Position numbers and translations under genes: made by a program
The notes under the pieces: generated by a model
Database searches by the model: none
What the model was told of the DNA's origin: nothing
Seen by the model: only the letters and a program-made list of their open reading frames with translations
Shown: one piece after another, positions 1 through 64,000 of the stretch
Layout of the letters: every line of letters starts with the position of its first letter
Position numbering within the stretch: the stretch's first letter is position 1
Assembly: GCA_019925105.1 (NCBI GenBank)
Contig: JAHGAU010000025.1
Coordinates: 124,001-188,000 of the forward strand
Length of the DNA stretch: 64,000 bases
Origin: Niebla homalea
Taxonomy: Eukaryota > Ascomycota > Lecanoromycetes > Lecanorales > Ramalinaceae
Reading direction: 5' to 3'

Positions 1-745
1 ATAATATACCCAGGCCAGTACCAGATGTACGGCCAGGTAATCATATGTACACGTGTCATGAGAGCCTCTTGGCAATGCTTGCATGAAGGCCTCAATAACA
101 CTCCTACCTACAGGCTGACATTTCTTAACTTATATGCTTAATATGACCCTCTTCTGCCGGCAAGGGCTAAATTAGCCGCACGCTCTTCACCTTTATCGCA
201 TCCTCTTACCTCGATACCGACCCGGAGGAAGTACGACGCAGCTATATACGGCTATAATTGGAAAACGTGCCGTTATACGACGAGCTACTACGCTAGCTAC
301 GGCGCTAGTTGCGGGCGTATAGGTAAAAATGTCGGTAATGGAGGAGGATAGGGCGGTAGATGTGGTGGCGAAAGGCGGGGTGGAGAGGAACATCTTTGGG
401 AAGAGGGGCGGGGGGGGGGACCGGAACTATCGCACTCTATGCTTTTATTTGACGCGTCTGAATAATAAAGCGTATATTAGTAACCAACCATAAAGGCAAT
501 CTCCTACCGCGCCCTCTACGTGTACTAGGGCGTCTAGGTCCTCGCCGGCTTTCATCGCTGCATAAGCGCTTCCAGAGATTCCCCCAAAACGATTACAATT
601 ATCGCGGAGACGCTACCCTTATTGGCCCCTTGCCGGAGAGACCTCAAAACCGCTCTTTGTCCCCCCCCCCCGTTTATAAAAAAGCTAGGTAATAAGGACG
701 GCTTTATCCGGTAAGCATTCGTTTCGAGACTCCTACTTAAGAAAG
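1..745. other. degraded flank, no gene recognised
   Basis: Mixed-composition sequence left of the gypsy element. It holds a G run at 410-419 and a C run at 661-671. A 66-codon minus frame at 193-393 exists but has no recognisable domain. After removing the gypsy element this flank is continuous with 14125 onward, as shown by the gaatt duplication. I see no supportable gene. Confidence 0.5.
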
Positions 746-750
746 GAATT

Positions 751-924
751 TATCAGGGTACTGAGAAGTGGTTTAAGTAAATAACTGAATTTCAACTATA
801 AACGAGAAATCTAAGTAACGAACATATATTTATATAGTTGTAAGTACTATACGCTAGGTTTAATCGGGCCTAGCGTTTTAACTATACGCCAGGTTATTAA
901 TACTATAACTCTTATACCGTAATA
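751..924 (-). repeat. 3' LTR of the gypsy element
   Basis: A 174-bp copy equal in length to 13946-14119. It begins tatcaggg and ends ccgtaata on the plus strand; the partner ends ccgtgaca, so the difference is RIP-type. The 5-bp gaatt lies immediately outside. Confidence 0.92.
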
Positions 925-927
925 TTA

Positions 928-938
928 CCCCCCTCCCC
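928..938 (-). other. polypurine tract of the gypsy element
   Basis: The plus strand reads cccccctcccc directly inside the left LTR, giving GGGGAGGGGGG on the minus strand. Its position identifies the left LTR as the 3' LTR and sets the orientation. Confidence 0.75.
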
Positions 939-3649
939 GTGACGGCGAGCTTTTACGAGCTATATATCTAAAGCTTTTTTCGGTTACGATTACGTCGTTA
1001 GCGATAAGATAGCGACGATAAGGTAGCGATACTTATTAAGCGTTATAATACGCGGGCGTAAGCCGAAAAGCCTAAATAATAAAGAACTTTTTTTTTTTTC
1101 TAAAAATAATAAATTATTAATACGTATATATTTCTATAATAACGTAAGCCTTTTACGGAGAAAAAACGGTCGGTTTCACGATACTTTTAAATTAATTTAA
1201 TAAAATAGTTTATTTAATTCTAATATATAATTTATTTTTTTAGCCGAGTCGAGTTAATAAATTAACTAAAGCTTCAGCTTTTATTTTTATTAATTAAGAA
1301 ATAAAATCGCGAGTATCGAGCTTTAAATATCCGGTATTTTAAGTAACGCGTAAGGGCCCGGTTTATCCGGGTATCAATAATAGAAGTTAATTATTAAACT
1401 TAAATATCTAGTAACGTCGGTAAATATTTATTACGGTAATATAATATTTTAATTAGTTTAACCGATATAAATAACACGATATATAAAATAGCCTTTTTTC
1501 TTTATTAAAGGGTTTTTCCTTTTTTTATTTATTTTTAAATCGATTACTTTAAAAATATTATAATTATCCTTTTAATTATCGATATAAACTAATAACGGTA
1601 ATAATATTACCTAGCTTAATAATGGGTTTTGAATATTATAATAAAAAAGAAATAAATCGAATATTAAATATATTTTTTTTATTGATTCCGGTAACTTTAG
1701 TTTATAAATTACGTTATCGATAACTCTCGTAAATATAAAAAGGCTTAAGTTCTTATAATTGAGGGACTTAAATAAACGCTTCGTTTCAATATTCCTCGCG
1801 TTAAATATTATTATTTTCTTTATCCTAAATTATAAGAATAATTACTTATAACGATTAACTTATATTATTTATATATCCTAAGCTTATTTAATCTTTTTTC
1901 TTATAAACTCCCGCAAATCGTTAATCCTACTTAATAACGTATCGTATATTCCTATTTCCTTCCTTTAATTAAGCGTAATTATTACCGTCGGTTTAAAAGT
2001 TTTAAGTCCCGAACGTAATATATAGTTTTCCGTAATTAAAAAGGGTAATAATTTCGTCGTTGAACTTATTATTAAATTCGCTTTAAATTCGGTAATTAAA
2101 AAGAAGTTAATTTAATCGTTTTAATTATAATTAATATAAGACCTTAAGTATTATTTAAACAAATTATTTATATTTTTTTATTTAACTGTCCGTTTCCGGA
2201 TAAAAATTTATAAATAGTTTCGGCTTAATCCCGATATATTAATAAAAGCGTTATTAAAAATAAAATATAAATTAATTATTTTTATCGGAAACGATTAATT
2301 CGGGATACTTTTCCTCTCTTTAAATTTAATCGATAAAAACTTATATTATTATAGGGATATTTAGGTTATTTAGAGCTATAAATTTCTTTTTTTTTTTATA
2401 AGCGATTAACTATTCTTATAATATATTTATATATTTTTCTATATTTTTTATATTTTAAAAGTTCGATAATAAAATTAATTAATATATCTATCTAATATTA
2501 TTTAGGGATAAGGAAAGGCCTAAATAATCTGTACTTCCCCTTTCTATATACCTTCGATTTTTTATAAATATAATATATTTTAATATATTATACGATTAAA
2601 TTAGTTATATTTAGTTATTTATACGTCGTGATCCTATTTATATAACCCTTTACGGGTAACTTATATATAAGCCGGATAAAATTTATTTATAATTTATTAT
2701 TAAATAGAATAAATAATCTTATTCCGACGTATAATAGTTAGTCCTTTATACGATAATAATTAAGCTTTAACTTTTAAGGACTTTTTTAACGATATCCAAT
2801 AAGATCTTTTTTTTCCGGACTATTTTACTTATATAATCCTTTAAACGACGTTATCGTTAACGTATATACCTTAAATCCGTTATAAAATTTTTTCTTAAGA
2901 AGTAAAGATATTATTAAATAATTATTTTTTTTATCTCTTTATTTAATATTTCTTTTTTTAAATTCTTTATAAATAATTACTTTTCTAATTCTTTATTTAT
3001 TAATATTTGTCGTTTAAAATATAAATTATCGTGTATAAATTTAATACGTAAGTTTTAAAGTTATCTGTTAATATTATAATAAGTTTAATCTTTAATCGGG
3101 GATTAACGTTTTATATTTTTAATATAATTTATTTTTAAAATCGATATTTATTATCTTTATCGGTAATAAGGAGGTTATTAAGCCGGCAAATTAAGCTATT
3201 TAATTTAACGCCCTATTTTCTCGGCTTATATATTATATAAAAGTCAAATTTAAATAGAAATTTAATTTACCGCGTTTATTTTTTATTTAATTATTTTAAA
3301 ATTATAAATTACTTAAAATTTTTATAATTTATAATTATTTTAATCGGGTTTTCAATTAAAATATTAGCGAGCTTAAGATATTATTCCTTAAATACTTTAA
3401 TAATCTTTAAAAGCTTTTTATTATAAATTTCGTAATTATATTTTTATAATAATTTTTTCTTTAATAAGAAAACGATAAACCATAAAATCCTTACGGAATC
3501 CTTTTATAAGAGGATAACGGTAATAACGTAGTCTAATATATCCGTCTTAAATTATAATTTTTTATCCGGGGTAAAATAAACTAAAACTAACGTTATAATA
3601 AAAGCCTTTTTGAGTATAATAAAAACCATCTTTTTAACGCTATTTAAAA

Positions 3650-4400
3650 GTTATAGGTAACGGAACTTTTATTTTATCTTTATTTTAATTAAATTTATTA
3701 ATAAAACCGCGATTTTAAAATAATTTAAAATAAACCTATAATAGAAGTTTACGAATCTAAAAAGGCTTATACGTCCTTTATATATTTCGGTATTTATTAA
3801 TTCTAAATAACCTCAATCTTAATTTGTATTATTTCTAATTTTTTAGTAATAATAATTAAGCTTAAATATTTTATTCTTATAATATTAAACTTATATTTAT
3901 TAATAATTAAGAATAAATAAGTTTCCTTAAGTTTATTAAGAATAGTACGTACGTATTTTACGTAATTTTTTTTTTTATTATTATAAATTAAAATATTATT
4001 TAAATACGTCGTATAAAAACTATTTAAGTATTAACGGAATATTTAATTAATAAAGGATTAAAATATTTTTAACGCGTTATATAAGTTAAAAAATATAACG
4101 ATATATTCATAAAGACTATATTATATTAAGAAAATTATTTTTTATTTATAGCCTTCCTAAATACGGATTTTATTAAAAATAGCGATAATATTAAATTTTA
4201 AGTAAACTTGTATTTTATAAAACTTTAATAAAGTCTTATAAATTAATAATAGTATATTTCGGTTCTTTATTATTTAAAAAATTTAATATTTTATAGTTTA
4301 TATAAATTTTTAAACTGCCGTTAAATTCCTTAATTATTAAGACCGGTACCGCATAAAATAATATATTCAGCCTAATATACCTTTTATTTATTATATTTTT
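3650..4400 (-). pseudogene. gypsy pol reverse transcriptase relic
   Basis: Minus-strand translation shows the Ty3/gypsy RT block order in decayed form. There is a 'VLIIKEFNGSLKIYINYK' segment (from the usual KKxDGxxRxCVDYR motif), then an SFIN-IFR-YL segment, then YLNNILI at 3986-4006. The last corresponds to the catalytic YLDDILI with both Asp codons changed to Asn by G-to-A mutation. Many TAA/TAG codons interrupt the frame. The enzyme would have copied element RNA into cDNA in a virus-like particle; this copy cannot be active. Boundaries are approximate. Confidence 0.85.
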
Positions 4401-4944
4401 AATATATATCTTAATAACGGTAATTTATTCTTTCAATAGAATAAAACTTTCTTTATTAAAAGACGAATATTATTTTTTAATTTAACAATATAATCGATTA
4501 ATTTAAAAAAAATTAATTTATTTACTTTTTTCGGGTTTTATATATTAAAAAAATTATAATATGCCGTTAAAACTTTTATTTTAAATTATTCTTTAGTAAT
4601 AAGCTTTTTTATAAGCTTTTTAAAGAATCTTTTATAATTATTAGCTATAATAATAATTATATTAACAATTAAAACCGTAGCGTAATTGACGTTTTACTTA
4701 AATTATTCGAAATATTCCGGTTATATTATAATTATTTTATTCTTTATTAACTCCGTTATTTTCGTAAAAATATATATTAAAATTTCAATAATATCATATT
4801 AAAATATCATAAGTAAAGTCGCAATTTTATTAATTATATTATATAATATAATCAACTTATTATATTAAAAATTATAACTTATATAATAATTGGAATTAAA
4901 CGTTATAAATTTCAATATAAATTTTATTTTAAAATTATATAATT

Positions 4945-5801
4945 ACTCCGGGAAGCGGGACGGGATGGGACGGTTTTTTAATTTACTTATCCCATCCCGC
5001 GTGGGACGGGATAAGGCTGAATCCCATCCCATCCCATCCCTATCCCGGCGGGATGGGATAAAGATATGCTAAGATCCCGTTAAGACGCGGGGTAATAGTG
5101 AAGTAATAAGGGTGGTGGTAAGGGTGAGAGTGAGGGTGAGGTTACTGAGGGTGATAAGGGTGATGAGGGTGATGAGGGTGATGAGGGTGATGAGGGTGAT
5201 AAGGGTGATGAGGGTGATGAGGGTGATGAGGGTGATGAGGGTGATGAGGGTGATGAGGGTGATGAGGGTGATGAGGGTGATGAGGGTGATGAGGGTGATG
5301 AGGGTGATGAGGGTGATGAGGGTGATGAGGGTGATGAGGGTGATAAGGGTGATGAGGGTGATGAGGGTGATGAGGGTGCAGGTAAGGGTGCAGGTGAGGG
5401 TGCAGGTGAGGGTGCAGGTGAGGGTGGGGGTGAGGGTGGGGGTAAGGGTGCGAGGGTAAGGGTGTAAATGAGGGTGGAAAAAGGGGGATTATCACAAAGA
5501 TCATTATAAATAATTTTTGATGGTTTATCGATAAGCTAATCGATAACCGGATTATGGTTTTTCCGGTTTTCCGGGCCATTTTTCTGATAATCTTTATAAT
5601 AATTTAGCCATAAATTTACTGTTTTAATTAGGTTTTCCCTTATTTTATCCGCTATAGGATCTTAATATATCCTGATCCTATCCCGTTCTATCCCGTATTA
5701 ATACGGGATAGGATTTTATTCACTTTATCCCGTCTTATCCCTATCCCCTCCCTATCCCGTCCCTATCCTATAGGATATATCCCGTCCCGCTTCCCGGAGT
5801 A
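4945..5801. mobile_element. MITE-like inverted-repeat element with internal minisatellite
   Basis: The ends form a perfect 22-bp inverted repeat: ACTCCGGGAAGCGGGACG.. at 4945-4966, and its reverse complement at 5779-5800. The 9-bp tatataatt occurs at both flanks (4936-4944 and 5802-5810), consistent with an 8- or 9-bp target duplication of hAT or Mutator type. Multiple GGGAT/ATCCC motifs lie just inside both ends, like subterminal transposase sites. There is no transposase frame, so it is non-autonomous. It carries no RIP mutations although it sits in a heavily mutated gypsy element, so it probably arrived after that element was mutated. Superfamily is not certain. Confidence 0.85.
5145..5440. 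repeat. 9-bp then 12-bp G-rich minisatellite
   Basis: About 26 near-perfect copies of gatgagggt run to about 5379. They are followed by several copies of gcaggtgagggt and then degenerate ggtgagggt units. Both strands stay open (Met-Arg-Val repeats one way, His-His-Pro repeats the other) only because the unit length is a multiple of three. I do not treat these as genes. Confidence 0.93.
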
Positions 5802-7370
5802 TATATAATTTAAGTTTTAATATCTTTAATATCCAATCGTAAATCCCGAGAATAATAATTATATATTAAATTTTATCGACGTAATTTTTTAATTAAAAAA
5901 TAATTTTTATTATTTAAATAATATTTTTCCTGAAATTATTATTAATTAATTTAAATTTATATAACTTTATTAATAAAGTTATATTTAAATAATTCCTCCT
6001 TATAAAAGATCTATTAATAAAAACTATAACGGATATTTTTATATTTATAAAAAAACGTATTTTTCTAATTTTTTTAAAAAGTATTAATTTACTATTAAAG
6101 TTAAATTATTAACTTTATTTTAATTGTTCGGATGGATCAATATAATATAATAATAATTATACCGTAAAATATTAAATTTACTCTTTAAGTTAAACGATTT
6201 TTTTATATATTTAATTAAGGGGTCTTTAATTACAATTTATATTAAAGATTACTTTTTTCTGAGTTGATTGCATTAAATTAAAAGCTTTATTTTTATTTAA
6301 ATTTATTTCGTCGATTTTAAAATATTTTAATTATATTACGAGTTTATCGTTAAATAATTATTTTTTCCTTTATAAAATAAGGATTTATCCATAGTTATAT
6401 AACCTTTTTCTTTCTAAAAGAAATAATAATTATTTTTTATTAATTGCTTTATTATGTATAAAGCCCGCTTAAAAAAGTTGCGGTCAGCAGTATAGATTAT
6501 TAAAAAAAAAAAACTTTCTTATTTCTTTTTATTTACTTAAATAAGATATTTTTCTTTTTTTTCGGTTTTAAAAAGTTTATTATATATATATTTATATTAT
6601 ATTATTTTAATCGATTAACATAATCGATAAATCGTATATATATTATTTTATCTATTAATTATTATCGCAATTTATAATAAATAATTTAACGTAAATTAGA
6701 AATTTTTTATAATAAAATAAGTTATAATAAGGTAATAATTATAATATATTAAGCTAAAAACCGATTAAACGTTTTATTAAAGTTAATTATATTTATTAAG
6801 AATTTAAAATTAAAAAATAATATTTCTAACTTAATTTCTTAATTAAATTCTTGAAATAAATTTATGAAATTTATTAAAATTTCTTCGGTAATTAAGTATA
6901 AATTATTAATTTTATTTATTACTCTAAATTTAATAATTTTAAACGCGACTTTCTTATATTAATTATAAATAAATATAATTTTAAATCATTTATTAAAGAA
7001 AAAAATAGTATTTTAAGTTAGTTTTAGTTTAATCTTCAATCTTTAAATATTTTATTAATCTCGATTATTAATATTATTAAATTTATTTGGATTCAGGTAT
7101 CGGATGTTATATTTAAACGGTACGTTTTCCGTAGGGAAACGAATACGTATATTAAAGGTTATTTAACGTTTATTATTTAAGGCTTTAAATATAAAAGGAC
7201 TATTACCTTTATTATCGGATTTATTTAATAATTTATTGGTATAAGTATTTTTATTTAAACGTAAAATCTCCGTTTTCAAATGATTAACTTCTTTTATATA
7301 TTAATTAACCCGATAATAATAAATATTACGGTATTTACGGATTTTATCAATATTTTTTTTTATTATTATT

Positions 7371-10300
7371 GATTGATTGATTGATTTATATTACGGATCT
7401 AATTAAGCTAATTCCGGCGTTCCTTAATATTCGGCTATTTGATTTTACGAATAACCGTAAAAAACCCGACATCCATAACGTTAAAAATAAAAACCGGTAT
7501 TTACTTAGCCTTTACTTACGTCTTAAGGGTTAAAAGTATTTACGGTTATTTAAAGAGTAAGAATCTATTTATATATTTTTTTTAAGAAAACTTATAATAT
7601 TATAATTAAATCTATTTAAGGATTACCTTTAAACTTATTGTTCTTCCGTTATTTTACGGGTTTATTTAATATTAAAATTTTAAAATTCTGATTATATTAT
7701 TAAATATCCTTATTAATACGTATATTATTATTACCTTATTTATATAACTTTATTAACCGATATAATATCGCCTTTTATACCGTTCCGGTATTTATAGCCC
7801 TTTTAGCCCTTTATTAAGTACAGTTTTCCCGCCGCTGCTTTTTACCCCCGGGTTAATAATAAGGTTTCTTAATTAGGTTCTCGACCATTTTATTTATTTT
7901 TTTTGGCTAAACTGAATTATAATAATAAGCTTATAATTATTATAAATTTAACGGCCGCCTTAATACCCTTTTTATTAATAAGTATTTAACAATAATTATT
8001 AATCTTTACCCTTTTAATTAATCCTAGTCTACGTTCTTTAAATAATAAATAAAAGATTAATACGTATATAGCGTCCTACTTTTATTATTTATATTTATAA
8101 TTAACGTTAATCCGGTTATTAACGTATACGATAAAAAGGAAATAAGTTAAACCGTTTTTATTTATTTAAAGTTAAATTATTAACGTATTATTACCTTTCC
8201 TTATAATCCCGTAACGCCGGAAATACTTATTAATAGTTTTATCGCTATTTAATATTAAGTACCGTTACCCTTAAGGGATTGATTCTTTATATTTATGTTA
8301 GCGCTTTATCCACCTTTTTATGGTCTATAAGGTGATTACTATTAATTTCATTTCTATAACCTTTTTTTTTCCGCCGTTTTTACTTTTAATAAGAATTTAT
8401 ATACTTTTACGTTAACTTCCGGAACGTAAATTAAATTAATTTCTTTTTTAATTTATTCTAATTTGATTTTTATAGAAGAAATAAATATTTCCTTTCTACG
8501 CTTTTTTATTTAAGGTTTTTTATAATTTTAATAAATACGTTTATTTCCTATTAATATAATTAAGTTTATACCTTTTTTAAGCTTCGCTTAAGCGATTATT
8601 TAATTTAAAATTAGCTTTATTAATAATATAAAAACTTCGGATTTTGATATTAAGATAAAAGTCGCTTTATATATTTTACTTATTATTCTTAAGTATTAAT
8701 TTTGGATTTTCTATAGTTACCGGACGGGCTTTTTCCTATATTTAAGCGTACTTTTAAGTACGTATTAAATGGTTATTACGTACGTTAATATAAGCTTTAT
8801 AATCGCTTAATAAACGGTTTTAACCTTTTATAAAGTAGCTTTTTACGTTGATACCGTAAAGTAAATAAAACTTTTTCTTATAAAATTATCTTCCTTTAAA
8901 TTTTTCTTATATAATCCTTTTAATCTAATTTCTTATTAACTTATAGGTTAAATACCTTAATATTAACTTCCGGTTTTACCGTTATATTATTTAAGTTTAC
9001 TATAATTATTATATTATATAACTTTAAGTTCTTTATTATATAAATAAGCTTATATTTATATAAAATAAATTAAGTTTTATATATCTTTATTTATTATAAA
9101 TAAACTTTATAAGCTTATTTTAACTTTAAATAATTTATATAAATAAATATATTAGAAATAAAAAAATTAATATCGTTAATAATGCTTTTTACTTAAATTT
9201 TTTATTTTAACTTTATTAAATCTTTAATAAGCGGGTTATTAAAGAATAAGAATAAAATTGAGGAAATAAATAACCCTTAAAGAATCCTTATTATTACGGG
9301 CTTTATTATAGTTATTTTCTATTTTAAGTTAATTAACGTTATTTAATTATTTAAAAAACTTTCTATTTAATTTATAAGGAAAAATAAAATTTTTTTCTTC
9401 TATAAATTATATAATAACCTTTGGTAATTTATTTTATTAAACGTTTTTATAATATTTAAGGAAAAAAGATTTATAATATATTTCTTCCTATAGCCTTATA
9501 TTATATATACGTTATCGATTAAGCCTTTAAAAGTTATTTCCGTTAATTATCCTTTTTTTATCCTTATTTATTAATTAAGGAATAACTTATACTTTTCTAT
9601 ATAATTACTTAAGATTTTTATAATTACCGTTTTTAAAGTCTTTTTTAACGTATAAAAGAATATTATAGGTCTATATAACTTTACTTCTGAGTAATTTAAC
9701 TTAACCGGTTTCTTAAGGATAATTATCTTAGTTTCCTTAAATTTATAAAGGTAATATTTTATATTAAAATAAGCTTAAAATAAATAAATAAAGACCTCTT
9801 TAAATGATAACGTTATTATAAATAAAAACTTATTTAATATACCGTTAAGTCCGGGGGTTTTATCCTTTTTTAACTTATTAATCGTTATAATTATTATCTT
9901 TTAAATTATTATTTTACTTATTATTATTAATTTAAAATATATTATATTATCGATATTTATTAAGTTAACTTCCGGTAATAAAGGAAAAAACGCTTGTGTA
10001 AAAGCCTTAATTTTATTATTAAAAATATTTATTATTATACCGTTTAATCTTTTTAAAGGTAAAAACTTAAAAATAAATTTAAGTTTTTTATTTTATTCTT
10101 TATTATATTTTATTAGCTTTTAAATATTATAAAAAGAAACCATTAAGTTATATATTATAGCCCGGAAATACGTTTACTTAACTTTCTAAATAATTCTTTC
10201 CTTTTTTTTTAAGCTTCTTTTAATTATTAAAGCGTTTCCCGGTTTTTATATTTAATAGCTTACTTTATAAACGCTTTTACCTTTATAATTTTTTTTATAA

Positions 10301-13134
10301 TTTTTTTATTTTAATAAATTTTAACTCTTTAAGACGGCTTTATTATTAAGATTATAACGTTAATTATTTCGTTCAAAGCTTTTATTACTTATTCTATAAA
10401 ACGGTTAATTTATTCCTTATTATTAAGCCGGAAAAACTTTATTAATTAAGATATTATATTTATTGCTTTTATAAATACTTTAACTTCCTTAATTGTTTTT
10501 TATATTTATTTAAATAATAGAAGTAAAATTATATTAACGGATTAATTTAAAATCGTTTATATTAAAACGTAGTCTAAACCGTATTTTAAATCTTTTTAAG
10601 GTCTATATATTATAATTAAATTAATAATATTTTCTAAGTTAAATATTAAATCGATTATAATCTTAAGTTTATAGCTTTTTTATATAATAGCCTTTTTTAA
10701 CGTTAATAATATAAAATTAAACCATATAATAATTATTAATAATTTTTTAAATTTAATATAATTAATTATATAACCGTTTTCGTTTTATTAAACGTAATAA
10801 AAATTAAAATCCTTTATTAAGAAATATTTATTAAATACGATTATAATATCCTTAAGTAACGGGATTATAAAAAGTTTTTTTTATTAACCGATAACGGATT
10901 ATATATATTATAAATATTTAAGTTGCCCTTAATATCTTTTTTTTTTTTATATAATCCGGAATATATATAGGTTCTTTCCGTAATAAATAATATTTTAATT
11001 ATTAATATTTAATTTCTTATTGATAAAAAAGTACGTTTACGTTATCTCGTTACTTTTAAAGGCTAAATAAAAACTATCTTTTAAGTTAATTAAAAAATAA
11101 ATATATAAACTATATAACGGCTTTTATATTACTATAATATTAATATCCTTTATTTCCTTAAATTTAAATATTAATATTATGGCTTTAATTACTTTTTTAC
11201 GTATATTATATTATATTACCCTTAAAAGCGTAAATATATTAAATATTAATATCCGTTAAGCCTTCTTTATTAATTTTTATTTATATAAACGGTTTCTTTT
11301 TAAGGTTAAATATTATTTATTTTAATTTTCTTATTACGATAATAATCTTGGTTAAGCGGCCGGTTTTAAAGGTTAATATTGCTATAAGCTTCCTTTTTTT
11401 TATATTATTAATTACCGCGTTTTACCCTTCCTTATTTAATAGGCTCCGTTTATGTCTTAAGACCGTTTTTAATTACTTTATTGGTTTAAATTTATATAAA
11501 TTATAACGTTAAATCTTAATTATTATCCTAATTTCCTTACGTTAAGTTTCCTTTACTTTTATTATATACTATAATTCCTATACTGAATAATTATTATTAC
11601 CATATATTACGTATTTTAATACGTTCTTTATTAAGCTTTTTATTATTAAGTTAACGTATTTATACGTATTATATCTTTTAATATATATTACGTACTTTAT
11701 ATTATTAAGGTACTTTATAATAATATATTTATATTTTTAATATTTAAAGTATTAATAAATATCCGTTACCCGGTTTTAAGGTCTTATTAATTTAAAAGAT
11801 TTACCCTTTATTACCTTTTTATTAAAGATATTATTATATATCCTTATTAACGTTACGCTTAAGATAATTATAGAATATCTCTTCGTACGGTTAAAGGTAT
11901 TTAACCTTTTTATTATAAAAAGGAAATTATAATTAACGATCTTTAATTTAAAATAAAGGACCGTATTTTCCTTTTTTATCCGCTTTAAAGTAACTTCCTT
12001 TTCCTTTTTTATAAACCTTATTAAATATATCCCATTTACCGTAATAATAAAAAATTACCTTAATATTTTTACCGTTTTATATCCCTTTTTATTAGTTTAT
12101 CTTTTTAATTTCTTTAATTTTTTTTTCGCCTTTAATAAGATTATATTAAAAAAAATATCCCCGCTTTATAATTTATATATTATAATAATTTATTCCATTA
12201 ATAACTCTCTTATAACCTTAAACGTTTTTATTAATTATAACGGGTTCGTTTTTACTATTATATGCCTTTCTTTTTTATTTAATAATTATATAATTATTAT
12301 TTTTATTTTCCTTAACGCCGTTATTTTCTCCTTTATTCCTATTTTTTTTTACTATTAATACCGGCGCCGTCCTTACGGTTTTTATTATTTAACTTATTCC
12401 CGTTCCCTTCTTTAAAGCCTCCCTTGTTATTTTTTTACTTTATATGTATCTTTTCTATCTTCTTTTATTTTTATTTACCGGTGCTTTTATTATTGTTTTT
12501 TAAGCTTTACGTAATTTTTTTAACTCCCTTAAGCTTTTCCTTATATTTAGGCAAAAGTTTTTTACTCCCTATAACTTAATTTATAATATTAGTTAAGTTT
12601 TTAATATAATATTTTTCTATATAATTATAAGGAGGCTTTTTAACGTTTTTACCGTTTCCTTTTTTTTTATTTTTCTTCCGCGTATTTAATAATTATTTTT
12701 TTATAGCTTATTTTTATTTACTTAGTATTTCTTTATCTTTATTTAATTTTCTTTTAATTTATATATATTTAATAAAATCTTTTACGCCTTTATTTACCCC
12801 TTATCCGTTCCTACGTAATATCCTCGTCCCCTCCGCCTTTTATTTATTATCCTTTATAATAATATTTTTACGCGTTATATACGTTTCTTTACGTATATCT
12901 TATTAATTATAGGTTCCTTATTTAATTTAAGGTTTTTTTATTTTATATTTATTACGTTATTTATATAACTTATTACCGTTCCTATTAACCTGGGCCGCTT
13001 ATCCTTCCTCCTTTTTTATTTTTATTATTATTCTGCTTCCGCTTATCGTATTTAAGGTATTATCCTTATTATTACTTAAGCTATATACGCGTATATCGTT
13101 TTTGACCTCTGGGGTCCCGTTGTTCATCGCCATC
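7371..13134 (-). mobile_element. Tad-like LINE (non-LTR retrotransposon), copy 1, RIP-mutated
   Basis: The sequence aligns along its length with 44778-50563 and with the start of a third copy at 63786. No LTR is present. The left end is a (gatt)n tract, which on the minus strand is the simple-repeat 3' tail typical of LINEs. The right end holds a minus-strand ATG with a decayed ORF1 start (MNNGTPEV..). Near 9.16-9.33 kb the minus strand keeps reverse-transcriptase blocks: a segment matching G-IPQGSP-SPILFLFF (now NNKDSLRVIYFLNFILILL) and SIINDINFF, from the F-DD motif. Nonsense codons are frequent. It is inserted in the gypsy element and so is younger than it. The exact 5' end is uncertain because the copies diverge after gccatc, and no clear target duplication was found here. 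Confidence 0.88.
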
Positions 13135-13945
13135 AAAGAAACTTCAAGGATTATCTTCTAAGTTTTTTTTATTTTTTTATTAATAATTCTATTTTAATAC
13201 CGTTTATTTTTAATCTGGATTCTTTTAATTTTTATTAGGTCATTTATAAAATAACGTATACGTTTTTTTTTTTTTTTTTTTAAATCAACGAATTTTAATT
13301 TAATTTTAACGATATTTATAATTAAAATATTAAATTTAATTTATAAGTTCGCGTTATTAAAAATTATATAATTTATTATATTAAGTTATATATTAAGTTT
13401 ACGATTTATAAAGTTTTTAAATTTTTTAATATCCTTAATACGGATTAAATATTTTTTCTTATCGAGAAACTTAATTTAAACTATTATATTGTTTATATTT
13501 AATATATAGCGTCAATTAATATTACGACGTTTTTTTTTTATTTCTATTTCTTTCTTTTTCTAAATAATAACGTTTTATATTTTATTTCTTTTTTTTTAAT
13601 ATATTATTAAAATCCTCGGTATTTTATCTTAATTTATTTTTAAATTTATAAACGGAAATACGGTACTTTATTAACCCTAATACCGGGATTTTCTTCGATA
13701 TTATTAATATTAATATTCCTTAATCTTTTTTTAAGGTTTCTTAATTAAGTTTTTATTATCTTAAAAGATATATGTTTTACTTTAATTAAGCTCTTAAGTT
13801 AAATTATATTATAATCTTATAATATTAATATATATATTAATATCCGCTTTAACTCCGTATAGTACTTTATTACTTAAAGTTTATTTCGTTTCTATATAAT
13901 TCGATTAAAAAATACGCCGTTTTTTAAAAAAGATAATTAAAATTA

Positions 13946-14119
13946 TATTAGGGTATTAAGAAATAATTTAAGTAAATAATTAAATTTCAACTATAAATAA
14001 GAAATCTAAATAACGTGTATATATTTATATAATTGCAGGTATTATACGTTAAGTCCAATCGGGCTTAGCGCTTTGGCTGCACGCTAGGTTGCCAATACCA
14101 CAGCTCTTACACCGTGACA
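13946..14119 (-). repeat. 5' LTR of the gypsy element
   Basis: 174-bp partner of 751-924. Its right third is nearly unmutated (ends accgtgaca) while its left part is RIP-converted (tattaggg for tgtcaggg), so mutation fades out within the LTR. It is followed by the duplicated gaatt. Confidence 0.92.
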
Positions 14120-16215
14120 GAATTATACGGTTAACTTTATCTGCCCTAGCTCCGACGTTTATCCGCTTAAAGGATTTCTTCGCAAAAGCTTTTCCAGTTT
14201 ATCACAATATAATAACAGCTAATGCGAAACCGTCTTTCTCTGTCCCTTATTATAGTACCTATAATTTCCCGTTCTCGAAGCCGGGCTACGTTCCTCCGGA
14301 AAAGATAATCCTTAAGTCCGATATTATAGCTCGTTCTCGCCCGAATAAGCGCCGGTATTACCCTTATTTTCTCTAGCTTTTTGGCTCTTTATATAATATT
14401 CTTCATTTTTTGCTGTAACTTTTACGCTTTAAATAGCCAGAACTACCGTTCCCGATATACATAAAGGATCCCTTATCGGCGTAACGTCCTTGCTGCCGAG
14501 ACGAGTGGAAAGAGATTAGAAGGGGGGGTAAAGCGTTTATCGATCTATTTAAGGGAAGCAATAATAATAGATAGTATAGCCGCTTACCGAGCTCCAGTAT
14601 AGCATATAGAAGACCAAAATTATCGACTTTCTTTTTGCTTCAACATATTTTATAGAAATCGATAGAAATATTTAAAGCGTGTTTTGTTTCTCTAATCAAG
14701 TTTTTAAAATACTCTCCTGTCTTCCGCTACATATCGGGTTGGCCCTTGCCTCCTTTTTTTCCTTCGTCAGCGTGCGTATAACTCTCGGTTAAGAAAGTAT
14801 TATGGGTAGGTTCCAGTCAGGCAGACGATTGTGAGCATAACGAGGCCTTGGCGATCACCGTTTTTTGTTCTTTTCGGTCCTAATAATAATAACGAATCGA
14901 TCGCTTACGGGCTTTAGATCCTCTAGTACCGCGGGGGATTACTGATTTTGCTATCGTAAAGAATATTGTTATCTCGGGCGAGGCGGGTTAGAAGGATAGC
15001 TAAACCCGGGGGTGAGACAAAGACCTTCGGTAATTACGGCTATAAGGGAAGGGAGTTGTTCGAGCTAATAAATAAATTGATTTTACTTTTTAACTAAGAA
15101 ACAGGGAAGCTATCTTATGCTTTTAGTAACTCGAAACGTAGTCGAGAGAGGAATAGCGGGGTATTTATAAACTTTCTAAACGATAAAACGGAAAGTATAA
15201 CTAACGGTCTCGAGGCTTGCGCTGGTAATAGTGTCGACCCCGTTATTAATATGGGGAAAGGTCTTTTACGCTTCAAACCATTTCGAGAATCTGGTCTAAT
15301 ATACGCCGCGAATTCGACAAAAAGTTACCAAGGAACTTTTAAAATACTATAACTTTAATATAGAAGATCCTAGCGCTATTTTAGATTACCGTAATCGAAG
15401 ATCCGTCGGTCAATAAAAATTCGTCGGTAGCTGGACGTTTCTGAAACTGCTTTTACGATTTATTTGGTTCGGTCTAACACTGGCCAGATACGTATATAGG
15501 CGTAACCGGAGTCTAATAGAAGGATTAATAAGCGGGTCCGATTCAAGCGGCATTTTTTCGTATAAATCTTCCTCCGATAATAGGAAATAAGTCAGTTAGC
15601 GTCGAAGGAGCTTGTGTGCTAAGGTCAATATCCTGGCCGCGTATGGGTATCCTTAATAACATTCGTTCTCTACGTTACCGAAATTCAGAGCTCCTAACGC
15701 CCTAACGTATGCTGTTCAACAATTAAAGCCTAGCGCCTACGTCGTACCGCTTTTAAGTGAAATAATGGGAAAGTCTATTATAGTTAATAAGCAGAATTAA
15801 GCCGCGGAGGAAATATTAGGGAAGCTGGGAACTCGATAGCAAAGGCCCGAGGCGAAACTTACGGTCTATACGGTGGCGATTGCTCGTGAAAGCTGCCAGT
15901 CCCGAATGCCATGGATTTTGGCTAACCCGGTGCCTTGCTTCTCGCCGTTTTTTGGCCGGGGTCCAGCTAAGGTAGATAGGTGCGAGATATAGAGAAGTAT
16001 AAGATACAGGCTTATTGATCTCTCTACCCGGATAGCCAAAGCTTATATAATAATATATTCAGCTGTTAGCATAATTAATCTCGGATATGGAGGTTGGAGG
16101 AACCCAAAAAGGTCAATTTGAATACCTATTATCAATTCCAGTTACAGAAACGGCAACGACAATTAAATCACAAGCAAAACACAAGCAAAACCGGCTATCC
16201 TTTATTCCATTGAAT
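14120..16215. other. degraded single-copy-looking DNA, no gene recognised
   Basis: Composition is intermediate and no frame has a recognisable domain. A 95-codon plus frame at 14089-14376 begins inside the LTR and is therefore not a gene as it stands, although its portion after 14125 may derive from one. The flank pairs with 1-745 across the gypsy insertion. Confidence 0.5.
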
Positions 16216-16480
16216 CAGAGATTGAAGAGATTGATATATTGAATCAGGGATTGAAATACTAGCCCTATCGCGCGTTTAAACTGCCTTAAGTCGTTCGTTA
16301 TCTCGGTCACCTTTTGCTCTAAGCGTTTGGACTTACGTAAGTCGTTCGCTATCTCGGTCGTCTTTTCCTATAAAACGTAAAAGTAGTTATTAAGGCGTTT
16401 AATATCCTAACGGCGTTCCGCCGCCTCGTTACGAACCTTTTTAATTAAATCTTATAATTATTATAACTTATAATCGGCAA
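16216..16480 (-). pseudogene. relic of a coiled-coil protein, C-terminal part
   Basis: The minus strand reads as one frame with two TAG stops (each explainable as CAG-to-TAG) and ends with TAA near 16216. It contains a 51-bp direct repeat (16287-16337 and 16338 onward) encoding a 17-residue unit. The core TEI-NDLR--KR is repeated and has heptad-like spacing, so a coiled coil is likely. I do not recognise the family. Similar tails occur in some fungal transposase-like proteins, but nothing here proves that. Confidence 0.45.
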
Positions 16481-16590
16481 AGTTCTCGAAACGGCGGGGG
16501 CCGGTTTCGTTATTTTTATAATCGCGCTTACGTTTCTTATTAAAAGGGCTTAGTACTAATATGGGATTGGCCGGTACCAAGGGAGTAATA

Positions 16591-16882
16591 CCGGGCGGAG
16601 AAGGCAGGGATAATAGTATTATAGAAGCGTAGCCGTCGACTATACGGACCGGTCAGCGAATAAAAGAAATAGAGATAGCTAAACGGAATATCTAGGTTAC
16701 GAATATAGGCCGAAAGTAGGCTCGAGAAGTTGGTGACCGGGCAGAGAATATAGGGACAGTAATACTATAGAAGCGTGGCCGTCGACTATACGGACCGGTT
16801 AGCGAATAAAAGAAATAGAGATAGCCAAGCGGAACATCTGGGTCACGAATATGGGCCAAAGATGGGCTCGAAAAGAGATTTA
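16591..16882. repeat. 146-bp tandem duplication
   Basis: Two adjacent copies (16591-16736 and 16737-16882) match with a constant 146-bp offset. Differences are mostly C/T and G/A transitions. Because 146 is not a multiple of three, the duplication shifts any frame crossing it, which includes the minus-strand relic just downstream. Confidence 0.88.
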
Positions 16883-18533
16883 CCGCCGTCTTAGTCAATT
16901 AACCCATCGAGTGCTTAATCGTGGCTTTATGGTGTTTGTATTATCGACGTATTCAAGTCGGAGAGTAAGAGTGAATCACAAATAGGTAAATCGTTTGTAT
17001 TATTGTTCTGGCAATATATGGGTTAATTACTAAAGATATAGAATCTATACGTAAATAAGAAAAATAACGTTACTTACGACGATATATTAAACGGATTAAA
17101 AATACATAAATAACGCTAAATATTTTAAAATGAAATAACGTTAAAACTAAAGCTTATATTTCCGATATTTACTTTTAATAAGTTAAAAGAAAGTATCTCC
17201 TTATTCCTTCTCCCCCGTCTTTAATAATCCATTACTAGTAATCTATAGCCCGTAATTAAACGCTTATATAATTATATATTAGCCTAATACCCTTATACGA
17301 GGGAGCGAAGGAGGTTACAAGGCATTATAGCGTGCCAAATACGCGGTATATAAAGAGCCGCCCCTTAGTTACCCCACATCCCAGTATTACTAGCCAATAT
17401 ATAATAACTCTTTTGCGTATTACGGCCTGTAACAGATCTTCCAATAAGGGCCTCGTAATAGCGCAATAAGTCTCGTGGCCAGAAGTAATAAAAGTGGGGC
17501 TGTCGCCGTTAACTCGCCCCTTAATAACCGCTTTTTGGGATTTTAACGATATTTAATAATAATAATTAATTAGCGTAATACTTTTTACCGCTTATCTCTT
17601 TCCGAGTTATAGCGGTCGGTCGATATAGGATATATTTAAAAGCGTTTTAAAATATACGAATTATAATTATAACGCCGTTAATAATATATATCGGACCCTA
17701 TAGATACTAGGCTAGACGGAACCGTATATCGAACGGCATTGGACGTTACTCCTCGTTATAGAAATATAGGTCGGCGTTTATTATTATATATTTATAATTT
17801 AATCCTTTTTTCGATAATACGTATATATAATTTAACGATTATTTAAGGTATAAAAGCGACTCCGTTAAAATATTTTACCAGCGTAAAAGCTTTATAGAAC
17901 TCTAATTATATAATAATATAATATTAAAGTCCGTTAGCGGCCGAGTATTTCGGCGTTATAAAGCTTTTCTCCTAGCGGCAAATAATATATTCTTTAACCT
18001 TCAAAACTGTTTAGCTTCTATTCTAAAAGGAGTAAAGATATTATGGGCGAAGTTATCTTAGCTAAAAAATCTATTGTTCTTAATTATATATGGTTCTTTG
18101 CCCTAGCCTTTAGTATAATACGGCCTTTTTTTAGAAGTCCCGACTTTAAGAGTTATTTCTTATCGTCCAAGTGCTTAATACGTACCTTCAGCGTATCTTA
18201 TAGTCTGAGCTATATTGAGTACGTTACCACCGGTATTATTACTTTTTAAGCGGTATTAGCGGATCGAATATAGTCGCGTAATCCGAATTACTATAATGAC
18301 TAGATCAGTATAAAAAAAGCCTTATATATAATACATAATAAATATTAGATATAATTCTATTTTTAAATAAAATAGCTCGGCAGTTTCCAGCGTCTATATA
18401 TAGAAGCCCTGGACGATAAAAAGGCAATATAAGACCTTATTATTATCCTAGCTAGGCTAAAAAAATACTATTAAGCGATTATTAACGTTTTAAAAATGGA
18501 TAAGGATTAAGAACACTAGGTAATACTAAAGTT
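16883..18533. other. degraded sequence with fragments of unknown coding DNA
   Basis: AT-rich to intermediate sequence. Short stretches between 17.6 and 18.4 kb read as protein-like on the plus strand with RIP-type stops, but no domain can be named. The 68-codon frame at 18043-18249 is not convincing alone. Confidence 0.4.
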
Positions 18534-18830
18534 ACGAGGGTCGGTAGGGTTAATCGAGTATTCGGACGAGCTTCCTTTATATAAGAAGGCAGGGCTCGGG
18601 GCTAGTATTAATAATAGCGATAGTAGCGCTAGCGGCGGTAGCGGTAACCGCGGGGTTATTTATCGAAAAAGGAGGTAGGATAAAAAGAAGGGGGAAGCTC
18701 AAGCGGAGCCGCGGGTAAAAGCGAAAAAGAAGGCTAAGGCGATAAAAGTAGGAAAAGGCGGATCGGACGTATGGGTTAAGAGAGTTCGTGGTAAGTTATA
18801 TTAAGTCAGGAAAACTAGGGAGAAAAAGCC
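18534..18830 (+). pseudogene. relic of a basic, low-complexity protein
   Basis: One plus frame shows an acidic/aliphatic segment, a Ser/Gly-rich linker (18610-18655) and then a Lys/Arg/Ala-rich stretch (18670-18800). Only TAG/TAA stops of CAG/CAA origin interrupt it. Composition suggests a nuclear protein tail. No family is recognised, and the N-terminal side is lost in degraded DNA. Confidence 0.35.
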
Positions 18831-20282
18831 GAGATAATAGACGTAATAGTGAATGGATCGGACGAACGGGCCTCTAGTATCGGCCTTTATAGCCAACGGA
18901 GGAGATAGCTTCGTCCAGGAATCCTAATTAATAAAGCATGCTTTTCGCTTTTCCCAGCTAACATACTAGTCTTTCTAGTACCCTAACCGAAATGCCCCCC
19001 GCATATATATCGCTCAGCCCTAGCTTTTCCGATTCTCAATTGACTACCATTCTTACTGCTTATTCTTACTACCAGTATGCTTCGATTTGACAAATATATA
19101 AAGTTAGCCGGGGAAGCGGAGAGATTAAGGTTGACGACTGCTTATACCCGGTAAGCTTTATATGAATTCGGAGTGTAAATCGGACTAAGCGAATATAGGA
19201 TGCTCCAGACATATATTTCTGAGTTAGTGCGATAGTAACGGCAGACGGCAAGTATTAGCTATGGTATTCTGGGGAAGGAAAGAAGGGAAATTCAATCAAT
19301 CCGTAAGGAGAAAAGATACTGATAAAGCATTCTGGGGCTCTTAGCGTTATTAACGGGAGATAGAGTATTTTGTTAGTAGTATAAAATCCGATTTTGCTAG
19401 GGATTAGATTATTTTATATTATATTTATTTTTATTTTTATATTTACTTTGCGGGATTAACCAATAACAGATAACACGACTTAACAATACTTAAGACCTAC
19501 GATTTAGTTCTTCCCCCCCCGGGACATATTAGCGTAATAAGATAGAACGACGGGCTATACGACCAAATATATTACCGATTAAGAAATCGTATACACGTCG
19601 GTAACCGCGTAAAAAACAGAGCAAGCTCGTAGACGCCCCGCGTAAGATATAAAAGAGCCGATAGTAAAACGAAAAGAATAATAAACAGAATAAAGATCAA
19701 AACGAGGACTCGAGCGAGCAGCAAAATAGCCCGCAGGATAAATAAAAAAGCCGATAGTAGAGTTTAATCTTAATAAAGCCATCTTCAAGCCCGACCCGCT
19801 AAAACTTAACGATTAAAGCTGTTTTAAACGTAAACTTAAAAGCGGCTTTTAATTATACCGATTTAATTGGATTTTTGAATATTTCGAATTTCAAATACGT
19901 ATTTAATTTTGGAAATGAGATTATTATTAAAAAATCGCAAATCTCTAATATTATTAATTTACGATACGCTTAGGATATTTCGGTCGTTTAAAACCAAGTT
20001 AACCGACTTAGAACTAGTAATATATATATTCTACTTATTATTTAGAATTAATAGTAAAAAATTATTATTTAGCTCGCGAATAATAATAAGGATATTAACT
20101 ATAATCTTCGACTTATAAAAAAAATTTCAAAATAGTTTTTTTAATTCGGGAAGCGTATCTTCGATTAATAAGGTATTCTTTTAACTTAAGTTTTATTAAA
20201 GGCTAAATTTTTCGAAAAACGCCTATTATTTAAAAACTCTTTATAAGCTATAATAGAATTCGTTAAACTTATATCGAAAGAA
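18831..20282. other. degraded sequence, no gene recognised
   Basis: AT-rich with stops in all frames. Short open frames at 19069-19251 and 19579-19788 (minus) and 19909-20118 (plus) show no motif or start context. Nothing supportable is seen. Confidence 0.45.
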
Positions 20283-21970
20283 GAAAATTGGAAAATATTA
20301 ATTAATATTATTAAAAAACGGAGCCGCGAGAACATAAAAGAACTATATTAAAGATACGATCCCTATTTTTATCCCGCTAATATCCGAGCTACTATAGCGG
20401 TTAAGCGGCCAAAAAAACGAAGTTATAAGGACGTTCAAAATAACGGTAAAAGCAGCCTCGATTCGATAGATTCTGCAATCGGATTATCGCGACTGGCGAA
20501 ACGATTAAAAGATTTATCGAGGTGCCTTACGACGGCAGAAGACAACCTTTTACTATTTATTCTACTAAAAACTAAAGCTAAAGCTAAATCGTTAGACGAT
20601 ATAAGTCTTAAATTACCAAGAAAAGCTTTAATATCGGTGTTTAATTATAAATTTCCCGAACTGCCACTCGGGTACTTTAGTCCCGAGGCTTTTAACCCTT
20701 CCACGCTATTTAATAAATCCAAAACCAGTTAGCAGCTTTTTTCTCCCCTGTCACCGTTTAGCCAAACCGCGGAAAATCCAGTGCCGCTTCTAACTAATAA
20801 TAATAATATTTCCGTTAATCTCTATTGCGGTTATTCTGTAACCGATTAGGAATCCGTTCTTAAGACCTTCGATCCGAAAATCAAGCTCTTTTCGACGGTT
20901 ATTAACGAATCTTTTAAGTCTAACGCCCCTTAATATTATATTATTATATATCCGCTTTATTTTGTTCTAGTTTTTAATAATAGAAAGCGTTGGTTAAAAC
21001 CGCTTTCGGATAAAATTGATCGAATCTTTATATTTATATACGACGCGTAACGAGGATACTAGACTTTAGTAATAATAGTAGTTAAGGAGGCTTTTAGTGA
21101 TATATATAACTTTTTTACCCGCCCGTAGTTCGATAAACGGCTTATCTTAAGGCTAAATAACTTTACGTAAGGAAAAACGTTATAATTAAATATTTAAAAA
21201 ATACGATTAGCTTCTTACCCCAAGTAATCTAATGATTACGATTACGGCGTTTATATTGTTATAAATGCTTTCTTCCTTATAGATAATATTGCTTTATTTA
21301 AAACGCATAATTGCGACGTATAAAGAATAGTATATCGCGCCCTTATAAGTAAATATACCGAGAATATAAAACTGGATGATTTGCTATACTTTTACGATAC
21401 CGATAGCGAGGACGCTCTGCTTTACCCTAGAGATAAAGATCTATTGGTTATCCGTATTATATTGACCTCGTTTAAAAATAACGGACCAATATATAAACCC
21501 AAAAAGAATAATTCCAAGCTCTTTAGACTTCCGCAACCGCAATTAGGCAGGTTATGGAAGTTCTTAAGCGGTAACGCCGGCTCGAATATTTTTCCGCCGT
21601 TTAAAAGCTTTAAACGGGCTAAAAAACTATTAGTAAGTACGTAACTTTTATAAATAACTATAGCCAGTTCTCAGCCGAGTTTCGGAGCTTAAACGTTTTT
21701 GCGGTTATATAATTTACGTAAGCCGCTAACGACCAAAAGTTCTAAAAACTATTATTATAGATGCAATCCGCGTACGCTAAGATGCTCTAGGTTACGGATC
21801 GGATAAAAATAACGAAGTATATTATACGATAATATAAAGAGTAATTAAGCAAATTAAAGTCGGCCATAAAACGATACCTAGGAACTGCCCGGGACCGGCT
21901 CGATCTAATGAAAAACGCGGTCCGTAAACTAGAAAAGATAATGAAGCTGTAGCTATAATCCTTTATGCTC
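20283..21970 (+). pseudogene. Ulp1/C48 cysteine protease-like gene, RIP-inactivated
   Basis: A single plus frame can be followed from about 20283 to 21644, broken only by TAA/TAG codons. The middle resembles the SUMO-protease (Ulp1, C48) fold: a Trp-containing strand followed by an FIYDA segment (20990-21045), then SNDYDYGVYIVINAFFL at 21228-21272. That matches the family's Q-x-N-x-x-D-C-G-V motif with the catalytic Cys codon TGC changed to TAC (21243-21245). A Lys/Leu-rich coiled-coil tail continues after 21.64 kb in another frame, next to a GTAAGT, so an intron or a frameshift lies there. Such enzymes cleave SUMO-like proteins and are often expanded near fungal transposons. This one is dead. 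The N-terminus is undefined. Confidence 0.6.
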
Positions 21971-22420
21971 TATTTATTTAAGCTATAGCTCGAACGAGAT
22001 AGCTGTTTATATTTAAATCTATGTAATCGCCCCTCGCCTTAAATATCTTTCCTTTTTTTCGTTATAGAAATTACCGTCCGCGTTAACCTCCTTGAGCAGC
22101 CGTAGTGCTTATAATCCCTAACACAATATAACAATATCCTATACGCTAAAAAAACACTAATAATATTACGCCCGCTGCAAGTCGGATATCCGGTTCAAAT
22201 TTTAACGTATACGGGACTCTTTTCTTGGTTTTTAGGGGGATCGGGGCGGCTTACGTAAATAAGTCTCCTTATCTATTGGATTTATGCGGGGCGATATCGC
22301 GTTAATGTTTTGCTCGATGAGATTAGGGTGTTTTTTTTTGTTTATAAAAATGGGAGCATACTGTAGCGAGGTATGGCCTAAGATAGTGTTGTTCTTGTAA
22401 CGTGATTCATGAAGTGAGAT
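21971..22420. other. short flank before the copia element
   Basis: Intermediate composition, with no frame or motif that I can support. Confidence 0.45.
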
Positions 22421-22569
22421 TATCTGAATTATATAAGGAATAACTATCTATAGGAAATCCACGGCCTTATTAAGACCTGCCCGTATTATAGTTACTTGCT
22501 ATAAGCCCTTTATTTACTTGTTATACACCCTTTATTACCTTTTTTTATGTTTTCTTATAATACGTAATC
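22421..22569 (-). repeat. copia 3' LTR, left piece
   Basis: First 149 bp of the split LTR. It continues at 24209-24262 after the nested element and the second copy of its taatc duplication. Confidence 0.85.
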
Positions 22570-22740
22570 TATTATGGTTCCAGTAGCCTTGCTCCTATGC
22601 TCGGTCTACTTGCCCTATAAGAACTAGTTCCCGGGGGGTCTTAGCGCACATATTTATTATGCGTATATTACTTATACTATAGCCACCCTTATAGCTATTA
22701 TTCCGTCCATAGCTCGACCTTATGGATCAGTTCCCTAATA
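22570..22740 (+). repeat. 5' LTR of the short non-autonomous element
   Basis: 171 bp, matching 24033-24203 with mainly C/T and G/A differences. Preceded by taatc. Confidence 0.9.
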
Positions 22741-24032
22741 TAATAATAGCTATCCTTCTGTATAGCGGGGTTAATTATGAGCCTTATATATAATCGTATT
22801 TTACCAAAACAATACTATTAGTCAGTCAGTCGGCTTAGTAGCAGCCGGAGTATTGCGTCGACCGGGACGGATACCAATAAGTTAATAAATTAGTTAAGCC
22901 GTATAATAATTACGTATTACGAGCCTATAAGATATTAATAACTATAAAACCCTTAAAGTTAGGGTAAAGTTTATAAGCCGAAATGGCTAATATTAAGTAA
23001 GTGTTAATACTAGTAATAATTAGAATAAGGACGGATAAAAGGCCCGAGTAAGTGCTTTTACAATAAGAATAAGGACTTAGAAAAAGGATAATTAAGAGGC
23101 CCGAATAAATACTCTTAATAAAAGAACGTTCAAAATGATACCGTAAATAGGCCTATTATTAAAATCTTTTTAAACCGTATAACAAACTTACGTATTTCAT
23201 TATTTTACCCGTAATATAAGGTATTGATATTACGATATTTAAATAAGCTAGTCATTAAAGCAGTACGTTAAACGTACGTAATAAACTTGCTTAATAGTGT
23301 TTTAATTTAATTTTTTAATTAATAAATAAATTGATCTTTTTAACTTTATAAATCCTTTAGCGGATATATTATTAATACGTTATAAATTTATGAGACGTCG
23401 ATAGCTACGGGGCCCTTAAAATAAAGGTAGAACCTGCAGGCCGGAATAGCTAGTATTAAACGGGCGTTAACTAATAGTGATACCGATAGGAATAATATTA
23501 CGGGCGGAGTAAAAATAGGGTGGATTTAAATCTATAAATGCGACGACGGTATCAGGGGTAAAAGCCACTTAATAAATAAATGGCTTTAGCTTATCTATAT
23601 AGATACCCCGTTAATCTTTTTAGTTTTTATCGATTTTTTTAAATATACGATATCGTAATCTATGAAGCTTATTATAAAAATATTTAACTTTTTAATTAAA
23701 GATACTCTGTAACTCCGCAACGTCGTAACGACTATAATTATTTTCGAAATAAGCTAATACCGAAAAGGAAACAATATACGACTCGGGTTTATTACGGAAA
23801 TAATATTTTTAAACGATTCAGCTCGAAATCAATTTTTTTTAATCGGTTTTATTACGTTTACGGTATAGATTTCGATTTTATTTAACCGGCTTATTCAAAA
23901 GTTGGATCTTAATTACCACGTTTGTTCAAAATATTAGCTATATACCCGGTAATTCCTTTTAATAATAACTAGCGACGAAAAGGGTGGATTTAATTGGTTC
24001 TTAGGAGCTTACCGTCGTGGAGGGGGGGATCG

Positions 24033-24203
24033 TATTATGGTTCCAGTAGCCTTACTCCTATACTCGGTTTACTTGCCCCATAAGGAATAGCTCCCGGGGG
24101 GTCTTGGCGCACACACTTATTATGCGTATACCACCTATACTATAGCCACCCTCATAGCTATTATTCCGTCCATAGCTCGACCTCATGGATCAGTTCCCTA
24201 ATA
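24033..24203 (+). repeat. 3' LTR of the short non-autonomous element
   Basis: 171-bp partner of 22570-22740, preceded by the purine tract and followed by taatc. It is less RIP-mutated in its second half than the left copy. Confidence 0.9.
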
Positions 24204-24208
24204 TAATC

Positions 24209-24262
24209 CACCAATCGCAATCTAAAAATAAAGATTTAAAAGAAATATTAATAGTTCCAATA
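24209..24262 (-). repeat. copia 3' LTR, right piece
   Basis: The 54 bp that complete the split copia LTR. They align with 28992-29045 and end ccaata, as does the other LTR. Confidence 0.82.
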
Positions 24263-25119
24263 TTCTTTTTGTTAATAACGTCCTTTAGTTTATCCGGGGT
24301 ACGTTCTATATACCTAAAAGTTTACGAATTAGGATATATTCCGTTTATTTAAATAATTTAACTAGGATATCCGTAATTTATTCCTTAAAAAGAACTTATT
24401 CGAGATTTAACTTATTAATTTCGATTATTATTTTTCGAACGAATTAAAAATAATTCCGTATACATTTAGTACGGTTATAATCGGATAATTTATTAATTAT
24501 TCTTATCGCCGCTTAATTATTAATTCGCAAAATAACTAAATAAATATCATTACTTATATAACCCAGCTTTTTAAAAAATAGGCTTAAGAAAAGACTTTTT
24601 CGGGCGGTTTTATAAGCCGTATTATATTCGGACTTAGCTAATAGAACGGTAACGATGTTTTATCGACGTAATCGAGTTAAAATCGGTCCGATTTAATATT
24701 AAAAAATATACCCTAATATTAACCTCGAGGTTTCTTAAACGTTTAAATAAAAAACGTTTATATATCCGATAGACTTATTATTTTTCTTTTTAACGGGCTT
24801 ATAATATATATTTATATAAATCGTTAAATTTAAGTATTTAATAACACAATTAGTTCTATTAATATATTCTATTATTAGATTCGTAATAAAATTTTTTAAT
24901 TTATTAATAATATATAGGATATCGAAACGGGTTATTTAAACTATTTATTATAAAGTATTTATAAAAAATATATATAGCTTTTGCTCGACTTTTATTATAT
25001 TATGTCCTTTTAGCGCTTTCTTAAAAACCACTTTTTTTATTATAAGAATATAAGGTTTTTTTTATAATAAAGTTTTATATCTATTTATTCCAATAATCTT
25101 TTAATATAAATAATTTATA

Positions 25120-25290
25120 TAATTTCGTCTAATATTTATACCTAGGTATTATCCGATATCCCCCAGCTCCTTAAAACGGAAATACTTCTTAAGCTCCTCC
25201 TTAATTTATAAGATTATTAACTTTTTTTTTACGATAATTAGGATATTATCGACGTAGATAGTAATAATATTATTCTTTTTGAAATATCGA
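25120..25290 (-). pseudogene. copia reverse transcriptase relic
   Basis: The minus strand reads IYVDNILII, then a Lys-rich helix, KKYFRFKELGDIG and YLGINI. This is the copia order YVDDILI..F-MKDLG..YLGI. One catalytic Asp is now Asn, a G-to-A change. Neighbouring sequence up to 28.8 kb should hold the remaining copia gag and integrase regions but is too mutated for me to delimit them. Confidence 0.82.
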
Positions 25291-28200
25291 AAAACCGAAT
25301 AATCCTTAATTATACATTTAAATCTTAAAAATTGAATAATTTTTCTTAGAATTAAATATTATTTTAATAAAGTTTACTTAAGGCTATATAAAACCTTTCG
25401 ATAAAAATATATAAGTTTCTCGTTATTTAGCCCGAACTTTTTAAATCCGTATAATTATATTACCTAGAACCGTTATTTAAATAAAACCTCGAGAAATATA
25501 GAAAAAATATTTATTATTTTAGTTTTTAAATTATTTCTTATGACGATTACGAATATTAAATGTTAGCTTATGAATTTCATAATAGTTAAAAACGTTAATA
25601 GGAAGTTTTTACCTTATATTTAACGGAATCCCTTTATTATTTAACGGGCTTTCTATTTAAGGATTTTCTTTATTAGCCCGTATTTATATAAAAATACGTA
25701 TTTCCTTAATATCGGCTTAATATTTAATAAGATAAGAAATAGGTTCTAAACTTTTTATATTCTTATATAATTAAGTTTTATTTAGAAAGTTTTTATCTAT
25801 TTTTATTTATTTAACTTATTTAGCATATTATAGATATTAAATAGAAGAAATAACTTAACGAGGATAATATTTATAGCTCGACGAATAAACGTATAGGTCC
25901 TGAAGTAAACGAAAATAACCTTTTTATATAAGTTTTTTTTTTATAAATTCTTTACAATCCTTGCGAGTTCCTTCTTTTAATTAACGCTTGAAAAACTTTT
26001 CCTCTTAATCTTTTTCATCTTTATTTTTATTTAAGCCGGTAACGATAATACTATTATTCTTACCCTTAATTATAAGTCGGAAATCGGTCTTTTAATCGTT
26101 TATTAAGTCCGGTTATAATTCGTTTAATAAATTTGATAAATTTAATAAACTTCCAGTAATTAGGGATATTAAAAAGTATACCAGTTTTAAGGAATTTTAC
26201 TCCCCTAAAGAATCTAAGTCCAAGTTATTACCGATTTATTCGATAACGATATTAACGTTTTTAGCGACGTTAATAAATATTTAATTAATATTATTATACT
26301 TTTGTTCGTCGTCGATAACGGCTACCTATTCATTAAAGCGAATATATATTAAAATAATAATTTTCTTAAATTCAATATTCTAAAACCGGTATTAATTTGA
26401 AACTCCGTCCCTAATAAATCGATATTTCTTATTTTTATAATTAAGTTTTCTCCCTTTCGGCTCTTTATAATAGTAAGCTAGGTATCTAAAAGGACGTAAA
26501 TATAAAATATTCGGTTTTATCCTTATCTAAGTTTCGATAAGTATTATCCCATTAATTATTTTGGTTAGTAAACGGTTCTTAATATAAACGGTATATACAA
26601 GCGCTTTACCCTAGAACTTCTAAGGTATACCGGCTGTATAAAGAATAGAGCTTATTCTATTAAAATAAGTCCGGAAGCCGCGTTTAGCGATACCGTTTTA
26701 GTAAGGATTATATAACGTTATTAACTTATATTATATCCCGGTTCCCTTATATAGTAATATATATCCCTTGGATATAATAATCTCGTTATTATTATAAATA
26801 TAAGCCGGAATATATCCTTAAGTTTTTTTTTTTGCGAAATATTCCTTAAGGATTTTGGGGAGTTCGTTTCGTCCCTTAATTATATAAATAACGGTGAAGT
26901 TTATCGTATTATTGATAAAAGCGACAATATAGCGGTAACTACTTATAATAAGCTTAATTTATCTATTACTAGTAATATCGTATCGTAGTATTAATGAGCA
27001 TTTTTCGGTAAGCGCTCGGTTCTCTATTTACGGTAATACTCGTATAATGGAGTTCTCGTTTATTTATCTATAATATATAACTTATAAAGATTGTATTTCG
27101 GTTCTCGTTATTAGAAAAGATCGGCTTTTTTTATATTAATACCGGTAGTAGTTTTGATAGCCTTCTTAACGGTATTTATATTATAATACGCAAATTATTT
27201 ATATAGCTAATCTTAGGATACCGGCTTTATTATATAAGTAATTAATATTTTCCCGATTACCGTAAATTAAAATTCTATTACCAGGCTTCAATCGAGAATC
27301 GGTTTAATAAAGATTATTAAATTATCGTTATAAGAACGTTAATAACCTTATCTCGTATCCATATTATAACCCTTTTTATTAAGTATCCCGAAAAAGATAA
27401 AATTATTATCTATTTTTAGGATATATTAAATATTCAATAGACATACTAGTTTGATTTTACGGTCGATAACGGCTTTAAAAATTATTATTTTAATCCCTAC
27501 TACTTTCATATTTTTATTAAAGATATTTCTAATACCGAATTAAATACTTATCTAATTTATTAGCCGGTATTCGATAAAGAAAGTATAATTTTATATATAA
27601 TAAACGTCAATATCAGTATTTAGGATAAAATAAATCCGCTTTTATTAAAAAGCTTAAAAGCTATATTTTATAATATAAGTAGTTATCGTACGAATTAAGG
27701 CCGTTAATAAAGCTTTAATTCGAAAGGCCCTTATAAGTTCGATATTGGTCTTTTTTTTTTGTTTTTTTCGCTTTTTTAATAACGACGAGTTTCTTATCCT
27801 TTAGTTTTTATTAGTCAGGTCGAAAATCAGCATTTTTATACTAATATTTATTAAACTTATAAGGTTTTTTATAATACGGATATTTATTTTTGCTATTTTT
27901 TTTTTATCTTTATTATGTTTAGATTTATTATTTTTGGTTTTATTCTATTTACCGTAATTATTTACCCGGGTTTATTTTGCTTTTATAACTTTTTTTGAAT
28001 TAGTAATACGGCGTTTATATTTAATTAAAACGACAATAAGCTTATTAATATTAAGCTTTTTTCCCTTTGTCGTAGCTAACTATTCTATATTAAATATTAA
28101 GGTTTTATATTTAGATAAAAAACTTATCCTAAAAAACGTTACGAATAGCCATTCCGGTACCTCCGATCTTATATCGAGAAATTTATTTTAATATTGTTTT

Positions 28201-28842
28201 AATTTTTATAAATATTTATATAAGCTTAAAAACCTAATAAAGTCTAGCTAAGCTAGGTAACGGATAGCCTGGTCTCTTATTATTATATTTTCGGTAACGA
28301 AGAGCTATTTTAGCTTTTTTTAAACGAAATAAGGATTATATATTTTTTAATATTATTATCGAATACGGTTATTAATAATAATAATAAAAACGGCTTATGT
28401 TTTATCGAACTTTTTTTTATTCGCGGCGACGATAACCCTTAGCGGCTCTTATATTTTAAATATTATTATTATTATTAATTTATTCTTCTTTTTTAACGAT
28501 ACCGGTATTTTGTTTTTCTTTTTTTCCTAAACCGTATTTATTTTAACGATTTTTTATATATTAGTTATAATAAAAATTACCTTAACGTTTACTCGTTATA
28601 ATACGTAGTTAAACTATCTTTTTAGTCTCGGTATTTTATTATATTTGGTAAATATTTTATTGAACGTTATTTATTTTTTATAAAAGGCGATATTTTAAAG
28701 TCCAAAAATATCCAGTATATATAGTAATTAATTAGTATAAATAAATATAAAATAATTAAGATATTTAAATAACTTTAGTATAATTTAAGCCCCGCCGGGC
28801 TTATAATTCATTATTTTTATAACGTAATTTATAGAATAAAAA

Positions 28843-29045
28843 TATTCAAATTATATAAGGAATAACTATTTATAAGAAATCTACGGCCTTATTAAGACCT
28901 GCCCGTATTATAGTTACTTACTATAAGCCCTTTATTTACTCGTTATAAACCCTTTATTACCTTCTCTTATGTTTTTTTATAATACGCAATCCACCGGTCG
29001 TAATCCAAGGACAAAGACCTAAGGGAAACATCAACGGTTCCAATA
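28843..29045 (-). repeat. copia 5' LTR
   Basis: 203 bp, starting tattcaaatt and ending ccaata on the plus strand. Its right 55 bp are nearly unmutated, giving the original sequence against which the left LTR pieces can be compared. Confidence 0.85.
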
Positions 29046-30399
29046 GATAGTGGCTTACTCGCTTATTATCCAGGTACCTTATAATAGACAGGGTGATTTT
29101 GGCTGGTACAAATGGAAGCCTGTTAAGATTACAGATTCAGTTAACACAGTATGGACGACTAAGGATAATAGACTCGGCGAGACTCTCTATTAGTATAGCT
29201 GGGTAACTATAGTACTAATAAGCCCTGGATATACCTATATCCGGTTAATATAACTTAGTACTCGGAGTTTGGCCGGACTTTCCGAAAGTCGGTCTTCTGC
29301 CGTCATAGATCCTCGCTCCCTCGTTCCTCTTATAGCTCTTACTTGAATATATCTATCAATTATCTCAATTCTATTACTTACTCATTAATCTCTTACTCGC
29401 CGTTTAGAGTATGTCCAGTTAGTAGGTATACGCACTTGAAAACGCGACAAGAGAATCGCCTTTTTAAATAGGCCAGACGGCGACATTATAATACCTGGTA
29501 GAAGGAGTCCGATATAGAGTGTCCTTAGCGACACGGAGAACACGTAGATCGAGTAAACCCTCCAATAACTCAGAGCTAAATATAGTTACTAGAAATTACT
29601 AAGGCAAACTTATCCGATAGGCATTTATGAGTACCTTTAATATAAGGTAAAGGACTGGTATAAATTTCTCGGTATTATAGTAAGAGTAGGAACAGCTATT
29701 GCCGTAAAGATATAGAGGACAGAGCTGGAGAAGCGATTTATATAAACGGCTAATAAGGCCATTATGGCGGAGAACCCTATTAATATATCTGTGAATACTT
29801 CGTATAATCCAGGCTATTAAAAAGATCGAGTTTACTTAGGTACGAAGAGGAGGATTATATATCGAGATATAAGAATATAAATATTGCAACCTAAACAAGT
29901 CGCCAGCTCCGAATACTTATTAGTATATCTAATAACTGGCCTTATTTCTCCCTAAGCGTATGGCTTTTCCGGTCATAATATGATTGTTCCCAATAAAGTC
30001 GGTTACTTACAGCCCTACTGGATACCGCCGTGCCGATTTCGAGCGTTAACCAGATATTCCTTTTTCGGCCGCCTTTAATATAAACCGGCTTCTCTTTCCT
30101 ACTTTAGTCTTTGGTAGCGCCGCGTTATTTCGGCACTTATTAACAGCCTATAAACCGCTAACGCCACGACCTTATAGCGTTTAATGTTCGTATCGTGTCC
30201 GGCGACGCAAGATATAAACAGGGCCTATTCTATTAGTAAAACGATAAGCCTTCTTTAATCCTCTATCTACAGCTGCTCAGGTTGGACTTCACAATATAAT
30301 AAATCACTTACATTTTTCAACTCCCTATCTATCGCCTTCTCTATTACCTCCTCCATCACCTTTACTAACGCTGACTCTGCTGTAGTAGCAGCAGTAACA
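29046..30399. other. degraded sequence and probable 5' region of the next gene
   Basis: No recognisable domain in either strand. The last about 120 bp (30280-30399) are CT-rich with CACATT/CAACT-like runs ending in agtaacaATG, which resembles a fungal 5' leader ahead of the frame starting at 30400. Confidence 0.4.
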
Positions 30400-31788
30400 A
30401 TGCCCCGGAAAATACAAGCAAAAGATAACTTATAAAAGAACGAAGCCTATAACCCCAAGAATAAATTCAATTTCAGATTAGGAGAACGCGAGCTTATTCC
30501 GGTGTCTTTATATTCGGCTCTTCTCAAGCGCGGTCTGGGTCCGTTTTGCGGTACTTTATTATTGCCTTTTGACGGGTTTAATATTGATCGCTGTGGACGA
30601 TATCGGATCTATTATAGCCAATTTATTAGGGCTGGTATTAAGTATAAAACTTACGTTTATAAGGGGAATACGTATTATATTATTTGCCAATATAATAAAA
30701 AAGACGTCGATATTTTAACCGTAGCGAATAAAGATAAGCTCCGATAAAGGAAGAATCCTACGTTTATTTTTTTCGCTTGAATCCGTTCCTAAACGGTTAA
30801 GGAGGGAGCGGAGAAGGAGAAAGAGAAGAAGAAGAAGAAAGAGGAGGAGGAGGCCGTTATCTGCCCTCCGAAGACTATAGATTAACTTAGGTAGACTTAG
30901 CCGATTAAGCGATTAACTTATTTTAATCCTGGTAAAACCGCCTTAAACAAAGCTACCTAGTAAGCTTTTAAGGGCGATCTCCCCCGTTCTATAGCTCACT
31001 TCGTTAAAGACGATTCCGTCTTTATTAATCCTCCTTTTGCTTTTGCCGCCGCCGCTATATCCGCAATCTCTCGTCGTTAAAACCGTTCCAGCACTGGCCT
31101 AATATACGAGCAGGCACCACTACCCTACCCTCGCATCCGCTTTAGCGAGCCGCCCGCCCTTTTTTATACCCCCGTTATCGAGGCCAAGCGTACCGAGGCT
31201 AATATTAAGGGCAAAAGTAAAAGCAAAAGTAAGAGCAAGAGCAAGACCCAAAGCCGAAACTAGGGAAAAGCGGCTACCGCGCCTTTTCCGTCCCCTGGCG
31301 TTAGTTTTTCGATAGCTAATTAAAATAAATCCAAAAATAAATCCAAAATTTAAGGGCCCTCCGTTCTTAGTATTTAGAGTCTACGTTAGTAGATTGCGGA
31401 GCTCCAGCGATAATTAAAGGAAAACGTTACCGAGGGTAATATTATATAAAAGGGGAAAAAGAAGGTAAAGAATAAAGAAAAGCTGGGATAACAGTAATAG
31501 CAGAATAGAAAAGGACGTAGAGAAAAGCTGGAATATAGCGCGGCCCCCCCTATAATGTTTAGGGTAGTCCGTCGCGGCGTAATTCTAAAGACGATTAAGG
31601 ATTATGACGATAACGAAAGTAGTGCTAATTTAGATAATAACGACGACGAAGACGACGGATCTTCTGAAGATAGACAAATTAGCGAAATTAACGAAACCGT
31701 AAACAATAATACGGATATAATAGTAGATGAGCTATCCGTACTATTGCTTAATTCCAGCTTTGGGGTCCTAATAACGAAACTTTATTGA
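30400..31788 (+). pseudogene. unknown gene, about 463 codons, silenced by nonsense changes only
   Basis: From ATG at 30400 one frame runs to TGA after codon 462 or so (31788) with no frameshift, but with about twenty internal stops. Nearly all are TAA or TAG and one is TGA, each explained by CAA, CAG or CGA changing in RIP context. The first is codon 12. Codons 13-115 form a compact domain rich in Tyr and Phe (VSLYSALLKRGLGPFCG, RYRIYYSQFIRAG). A Glu/Lys-rich stretch follows (30800-30850), then a Pro-rich part, a Lys-Ser repeat (31208-31245), a coiled-coil-like LQRQLKE region (31400-31410) and an acidic Asp/Asn tail (31610-31760). Composition suggests a nuclear protein. No family is recognised, so I assign no function. 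Confidence 0.6.
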
Positions 31789-33819
31789 TTATTTAGACAG
31801 ATTAGATTGTTTATTTCTTTTTTTATTTTTATTATCTTAATAAACTATAGTACTTAGCCTTGCTTTTTTCAACCCTTTCTAATTGAAATTTATTTAATCC
31901 AGAAGTTCTAAAAACAAACTATAATTCTGATTCTAGGCGTATAATTACGCGATGCAAACTCTCCAAAACCTTGACTCCTATTAGGCCTTTTTATTCTCTT
32001 TCTTCTTCTCGAGTAAGAGTCCCTTGAGACGATCCACCTTCGTCCGTCTAATCTTTCCCTTTCTAAGCTCCTTCCCTCTCCCCCCCCGGCCCACCTTCTT
32101 TCTTTGGCCCCTTATAGAAGAAGCCCCGGCAACGAAAAGACAAGAACATTCGCATCTTTTTGGCTGTACGTCTCCTCCGCAGCCGCTGGTTTATTAAGTC
32201 TCCCAATCTTTTATTGTTTAGACGGATTCCGGGAGTTTGTTTTTTCTCTCCCCTTGGGCCTTTGTTTATTTTACTGTAGTCGTTACTTATATTGTCGATG
32301 TTGTATTGTCGTTACCGTTCTCTAAGGATCTGAAAGGATCTGCTTCTTAATAGCGAGAGGTAATAATATTTTGAGGGAATGATCAATTGGCCTATTAAGG
32401 AGATTAATCGATTTAAGAGGTATGTCTAAGGTGTCAGTAAAGTAACCAACTTGACTTCGGGAGGAAATAAACATATATTTAAGCTTATCTGCGTCGGTCA
32501 GATTTTAATACAGGGCTTGTAATAGTATTAATAGCTTAAGCACGTATAACTACTATAGGTACTTTTGATTGTAATAACCGTTATTACTATTTATAAGGAT
32601 ATTATAAGATGCACCTCGAGGGGCTACGTCGAACTTTGCAGAGGTCCCTTAGGCTCCCGTATATCTCCTAATAATTCTATATGCGTAATTGGTCGGACGT
32701 AATCTCATCCCGTATATAATATTTGGCAAATTATAGATAGCCACGTCAGAGCTATTCACCTATATATCCAAGTAAGGAAGAGGTTAGGATAGAAGACTGG
32801 TCCATCGATACTCCCCGCCAGGCTTTACACTTACAGTAGTCCACAGCAATCGGCACCTAATATTTGCGTTATCGAGGATTGGAAGACGTTGTGATTCCCT
32901 GCCCCTTTACCGGAAGGAACAGAATTACGTTGCAGAGAAAAAATCAATCCCGCTTAAAGGGTAATGGCGTACGAGCAGAGGATCACGATACCGACCCTAG
33001 TAAAACGACCGATGATATTGCCCGACATGATTCCATGAGTCGAGGGGAAAGAGGCCTTAAAGCTAACGAATAGGCTCGGTTAAAAGAACGAAGTTCCAAG
33101 CGCCTATAATCCTAGATGGCTGCTTTAACGGCTGAGGCTAAAGCCTTCGCCTATTCCATAATTTCCTGCTTAAATTAGGTCTAATATTCAGTATTAGCCC
33201 AGTAAAGGAGTTTATCGAACTTATATAGAATCTGCCAGATTCCCGAGATACTTCTTGTATTTCCGATGAAAATAGGGCCTATCACAATCTGCAGATCCGT
33301 GCCCGCGTCAGCGTATATCGGTCAAGGAGCGGGGGAGGGAATAGGGGAAGGTGAGGAGGGAGTGGAGAGTGGAAACTTACCAAGCGATCTTTCTTTATCT
33401 TAAAAGTAACGTACGCGGACCAGTTATGGCTGTTGATACAGATGCCTGGCATTGGTATCGCACATATTCTCCGAGAGATACCCCAGACGTAAACGGGCTT
33501 GGGCGCCGTCATTTTCTGTGCTCTAACGAGCTTACGAAAATTGCGGTATTATCGGATAAGCAAACAGTTGGTTGATAGCGATGACCTAGAGCAGGCTTAA
33601 GGTGAGCTCGTCGGAGCAATCGAGGCTATACTCTACGTATGCGGCATAAGGACAGTTCAGGGTTTGGTTTTCTTCTACAACTCCAAGGTCAGCAGGAGGA
33701 GGCGCACGTGAACGTCGTGAAAACCGTCGTATTGTTAGTCGCAATTATGGCCAGAACAGGGCACCTGCTATCGTGCATGTCTACTAGTCGCTCGTGTATT
33801 TGGCCGCCAGGCCCGCGTC
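31789..33819. other. transition from AT-rich to normal DNA, no gene recognised
   Basis: Composition rises from AT-rich to balanced near 32.3 kb. A CT-rich tract with a C run lies at 32010-32100. Frames at 32104-32325 (hydrophobic, no ATG), 32864-33073 and 33351-33575 carry no recognisable domain, overlap one another on both strands, and are left uncalled. Confidence 0.4.
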
Positions 33820-34377
33820 CTACTTCGTCTGCGTCTTTTCCACCGGCTGGTCCGGGACTGTGTCGTTGGTCGTAGCCTTGAACATACGCCTGAAGACCTC
33901 CGTCTCGGCAAGCGAAATCGGGTGGTCATTCTCGCTTATGCTTACGATCTCGTTCGCGTTTACCAGAGCACCTTGGCACCAGTCCGACTTCGTGTTCGAA
34001 GGCGTTGCTGGTTCCGACTTGGTGAGTCGTTGGGGGTATACATAATAAGTCTCGTCCGAGTGTGGACTCGAGCTGGATGACCGACTCGTATTGGTATGCT
34101 CGAAATCTAACATGTGTTGGAGATCTAGTCCAGGACGGCTCCAGTCGTAACGAAGACAAGCGTCCTGACACGTAGCGCAAACCGAGTACATGTGCCCGTT
34201 GGCAGCGATATGTACGACGAGCCCGATAATGTAATTGAAGAACCCGTCTACATGCACCAAGGCGCGTGTACAGCAAATCCAACCCAGGACCATGGCCCTG
34301 CAGCCTCTATTGCAGAACATAGTCCCGCAGCATAATATCCTCGTCGCGTGCATCGCGATAGCACTTAGCGTTGTCAT
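33820..34377 (-). pseudogene. unknown Cys-rich frame in the virus-like block
   Basis: 185-codon minus frame from an ATG at 34377. The N-terminal third is Cys-rich and partly hydrophobic (ILCCGTMF, LGWICC, then FFNYIIGLVVHIAANG), followed by SVCATCQDAC, which looks like part of a metal site. The rest is Ser/Thr/Glu-rich and polar. The upstream minus frame (34300-34510, also with Cys and His: SCRHLHMIAHKYCGG) may belong to the same gene in a shifted frame. I do not recognise it. Its orientation and codon use match the RPB1-like piece, so it is probably from the same source. Treated as broken because of the frame change. Confidence 0.4.
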
Positions 34378-34511
34378 TCGGGGTATCGTTATGCGGGCCT
34401 CCGCAGTATTTGTGTGCGATCATGTGCAAGTGTCTACATGAGCTAGCGACTATATATTCGCTGCACGCCATGGACAGGCTTAGCGCACCCGAAAGCGTGT
34501 TGCTCGCGTCT

Positions 34512-34706
34512 TTATGGATGGCTGTGGTATAGAGATCGTTCGCCTAAGATGCTCGCTAGGCTCTCCGTGCTTACAATATCGGGAACCTTCTTCTCGAGAA
34601 CGACGCTACTGTGCCGTTGCTCAGAAGCTCGAGGTCGAACGTCTTTAACCGTCCACTTGCCGAGCAGGTTCGCGTGTGGTGGCGAATCGCTTTCCATCGT
34701 CACCAT
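34512..34706 (-). pseudogene. unknown short frame in the virus-like block
   Basis: 64-codon minus frame from ATG at 34706, with balanced, charged composition (GKWTVKDVRPRASEQ; KKVPDIVSTESLASILGERS) typical of real protein rather than an antisense shadow. After its stop at 34512 the coding look continues in another frame to about 34.30 kb, so it is likely one exon-less gene broken by indels. No family is recognised. Confidence 0.35.
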
Positions 34707-34710
34707 GACT

Positions 34711-35108
34711 CTACCCGATTTGTTCCTCTGATCGACTTACGACGTGAGCACGCTGATTGCTCGTGCTTAGACAGCTCGTAGTCGATGGCGCACGTAAGCG
34801 ACACTCGCACTTAACGATGGCGCGCGTATAACTTGACAGACCCGTCGCGCTGTTCTCGGAACTATTGCTCATGTTCGTCGACGAATACGAGTAGGTGCTG
34901 TACGAGCTCTTCTCGTCGCAATCATGCCATAACGCCGACAGCACCACGGCGTTCATGTAGAGATGGTATGTATTCCAACGAGCTAGCAACGAATCGCTAT
35001 TCGTGCACGCGATTGTCGGCTGTTGGTGACGTTTTGCAACTCGGGCTCCCTAGGTCGCATCGCTCTCTGCCGCATCTCATACCCGGTCCCCGCCTCCTTT
35101 CCACTCAT
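34711..35108 (-). pseudogene. unknown Ser/Tyr-rich frame, possible gene start
   Basis: A minus-strand ATG at 35106-35108 opens about 40 polar codons (MSGKEAGTGYEMRQRAM..). A shift near 34.99 kb leads into a 92-codon frame (34711-34989) with a Ser/Tyr/Asn-rich segment (SSYSTYSYSSTNMSNSS) and IVKCECRLR. Overlap with the next frame at 34706 is a few bases. It may be the beginning of the gene whose rest is seen at 34.5 and 33.8 kb. No function is proposed. Confidence 0.33.
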
Positions 35109-35206
35109 TGTTCACCGGAGTGCCTCTAGCTCACTCGCGTTTTCCTGACCCAGGCGATCGCGCCTCGTTGACGGCTCTGCCCACTCGATCTCAGCCGAGA
35201 AGTGCA

Positions 35207-36560
35207 CTAGAAGAACGAGCCTGACTCGTAGGTAGACGCGTACACTTTCGGCATGACCCTGACGCGTACGCTTGTCCTGTACGATGTCGTGGTCGAGAGG
35301 CTAGCGCTGCCCCACGACATGTAGTCCCTGTCGATCCGCACGAATGGGACGCATCCATCTATGATGGCGGTCAGGCTGTACGTCATGCTAGGAGGCGGGC
35401 ATATCTTCAAGTCGTAGAACTTGGTCTCAGGCATGCACGCGTTGCAGACGGCGAGCCATATGCCATTCTTGATGGCGCTCTTGCTGAGAAGCCACTCGCT
35501 TATCGCATGATTGGTTCTCTCGTGAGCGTGGTCGTAGTGGTATTGGTAGTCGCATTTCCAAAACGACCGTTTATCTGACAGGGTGCAGTACGGACGCGTT
35601 CCAGCAGCTACGATCAGGTACTTGAGACCACTCCTGGTTGCCGTATTCATCATCCTGGTGTAAGGCACCACTAGCAATATGTAGAGCGTATCCAACCAGT
35701 CGTTCTCCCTGGCGTACTTGAGTGGGGTCGCAAGCCTCTTCGCGAGGAGCCTGAGATCGTCGCGGAACAGCATAGTGATGTAGCCTATCGACTTGGCTAC
35801 TGCCAGTGCATCGTGTGACTGGAACACCTCCCTGGTCACGTCGCGCATAATACGCGTCTCCCTTGAGGTGGATCCTCATGATTGCTAGAACAGACTCAAC
35901 TCCGAGCACGTGAGCAAATTCGTGAGAACGAGTCTCCCCGGGTACGCATGTTCCATAACGTATCGATTGTCGAGAACGCGTTGCTCACTGTCTGCGCGTT
36001 GAGAGTCAGTCATCCCGTCGTACTCGAAGTTCGTCGAGCTCGTTGAGTCCGGGTTCTCGCTACACCGATCCTGCACGTTATACGCGAGTAGGGCGTTGTC
36101 GATCCCCTGCGCGCGCGCGGGTACTCGTCGATGAACCAACCTACTAGCCAGGCGTGCGGCATCGTGACCTCGATCACACGCAAGCTGCAAGCTGCATTCG
36201 CACGCGTATCGAGAATATATCCGAGACGAGGATGACGTAGAACATGGTCACGGCTAGCCAGCCGGCTATGCCCTCCCTCTCGAGGAAGTTCCCAAGGTCA
36301 ACGAGGGTCTATTGGTGTTAAGGCGCGTCATGAAGCAGTACGCCAGCTCCGACGGGAAAACCATGACGTCCAGGAGTACGCTGAGTTGATCCCGGACGAG
36401 CCCCCCAAGCCAAATGATACTGAGATCGTCAGAGGTGTATGCCAACGCGGGCTCGCTGACAATTCTACAACAACCACGCGGTGTGCGAGGCGAGGAGGCG
36501 AGGTCGTATACGATAAACAAGAGCTTCTGGAAGAGCATGTACCCTCCCCTAGAGTCGATA
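35207..36560 (-). pseudogene. RPB1-like largest RNA polymerase subunit, C-terminal part, frameshifted
   Basis: Read 5' to 3' on the minus strand, blocks appear in the order of the RPB1 C-terminal half. SEPALAYT (around 36446-36460) matches the trigger-loop GEPATQMT region. A VFPSEL..RPSLTL segment (36293-36360) matches GVPRLKE..TPSLTV. GIDNALLAYN (around 36080-36106) matches the G-V/I-E-N segment. HVLGVESVLAIM (35876-35912) matches VLGIEA-RA. SHDALAVAKSIGYITMLF (35765-35818), then ATPLKYARENDW, match the RHMALLVDVMT..G and the later FEE region. A final RSGLKYLIVAAGT part corresponds to the last conserved strand. At least three frame changes and a stop break the gene. Everything before the trigger loop, including the NADFDGD catalytic site, is absent. 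A non-conserved tail runs to the TAG at 35207. In a virus this subunit would transcribe genes with RPB2. The match is by motif order only. Confidence 0.62.
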
Positions 36561-36589
36561 GAATGCGAGTACGGGTTGTACGGTCAAAC

Positions 36590-38144
36590 ATCGACGAACG
36601 AATCCCGAAGAGCGAGCACGAGGGTTCCCTGAACCTGTGCTACACGCCGAGCTCGAAGGCCACGGGCAAGGTCAGGTGCCTTGTTGCCGGAACGGCTATA
36701 CGTATAACAACGAGCGAGGCAATCCAGGTCACATACGAAATACTTCCGTCCTCGCTGAGGTCTTCGGCACGCCCGTGAGGTCCTGGATCGTGAGGTGTAT
36801 GGGGTTCTGCTGCAGGGCGTCTGCAGATGAAGTCTGGGAAATGGTGAGGGTCTGGAAGACGACCTGCAGTCCGGACGCGCCGACCATGTACGTGTTCGAG
36901 CGAGCCAAGGTCGCGGTCGTATCCATGTCGACGGGCGTACTCACGAGGCCAGTCAGGCTCAGGGTAGCCTCCGGGAAGTTCGTACCCGAGGGGCCGTTCG
37001 TAGACTCGGTGGTCGTGCACAGGTGCGACACGCTCTTGTTCTTGGACAAATCGGTCCCAGCCGAGAGGGACGAGCCAGACCAGTACTTCAACGTGGGCGT
37101 ATTGACGCTACCCTTCGGGGCATGGACCACGGACCCCAGGCTTAACCTGGGGCTCCAGATGCCCAACCCTGATCAAGGGCGACGTGACCATGACGACCGT
37201 GGGCGAGAACGAGCCTCTGGTCATGACTAGCATAATGGACGCGATTATGAAGCTGACAGTGCGCACAGGCCTATACGACGATGTCACGATAAGCTTGCCC
37301 AGGAAGAATGTCGTCGTCGCGTTCGTAAACAGACACCTCAACACCGAGGACGCCTGCTCCGTATCCTAGGAGTGGGCCGACTCGGGCGCTCTGGTGTGAT
37401 CTGCGTACATCAAGTACCCCCTTCCCGAGCGATGTGAGCTACGTCAAGCCCAGGATGAAGCTCATGAAGCAACAGTGGTGGAAGCCAGCCATCGAGGGAA
37501 CGATCGTAGGGGTCAGGACCAGTAAGGTGGGGGACCCATATATCGTTGCGTATATATGAGCTCGACTAAAGCTGAAGTCGGAGACAAGTTCGCTAACGAC
37601 CAAAAGCATAAATATACGATCGGCGAGAAGGTCCCGTATAAGGACATGATCGACGTGTTCGACGAGGCCAGCGGGGAGTGGTTCAAGCCTAACATGCTAC
37701 TGTCGACGAAGAACCTGACCAGGGGCCTGGGTGGCACGATCAGGCAGATAGCGGCAGGTACGAGCCTCGAGTCCATCAAGTCGTCCAGGGCGATGGACAA
37801 GCCCATGAGCAAGCGTGTATGCCCGCCCCTTCGACGAGCAGAAGGAGGTTGTTCCCAGGCTCCCTAGCGTGCTGGTCTCGTACAAGGGGAAGGAGCTCGT
37901 CATCAAGGAGACGAACAGGGAGCTCAGGAGGGTGAAGGCCTCACACGGGATCATGAGGGTGTTGCAGCTCAGGCAAGTCGCCTCAGTCAAGCACCACTAC
38001 GCCTCCATAACGTTCTCCTCGCTGACGATCCCGAGAGGGAGGTTCAGGCAGGGTACGCCCAGAGTGGGGGAGGGTGAGTTGCTCGCGATGATGATGCAGG
38101 GTATGATGGCCAAACAAGATGTTGGCCAGGAATACTCGGGTTGA
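36590..38144 (+). pseudogene. RPB2-like second-largest RNA polymerase subunit, C-terminal half, frameshifted
   Basis: Plus-strand blocks follow RPB2 order. EGSLNLCYTP and a VRCLVAGTAI segment (36620-36700) match the fork region. TGVLTRPVRLRV (36931-36966) matches the GRV-RPL strand. VGVLTLPFGAWTTDPRLN (37093-37146) matches the ILG..PF..HNQSPRN block. HLNTEDACSVS then a TAG (37367-37369) then EWADSGAL matches GYNQEDS..N-SSIDRG. EVGDKFANDQKHKYTIGEK (37577-37633) matches IGDKF-SRHGQKGTIG. PRGRFRQGTPRVGEGE (38031-38078) matches QP-EGRSRDGG-R-GEME. Frame changes occur near 36.75, 37.17, 37.4, 37.55 and 37.81 kb. The N-terminal half and the final zinc-binding clamp are missing. Several near-invariant residues are replaced, so the source was divergent or already relaxed. 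Antisense frames here are shadows. Confidence 0.72.
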
Positions 38145-38157
38145 CTGAAAAAGTCAA
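38141..38157. terminator. small hairpin at the end of the RPB2-like frame
   Basis: TTGACT, loop GAAAA, AGTCAA. The stop TGA (38142-38144) lies in the first arm. Large DNA viruses can end transcripts at hairpins, so it may be an ancestral 3'-end signal, but a 6-bp stem could be chance. It also marks where viral-like coding ends. Confidence 0.3.
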
Positions 38158-38285
38158 TGTTGCGAAGTAACCATAACTTTCCATCGGCTTCTTCTTCTCC
38201 TCTTGTTTTCGGAGCAAATCGTCTTTTTGCTGAATTCGACCTGGCTGTTGGTTTTCCTGGGGCCCTGAATCAGAAGAAGCTTCAG

Positions 38286-38420
38286 ATGCTCATGGATATC
38301 CGCTCTCCTCGAATCTCTGCTCTCTTACTGCTGCTCTGCTCTTCCTCTGCTCTGTCTCCAAGCGGAACTCATGATACAAGTATGGACTACCAGCGGAATC
38401 CACTCGAGTCCGTTTTGTGA
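38286..38420 (+). CDS. possible 44-aa secreted peptide
   Basis: The ATG at 38286 opens MLMDIRSPRISALLLLLCSSSA, in effect a short N-region, a Leu core and a small-residue cleavage site, so a signal peptide is plausible. About 20 mostly polar residues follow to TGA at 38420, with no Cys after the core. Small secreted proteins are common beside AT-rich compartments in fungi, but this frame is short enough to be chance. No RNA evidence is available from sequence alone. Confidence 0.18.
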   Translation: MLMDIRSPRISALLLLLCSSSALSPSGTHDTSMDYQRNPLESVL

Positions 38421-38492
38421 TTGAAGCATGTGCTGGTTACCCAGGTGCTCCGGGGCAAACGGGTTGATTTTGGCCGGTGAATTTGGGAGCAC

Positions 38493-38533
38493 GCGGGGTT
38501 CAGGCGGGGTTCAGGCGGGGTTCAGGCAGGGTT
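38493..38533. repeat. 11-bp tandem repeat, about 3.7 copies
   Basis: Unit gcggggttcag in perfect copies at 38493-38503, 38504-38514 and 38515-38525, then a partial copy with one change. Non-coding context. Confidence 0.9.
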
Positions 38534-39351
38534 TCACGTGGACGACTGGTGAAGTGACTGTGGACGTGCTGTAGCTGTGGCTGCGTCTGAGGCAAGGGAC
38601 GTCAGCCACAGGGTAGAACTAGCCTAACCCGGAGGGGCTTAGGCCTGAACGTCCGAGGTACCGAGGCAAGCGAGGCAAGTCACTCAGTAACATCGGTTCC
38701 TGTCAGCATTCAGCTGGGAGTACGGACGTACGTCTGTATGTATTGCTGAGCTCTTCTCTTCTTACATCGATCATCAATCGATCCATTCGATCATCACAGT
38801 TCCTTTCAACAGGACACTCAATCACGATGCCTTTATCACAAGCTCGTCACTACCCTGATCATCAGTTCTCGAATCGACCTACATCCTCACCAAGTTCATC
38901 CTCCATTTCACGATCCAGTCCTACCTCCTCTACCTCCTCTTGCAAGCTCATCACTTTTCTCACCCAAACCCTACCTCGGAGTACATAATCTCTACATGCG
39001 CTACACCCCTCCCAAATCTCTCCCCAAATCGATACAAGGGTCACTACCACGGACTCTTCCACCCATGGTCCTTCAAGACGTCTCCCTCAAATTCTCGCCA
39101 AAGAAGCAGCCGCCAAAGCAAGCAGCTCCGCAAGAAGAGCATACCAAAATCGCTGCTCCTCCTTGTTTACCTCCGCAGACAACGCAACAAGCTGCTCCGC
39201 CATAACCTCCACCACCGTCCACACTGAACAAAGATGGAAGACACGATACAAGGGCAAGGATGAAGACGTCAATGACAAGCTCATCCCTCTCTGCGAGAGA
39301 TGGTGCACTCGTGGCGATGGCTATCCTATTTAACGCCCGTCACGTTTCGCC

Positions 39352-39519
39352 ATGGCTCAAAACGGCTTCAAACAGGTCCTCAGAGAAGGCAAGGCCGCGG
39401 ACCGCATCGTCAATACAGACTGTGATGTAGCAATAGCAGGGCTCGAGGAAGTCCCACTTTTCAAAATCATTCGACCCCACGAACAGCAGCGCTGGTACCG
39501 CAAGAAGCATAAGCAATAA
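39352..39519 (+). CDS. 55-codon frame with strong start context, unknown
   Basis: The ATG at 39352 has a GCCATGG context, with a stop six codons upstream in frame. The product is highly charged (MAQNGFKQVLREGKAADR.., ending RWYRKKHKQ) and ends at 39519. It reads like true protein, either a small basic protein or the last exon of a broken gene. The antisense 67-codon frame here is a shadow. No family is recognised. Confidence 0.3.
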   Translation: MAQNGFKQVLREGKAADRIVNTDCDVAIAGLEEVPLFKIIRPHEQQRWYRKKHKQ

Positions 39520-39688
39520 GCGAAATAAAGGTCTGACAAGCACGGAGCAGTGGACGGATCACGTGCAGGTCGTGCTCTCGTTCGGCAATTCCTCAGAGAT
39601 CTGCTTTTGAACGATTCAGCTCAAATCCAATCGCTCGATTCACGACGAATTCTTGGCTCGTCCGTTTTCGCGGTCGGTTTTGCAGTTG

Positions 39689-39732
39689 CTTTTTTTTTTT
39701 TATTTTTATTTTTTTTTTTTTTTTTTTTTTTC
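39689..39732 (+). other. long T tract ending in CAG
   Basis: About 40 nearly pure T bases followed by cag and, two bases on, an ATG at 39736. This may be the polypyrimidine tract of an intron acceptor, or simply a T-rich microsatellite. Confidence 0.4.
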
Positions 39733-39735
39733 AGC

Positions 39736-39913
39736 ATGTCATCTCAACCACCCTTGGTGCTCAACAACTCGCCATCCATATGGCAAGCTATACACACTCG
39801 GAGCTTCACCCAGGTCAACCCTATCACCAATCTCCATGACGTATGCGGTAAATACTGGGACGACGTTGAAATTCAAAAGAGAAGATTAGGGGACAAGGAA
39901 CCCTTTTATTCCT
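39736..39913 (+). CDS. possible first coding exon, about 59 codons, unknown
   Basis: The ATG at 39736 follows the T-rich acceptor-like tract. The frame reads MSSQPPLVLNNSPSIWQ.. and reaches KYWDDVEIQKRRLGDKEPFYS before a GTAAGC donor-like site at 39914. Beyond that the frame becomes low quality, supporting an exon end. The last residues loosely recall the start of fold-III PLP decarboxylases (ornithine decarboxylase type), where a D-x-x-FY strand precedes the barrel, but no second exon could be found, so I do not assign that function. The gene may be truncated. Confidence 0.28.
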
Positions 39914-40780
39914 GTAAGCCCCAAGATTTTCATCTTGTCCTCTACCGCCAACCTGCCGCCGCCGGTTCCAATTTTTTTCCACGATTCTTTTGCACGATTC
40001 TTTTGCAATGCAAACGGACAAGGACGGAAGATCGAGGGTGAAGTGCGTCGATATGGGAGCATGTCAATAGTCGAGTGAAAGCGTAATCCGAAGCTATGGC
40101 AGTCAGCGAAAATAGCGAGTGCCCAATTTTGGCCGTTGGCGGATGATCATGAAAGAACGAACTCGCATTGGGACTTTGAGCAAGCTAGAGGAAACCCATA
40201 TATTCATATAATTCTGGCTCTCGCTCGCTGATTATGACAACATCCTGGTCCATTTCTCTTCCTCTCTCCTCGTGTATCCGGCTGGTCTTTTAAAAGTTTT
40301 CTTTCTTTTTTTCTCTTTCTCTGAACATCACACCCACCCGGCAAGCTTTTAGGAACTCCCACGCTATTCGGGTGAACTGACTGAAACGGAACATTCATTG
40401 CATCGACAGGGCCGAGGACACTGCACTGATAAAGCGAGAGAGAAGTCTGGGTCGCCCAACGGGCAGGGGGCGAAGAGGGAACCGAGGGAGTGTGACTGCA
40501 AATAGATAAGGGCGCCGAGAAAAAAAGAAAGCCCTCGAGCCAGACGAGGTCGGTCGGGAAGAAACGAAAGTCGTGCTAGCTGAGAAGAAGGTGATGCCTG
40601 CTGGGGAGAGCGTGTCTGCCCAGAAGCCGAATGAGAACGGACCAGACGGACGGGGAGCACTGGTAGCTAACGTGCGGCGCGTACTCATCCCCTCTCTGGT
40701 GATAGCGTCGGGGTCGGAAGGAAGATTAGAAGCGTGGACGGAAATCCTTTGTCTGTACAGCCGGCCGATGGAGGAGATCC
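39914..40780. other. normal-composition DNA without a supportable gene
   Basis: Overlapping frames on both strands (40204-40398, 40364-40660 and 40395-40823 minus; 40573-40827 plus) have low-complexity Arg/Ser/Pro composition and no domain. A TC-rich tract sits at 40290-40325. I see no gene that I can defend. Confidence 0.4.
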
Positions 40781-41131
40781 TCAGAGAAAGAACATTCGTT
40801 GGGGCCGGTGGATGTAGGTGCAATTAGCACAAGCACCTCCAGCCACTCCAGTCACCCGTTTGCAAGTTGGGAAAAGAAAAACTTTGCACCTATCGCAGCA
40901 AGGCTGGCATACTCCGCCGGCTCCTTGGATTCGGAGAACTTGTAGTTCCTGCATATGGCTGGCCTTAAAGTCGTCGATATCGCGAGGACCCTGAGCGTGC
41001 ATACTGAGCAGAAAGCTCTGCTGTCCACTTGAAGGGATACGATCAGGTCTGCTCGGACGACTATCAAGTTGGGCGATATTAACCTTTAAACTGTGACTGA
41101 TTGATTCATATTCGACAAACTCTGAAGACAT
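40781..41131 (-). CDS. small Cys-rich protein resembling fungal DUF3716 proteins
   Basis: A true ATG at 41131 opens 116 codons on the minus strand to a stop at 40781. The first about 70 residues are polar (MSSEFVEYESISHSLKVN..). The C-terminus has a Cys cluster: C-x2-CC-x2-C, FPTCKRV, then GACANCTY. That spacing, with the GACxNCxY signature, resembles the Cys-rich domain of short fungal proteins grouped as DUF3716, whose function is unknown. The expected last Cys after the HRPQR segment is missing and the frame ends soon after, so it may be truncated. It overlaps no better plus-strand frame. Assignment is from motif memory only. Confidence 0.4.
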   Translation of the reverse strand: MSSEFVEYESISHSLKVNIAQLDSRPSRPDRIPSSGQQSFLLSMHAQGPRDIDDFKASHMQELQVLRIQGAGGVCQPCCDRCKVFLFPTCKRVTGVAGGACANCTYIHRPQRMFFL

Positions 41132-41176
41132 GAGGTAGGCAATCGTTGCTCAGAGAGAAGAGCTAGAGACAAGAAA

Positions 41177-41640
41177 GTGGGATACAGTCAAGGGAGAGAA
41201 ACTTCGGTGGTGAGAGAGAGTCGGTTTCATCGTGGGCCCGGCTGGTGGCCGAGACGCCCCCACTTGCGTGACTACGAGAACGGCAGCATCGAACGCTACT
41301 CCATGCATCCCGTGGTGCACGACTGGTGCGCAGAAACGATCGGCCTTGGCCAGGACGAGGGAAGGGTGACAGCGCTGACGATCGTCGGTGATGCAGTGCC
41401 CGATCAGTTCGGGAGCGGAATATTCGATCCTCCAGCAGCGGTTGCTCCCCATATAGACCGAGTTGCAAGGGATATTCGGGATGTCGATCTGCTGAAGAGC
41501 AGTGCGGCCGCGGAGACTTGTCATGCTTTCCACAATCTGGGCGACCTTTACGCGGATCAAAGGTAAGCATGGCGGGGCGGAGCAGATGTATCGACGGGCG
41601 CTGGATGGAAAGGAGAAAGCATGGGGGCCCCGATCATGAT
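41177..41640 (+). pseudogene. NLR-type (NACHT/NB-ARC) protein relic: linker and first TPR
   Basis: The plus strand reads YSMHPVVHDWC, the signature that follows the nucleotide-binding domain in fungal NLR proteins. Then come an ALTIVGDAVP helix, a short out-of-frame stretch in which EYSILQQRLLP is readable in another frame (about 41415-41450), then PHIDRVARDI, and a tetratricopeptide start (CHAFHNLGDLYADQ). A shift at about 41563 continues the TPR as AEQMYRRALDGKEKAWGP, ending near 41640. Two indels thus compensate inside the gene and a third breaks the repeat. The nucleotide-binding domain and further TPRs are missing. Such proteins act in fungal self/non-self recognition; this copy is a fragment. 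Minus frames here are shadows. Confidence 0.68.
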
Positions 41641-42328
41641 AAGGGCCGTGGATGAAGATGATGCTGCGCTTCCCAGAAAGACTATGCGAACGAAAGTATT
41701 TCTGTTGGGTAAGCGGAAAGTGATCAGCTATTGTGGTAGAATTTGTTGGAGGGTGGTCGTCGTCGTTGTTCATATATGACCATCGTGGATGAGGTTGATG
41801 CTAACGCGGGCCCTAAGAAAGGGATCACGGAGGATGGTCGGATGGGTTTAACTCGTAGCCAGAACCTGCCGGGCGTTCACTGGAGTATAAAAGCGATGGG
41901 GCAACGATCCGGGGACACTTTGATCTTCACCTCCGTGGCATAGTTCTCGGGTGATCAATGCAGATACTGCTCCAAAGAAAAAGGTATCTAACAGAGGTTC
42001 GCCAATACACATAGTGGTGTAAGGAAGAAGCCTGCCGTTGGATGTTGACAGGCTGCAAGGCGTGCTATACGGAGGTTCGGAAAATTGCAACCTGACACCT
42101 GAGGCATCGACGTAGAAAGTCCCACTGCACAATCATCCAAGTGATGGTGATGACGAGAAACGGTAGAACCCGCCACATACCCGGTCCTGCTTGCGTGGTA
42201 CGGAAGAACAACCACTCCGTTGAAAGGTGTAGCAGCGCTATAATATATATGGCAAGGCTAAGGATATACATAACACGATCATCGATATTGTAGGTAGCGG
42301 ATAGGCGTATAAGGCTCGCTAGGGCGTT
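41641..42328. other. normal-composition DNA, no supportable gene
   Basis: Overlapping frames at 41743-41943 (plus) and 41848-42271 (minus) show no domain. Possibly further debris of the NLR gene, but no TPR is readable. Confidence 0.4.
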
Positions 42329-42532
42329 CTAGATCCCGAATAGCCTCGACGTCAGATCCGTAACCTGATGCGAGGAGTTGGGGCCGGCGTAGGTTAGGAG
42401 AGCATTGGCCAGAGCTTCTTCGATAGCTGATGGAGGGGTGGGCTTTGACTCTTTTTGATCGAAAATCGCCGCTGCGTTGCTGTCCAGTCAATCTCTCGCA
42501 TTTGTCCACTCCATCGTAATTTGCGCCACCAT
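42329..42532 (-). pseudogene. short unknown frame with one internal TGA
   Basis: A minus-strand ATG at 42532 opens 68 codons ending in TAG at 42329, with a single TGA (42488-42490) that could derive from TGG or CGA. The C-terminal part (IEEALANALLTYAGPNSSHQ..) has normal helical composition and reads better than the overlapping frames at 42279-42557 and 42394-42660. It is probably a terminal fragment of a larger gene. No family is recognised. Confidence 0.3.
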
Positions 42533-43320
42533 TGAGGTGTATGACGAGTCGCGCCATTGCGATCCTGATCCGTCATGAACCAAATCCCATGGTCGATCTC
42601 AGAGTGAGGGACGTTGGTGGAGGAGGTGGGGATGGAATGGGGAGGTAGCGGTAATGGCACTAGGGCTGGCGGAGGGGTTGTTGACCGCGGACGTTGTCCA
42701 AAACATGTAATGACTTCTCCAGCAGCTCGCTCTTCAAGGCTCTTCTGGTGATCTGCCTTTATGTCTTGGAGTCTTTCGGTACGTCGGGTTGGAGTACGTC
42801 GAGCTGGGGCTCTTGCGAGGGAGCTGATAATTGAGCTTGAGAAACAATTGAGCTTCTGGTGTGTGTAACGTTGATAGCGAGACCGGATTCGGAGTCAATC
42901 CGCAAATCGAAGCATTTTCGTTCTCGTTCGTCTGCGTAAGGAGGTCCCAGTCACCTTGCCAATCTGGCCATTAACACCAATCATCATCAGACGTCTTGAC
43001 GGGAGTGAAAAGAGCAAGGACGTCTGGATCCACCATCATCGCGATTGTGAGTACATTTTGGGTCCATAATTGGTGGGTGGCCACCCCAGCCATTCGCCCC
43101 AGCCATTCGGTCTTCTCCTTTTGACCTAATGACACCATTCCTTTCTGGCCTCTTTGACATCACATGTGGGTGGCCATTGGCTCTTGCACTATTACAAATG
43201 CCTGGGTAGTTCTAAATCCGCCACTAAATCCATAAACACTTGAGTCCGCGTCCAGCTCCTCGATCGTGATCTGTATTCGTCCGCATGGTCTAGGTCATTG
43301 CGAACATCCCGCCACTTTTA
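42533..43320. other. intergenic, upstream of the PD-(D/E)XK-like gene
   Basis: Normal composition and no frame worth calling. A CCAGCCATTCG-C-CC motif is directly repeated at 43085-43110. The last about 150 bp probably hold the promoter and leader of the gene starting at 43321, but no clear TATA or other box is seen. Confidence 0.4.
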
Positions 43321-44760
43321 ATGATTGAAGCGACCGAGACCTCCCAACAGCTACGGCGTCGAATTGACCACTGGCAAGACAACGTGTTGACGCAGACCAA
43401 GAACATCCAGCGCCATCACGCCTTCTCACCCGTCCGTACCCAGTACCTTCAGAGCGGCGCCATAGCCATCAAGACCAAAGGCTACAGCGTGAATGGGAGA
43501 CGCTTGCGACCGACCGCCAGGCGTCTAGCCTTGCAAGAAATCCCTGTAAACGTGGTCAGCCAAGGGACGACGACCAGGACCAGGAAGAGGAAGAGGGAGG
43601 GAAGCACAATGTCCAAGGAACCCAAGAAGAAGCAGCTTGTTGACGGAAAGCCTGAAGAAGCGGGTGGAAGGGGGCCCGGGTTCGGGATGACCACAAGATC
43701 CTCTGCCGCTGGGACCAGTAGTCAAGGCGACTTTCGCACACGCTTGGATTTCCCGCCGCCATCATGGCCGCCATCACAGCCACCATCATCGGCGGGCGGA
43801 TATAAGACCCCTATACTCACCCCCGCACCCTCCTCGAGCAGCAGGCCGTCTTCCCCAAGAAAAGGCGGCAAGTCCGCGGACCGACCGGTAAAAGAGAATG
43901 AGATCACGTTTACCTACCTAGCCCATTACGAGCCTGCCGTAATTCCCTATATTAAAGAAAAGCTTAAGAAAGATGTAATCCCGATTCCTGCAGTTACCGA
44001 AAAGCTTTATAAGAAAATCCGGTAAGCGAGGGCTTATATTCCCAAGGAATTAAAGGCGAATGCTCGTTAAGTAGGGCAGGGTTTAACCTAAAGCTAAACT
44101 AATCCCGAGGCTAGAAATCTTATGAGTTATCAATAAACACGCTAATCAAGTCCAAAAAGTAACTCGATCCGTCCTTAATCCTATTTGATACGGCACCTTA
44201 TATTTCCCGGCGTTTACTTATATTAAAAAACGTAATCGATTATATCGCCGAAAAAACTATTCTCGATTATGAATTAAGAGTATATAAAAAAGAATAAGGT
44301 ACGATTTTTTATAAATTCCTGACGGAGATAGAAATATAGAGTGAAAGTAAAGCGGTTATATTTAATACGTAAGACCTACGGTATTATCCCATACGGTGAC
44401 TATTTGCTCACCATTTTGGGTTCAGCGAGACCATCCCTATTCAACCTAATGATTTCCAACCACTACGGCCCGATCGTTAGCCAATTATTAACACCGACAC
44501 CAGGACCGAAAAGAGTAGGGATACACCAGAAGCATCTCGCAATAGTCTTACGCGTATGGTCGACTGGTGTTTCTGTCTCCGGATCGACCGTAAGGATTAG
44601 CAGCAGATCAAATTCGCGAGCTTGAGAAACGACAGCAAAGATCGGCTCCGGAGTCTGAATCAGACCTTCTCCTTTATTTCCGATTATTTTATTATTTTCG
44701 AAATCGAGGTTAAAAAGACGTATTAAGCTTATAATCTTCTTATTTAACTGGCGGTATAAA
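43321..44760 (+). pseudogene. fungal PD-(D/E)XK nuclease-like family gene, 3' half RIP-eroded
   Basis: ATG at 43321; the frame is open for 234 codons to a TAA at 44025. The N-terminal layout fits the fungal PD-(D/E)XK nuclease-like family (PDDEXK_12 type): an opening RRRIDHWQ helix, a basic RKRKRE stretch, a long Pro/Ser-rich linker with SSSSRPSSPRKGGKS, and a PAVTEKLYKKIR helix followed after the stop by AYIPKELKA. Further on, in broken frames, NDFQPLR (around 44446-44470) and a later TRMVDW segment (around 44555-44575) recall the family's catalytic block, where IETK is expected but a degraded TDTR is seen. Composition is normal to about 43.90 kb, AT-mutated to 44.35 kb, normal again to 44.66 kb, then mutated. 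A LINE follows at 44778. Non-functional. Confidence 0.6.
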
Positions 44761-44777
44761 TATTTAATAACTTACTT

Positions 44778-47700
44778 GATTGATTAATTAATTTATACTA
44801 CGGATCTAGCTAAGCTAATTCCGGCGTTCCCTAATACTCGGCTATTTGGCCTTATTAATAACCGTAAAAAACCCGATATCTATAACGTTAGGAATAAAAA
44901 CCGGTATTTACCCAGCCTTTATTTACGTTTTAAAGGCTAAAAGTATTTATAGCCGTTTAAAGAGTAAGAATTTATTTATACGTTTTTTCTAAGAAAACCT
45001 ATAATATTACGATTAAATTTATTTAAAAGTTACCCTTAAATTTATTATTCTTCCGTTATTTTACGGGTTTATTTAATATTAAAATTTTAGAATTTTAATT
45101 ATATTATTAAATATCCTTATCAATATATATATTATTATTATTTTATTTATATAACTTTATTAACCAATATAATATTACTTTTTATATTGCCTTAATATTT
45201 ATAGCCTTTTTAGCCCCCTATTAGGTATAATTTTCCCGCTATTATTTTTTACCCCCGGGTTAACGGTAAGGTTTCTTAATTAAATCCTTAATTACTTCCT
45301 TTATTTCCTTAATTAAACTGAACTATAATAATAAGCCCGTAATTATTATAAATTTAACGGCCGCTTTAATACCCTTTTTATTAATAAGTATTTAACGATA
45401 ATCGTTAATTCCTACCCTTTTAATTAATCCCAGTTTAAGTTTTTTAAATAGTAAATAAGAGATTAATACGTATATAGCGTTTTACTTTTATTATTTATAT
45501 TTATAGTTAATATTAATCCGGTTACCGGTATATATAATAAAAAGGAAATAAGTTAAGTTATTTTTATTTATCCGGAGTTAAATTATTAATACGTTATTGT
45601 TTTTTCTTATAATCCTATAACGTTAAAGATATTTATTAATAATTTTATCGCTATTTAATACCGGATATTATTACCTTTAAGGGATCGATTTTTTATATTT
45701 ACGTTAACGCTTTATTTACCTTTTTATAATTTATAAAGTAATCGTTATTAACTTTATTTTTATAACCTTTTTCTTTTCCGCTATTTTTACTTTAAGTAAG
45801 AATTCATATACTCTTATGTTAACTTCTTAAATATAAGTTAAATCAACCTCTTTTTTAACTTATTCTAATTTAACTTTTATAAAAAAAGTAAGTATTGCTT
45901 TTTTACGTTTTCTTATTTAAGGTTTCTTATAGTTTTAATGAATACGTTTATTTCTTATTAACGTAATTAAATTTATATTTTTTTTAAGTTTACTTAAGTA
46001 ATTATTTGATTTAAAGTTAACTTTATTAATAATATAAAAACCTCGGATTCCAATACCGGGACGGGAGTTACTTTATATATTTTACTTATTACTCTTAAGT
46101 ATCGGTTTTAAACCTTTTATAGTTATTAAACGGGCTCTTTCCTATATTTAAGCGTATCTTTAAATATATATTAAATAATTATTACGTATATTATCGTAGA
46201 TTTTATAATTATTTAATAAACAGTTCTAGCCTTCTATAAAATAACTTTTTATATTAATATTGTAAAATAAATAAGGCCTTTTTCTTATAAAATTATCTTC
46301 TTTTAGACCTTTTTTATATAATCCTTTTAATCTAGTTTCTTATTAATTTATAGGTTAAATACCTTAATATTAACTTCCGGTTTTACCGTTATATTATTTA
46401 AGTCTATTATAGCTATTATATTATATAGCTTCAGGCTCCTTATTATATAAATAAGTTTATACTTATATAGGGTAAATTAAACCCTATATATTTTTACTTA
46501 TTATAAGTAGACTTTATAGGCTTATTTTAACTCCAAATAATTTATATAAATAAACGTATTATAAGTTAAAAAGTAAATATTATTAATAAAGCTTTTTATT
46601 TAGATTTTTTATTTTAATTTTATTAAGTTTTTAATAAATAAGCCGTTAAAGAATAAAAATAAAATTAAAAAAATAAATAACTTTTAAAGAATTTTTATTA
46701 TCGTGGGCTTTATTATACTTATTTCTTATCCTAAGTTAATTAATATTACTTAATTACTTAAGAAACTTTCTATTTAATTTATAAAGAAAAATAAAACCTT
46801 CTTTTTCCGTAAATTATAAAGTAACCTTTAATAATTTATTTTATTAAATACCCTTATAATATTTAAGGAAAGAAGACTTATAATATATTCTTTTTTATAG
46901 CCTTATATTATATATACGTTATTAATTAAACCTTTAAAAGCCGTTTCCGTTAACCGTTTTTTTTTTTATTTTTATTTATTAATTAAAGAATAACTTATAA
47001 TTTTTTACGTAATTACTTAAAATCTTTATAATTACCGTTTTTAAAGCCTTCCTTAATATATAAAGGAGTATTATAAATCTATATGATTTTACCTTTAAAT
47101 AATTTAACTTAACCGGCTTCTTAAGGATAATCGTTTTAACCTTTTTAAATCTATAAAAATAATATTCTATATTAAAATAAACTTAAAATAAATAAATAAA
47201 AACCTCTTTGAATAATAACGTTATTATAGATAGGAACTTATTTAATATATTGTTAAATTTAAGGGTTTTATTTTTTTAGCTTATTAATCGTTTTAATTAT
47301 TATTTTTAGGTTATTATTTTATTTATTATTATTAATTTAAAATATACCGTACCGTTAATATTTATTAAGTTAACTTCTAATAATAAAAGAAAGAACGTTT
47401 TTTTAAGAGTTTTAATTTTACCGTTAAAGGTATTTATTACCGTACCATTTAATCTTTTTAAAGGTAGAAATTTAAGGATAAGTTTAAGTTTTTTACTTTA
47501 TTCCTTATTATATTTTATTAATTTTTAAATATTATAAAAGGAAACCGTTAAGTTATATATTATAACCCGGAAATATATTTACTTATTTTTCCGGATAATT
47601 TTCTTCTTTTTTTCTTAAGCTTTTTTTAACCGTTAAAGCGTTTCCCGGTTTTTATATTTAATAATTTACTTTATAAGTATTTTTACCTTTATAATTATTT

Positions 47701-50563
47701 TTATATATTTTTTATTTTAATAAGTTTTAACTCTTTAAGATAACTTTATTATTAAGATTATAACGTTAATTATTTTATTTAAAGTCTTTATTACCTACTT
47801 TATAAAACGGTTAATTTATTTTTTATTATTAAGCCGGGGAAGCTTTATTAATTAAGATATTATCTTTATTATTTTTATTAATACCTTAGCTTCCTTAACC
47901 GTCTTTTACGTTTATTTAAACGGTAAAAACGGAGTTATATTAATAAATTAATTTAAGGTTATTTATATTAAGACGTAATCCGAACCGTATTTTAAGTCCT
48001 TTTAAGGTCCGTATATTATAATTAAATTAATAATATTTTCCGAGTTAAATATTAAGTTAATTATAATCTTAAATTTATAACTTTCTTATATAATAATTTT
48101 TTTCGGCATTAATAACGTAAAGTTAAATTATATAATAATTATTAATAACTCCTTAAATTTAATATAATTAATTATATAACCGTTTTTATTCTATTGGATA
48201 TAATAAAGATTAAAGTTTTTTATTAAAAAATACTTATTAAATACGGCTATAATATCCTTAAATAATAGGATTATAAAAGGTTTTTTCTTATTAATTAATA
48301 ATAAATTATACGTATTATAAATATTTAAAATACTTTTAATATCCTTTTCTTATACGATTTAAAATATATATAGGTTCCTTCCGTAATAAATAATATCTTA
48401 ATTATTTATATTTAACCTTTTATTAATAAAGAAATATATCCGCGTTATTTTATTATTTTTAAAGATTAAATAAAAATTATCTTTTAAATTAATTAAAAAA
48501 TAAATATATAAATTATATAATAGTTTTTATATTATTATAATATTAATATCCTTTATTTCTTTAAATTTAAATATTAATATTATAATTTTAACTATTTCTT
48601 TACGTACGTTATATTATATTATCCTTAAAAGTATAAATATATTAAATATTAATATCCATTAAGCTTTTTTTATTAACTTTTATTTATATAAATAATTTCT
48701 TTTTAAAATTAAATATTATTTATTTTAATCTTTTTATTATAATAATAATCCTGGTTAAATAATTAATCTTAAAGGTTAATATCATTATAAGTTTCTTTTT
48801 TTTTACGGTATTAATTATTACGTTTTACCCTTCCTTGTTTAAAGGGTTTTATTTACATTTTAAAACCGTTTTTAATTATTTTACCGGTTTAAATTTATAT
48901 AAATTATAATATTAAATTTTAACCGTTATCCTAATTTCTTTATATTAAGTTTTTTTCATTCTTATTATATACCGTAAGTTTTACGTTAAATAATTATTAT
49001 TATTATATGTCGCATATTTTAATATATTTTTTATTAAGCTTTTTATTATTAAGTTAACGTATTCATACGTATTATATTTTTCGGTATATATTACGTATTT
49101 TATATTATTAATGTACCTTATAATAATATACCCGTACCTTTAATATTTAAAGTATTAATAAATATTTATTACCCGGTTTTAAGGTTTTATTAATTTAAAA
49201 GACTTACTTTTTATTACCCTTTTATTAAGGATATTATTATATATTCTTATTAACGTTATATTTAAAATAATTATAAAGTATTTCTTTATATAATTAAAGG
49301 CGTTTAACCTTTTTATTATAAAAAGGAAACTATAATTAATAATCTTTAACTTAAAATAAAGGACCATATTCTCCTTTTTTATCCGTTTTAAAATAACTTT
49401 CTTTTCCTCCCTTATAAATTTTATTAAATATATCTTATTTACTATAATAATAAAAAATTACCTTAATACCTTTACCGTTTTATACCCCCTTTTACCGGCT
49501 TATCCTTTTAATTTCTTTAGCCCCTTTTTTACCTTTAATAAAATTATATTAAGAAGGATATCCCCGCTTTATAATTTACGTATTATAATAATTTATTCTA
49601 TTAATAACTTTCTTATTATTTTAAATACCTTTATTAATTATAATAAGTTTATTTTTATTATTATACTTTTTTCCTTTTCGCTTAATAATTATATAATTAT
49701 TATCCTTACCTTTTTTAACGTTATTATTTTCTCCTTTATTTTTACCTTTTTTATTATTAATACCGGCGTTATCCTTATGGCTTTTATTATTTAACTTATC
49801 TTTATTTTCTTCTTTAAAGCCTCTTTTATCGTTCTTTTACTTTATATATATCCTTTTTATCTTTTTTTATTTCCGTCCGTTAATACTTTTATTATTGTTT
49901 TTTAAGCTCCATATAACCTTTTTAATTCTTTTAGACCTTTTTCCGTATTTACGTAAAAGTTTTTTATTCCCCGTAACCCGATTTATAGTATCGGTTAAAT
50001 CTTTAACGTAATATCCTTTTATATAGTTATAAAAAGGTTTTTTAACGTCCTTACCGTTTCCTTTTTTTTTACTTTTCTTTTATATATTTAATAACTATTT
50101 TTTTTTATAATTTATTCCTATTTATTTAATATTTCTTTATTTTTATTTAGCTTTTTTTTAATTTATATATATTTAATAAGGCCTTTTACGCCTCCGTTTA
50201 CCTTTTATCCGTCCCCGTATACCGTCTTTATTCCCTCCGCCTTTTATTTATTACCTTTTATAATAATATTTTTACGCGTTATATACGTTTTTTTACGCGT
50301 ATTTTATTAATTATAAACTTTGTATTTAATTTAAAGCCTTTTTATCTTGTATTTATCGCGTTATTCGTATAACTTATTACCGTTCCTATTAACCTGGGCC
50401 GCTTACCCTTCCTCCCCTTTTATTTCCATTATTATTCCGCTTCCGTTTATCGCATTTAAAATATTGTCCTTATTATTACTTAAGCTATGCACGCGTGCAT
50501 CGTTTCTGACCTCTGGGGTCCCGTTGTTCGTCGCCATCGCCTTTTTCAGTATTCGCATTCATC
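44778..50563 (-). mobile_element. Tad-like LINE, copy 2, RIP-mutated
   Basis: Flanked by a perfect 13-bp duplication, taataacttactt (44765-44777 and 50564-50576), of a length usual for LINE insertion and not for LTR elements. The left end is a gattgattaatt tail (3' end on the minus strand). The right end holds the minus-strand ORF1 start, with an ATG opening ATNNGTPEVRNDARVHSLS, longer and cleaner than in copy 1. A decayed reverse transcriptase is readable near 46.55-46.75 kb with the same NSLKVIYFFNFI block. Length is 5786 bp. No intact ORF remains. It lies just behind the PD-(D/E)XK-like gene and may be the source of mutation spreading into it. Confidence 0.92.
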
Positions 50564-50576
50564 TAATAACTTACTT

Positions 50577-51888
50577 AAGAAATAAGCAATAGGCTAAGAT
50601 CGATCGATACTTATATTAAGTATTATAATAAAGGGTTATTTATAATAAATATATTTTTTTTTAAATCCGATAAAAGTTTAATTATAATAAGGCCGATAAA
50701 GTTTAATAATATAACTTCGCTGGAAAGAACGTAATTAATTATATATCGTCTATATATCCTTATATAATAAAGTACTGCCGGTACTTCCTTCCACTGGTTT
50801 AAAGACTAGATCTTTAAACCGGCGCGGATGAAGATTGGGAAAGGAGATGAAGCCGGGGGGGGGACCGAAAGGCATAGACCCTTTCGACCACCAGCTGCCA
50901 TCGCATCTTCCCCAAAACAACAAAAAGAAAGCACCAGAAGGGCCAGGGAAGAGGTAGGGGCAGCTTTTGGTGCACTTATCAGAAATGAAATGACTTGAGA
51001 AGACAGAAAGACGACCAACGAACGGGCTTGGAAGAACGATGATGAGTAGACACTCGAGAGTGAGAGTGCACGTTGCAACAGTAGTCCATCATCTGCTGTG
51101 AGAACTCAACCTGAGATCTCAATCTCGGACGCCTACGGATCCGTATGTACCTGCCAAGCATGCCGATCTAATCTGCCAACCTAACCTATCGATTGCGGCA
51201 GTTACCAATTTAGGACTTGTCCCCCAGCTCGCTTCACCCACAGACATGGCTCGTGGAGTGTGGGGAAGGCTCAGCAGGGCTGGTGGCTGGTGGATAAGCC
51301 GGACGGTGTAGGTATCACGGTGATGCTCTCGAATTTCCCTCGCACGTCTCAGTCATCAGCTCCTCCCGACTCAGGCTCAGGATCACGGAGCGAGTAGAGC
51401 GAGCAGAAGGACGTATAGGTGGCATAGTTGACTACAACAGAGTAATGATGTGTCGACCTGCATGGCACTCATGAAATCTGGTTGTGATTTCCTGTCTCCT
51501 CATGGCCCTATGCCCATTATGGGCCTAAGTGGCCTTGTATACACCCTTATCTAGTTAAGACGGCTTTTGGCACCGAGGTTTAGCCGTGAGATTCGCGATT
51601 TTCACTACTCCCATAGGACACCCTTTTTCATACTCAATTGATTCAACCCTTACATTCATCTGCCTTGTTGAATTTGACTCGACTTGGGAGGATGGAAGCA
51701 TCCGAGCAACACTGGGAGCTCCCCTCTCACCGAAGGGGGCTAACAATATAAAATAAAAATCAAGCATCTGGGGGCGAAAGGTTGGCTTGATTGTTTCCAA
51801 CCTTTTGCAGCGATAGGGAAATCTTGTGGATCATCCCTCGCTAAATGATCTTGCTGGATGGTGTAAGAGGTATGGTATGCAGTTCTTG
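50577..51888. other. transition to normal DNA; no supportable gene
   Basis: The first 220 bp are AT-mutated, after which composition becomes normal. A perfect inverted repeat, GGTTTAAAGA-ctaga-TCTTTAAACC, lies at 50796-50820 on the boundary. A 57-codon plus frame from ATG at 50827 and minus frames at 50806-51078, 50979-51161 and 51555-51800 have no domain and mostly no ATG. Nothing else is supportable. Confidence 0.4.
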
Positions 51889-52932
51889 TTAATGATATTT
51901 GGAAATAGGAGGAACTGGCGGTAATGCTATCTTACCGCTTCGGACCCCCATAACTATATACGTTTGTCTAAACTCCTCCAATGTTCTTTCATCTTCTTCG
52001 CGTTCCCTTCGCCTCTCCTCGTTGCGGGATCGGGAAACGACATTCTCCTCTGCTATCGGTATCCCTTCATTTCCTCCTTCTCCTCCCGTTGCTGCCTCGG
52101 CTGCTGCTGTTACTGCCGTCGGGTTTCCGGGTGCATTGACCATCTGCTGCGCGGTGGCCTGAGCCGAGTGGTTGTTGCCCTGCGGGGTCTGTGTCGGTGG
52201 AGCGATTGTGCAGTCGAAGGTTACGGTCGGAGCTGCTGGTTAAGTGGCTGGCGGCGGGCAGCTTGGGCTCGGCGGGTTGTCATGCTCGTCTTCTTCGGGG
52301 CTGCGTGAATGCGATGCCGGGGAACTCGCGCCCTCGTACGACGGGAGATGATGTTCTTCTGCATCAGCGATTGATGCCGCTCCTGGGAGACGATATTCGT
52401 TCACGATATCATTGGGGTCATATTCCGGATCTTCTTCCTGTCCGGTAGCGGTCTCACTTCTGCCGTCGCCGGCGGTAGGATGCGTTGAATCCTGCTGTTC
52501 GTCAAGGATGCTGGGATCGATCCATGATCCGGTATCGCGTGTATCGAAATCGATCAAGGAGCCTATGACGGGGCTACTGGATTCCGTTGACGATGCTGTC
52601 GACGTGGCAGTTTGGTTCCTTCTTAGGCATTCCACCTCTCGTTTCGTTGCCTGATCTTCCTCACACTGTCGATCCACTCTCCGGATGAGGACTTTGAACG
52701 AGTGCTGCCAGTATTCTTCCGCGCGCAAGTAGCGCTGCTCGAGGTCTTGCAGCCGCTTGAGGAGCTTTTGGCGACTCTTGGGAGCGACTCTTCCGGACGA
52801 GTGACCGGGTTTCAGCTCGGCTCGAGTCAAGAATTCTTCGGCTAAGTTAAATCTTATGCCGGATAAAAGCTCGGCATAATCAAGAATTTCTGCACTATTT
52901 TGACTTAGCCGGGGCTTATAATTAGAACGGTA
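51889..52932 (-). pseudogene. C-terminal part of an unknown coiled-coil/low-complexity protein
   Basis: One minus frame is open from 52932 to the TAA at 51889, except for a single TAA at 52240-52242 that fits CAA-to-TAA. Upstream, two further TAA codons at 52933-52938 also fit Gln codons, so the gene extended into DNA that is now AT-mutated; no ATG is visible. It reads LLSGIRFNLAEEFLTRAE, then a coiled coil (LLKRLQDLEQRYLRAEEYWQ), a Ser/Thr/Glu/Asp-rich middle, a Pro-rich stretch, an Ala/Gly-rich part, a second charged helix (RRREREEDERTLEEFRQ) and a short end PPVPPISKYH. The family is unknown. The plus-strand frames over it are shadows. Confidence 0.55.
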
Positions 52933-52938
52933 TTATTA

Positions 52939-53901
52939 AGCTAGCTACGTTTTATTATTACGAGCGGTTATTGCATATGCTGAGTATAAAGCTAGATCCT
53001 AAGAATATTGTATCGGATTTTAGCGTATATACTAAGTATATATCCGACGGATACTAAAACCTTCTATCCGACTTTACGCGCGTCCCGGTTACTTAATATT
53101 GCCGCTAAAAATCAAGATAAATTACCCCGCTCCCACTTTTTCTTTGCATATACAGAGTATATTCTGAGCTTATATTTTCCCCCGGTTTCCTCCAATACTA
53201 ACCTTTGGTATATGCCGAATATCGACTTGGTTTAATCGTCCTCTTATATCTTGATCCTTTATAATGCTTAGCTTATATTAAGTACCTGCTAAGTTAATTA
53301 TAATTAAACAAGACTTTAAGAATAATACGGTATAAAATACTCAGAATCTATATCCTATTTACGGGTACTTTCATAATAAGTATATATATAATATCGAGAG
53401 AATAAATACTAAATAAATAAAGTTCGATCTAGAATATAAATCATAATTAGACGCTATTTAATACGTATAAACCTGGTATATACTTACTTAGAAACTAATT
53501 AATAAATAGGAATCCTCGTAACTTTCGCCGGCGGCGGTATTAATAAGTAAGCTACTAATTAAGGAAACTTATATTAAATATATATAATGCCTCAAGTTAA
53601 TATCACTAATATCGCAAATATATTCAGATACCGAAAGTATTTAATTTAAATATATATTAAGCAAATATAAACCCTTTTAACCCGCCGTTTAAGCTAAGTA
53701 TAATTAAAAACGGAAGATAAACTTTTTATATTTTCTTCCTAATATAAGCGTATATTAAGTATATATAATTATTAAATTATTATTAATCCCGCCGACCCGA
53801 CTTTTATATATAGTTAAATATTTTCTAATTAGTCGGCGGTTAGTTAATATATGTTTTACGTTAGCTTAGCTAATATTGAACTTTAGTTATAACGTTATAT
53901 A
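52939..53901. other. AT-mutated DNA, target of the second gypsy insertion
   Basis: AT-rich with many agtatatat/tatactaagtatat motifs and one unmutated gcatatgctgagtat (52972-52986). A 75-codon frame at 53008-53235 has no recognisable domain. The sequence is interrupted by the gypsy element and resumes at 62158. Confidence 0.45.
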
Positions 53902-54164
53902 TGTTATGAGCATATATGCTCATAACGGCTTGCTGGCGGCTTGCTGCAAGGGGCTGGATGGAAGGCTAGATGAAGGGTGCTGCAACAGGGCAAGTATTGC
54001 ACGCAGGGCGGCTTACTAACCGCATGGGGTAAGATGGCTACTAGCGTCTTAACATTTGCGGCTTTCAAGTACAGTTTACGTATTACCACCTATATTTACT
54101 CCTTAAACCTATTCTCTTAATTAATTATACCCTTATTAACTTACCTTTAAGTACGATATTAATA
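53902..54164 (+). repeat. 5' LTR of the chromovirus-type element
   Basis: 263 bp, starting TGTTATGAG. Bases 53903-53926 form a perfect 24-bp palindrome with arm GTTATGAGCATA. Antisense 61-codon frames in both LTRs (53904-54089 and 61892-62077) are the same repeat sequence, not a gene. Confidence 0.92.
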
Positions 54165-56949
54165 TTAAAATAAGTTTTACCTTACTTATACTCTTTTAAT
54201 AACTATATAAGTTATAATTATTACCGGAAGGACTTTAAGAGCCTTAACTTTTACGGAATTAACCTTGATAATATATATTAAAAGTAAAATTAAAAAATTA
54301 AAACGTTAAATATATTAATAATTTAATTACTTATTAAATAAGGAATATTATATAAAGAAAAAAACGGAATAAGTTATTTAATAAGTAAAAATAATAAAAG
54401 TTATTATTAATTCCGGTATTAAAAAATAAAGAATTCTATATTTTAACCGGTAATCTTATTATTACCTATTTTTATTTTTATTTTTATAGCTTATATATTA
54501 AGAAGCTTTTATAGTTTCTATTTTATAAGTTTGAATAAAGTTTATTTAATAAATTTTATAAGTTTTCTCCGTTTGTTATATTAAAGAATAAAATTAAAAA
54601 CTTCGGTAATATAAGTATAAATAATATTTTAAAGAAAAATATATTTATCGATATTTATTTTATTTAAATCGCAGGTTATTTAATTATTACGTTATTAAAA
54701 AAATAAATAAATATTAAAAAAACCGGAATATTTTAGGAAATTAATAATAAATATTATTTAATTTATTAAATATAAATTTAGTTTAAAGAAATTTTATAAA
54801 TACTTAATATTTTCTACGTTAAATAAAATATTAATATTAACCTCATTAAATAATTTACTTATAATAAAATTTTTAATACGATCCGTAAATAAAGTTTTAA
54901 TATATTTTTTTAAGCAAATTATATTGATTCCGTTTAAATAATTTAAATCTTAATAATTTTATTATTAATCTTACCATTTAAATTAATAATATTATTATAG
55001 CAATAAAAAAATTTGTATTAAAAATAATTATTCACGCGATTTTACTTAATCGGGCTCCGTTAACGTTATGGATAAAGGACGTAAGAGATTAGGTTTTAAA
55101 ATAAAAGACCTATTAATATTTACGGGTAACCTTAATGATTAAAAGCCCATTAATTACGAAAACTAAGAAATTCAGATTTATAATAGATTTAACTATAACC
55201 CTTAACCTTAATTATTTCTTTAATGATTTTACGAAAATAGTCTTCGTTTAGAATAGTATTAACGGGGGTAGGCGGCTTATTTACGTTTAAGACGTATAAG
55301 AGGAGCTATTAATCTACACCTTTTTATTAATAATATTTTTAAATATTTAATTGAAATTTATAAAGAAATAAATAAAAAAAATAAACCCCATTATAAATAC
55401 CAAATATTATATTAAGGTAATAATAGAAAGTTTAGTATTTTTAGGAACAATATATTCCGATTAATAAGGATTTTAAAATATAATAATAATTATATTTATA
55501 ATAATATTTATAATTAAATAATAAATAAACTTAAAAACGTTTTAAAAATAAACCCTTATATATATTATATAACTTTATTGAAAAAAATACTTAATTAATT
55601 TTAATTATTAAATAATGAATAAATTATTAAAATTAAAAAAAAGAAAACCTTAATTATATAAAAGGAAAAAAAAGAAATTTATTACCGGAATTATTATAAA
55701 AAAAAGATAACTATTTATTTTATTAATATATTTAATAAAAATAACGTAAAAATTAAACGTTTTAAAATTAAACGATATTTCGGTTTTTATTACTATTGTA
55801 AGTAATTTAAATATATTATTATTATATATTTAAATAAAAATAAGCCGAGAAATCTTAATAAAATTTAAAAAATTAATATTAAATTAAAAAACTAATAAAC
55901 CTTATTATTAATACGGTTAAAATAAAAAAACTATAAATTTCTATATTAAAAAAAATAATAAATAACGCTTTTTTAAATAAAGTTTTTATGGTTCCTTATA
56001 TTTTAATAATAAATAAAAAAAGTCGTATTTATCTTATTTTTATAAATATAAACCTTATATGTTTTCTTTATGATTTACTCCAGGTTAATATTATACCTTT
56101 ATTTAAAAAAAAGACTATAAATAATTTTAACGATTATATATTTTATATTATTTCTTATATAATTTATTTAACTTTTAAAGTAACTTTAGATATTTAACGT
56201 TATATATTAATAATAATAATAAAACTAAGGTTTCGATAAATAATCCTTAAAAAACCGTATTTATAACGGTTTTAAATTAACGTTAATAATAAATAATTAA
56301 TTATAAGAAACGAACTATTAAAGTCATTTATTTTTCTTATATTTCCTTTATTATTAACTCCTTATAAGACTTAAAAGATTATTAAACGTTTATTTAAACT
56401 GGAATTAATAATTAAAATATTAAAACCCTTATTATTATTAAAGTTAATAACTTTAATACCGACATAAATTTTCTGTTAACCAAAAATTAAATAAGTTTAA
56501 ATTTATATAAAATTAAAGGATAAGTTAATTATAAAAACTTTACTTTAAAAACTATTTAAGAAAGATAAAAAACTTATTAATATTACTTAAATTAATGCTA
56601 TTTTTAAAAAAATATTAATAAAAAATAAAGAAAATAACGTATTCTTTATCTTAATAATAAAATTAAATAATATATTTAAAGATTATAATAAATATATTAA
56701 TAAACTTAATATTAAATTAAATATAATATTAACGGGAAAACTTAAATAAATAAAAAAAAACTATTTAAAAAATATTATAATTTCTTTAATATTTTTAATA
56801 AAATAAAAATAACGGATTTATTATTTTATTAGGACGTTAATTATAAATTTAAACTTATTAATAATCCCTATAAATTATTCTATAATTGAGTATACCCTTT
56901 ATTAATTCCGAAATTCTAAGTATATAAGAAGTATTTTATTAAGAATTTA

Positions 56950-57480
56950 AAAAAGGGATATATTATTTTAAGCGGAGTAATATTTATATTATTAATCTTT
57001 TTATTTTTTAAAAAAATAGAAGTCTCCGTTTTTACGTTAATTACTAAAAGCTAAATATATTTATAAAAAAAGATAAATACTTTTTATTATTAATTAAAAA
57101 GATTCTTATTTAAATAACGGATTATATAATTTTAATAAAGATCGATATTATTATTATATTTAACTTATTATATATAAGTTTTAAAAGCGAAAAATTTATT
57201 ATTTTTATTATAAATATAAGTATATATAAATATATAATAATATTTTTCGGATTATTTAATAAATTAATAATATAATAATATTATATTAATAATTTTCTTT
57301 TTAAATACTTAAATAATTTTATATAAGTATATATTAATAATATCCTTATTTATAATAAATTATTTAAAAAATATTAATAATATATCCGTAAAATATTTAT
57401 AAAGTTATATAAAGCCGGTTTATATATAAATATCAATAAAAACGAATTTTATATTTAAGAGACCGCTTTCCTTGGAATTA
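56950..57480 (+). pseudogene. chromovirus reverse transcriptase relic
   Basis: The plus strand reads a decayed EYLVMPFGLTNAP-type block (YKYIIIFFGLFNKL), then YINNILIYN (57328-57354), an AGLYININKNEFYI segment and FLGIIV, the standard gypsy order. Catalytic Asp codons are converted to Asn. Approximate limits. Confidence 0.85.
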
Positions 57481-58469
57481 TCGTTTTTATTAAAAGTATT
57501 CAGATAAACTTAAAAAAGGTTTAATTAATTTTTAAATAAGCTTAGTTTATAACTTTAAAATAAATATAAAGGTTTATCGGTTTTTATAATTTTTATAAAC
57601 GGTTTATATAAGGGTTTTTAAGATAATAAGGTTTTTATATAAATTAACCTAGAAAAACTTTAAATTTAAATAAAATAAAACATATTAAATAACTTTTAAT
57701 AAAATAAAAAAAATTATTGTCTTAATTTTTATATTATGGTATTTTAATAAATTATAAAAGGCAATATTAAAAATAGATTTTTCCGATTATATTAATACCG
57801 GTATTTTATTATAATATAATAATAACGGAGTCTTTTACTTAATAACCTTTTATAATAAGAATTTTATACCGGTAAAGTATAATTATAAGATTTATAATAA
57901 AGAATTCCTAACTATTATTAATGGTTTTAAAATATAAAAGGCCGACTTTAAATATATAAATATCCCGATTAAAATCTTTATTAATTATAAAAATCTAAAG
58001 TATTTTATAAAAACAATAAAATTTATTAAAAAATAAATACGATAAATAAATATTTTTATTAATTATAACTTTAAAATTATTTATACGTTAATAAAGAAAA
58101 ATTAAAAAGTAAATACTTTTATAAGAACTACTAATCTTATATTTATTTCCTTTAATAACAATCGCAAAAAATATATATATTAAACGGTATTATCCTTTAA
58201 CTGTATTTAATTTAAGCCGATTAAGCAAGGATTAAAAAACGTTAAAAACTTCGCTATAAAAATAAAGCGGATAAATTTAAAAAAGAAAAAATACGATAAA
58301 TTTCAGTCTGAAATCGTTAATAATAAGCTTGGTAATTATTTTAATAGGAATAATATCCTATATTATAAGGACCGTAATTACGTATTAAAGTTAATAATAA
58401 TAAACGTCCTAAAGGATGTTTATAATTAGCTTTTTTTACGTATTTAAATATTCAACGTATTATAGAATT

Positions 58470-59228
58470 TATAAAACGTAATTATTATATCCCCGGACTT
58501 CGCTTAATAATCAAAAAATATGTTTATAATTATTAAATCTATAAAAAGATTAAAGCTCTTAAAAATAAGAAAAACGGGTTATTATATTTATTATTTATAT
58601 TTAATTAACGTTAAAAAAATTTCTTGATAAATTTAATTATTACGTTACCCGACTTAAAAAGTTATAATATAATATTTATTATTTATTATAAATTATTAAA
58701 GGAACAGTTATATATCTTAGTTACCGATAAAAATAAAAGTATTTTAATAAAAAAGCTCGTTAATATCTTTCTTAAAAAAATTTATTAATATTACGGTCTT
58801 TTTTTATCGATCGTATTAAATCATAGTTTATAATTTATATCCCCTTTATAAAAATACTTATATAAGAAATTTATTATTAAGGCAATTTACTTATTATCTT
58901 ATTACCCTAAGATAAATAAGTAAACGGAGCAGGTAAATCAAAATATTAAGATAAAGCTCCGGGCTTATTATAAAAAATAATAGGATAACTAAATAAATTA
59001 CTTAAATATAATAAAATTCGCGGATAATAATTAGGAGTCCGTATCGATTAATATAATACCGTTTTTCTTTAATAAAAAGTTTTACTTTTATATAAGCTTT
59101 ATTTCGGATAATATTATTTATATAATAACGAAAAAACGGCTTATGAATCGTACGGCCGGTAATATTATCGATTATATATAGAAAGCGTTAAAATATAAAC
59201 GAGAAAACCTTATTATAACCTAAGTAAG
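58470..59228 (+). pseudogene. gypsy integrase relic (5' part)
   Basis: Decayed integrase: a YVYNYQICKKIKA segment (from the HHCC CxxC part), LINLIITLPDLKSYN (from a D-F-I-x-x-L-P-x-S core) and YYPKINK-TEQVNQ (from YHPQTDGQTERVNQ) at about 58900-58940. The frame is cut at 59229 by the nested LTR element and resumes after 61165 toward the chromodomain. Confidence 0.8.
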
Positions 59229-59390
59229 TGTCAGGGAACTGATCCATGAGGTCGAGCTATGGACGGAATAATAGCTATGAGGGTGGCTATGGTACAGGAT
59301 CCATAAAGGATATAAGTGGGAGTGCCAAGCCACCGGTCCCAGAACGGTAACATACCCGAGGGCCTGGAGGCCAGGGATGGAACCGTGACA
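59229..59390 (-). repeat. 3' LTR of the 1932-bp element
   Basis: 162 bp. Differs from 60999-61160 at four transitions. Preceded by gtaag. Confidence 0.93.
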
Positions 59391-60998
59391 CGACCCCCCC
59401 CTTCACGACGGTGAACTCCTGTGAACCATTCATATTAAATCCACCCCCCTCGGCGGTAGCTATCATTAAAAGGAACCACCGGGTGTGTATCTGACACCTT
59501 GGACCAGCGTGGTGGTTGAGATCCAGCCCCTGAGTAAGCCGGAAAAATCGAAAAAATCGAGGTTTACACCGGGCAAACGGACTAAAAAAACCGAATAGAA
59601 AAAATCGATTTCAAGTCGATTGCCGTATTCTCCGAGGAATAGCCGTAGTCGTACACTCTTGTCTAAAGGGGTTTAGTGTAAAGTCGACTGTTAACCGGCT
59701 GGAACGTTAAATCGATTAACGCGATATCCGTGTCGAGAGGGCTACCACGGTCGATACCGTGGATCAGGCTCTTACTTGTTGATACCGTGGATGAGGCTTT
59801 TACCCTGACACCGTCGTCTTAACCTCCCTCCTCTTGACCGTCCTTTCTTTGCCTTTGATACACCACTACGACGTCCACTTTACTCCAGTATTATTATACC
59901 ATCCAATATAAGCCACTCTTTGGCCTATAGTCTTATCTACTCTCTTGGGAATCTCTACAGCTGGTATATAATTCATATTGTTGATAAGCCGGTAGGTAAA
60001 AAAGATGAGGTTAGGGCCGGTAAGCCGTAAGAAGGGGTAGTTAACTAGAGAATCGACTTAAAATTCGACTAAAGAATTGAATACCGTTAAGCAGGCTTAC
60101 TACGTACGCTTAACGTACGGCTTTAATAACTAAATGCGTACGCTTAACTTATCGCACGGCTTTAAGAAGATATTGCTCTTAAAAATAACGAGATAACGGT
60201 TATCTAATATAAAGCTTATTTGCTATCGCTTGCTTACTATAGCTTATTATTAAGCTAACGGGCTTCTGGATTAATAAATTAACGACGGGCCCCTCTTAAT
60301 TATCGTCTTAATAGGTTCTTTTAATTGCGGCCTACTCGGGTAACGCCCTTGACGTAAGACCGACTGACTCGTACGTTTTCTTGACGCAACTGAGTAACTG
60401 AAGTATACGTTCCACTACTTGGCGTAATACTTTGACTAAATACACCTTTCCGGGCGACTTGATACGTACGCTACCGGTACGACTTGACTAACTCCGTCAG
60501 GTCCTTTTAACTAACGTTTCCTAACTATCTCGTATACGCCTTTTGCGCAATACGGTGTCCGTCCTAAACGATGCAATACTCCGGGCTACCAAGCCGGTAA
60601 ATAGTATTGTTTTGTTAAGTAATACGACTATATACGGGGCTGACAACAAACCCTAATATAAAAAAATAACTAATTACGTACGCTACTAGTACGGCTTAAC
60701 TAATATGTCGAGTGGCTTATTTACGAAGTCGACTTTAACGTTAATACCCTATATTACGGGCAGGGTAATTAACTGCGTATATTCGTTGTACGATTTGAGG
60801 AGATGTTGACGATAGGCCCATTTGCGGTGTCGTCCTTGACTAATACCGGCTTTAGCACCGTTGCTAACTGCCCCCCTAACGATATCTAAGCACCCTTTCG
60901 GCTCCACGGTCGGGATTGCGACAATATTGTTTTGGTAAAGTACGACTGTATATGAGGCTCACAACCAACCTCGCGATACAGAAGGATAGCTATTATTA

Positions 60999-61160
60999 TG
61001 TCAGGGAACTGATCCATGAGGTCGAGCTATGGACGGAATAATAGCTATGAGGGTGACTATGGTACAGGATTCATAAAGGATATAAGTGGGAGTGCCAAGC
61101 CACCAGTCCCAGAACGGTAACGTACCCGAGGGCCTGGAGGCCAGGGATGGAACCGTGACA
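60999..61160 (-). repeat. 5' LTR of the 1932-bp element
   Basis: 162-bp partner of 59229-59390. Followed by gtaag. The primer-binding region should lie directly left of it at about 60985-60998. Confidence 0.93.
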
Positions 61161-61440
61161 GTAAGTATAATAGTTTAAACTAATAAGTACCGTAAAAAAA
61201 TAAATTATAAGATCGGTAATAAAATTTATTTCTTTATTAAGAATATTAAAATAATACGATTATATAAGAAATTAAATTATAAAATAATCGGTTTTTATAA
61301 GATCGTCGGTTAAATAAATTATTTATATAAGTTTAAGTTACTGGAAACTTTTCATATTAATAACGTTTTTTATATAGTTTTTTTAAGGATAACCGTAAAA
61401 AACCCTTTATTTAATTAAGAGTTAATCCCCGCCGATTTCA

Positions 61441-61565
61441 TTATTATCGATAATTAAAAAGAATAAATTGTTAATAATATATTTAATTTTCGATTTTCTT
61501 ACGGCCGGCTTTAATATAAAATAAATTAATTTAAATACGACTTCGATCTTAAATAATATAATATT
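61441..61565 (+). pseudogene. chromodomain relic at the gypsy integrase C-terminus
   Basis: The plus strand reads KE-IVNNIFNFRFSYGRL-YKIN-FKYDFDL, matching the chromodomain pattern EWEVE-ILDSR..G-LQYLVKWKGYD..E with stops at the Trp/Gln positions, as expected from RIP. In chromoviruses this domain directs integration to histone-marked chromatin. Confidence 0.72.
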
Positions 61566-61889
61566 GATTATAATGAATTCAAATACGCGGCCGATATAAT
61601 AATTAAATATTACTATTAATATTTTAATAAGCTTAACCTATATAACCGGCTTTAATTAAAAAGATAATAACGTTAAACCCGAATAGGTAATAATATACGA
61701 TTACGGTTATACCTCGGAGAATACGGTAATCGACTTAGTTTAATCTTTTATTAATCCGGCTTTTAATTATCTTTTTGTTTTTTTTCTAAATTACTTAATA
61801 ATTACCGGGCTATTACCGCTACCGTTTTCTTTATTAACGTTGCCGGTGGCTATAATATCGCGGTCGATATCTCGAGAGGGGGGGGGTAA

Positions 61890-62152
61890 TATTATAAGTA
61901 TATATGTTTATAACGGCTTGCTGGCGGCTTACTATAAGGGGCTGGATGGAAGGCTGGATAAAGGGTACTGCAATAGGGTAGGTGTTGTACGCAGGGCGGC
62001 TTATTAACCGCATGGGGTAAGGTGGCTACTAGCGTCTTAGCATTTGCGGCCTTCAAGTATAGTTTGCGTACCACCACCTGTATTTACTCCTTAGACTTAT
62101 TCTCTTAGTTAATCATACCCTTATTGACTCACCTCCAAGCACGGTACTAACA
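61890..62152 (+). repeat. 3' LTR of the chromovirus-type element
   Basis: 263-bp partner of 53902-54164. The palindrome at its start is degraded here (tattataagtatatatg). Followed by atata. Confidence 0.92.
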
Positions 62153-62157
62153 ATATA

Positions 62158-63785
62158 CGTAACGAGTACTCCGGATTTCGTATATAATTAAATTTTCTAG
62201 TTCTATATATATTAAAATTATATAATATTTAACCCCGATACAGTAAATACAAGTACCGATATATAAGTATTAAATAATAAATAAAAAATATTAATTTTAG
62301 TATATATATAACTAATACCGAATAATATCTTTAAACGTTTCGTTTTAATTAAGCGATAACGTAATACGCGATTTTTATATAAACTTAAATATATAACGGG
62401 AATATACTTAATATATATAGAGTTAATACTATTAGAACTAGTCATTTAAACGGAATAATCGCGAATTTCACGACTAAATATGAATAATTTGCGCAAGTTA
62501 TTTTTATATTAAGTATATATAAAGCTGATCCTTAATAAACGTATTTACCCGAACTTCCGTAATGAAAATAAAATATTTATTTTTACCGGAAAATAAGTAT
62601 TACCGGTATATATTACGTATAACAATAAATAAGTATATATTATTTAAATATTAATAATATTTATAACCTATACTTAAAACGCCGGGTACCTTTTTTAAGC
62701 GTAAAGTATATTTATATTCCCTATTATTAATCGAATATATATTAAAATTATAATAGAAAAATTTTACCCCTCCCTCTAATTCGTCCGGGGACGAGGCCCT
62801 AACCCCTATATCTAAGCGGGGTAAGTTTTTTTTCGATTATGGAATATATATACTAAACGTATACAGACCGCCCCCCCCCCCCCGCGTATAAAGAATAAAC
62901 TTAAATCCAAGAAACATAATAGATCCCTAAACCCCCATAGTCAGAGCATATGCTAAGGATCTGCTAGCTTCAAGCACTAGCAATCAAAAAGTGAGCGTTT
63001 GAGCATATGTAAAGGGCGGGCGGGTAAGCATGTGCTTAGCACATCAAAGGGCAGGGTGGGCGGGGCATATATTTCGTCTATACAGAGCAAAGTAGATTTA
63101 GCTAGAGAACAATAATAACTGCATTTGCTCGGCAAGAACTCATACTTAGCATATGCTGATTCTAATAAGATTTCTTTTCTGTTTTTTTGTTATTTCCTTT
63201 TATAATTATTATTTTTCTAAATAAATCTTATTATCGGGTTTACTATAAATCTTTTATTTCTAAAAATATAAATCAATAAATATATAATTTATAAAATATA
63301 AATATAATAAAATATATTAAATTCTTAAATATATTAATTCTTAAATATATGAATTATTAAATTTATGAAATATAAAATATATAAATTATTAAATATATAA
63401 AAATAACTTTTGAAAAATAGAAATTAATTTGAAATTTAAATCATATTTATTTAAATATAAGGATTTAAAAAATATAGTATTTGGTTTTAATTTTAAATTC
63501 TTTCTATAATTATATTATTTATCATTTAAAATCTTTAAAATATAAAAAATTTAAATATAATTATAAATAAATGAAACACAAGTATATATTTATTATTTAA
63601 ATTTTTTAATAAATATAACGTCTTTAAATTATTATAATAAATATTTATATAAATTAAATATCATATTAAATAATAAAATATATTGAAAAAAGTTATATAT
63701 AATTAATAGATATTTTTAATAGAATTTATTAAATTTATAATATATATATATTAATTTTCGAGAAAAAATATATTGAAAATATATT
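62158..63785. other. AT-mutated DNA with a cluster of CATATG motifs and a poly-C run
   Basis: Continuation of 52939-53901. It holds a run of about 14 C near 62871-62884. A less mutated patch, 62940-63170, repeats the palindromic core agcatatgct in both orientations (near 62947 and 63159), with a related aagcatgtgctt (63029-63040). From 63180 it is almost pure A/T with short ttaaatatat-type repeats. The minus frame at 62218-62445 is not convincing. Confidence 0.5.
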
Positions 63786-64000
63786 GATTGATTGATTGAT
63801 TTATACTACGGGTCTAGCTAAGCTAATTCCGGCGTTCCTTAATACGCGGCCTTTTAACCTTATTGGTAACCGTAAAAACCTGATACTTATAACGTTAAAG
63901 TAAAAATCGGCGTTTATTAAGCCTTTACCCTTTATCCCTTAAAGTAAAGGATATTAACGGCCGTTTAAAGAATAATAATTTATTTATATACTTCTTATAT
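63786..64000 (-). mobile_element. Tad-like LINE, copy 3, 3' end only (runs off the window)
   Basis: Starts with gattgattgattgattt followed by the same sequence as 7371 and 44778 onward (tactacgg-tctagctaagc..). Only the 3' end of the minus-strand element is inside the window. Confidence 0.85.

Follow-up and report, generated by a model that had tools for sequence, protein, structure and literature searches.

The stretch between 35 and 38 kb of the window raises the question of whether a fungal chromosome carries the remains of a foreign RNA polymerase and, if so, from what kind of element they came. The window, that is, the whole 64,000-nt stretch of DNA that was analysed, corresponds to G000:C25:124001-188000 in a genome of 50.6 Mb and 52 contigs. 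A preliminary description had proposed that genes for the two large polymerase subunits, RPB1 and RPB2, lie here head to head, likely as a remnant of a giant virus or of a similar extrachromosomal element.

The G+C content at 34-38 kb of the window is 53-58%. Both flanks of the locus resemble other contigs: on the left, 33149-33454 is similar to C30:137533 (68%) and, on the right, 41287-41629 is similar to C1:427463 (75%). The relic block is therefore confined to ~33.5-38.15 kb. Comparison of 33800-38150 with phage records by megablast gave no match. A frame at 41126-41800, which overlaps the similarity on the right, showed a weak likeness to fungal TPR repeats (E 0.092, below the cut-off); its similarity to repeated sequence on C1 (near 427463-428173) is 75%, and it is possibly a scrap of an NLR-type gene. 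The window as a whole has an extreme isochore structure, with segments at 2-14, 25-29, 45-50 and 54-59 kb, mostly of 14-28% G+C, alternating with blocks of ~30-58%; long open frames are few in the low-G+C blocks.

A frame-broken RPB2-like gene on the plus strand

We compared the plus strand with an RPB2 profile built from three nuclear sequences and 26 from IMG/VR, the latter being what was left of 44 ORFs once near-copies had been dropped. Four pieces of the window aligned with this profile in colinear order by hhalign (Table 1), and the metagenomic protein P0001, described below, fell into line with them at columns 1020-1104 (E 1.7e-5). These E-values are pairwise and individually modest, from 0.2 to 1.7e-5. 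As a control, 11 comparisons were made with the reversed RPB2 profile, the best of which had E 0.11. When the first, smaller profiles were used, one reversed RPB1 profile reached E 0.0012 and piece w37106 was misplaced on RPB2, so that single E-values near that size are untrustworthy alone. The frame-tolerant score of 36200-38150 (plus strand) against RPB2 was 28.0, compared with 17.8 ± 1.7 for column-permuted profiles, none of 200 of which scored as high; in a second test of the RPB2 stretch, none of 300 permuted profiles reached its score. A single-frame Pfam search with 19 pieces yielded PF00562 as the sole RPB match, below the cut-off (E 0.13), a PHROGs search with 10 pieces returned nothing convincing, and a PDB search with 37526-37864 gave no match.

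The intervals between the blocks RPL, SPRN, QED, GDKF and GEME measure 62, 70, 79 and 162 aa in the window. In the 28 references with all five motifs, the corresponding distances are 59-142, 56-74 (two rows longer), 110-183 and 153-222 aa (eight rows longer), and three of the four intervals of the relic (62, 70 and 162 aa) are thus typical of RPB2. The remaining one, QED to GDKF, spans at least 110 aa in 28 of the 29 references carrying the motifs. From RPL to GEME the relic takes 374 aa, against at least 397 in the 28 references. Hand reading also located a PLxxT-like block between the SPRN-like and NQED-like blocks.

Signs of decay run through the whole stretch. At least three frame changes separate the best-supported blocks, and stops interrupt them as well. 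Two window frames join at 36745, where a second copy of the gene, found elsewhere in the genome, continues in a single frame, and the C-terminal frame halts at a stop (38144) upstream of a zinc-ribbon-like stretch present in that copy and in P0001. These comparisons confirmed 36617-38144 on the plus strand as a real, frame-broken relic of an RPB2-like (second-largest) RNA polymerase subunit. The order of RPB2 blocks given in the preliminary description held up in the colinear alignments, both permutation tests, the second copy and P0001, but its fork block at ~36.5 kb did not: piece 36390-36629 (plus strand) aligned best elsewhere in the profile, and 36236-36616 found no support from it.

Table 1. 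Features of the relic block, in window coordinates (aa, amino acids; columns, those of the RPB2 profile; L012, locus of the second copy)
Feature	Position	Strand	Basis and remarks
RPB2-like relic, middle part	36617..37029	+	Ends in GRxxRPL-like block (36946); two frames meeting at 36745; tblastn to L012 7232-7360 (60% aa, E 1.9e-13) and 7361-7645 (54%, E 2.6e-36); hhalign of piece 36562-37227 to columns 498-612, E 0.2
RPB2-like relic, SPRN-like (37132) and NQED-like (37343) blocks	37030..37366	+	tblastn to L012 7678-7957; hhalign of piece w37106 to columns 733-773, E 0.017; motif spacing
RPB2-like relic, GDKF block (37580) and stretch after it	37526..37867	+	hhalign to columns 902-937, E 2.3e-5; tblastn to L012 8093-8368, 46% aa, E 4.6e-23
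RPB2-like relic, C-terminal part, GR..GG.R.GEME-like block (38067)	37809..38144	+	tblastn to L012 8430-8660, 62% aa, E 4.1e-29; P0001, 70% identity over 54% of the piece; hhalign to columns 998-1077, E 0.008
Possible upstream part of the RPB2-like gene	36236..36616	+	Fork region by hand reading only; weak codon signal
Relic open frame, 222 aa, second gene (named RPB1 in the preliminary description)	35210..35875	−	GC3 periodicity; codon style of the RPB2 relic
Possible further relic frame, 199 aa	33823..34419	−	GC3 phase; codon score 10-15 only at 33750-33974, negative over the rest

A second copy and a metagenomic relative

Searching the fungus's own genome at the DNA level uncovered a second copy of the relic at 7232-8890 of locus L012 (G000:C7:1868001-1878000), colinear with that of the window at 66-81% identity; at the protein level, window pieces matched it with E-values down to 2.6e-36 (tblastn). 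This copy is broken as well, its blocks lying in differing frames with an in-frame stop at the SPRN-like block. Two of its pieces, 8412 and 8618, fell in the right place on the RPB2 profile (E 0.13 and 0.057, hhalign), while its 406-aa frame was misplaced (columns 452-473, E 0.34); taken alone, the copy did not beat permuted profiles, 55 of 300 of which reached its score. With the 406-aa frame as query, none of 5965 candidates in a protein search had E <= 10, and the PDB returned one weak, unrelated match.

We then compared the two copies codon by codon over four gap-free blocks (271 codons). Identical nucleotides numbered 177, 206 and 117 at codon positions 1, 2 and 3 (65, 76 and 43%), and 21 of 76 fourfold sites were identical. 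The NG86 estimates were dN 0.36 and dS 2.1, the latter being rough because third positions are near saturation. This is the pattern of two copies that would have diverged as working genes, under purifying selection, before they decayed, and not that of two dead copies of one insert. Divergence as working genes therefore argues that related elements were captured on separate occasions, although two long-lived host paralogues would show the same pattern.

A two-row alignment of the C-terminal pieces, searched against 5.8 billion proteins, recovered a single protein among 182 candidates (E 1.5e-24, 70% identity over 54% of the query). This protein, P0001, is an open frame of 138 aa on one 1305-base JGI metagenome contig and covers the C-terminal part only. 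Its best match among 177,635 PDB sequences was Rpo2 (RNA polymerase subunit B), presumably archaeal, at the matching C-terminal place (E 0.17); a PDB search with the three-row profile A4 gave no match. P0001 aligns into the C-terminal zinc ribbon of RPB2, the region whose frame is lost in the window copy, and keeps the cysteine pattern C..C...C.C; a cysteine pattern is also present in L012 8618-8887. The AlphaFold model of P0001 is poor (mean pLDDT 50), and neither Foldseek nor VIA, queried with it, listed a usable match.

At L012 the RPB2 frame ends in a stop at 8888-8890 and a convergent minus-strand frame in a stop at 8877-8879, a tail-to-tail overlap of 14 bases such as might be found in a compact genome. 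The convergent frame (8880-9347, 156 aa) is coding-like, with a codon score of 29.3, and probably came from the same element as another of its genes. It gave no Pfam match (scanned as 8877-9347), no relative in the PDB, the fungus's own genome or IMG/VR, and no match to the minus-strand frames of the window. We did not accept it as an inverted N-terminal half of RPB2, an idea that arose from a hand-read string: 7 of 300 permuted profiles scored as high for RPB2 columns 1-330, and 56 of 300 for the whole profile.

Minus-strand frames and the RPB1 reading

The open frame at 35210-35875 does look like a former gene, to judge from its codon usage. Its codon-style score peaks at 14.0 at 35700-35849; some windows are negative, and the complementary frame also scores in part. 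This frame gave no Pfam match, no PDB match and no relative among 201 candidates from 5.8 billion proteins, and its structure model has a mean pLDDT of 34. The frame at 33823-34419 likewise gave no Pfam match.

The preliminary description had read conserved RPB1 blocks on this strand, in order. The named strings are present, scattered over several minus-strand frames. We compared them with two RPB1 profiles, each of three nuclear sequences and 13 IMG/VR ORFs. The frame with the VLGVES string aligned at the GIEA place of RPB1 on both (E 0.032 and 0.074), values within the range of the reversed-profile control. Among column-permuted profiles, 169 of 200 scored as high as the real one or higher with the minus-strand pieces; by part, the counts were 24 of 300 for columns 1050-1260 and 74 of 300 for columns 880-1260. 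The match at the GIEA place keeps the idea alive but proves nothing, and chance is sufficient to explain the motif strings. We thus set aside the RPB1 reading of 35207-36583 (minus strand), which drew no support from six-frame hmmsearch, hhalign, permutation, the PDB or the 5.8-billion-protein search; the head-to-head polymerase pair is therefore unsupported as well.

Elsewhere in the genome, a PF04998 match at C6:134426 was considered as a part of the polymerase relic and rejected; it looks like a fragment of an ordinary nuclear RPB1, because its motif is identical to that in the protein of locus L008. The surrounding locus (L014 5420-5776) holds a 29-residue RNA_pol_Rpb1_5 fragment (E 7.7e-10) that runs into unrelated sequence and looks like a partial copy of a nuclear gene.

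Origin of the relics

A search of the genome with RNA_pol_Rpb2_6 found three RPB2 loci, all of them open frames of >1200 aa, and neither relic copy was among them. The best match of the genome's Pol II RPB2 was to yeast Pol II structures, the top one of which we take to be a fission yeast entry. In a tree of the C-terminal region, the window and L012 copies joined (98/91) with P0001 beside them. The three grouped together (100/100) on a branch 3.7 long, apart from the 29 other RPB2s (three nuclear and 26 from IMG/VR), a separation for which the program warns of long branches meeting. The same meeting of long branches bears on the finding that the clade lay inside no group of the 26 IMG/VR rows, taken together as one set. 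Over this region, P0001 shares ~22% identity with every one of the nuclear subunits and 13-22% with the IMG/VR RPB2s. The proposal of a foreign, very divergent RPB2 was thus borne out, in that the relic is not one of the three nuclear loci and stands outside the three nuclear rows of this tree, subject to the long-branch warning. What these comparisons show in the window is a dead RPB2-like gene whose lineage is remote from the RNA polymerases of the fungus itself; the other dead copy, which diverged separately, lies on a different contig. Both relics are taken, from sequence alone, to be inactive now.

We put a probability of roughly 0.7 on the reading that they are scraps of an unclassified extrachromosomal dsDNA element, either a virus or a cytoplasmic plasmid, which had its own compact multisubunit RNA polymerase and was captured at least twice. 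Going by what is known of the family, the RPB2 of such an element, with an RPB1 partner, would have transcribed the element's genes independently of host Pol II; the RPB2 protein would have supplied that enzyme with its hybrid-binding and C-terminal part. Pieces of element DNA would have been joined into chromosomes on at least two occasions, probably through end-joining repair, and the captured genes, freed from selection, would have decayed by frameshifts and stops. We hold more tentatively, leaning somewhat against it, a bolder version: that a lineage of fungal dsDNA viruses or cytoplasmic plasmids is still alive, as P0001 would suggest, with a compact, extremely divergent polymerase, outside both Nucleocytoviricota and the known yeast linear plasmids, and that it entered chromosomes at least twice.

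No hallmark gene of a virus (capsid, viral DNA polymerase or other) was found. The search for the double jelly-roll capsid (PF04451) had no match in this genome, and its control likewise matched in none of 14 genomes. A DNA polymerase B search of the genome gave seven matches at four loci, nothing among them callable as viral; we take all seven to be nuclear polymerases. Scans of IMG/VR found no relative of the relic or of the L012 neighbour gene.

Giant viruses encode RPB1 and RPB2. A remnant of such a virus, with both subunits head to head, was the origin first suggested for the locus. In its favour, polymerase subunits of this type are virally encoded, the minus-strand ORF shares the coding style of the RPB2 relic, and there is a precedent in Rhizophagus irregularis, for which PMC10640383 describes a 1.5-Mb giant-virus region with large and small RNA polymerase subunits. 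That region and the relic are alike in placing DNA for a foreign RNA polymerase subunit in a fungal chromosome; the relic differs from it in amounting to a few kb only, in two diverged scraps, with no capsid or other marker found and no grouping with the 26 IMG/VR RPB2s. The RPB1 half is moreover unsupported, the relic lacks an IMG/VR relative, the IMG/VR RPB2s share only 13-22% with P0001, and the capsid search was empty, its control being silent as well. With a long branch that cannot be placed with giant viruses, a Nucleocytoviricota origin is possible but unproven, and we regard the head-to-head remnant as doubtful.

Less probable still is an origin from a linear cytoplasmic plasmid like the killer plasmids of yeast (virus-like elements), a piece of which would have integrated into the nuclear genome. 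Nuclear fragments of linear plasmids have precedent under the name of NUPAVs (PMC8472843), and in yeast virus-like elements the beta part retains nearly all conserved regions at shorter spacing (PMC6211774); the relic, too, is compact from RPL to GEME. The pGKL-type elements and NUPAVs share with the relic a fungal host, a compact beta part and integrated nuclear scraps, and they have a multisubunit polymerase of their own, as is proposed for the source of the relic. Against this reading, the large subunit of those elements is a beta-beta' fusion (PMC6211774), whereas the L012 RPB2 frame is unfused, stopping after the zinc-ribbon-like stretch and overlapping a convergent frame, and the window frame stops at 38144. 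Their A+T content of >75% (PMC4431711) also contrasts with a relic of 53-58% G+C, although composition may drift after capture. The known killer-plasmid type thus fits poorly: compactness agrees, fusion and base composition disagree.

Alternatively, the fungus could have had a nuclear RPB2 paralogue of fast evolution, of which the relics would be pseudogenes and not foreign DNA at all; we consider this improbable. A pair of paralogues could account for a genome that holds two copies with divergence under purifying selection, and the nuclear RPB2, RPA2 and RPC2 subunits, encoded at the three loci found here, have the C-terminal-half blocks in the same order as the relic, with near-equal SPRN-QED (71 against 70 aa) and GDKF-GEME (154-158 against 162 aa) spacing. 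Their QED-GDKF interval, however, is 142-149 aa, against 79 in a relic that is frame-broken and lies apart in the tree. The family search yielded three other loci and not the relics, P0001 at ~22% is no closer to any nuclear subunit than to the nearest IMG/VR RPB2s, and the L012 copy overlaps its neighbour gene tail to tail. Finally, the idea that short motif-like strings arose by chance in random frames, to which the unconvincing single-frame Pfam and PHROGs searches might lend colour, is already refuted for the RPB2 part and carries a negligible probability, given that none of 200 and none of 300 permuted profiles reached the score, that the second copy is colinear and shows a surplus of third-position change, and that an independent relative exists in a metagenome.

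An element captured at least twice would be of interest because, as of 2023, no dsDNA virus infecting fungi was known, according to PMC10640383. Among open-licence PMC papers, no title or opening of an abstract reported an RPB2 relic of this kind. A dead polymerase subunit of apparently foreign origin, whose two copies diverged while still functional, would be fossil evidence that such elements, equipped for their own transcription, repeatedly reached the lineage of this fungus. The two relics and P0001 offer a probe for a living element, and with their branch a deep-lying, compact RPB2 enters the debate on the relationships among the RNA polymerases of viruses, plasmids and cells. What makes the locus noteworthy is that its two copies diverged separately and that a relative occurs in a metagenome; its small size and the missing hallmark genes set limits to this.

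The surroundings of the second copy hold two further features. A dispersed motif near ACGGTCGCATT occurs on both sides of the L012 insert; a ~31-base CTACGGTCGCATTTC-like motif lies at L012 3265, 6503, 6813, 7121, 9569 and 9833, again on both sides of the relic and in places at a spacing of ~260-310 bases. About 14-15 kb from the L012 relic, on the same contig, an uninterrupted 389-aa frame (L015 1556-2722, minus strand, G000:C7) carries a Spo11/topoisomerase VI A Toprim domain (E 6.5e-19).
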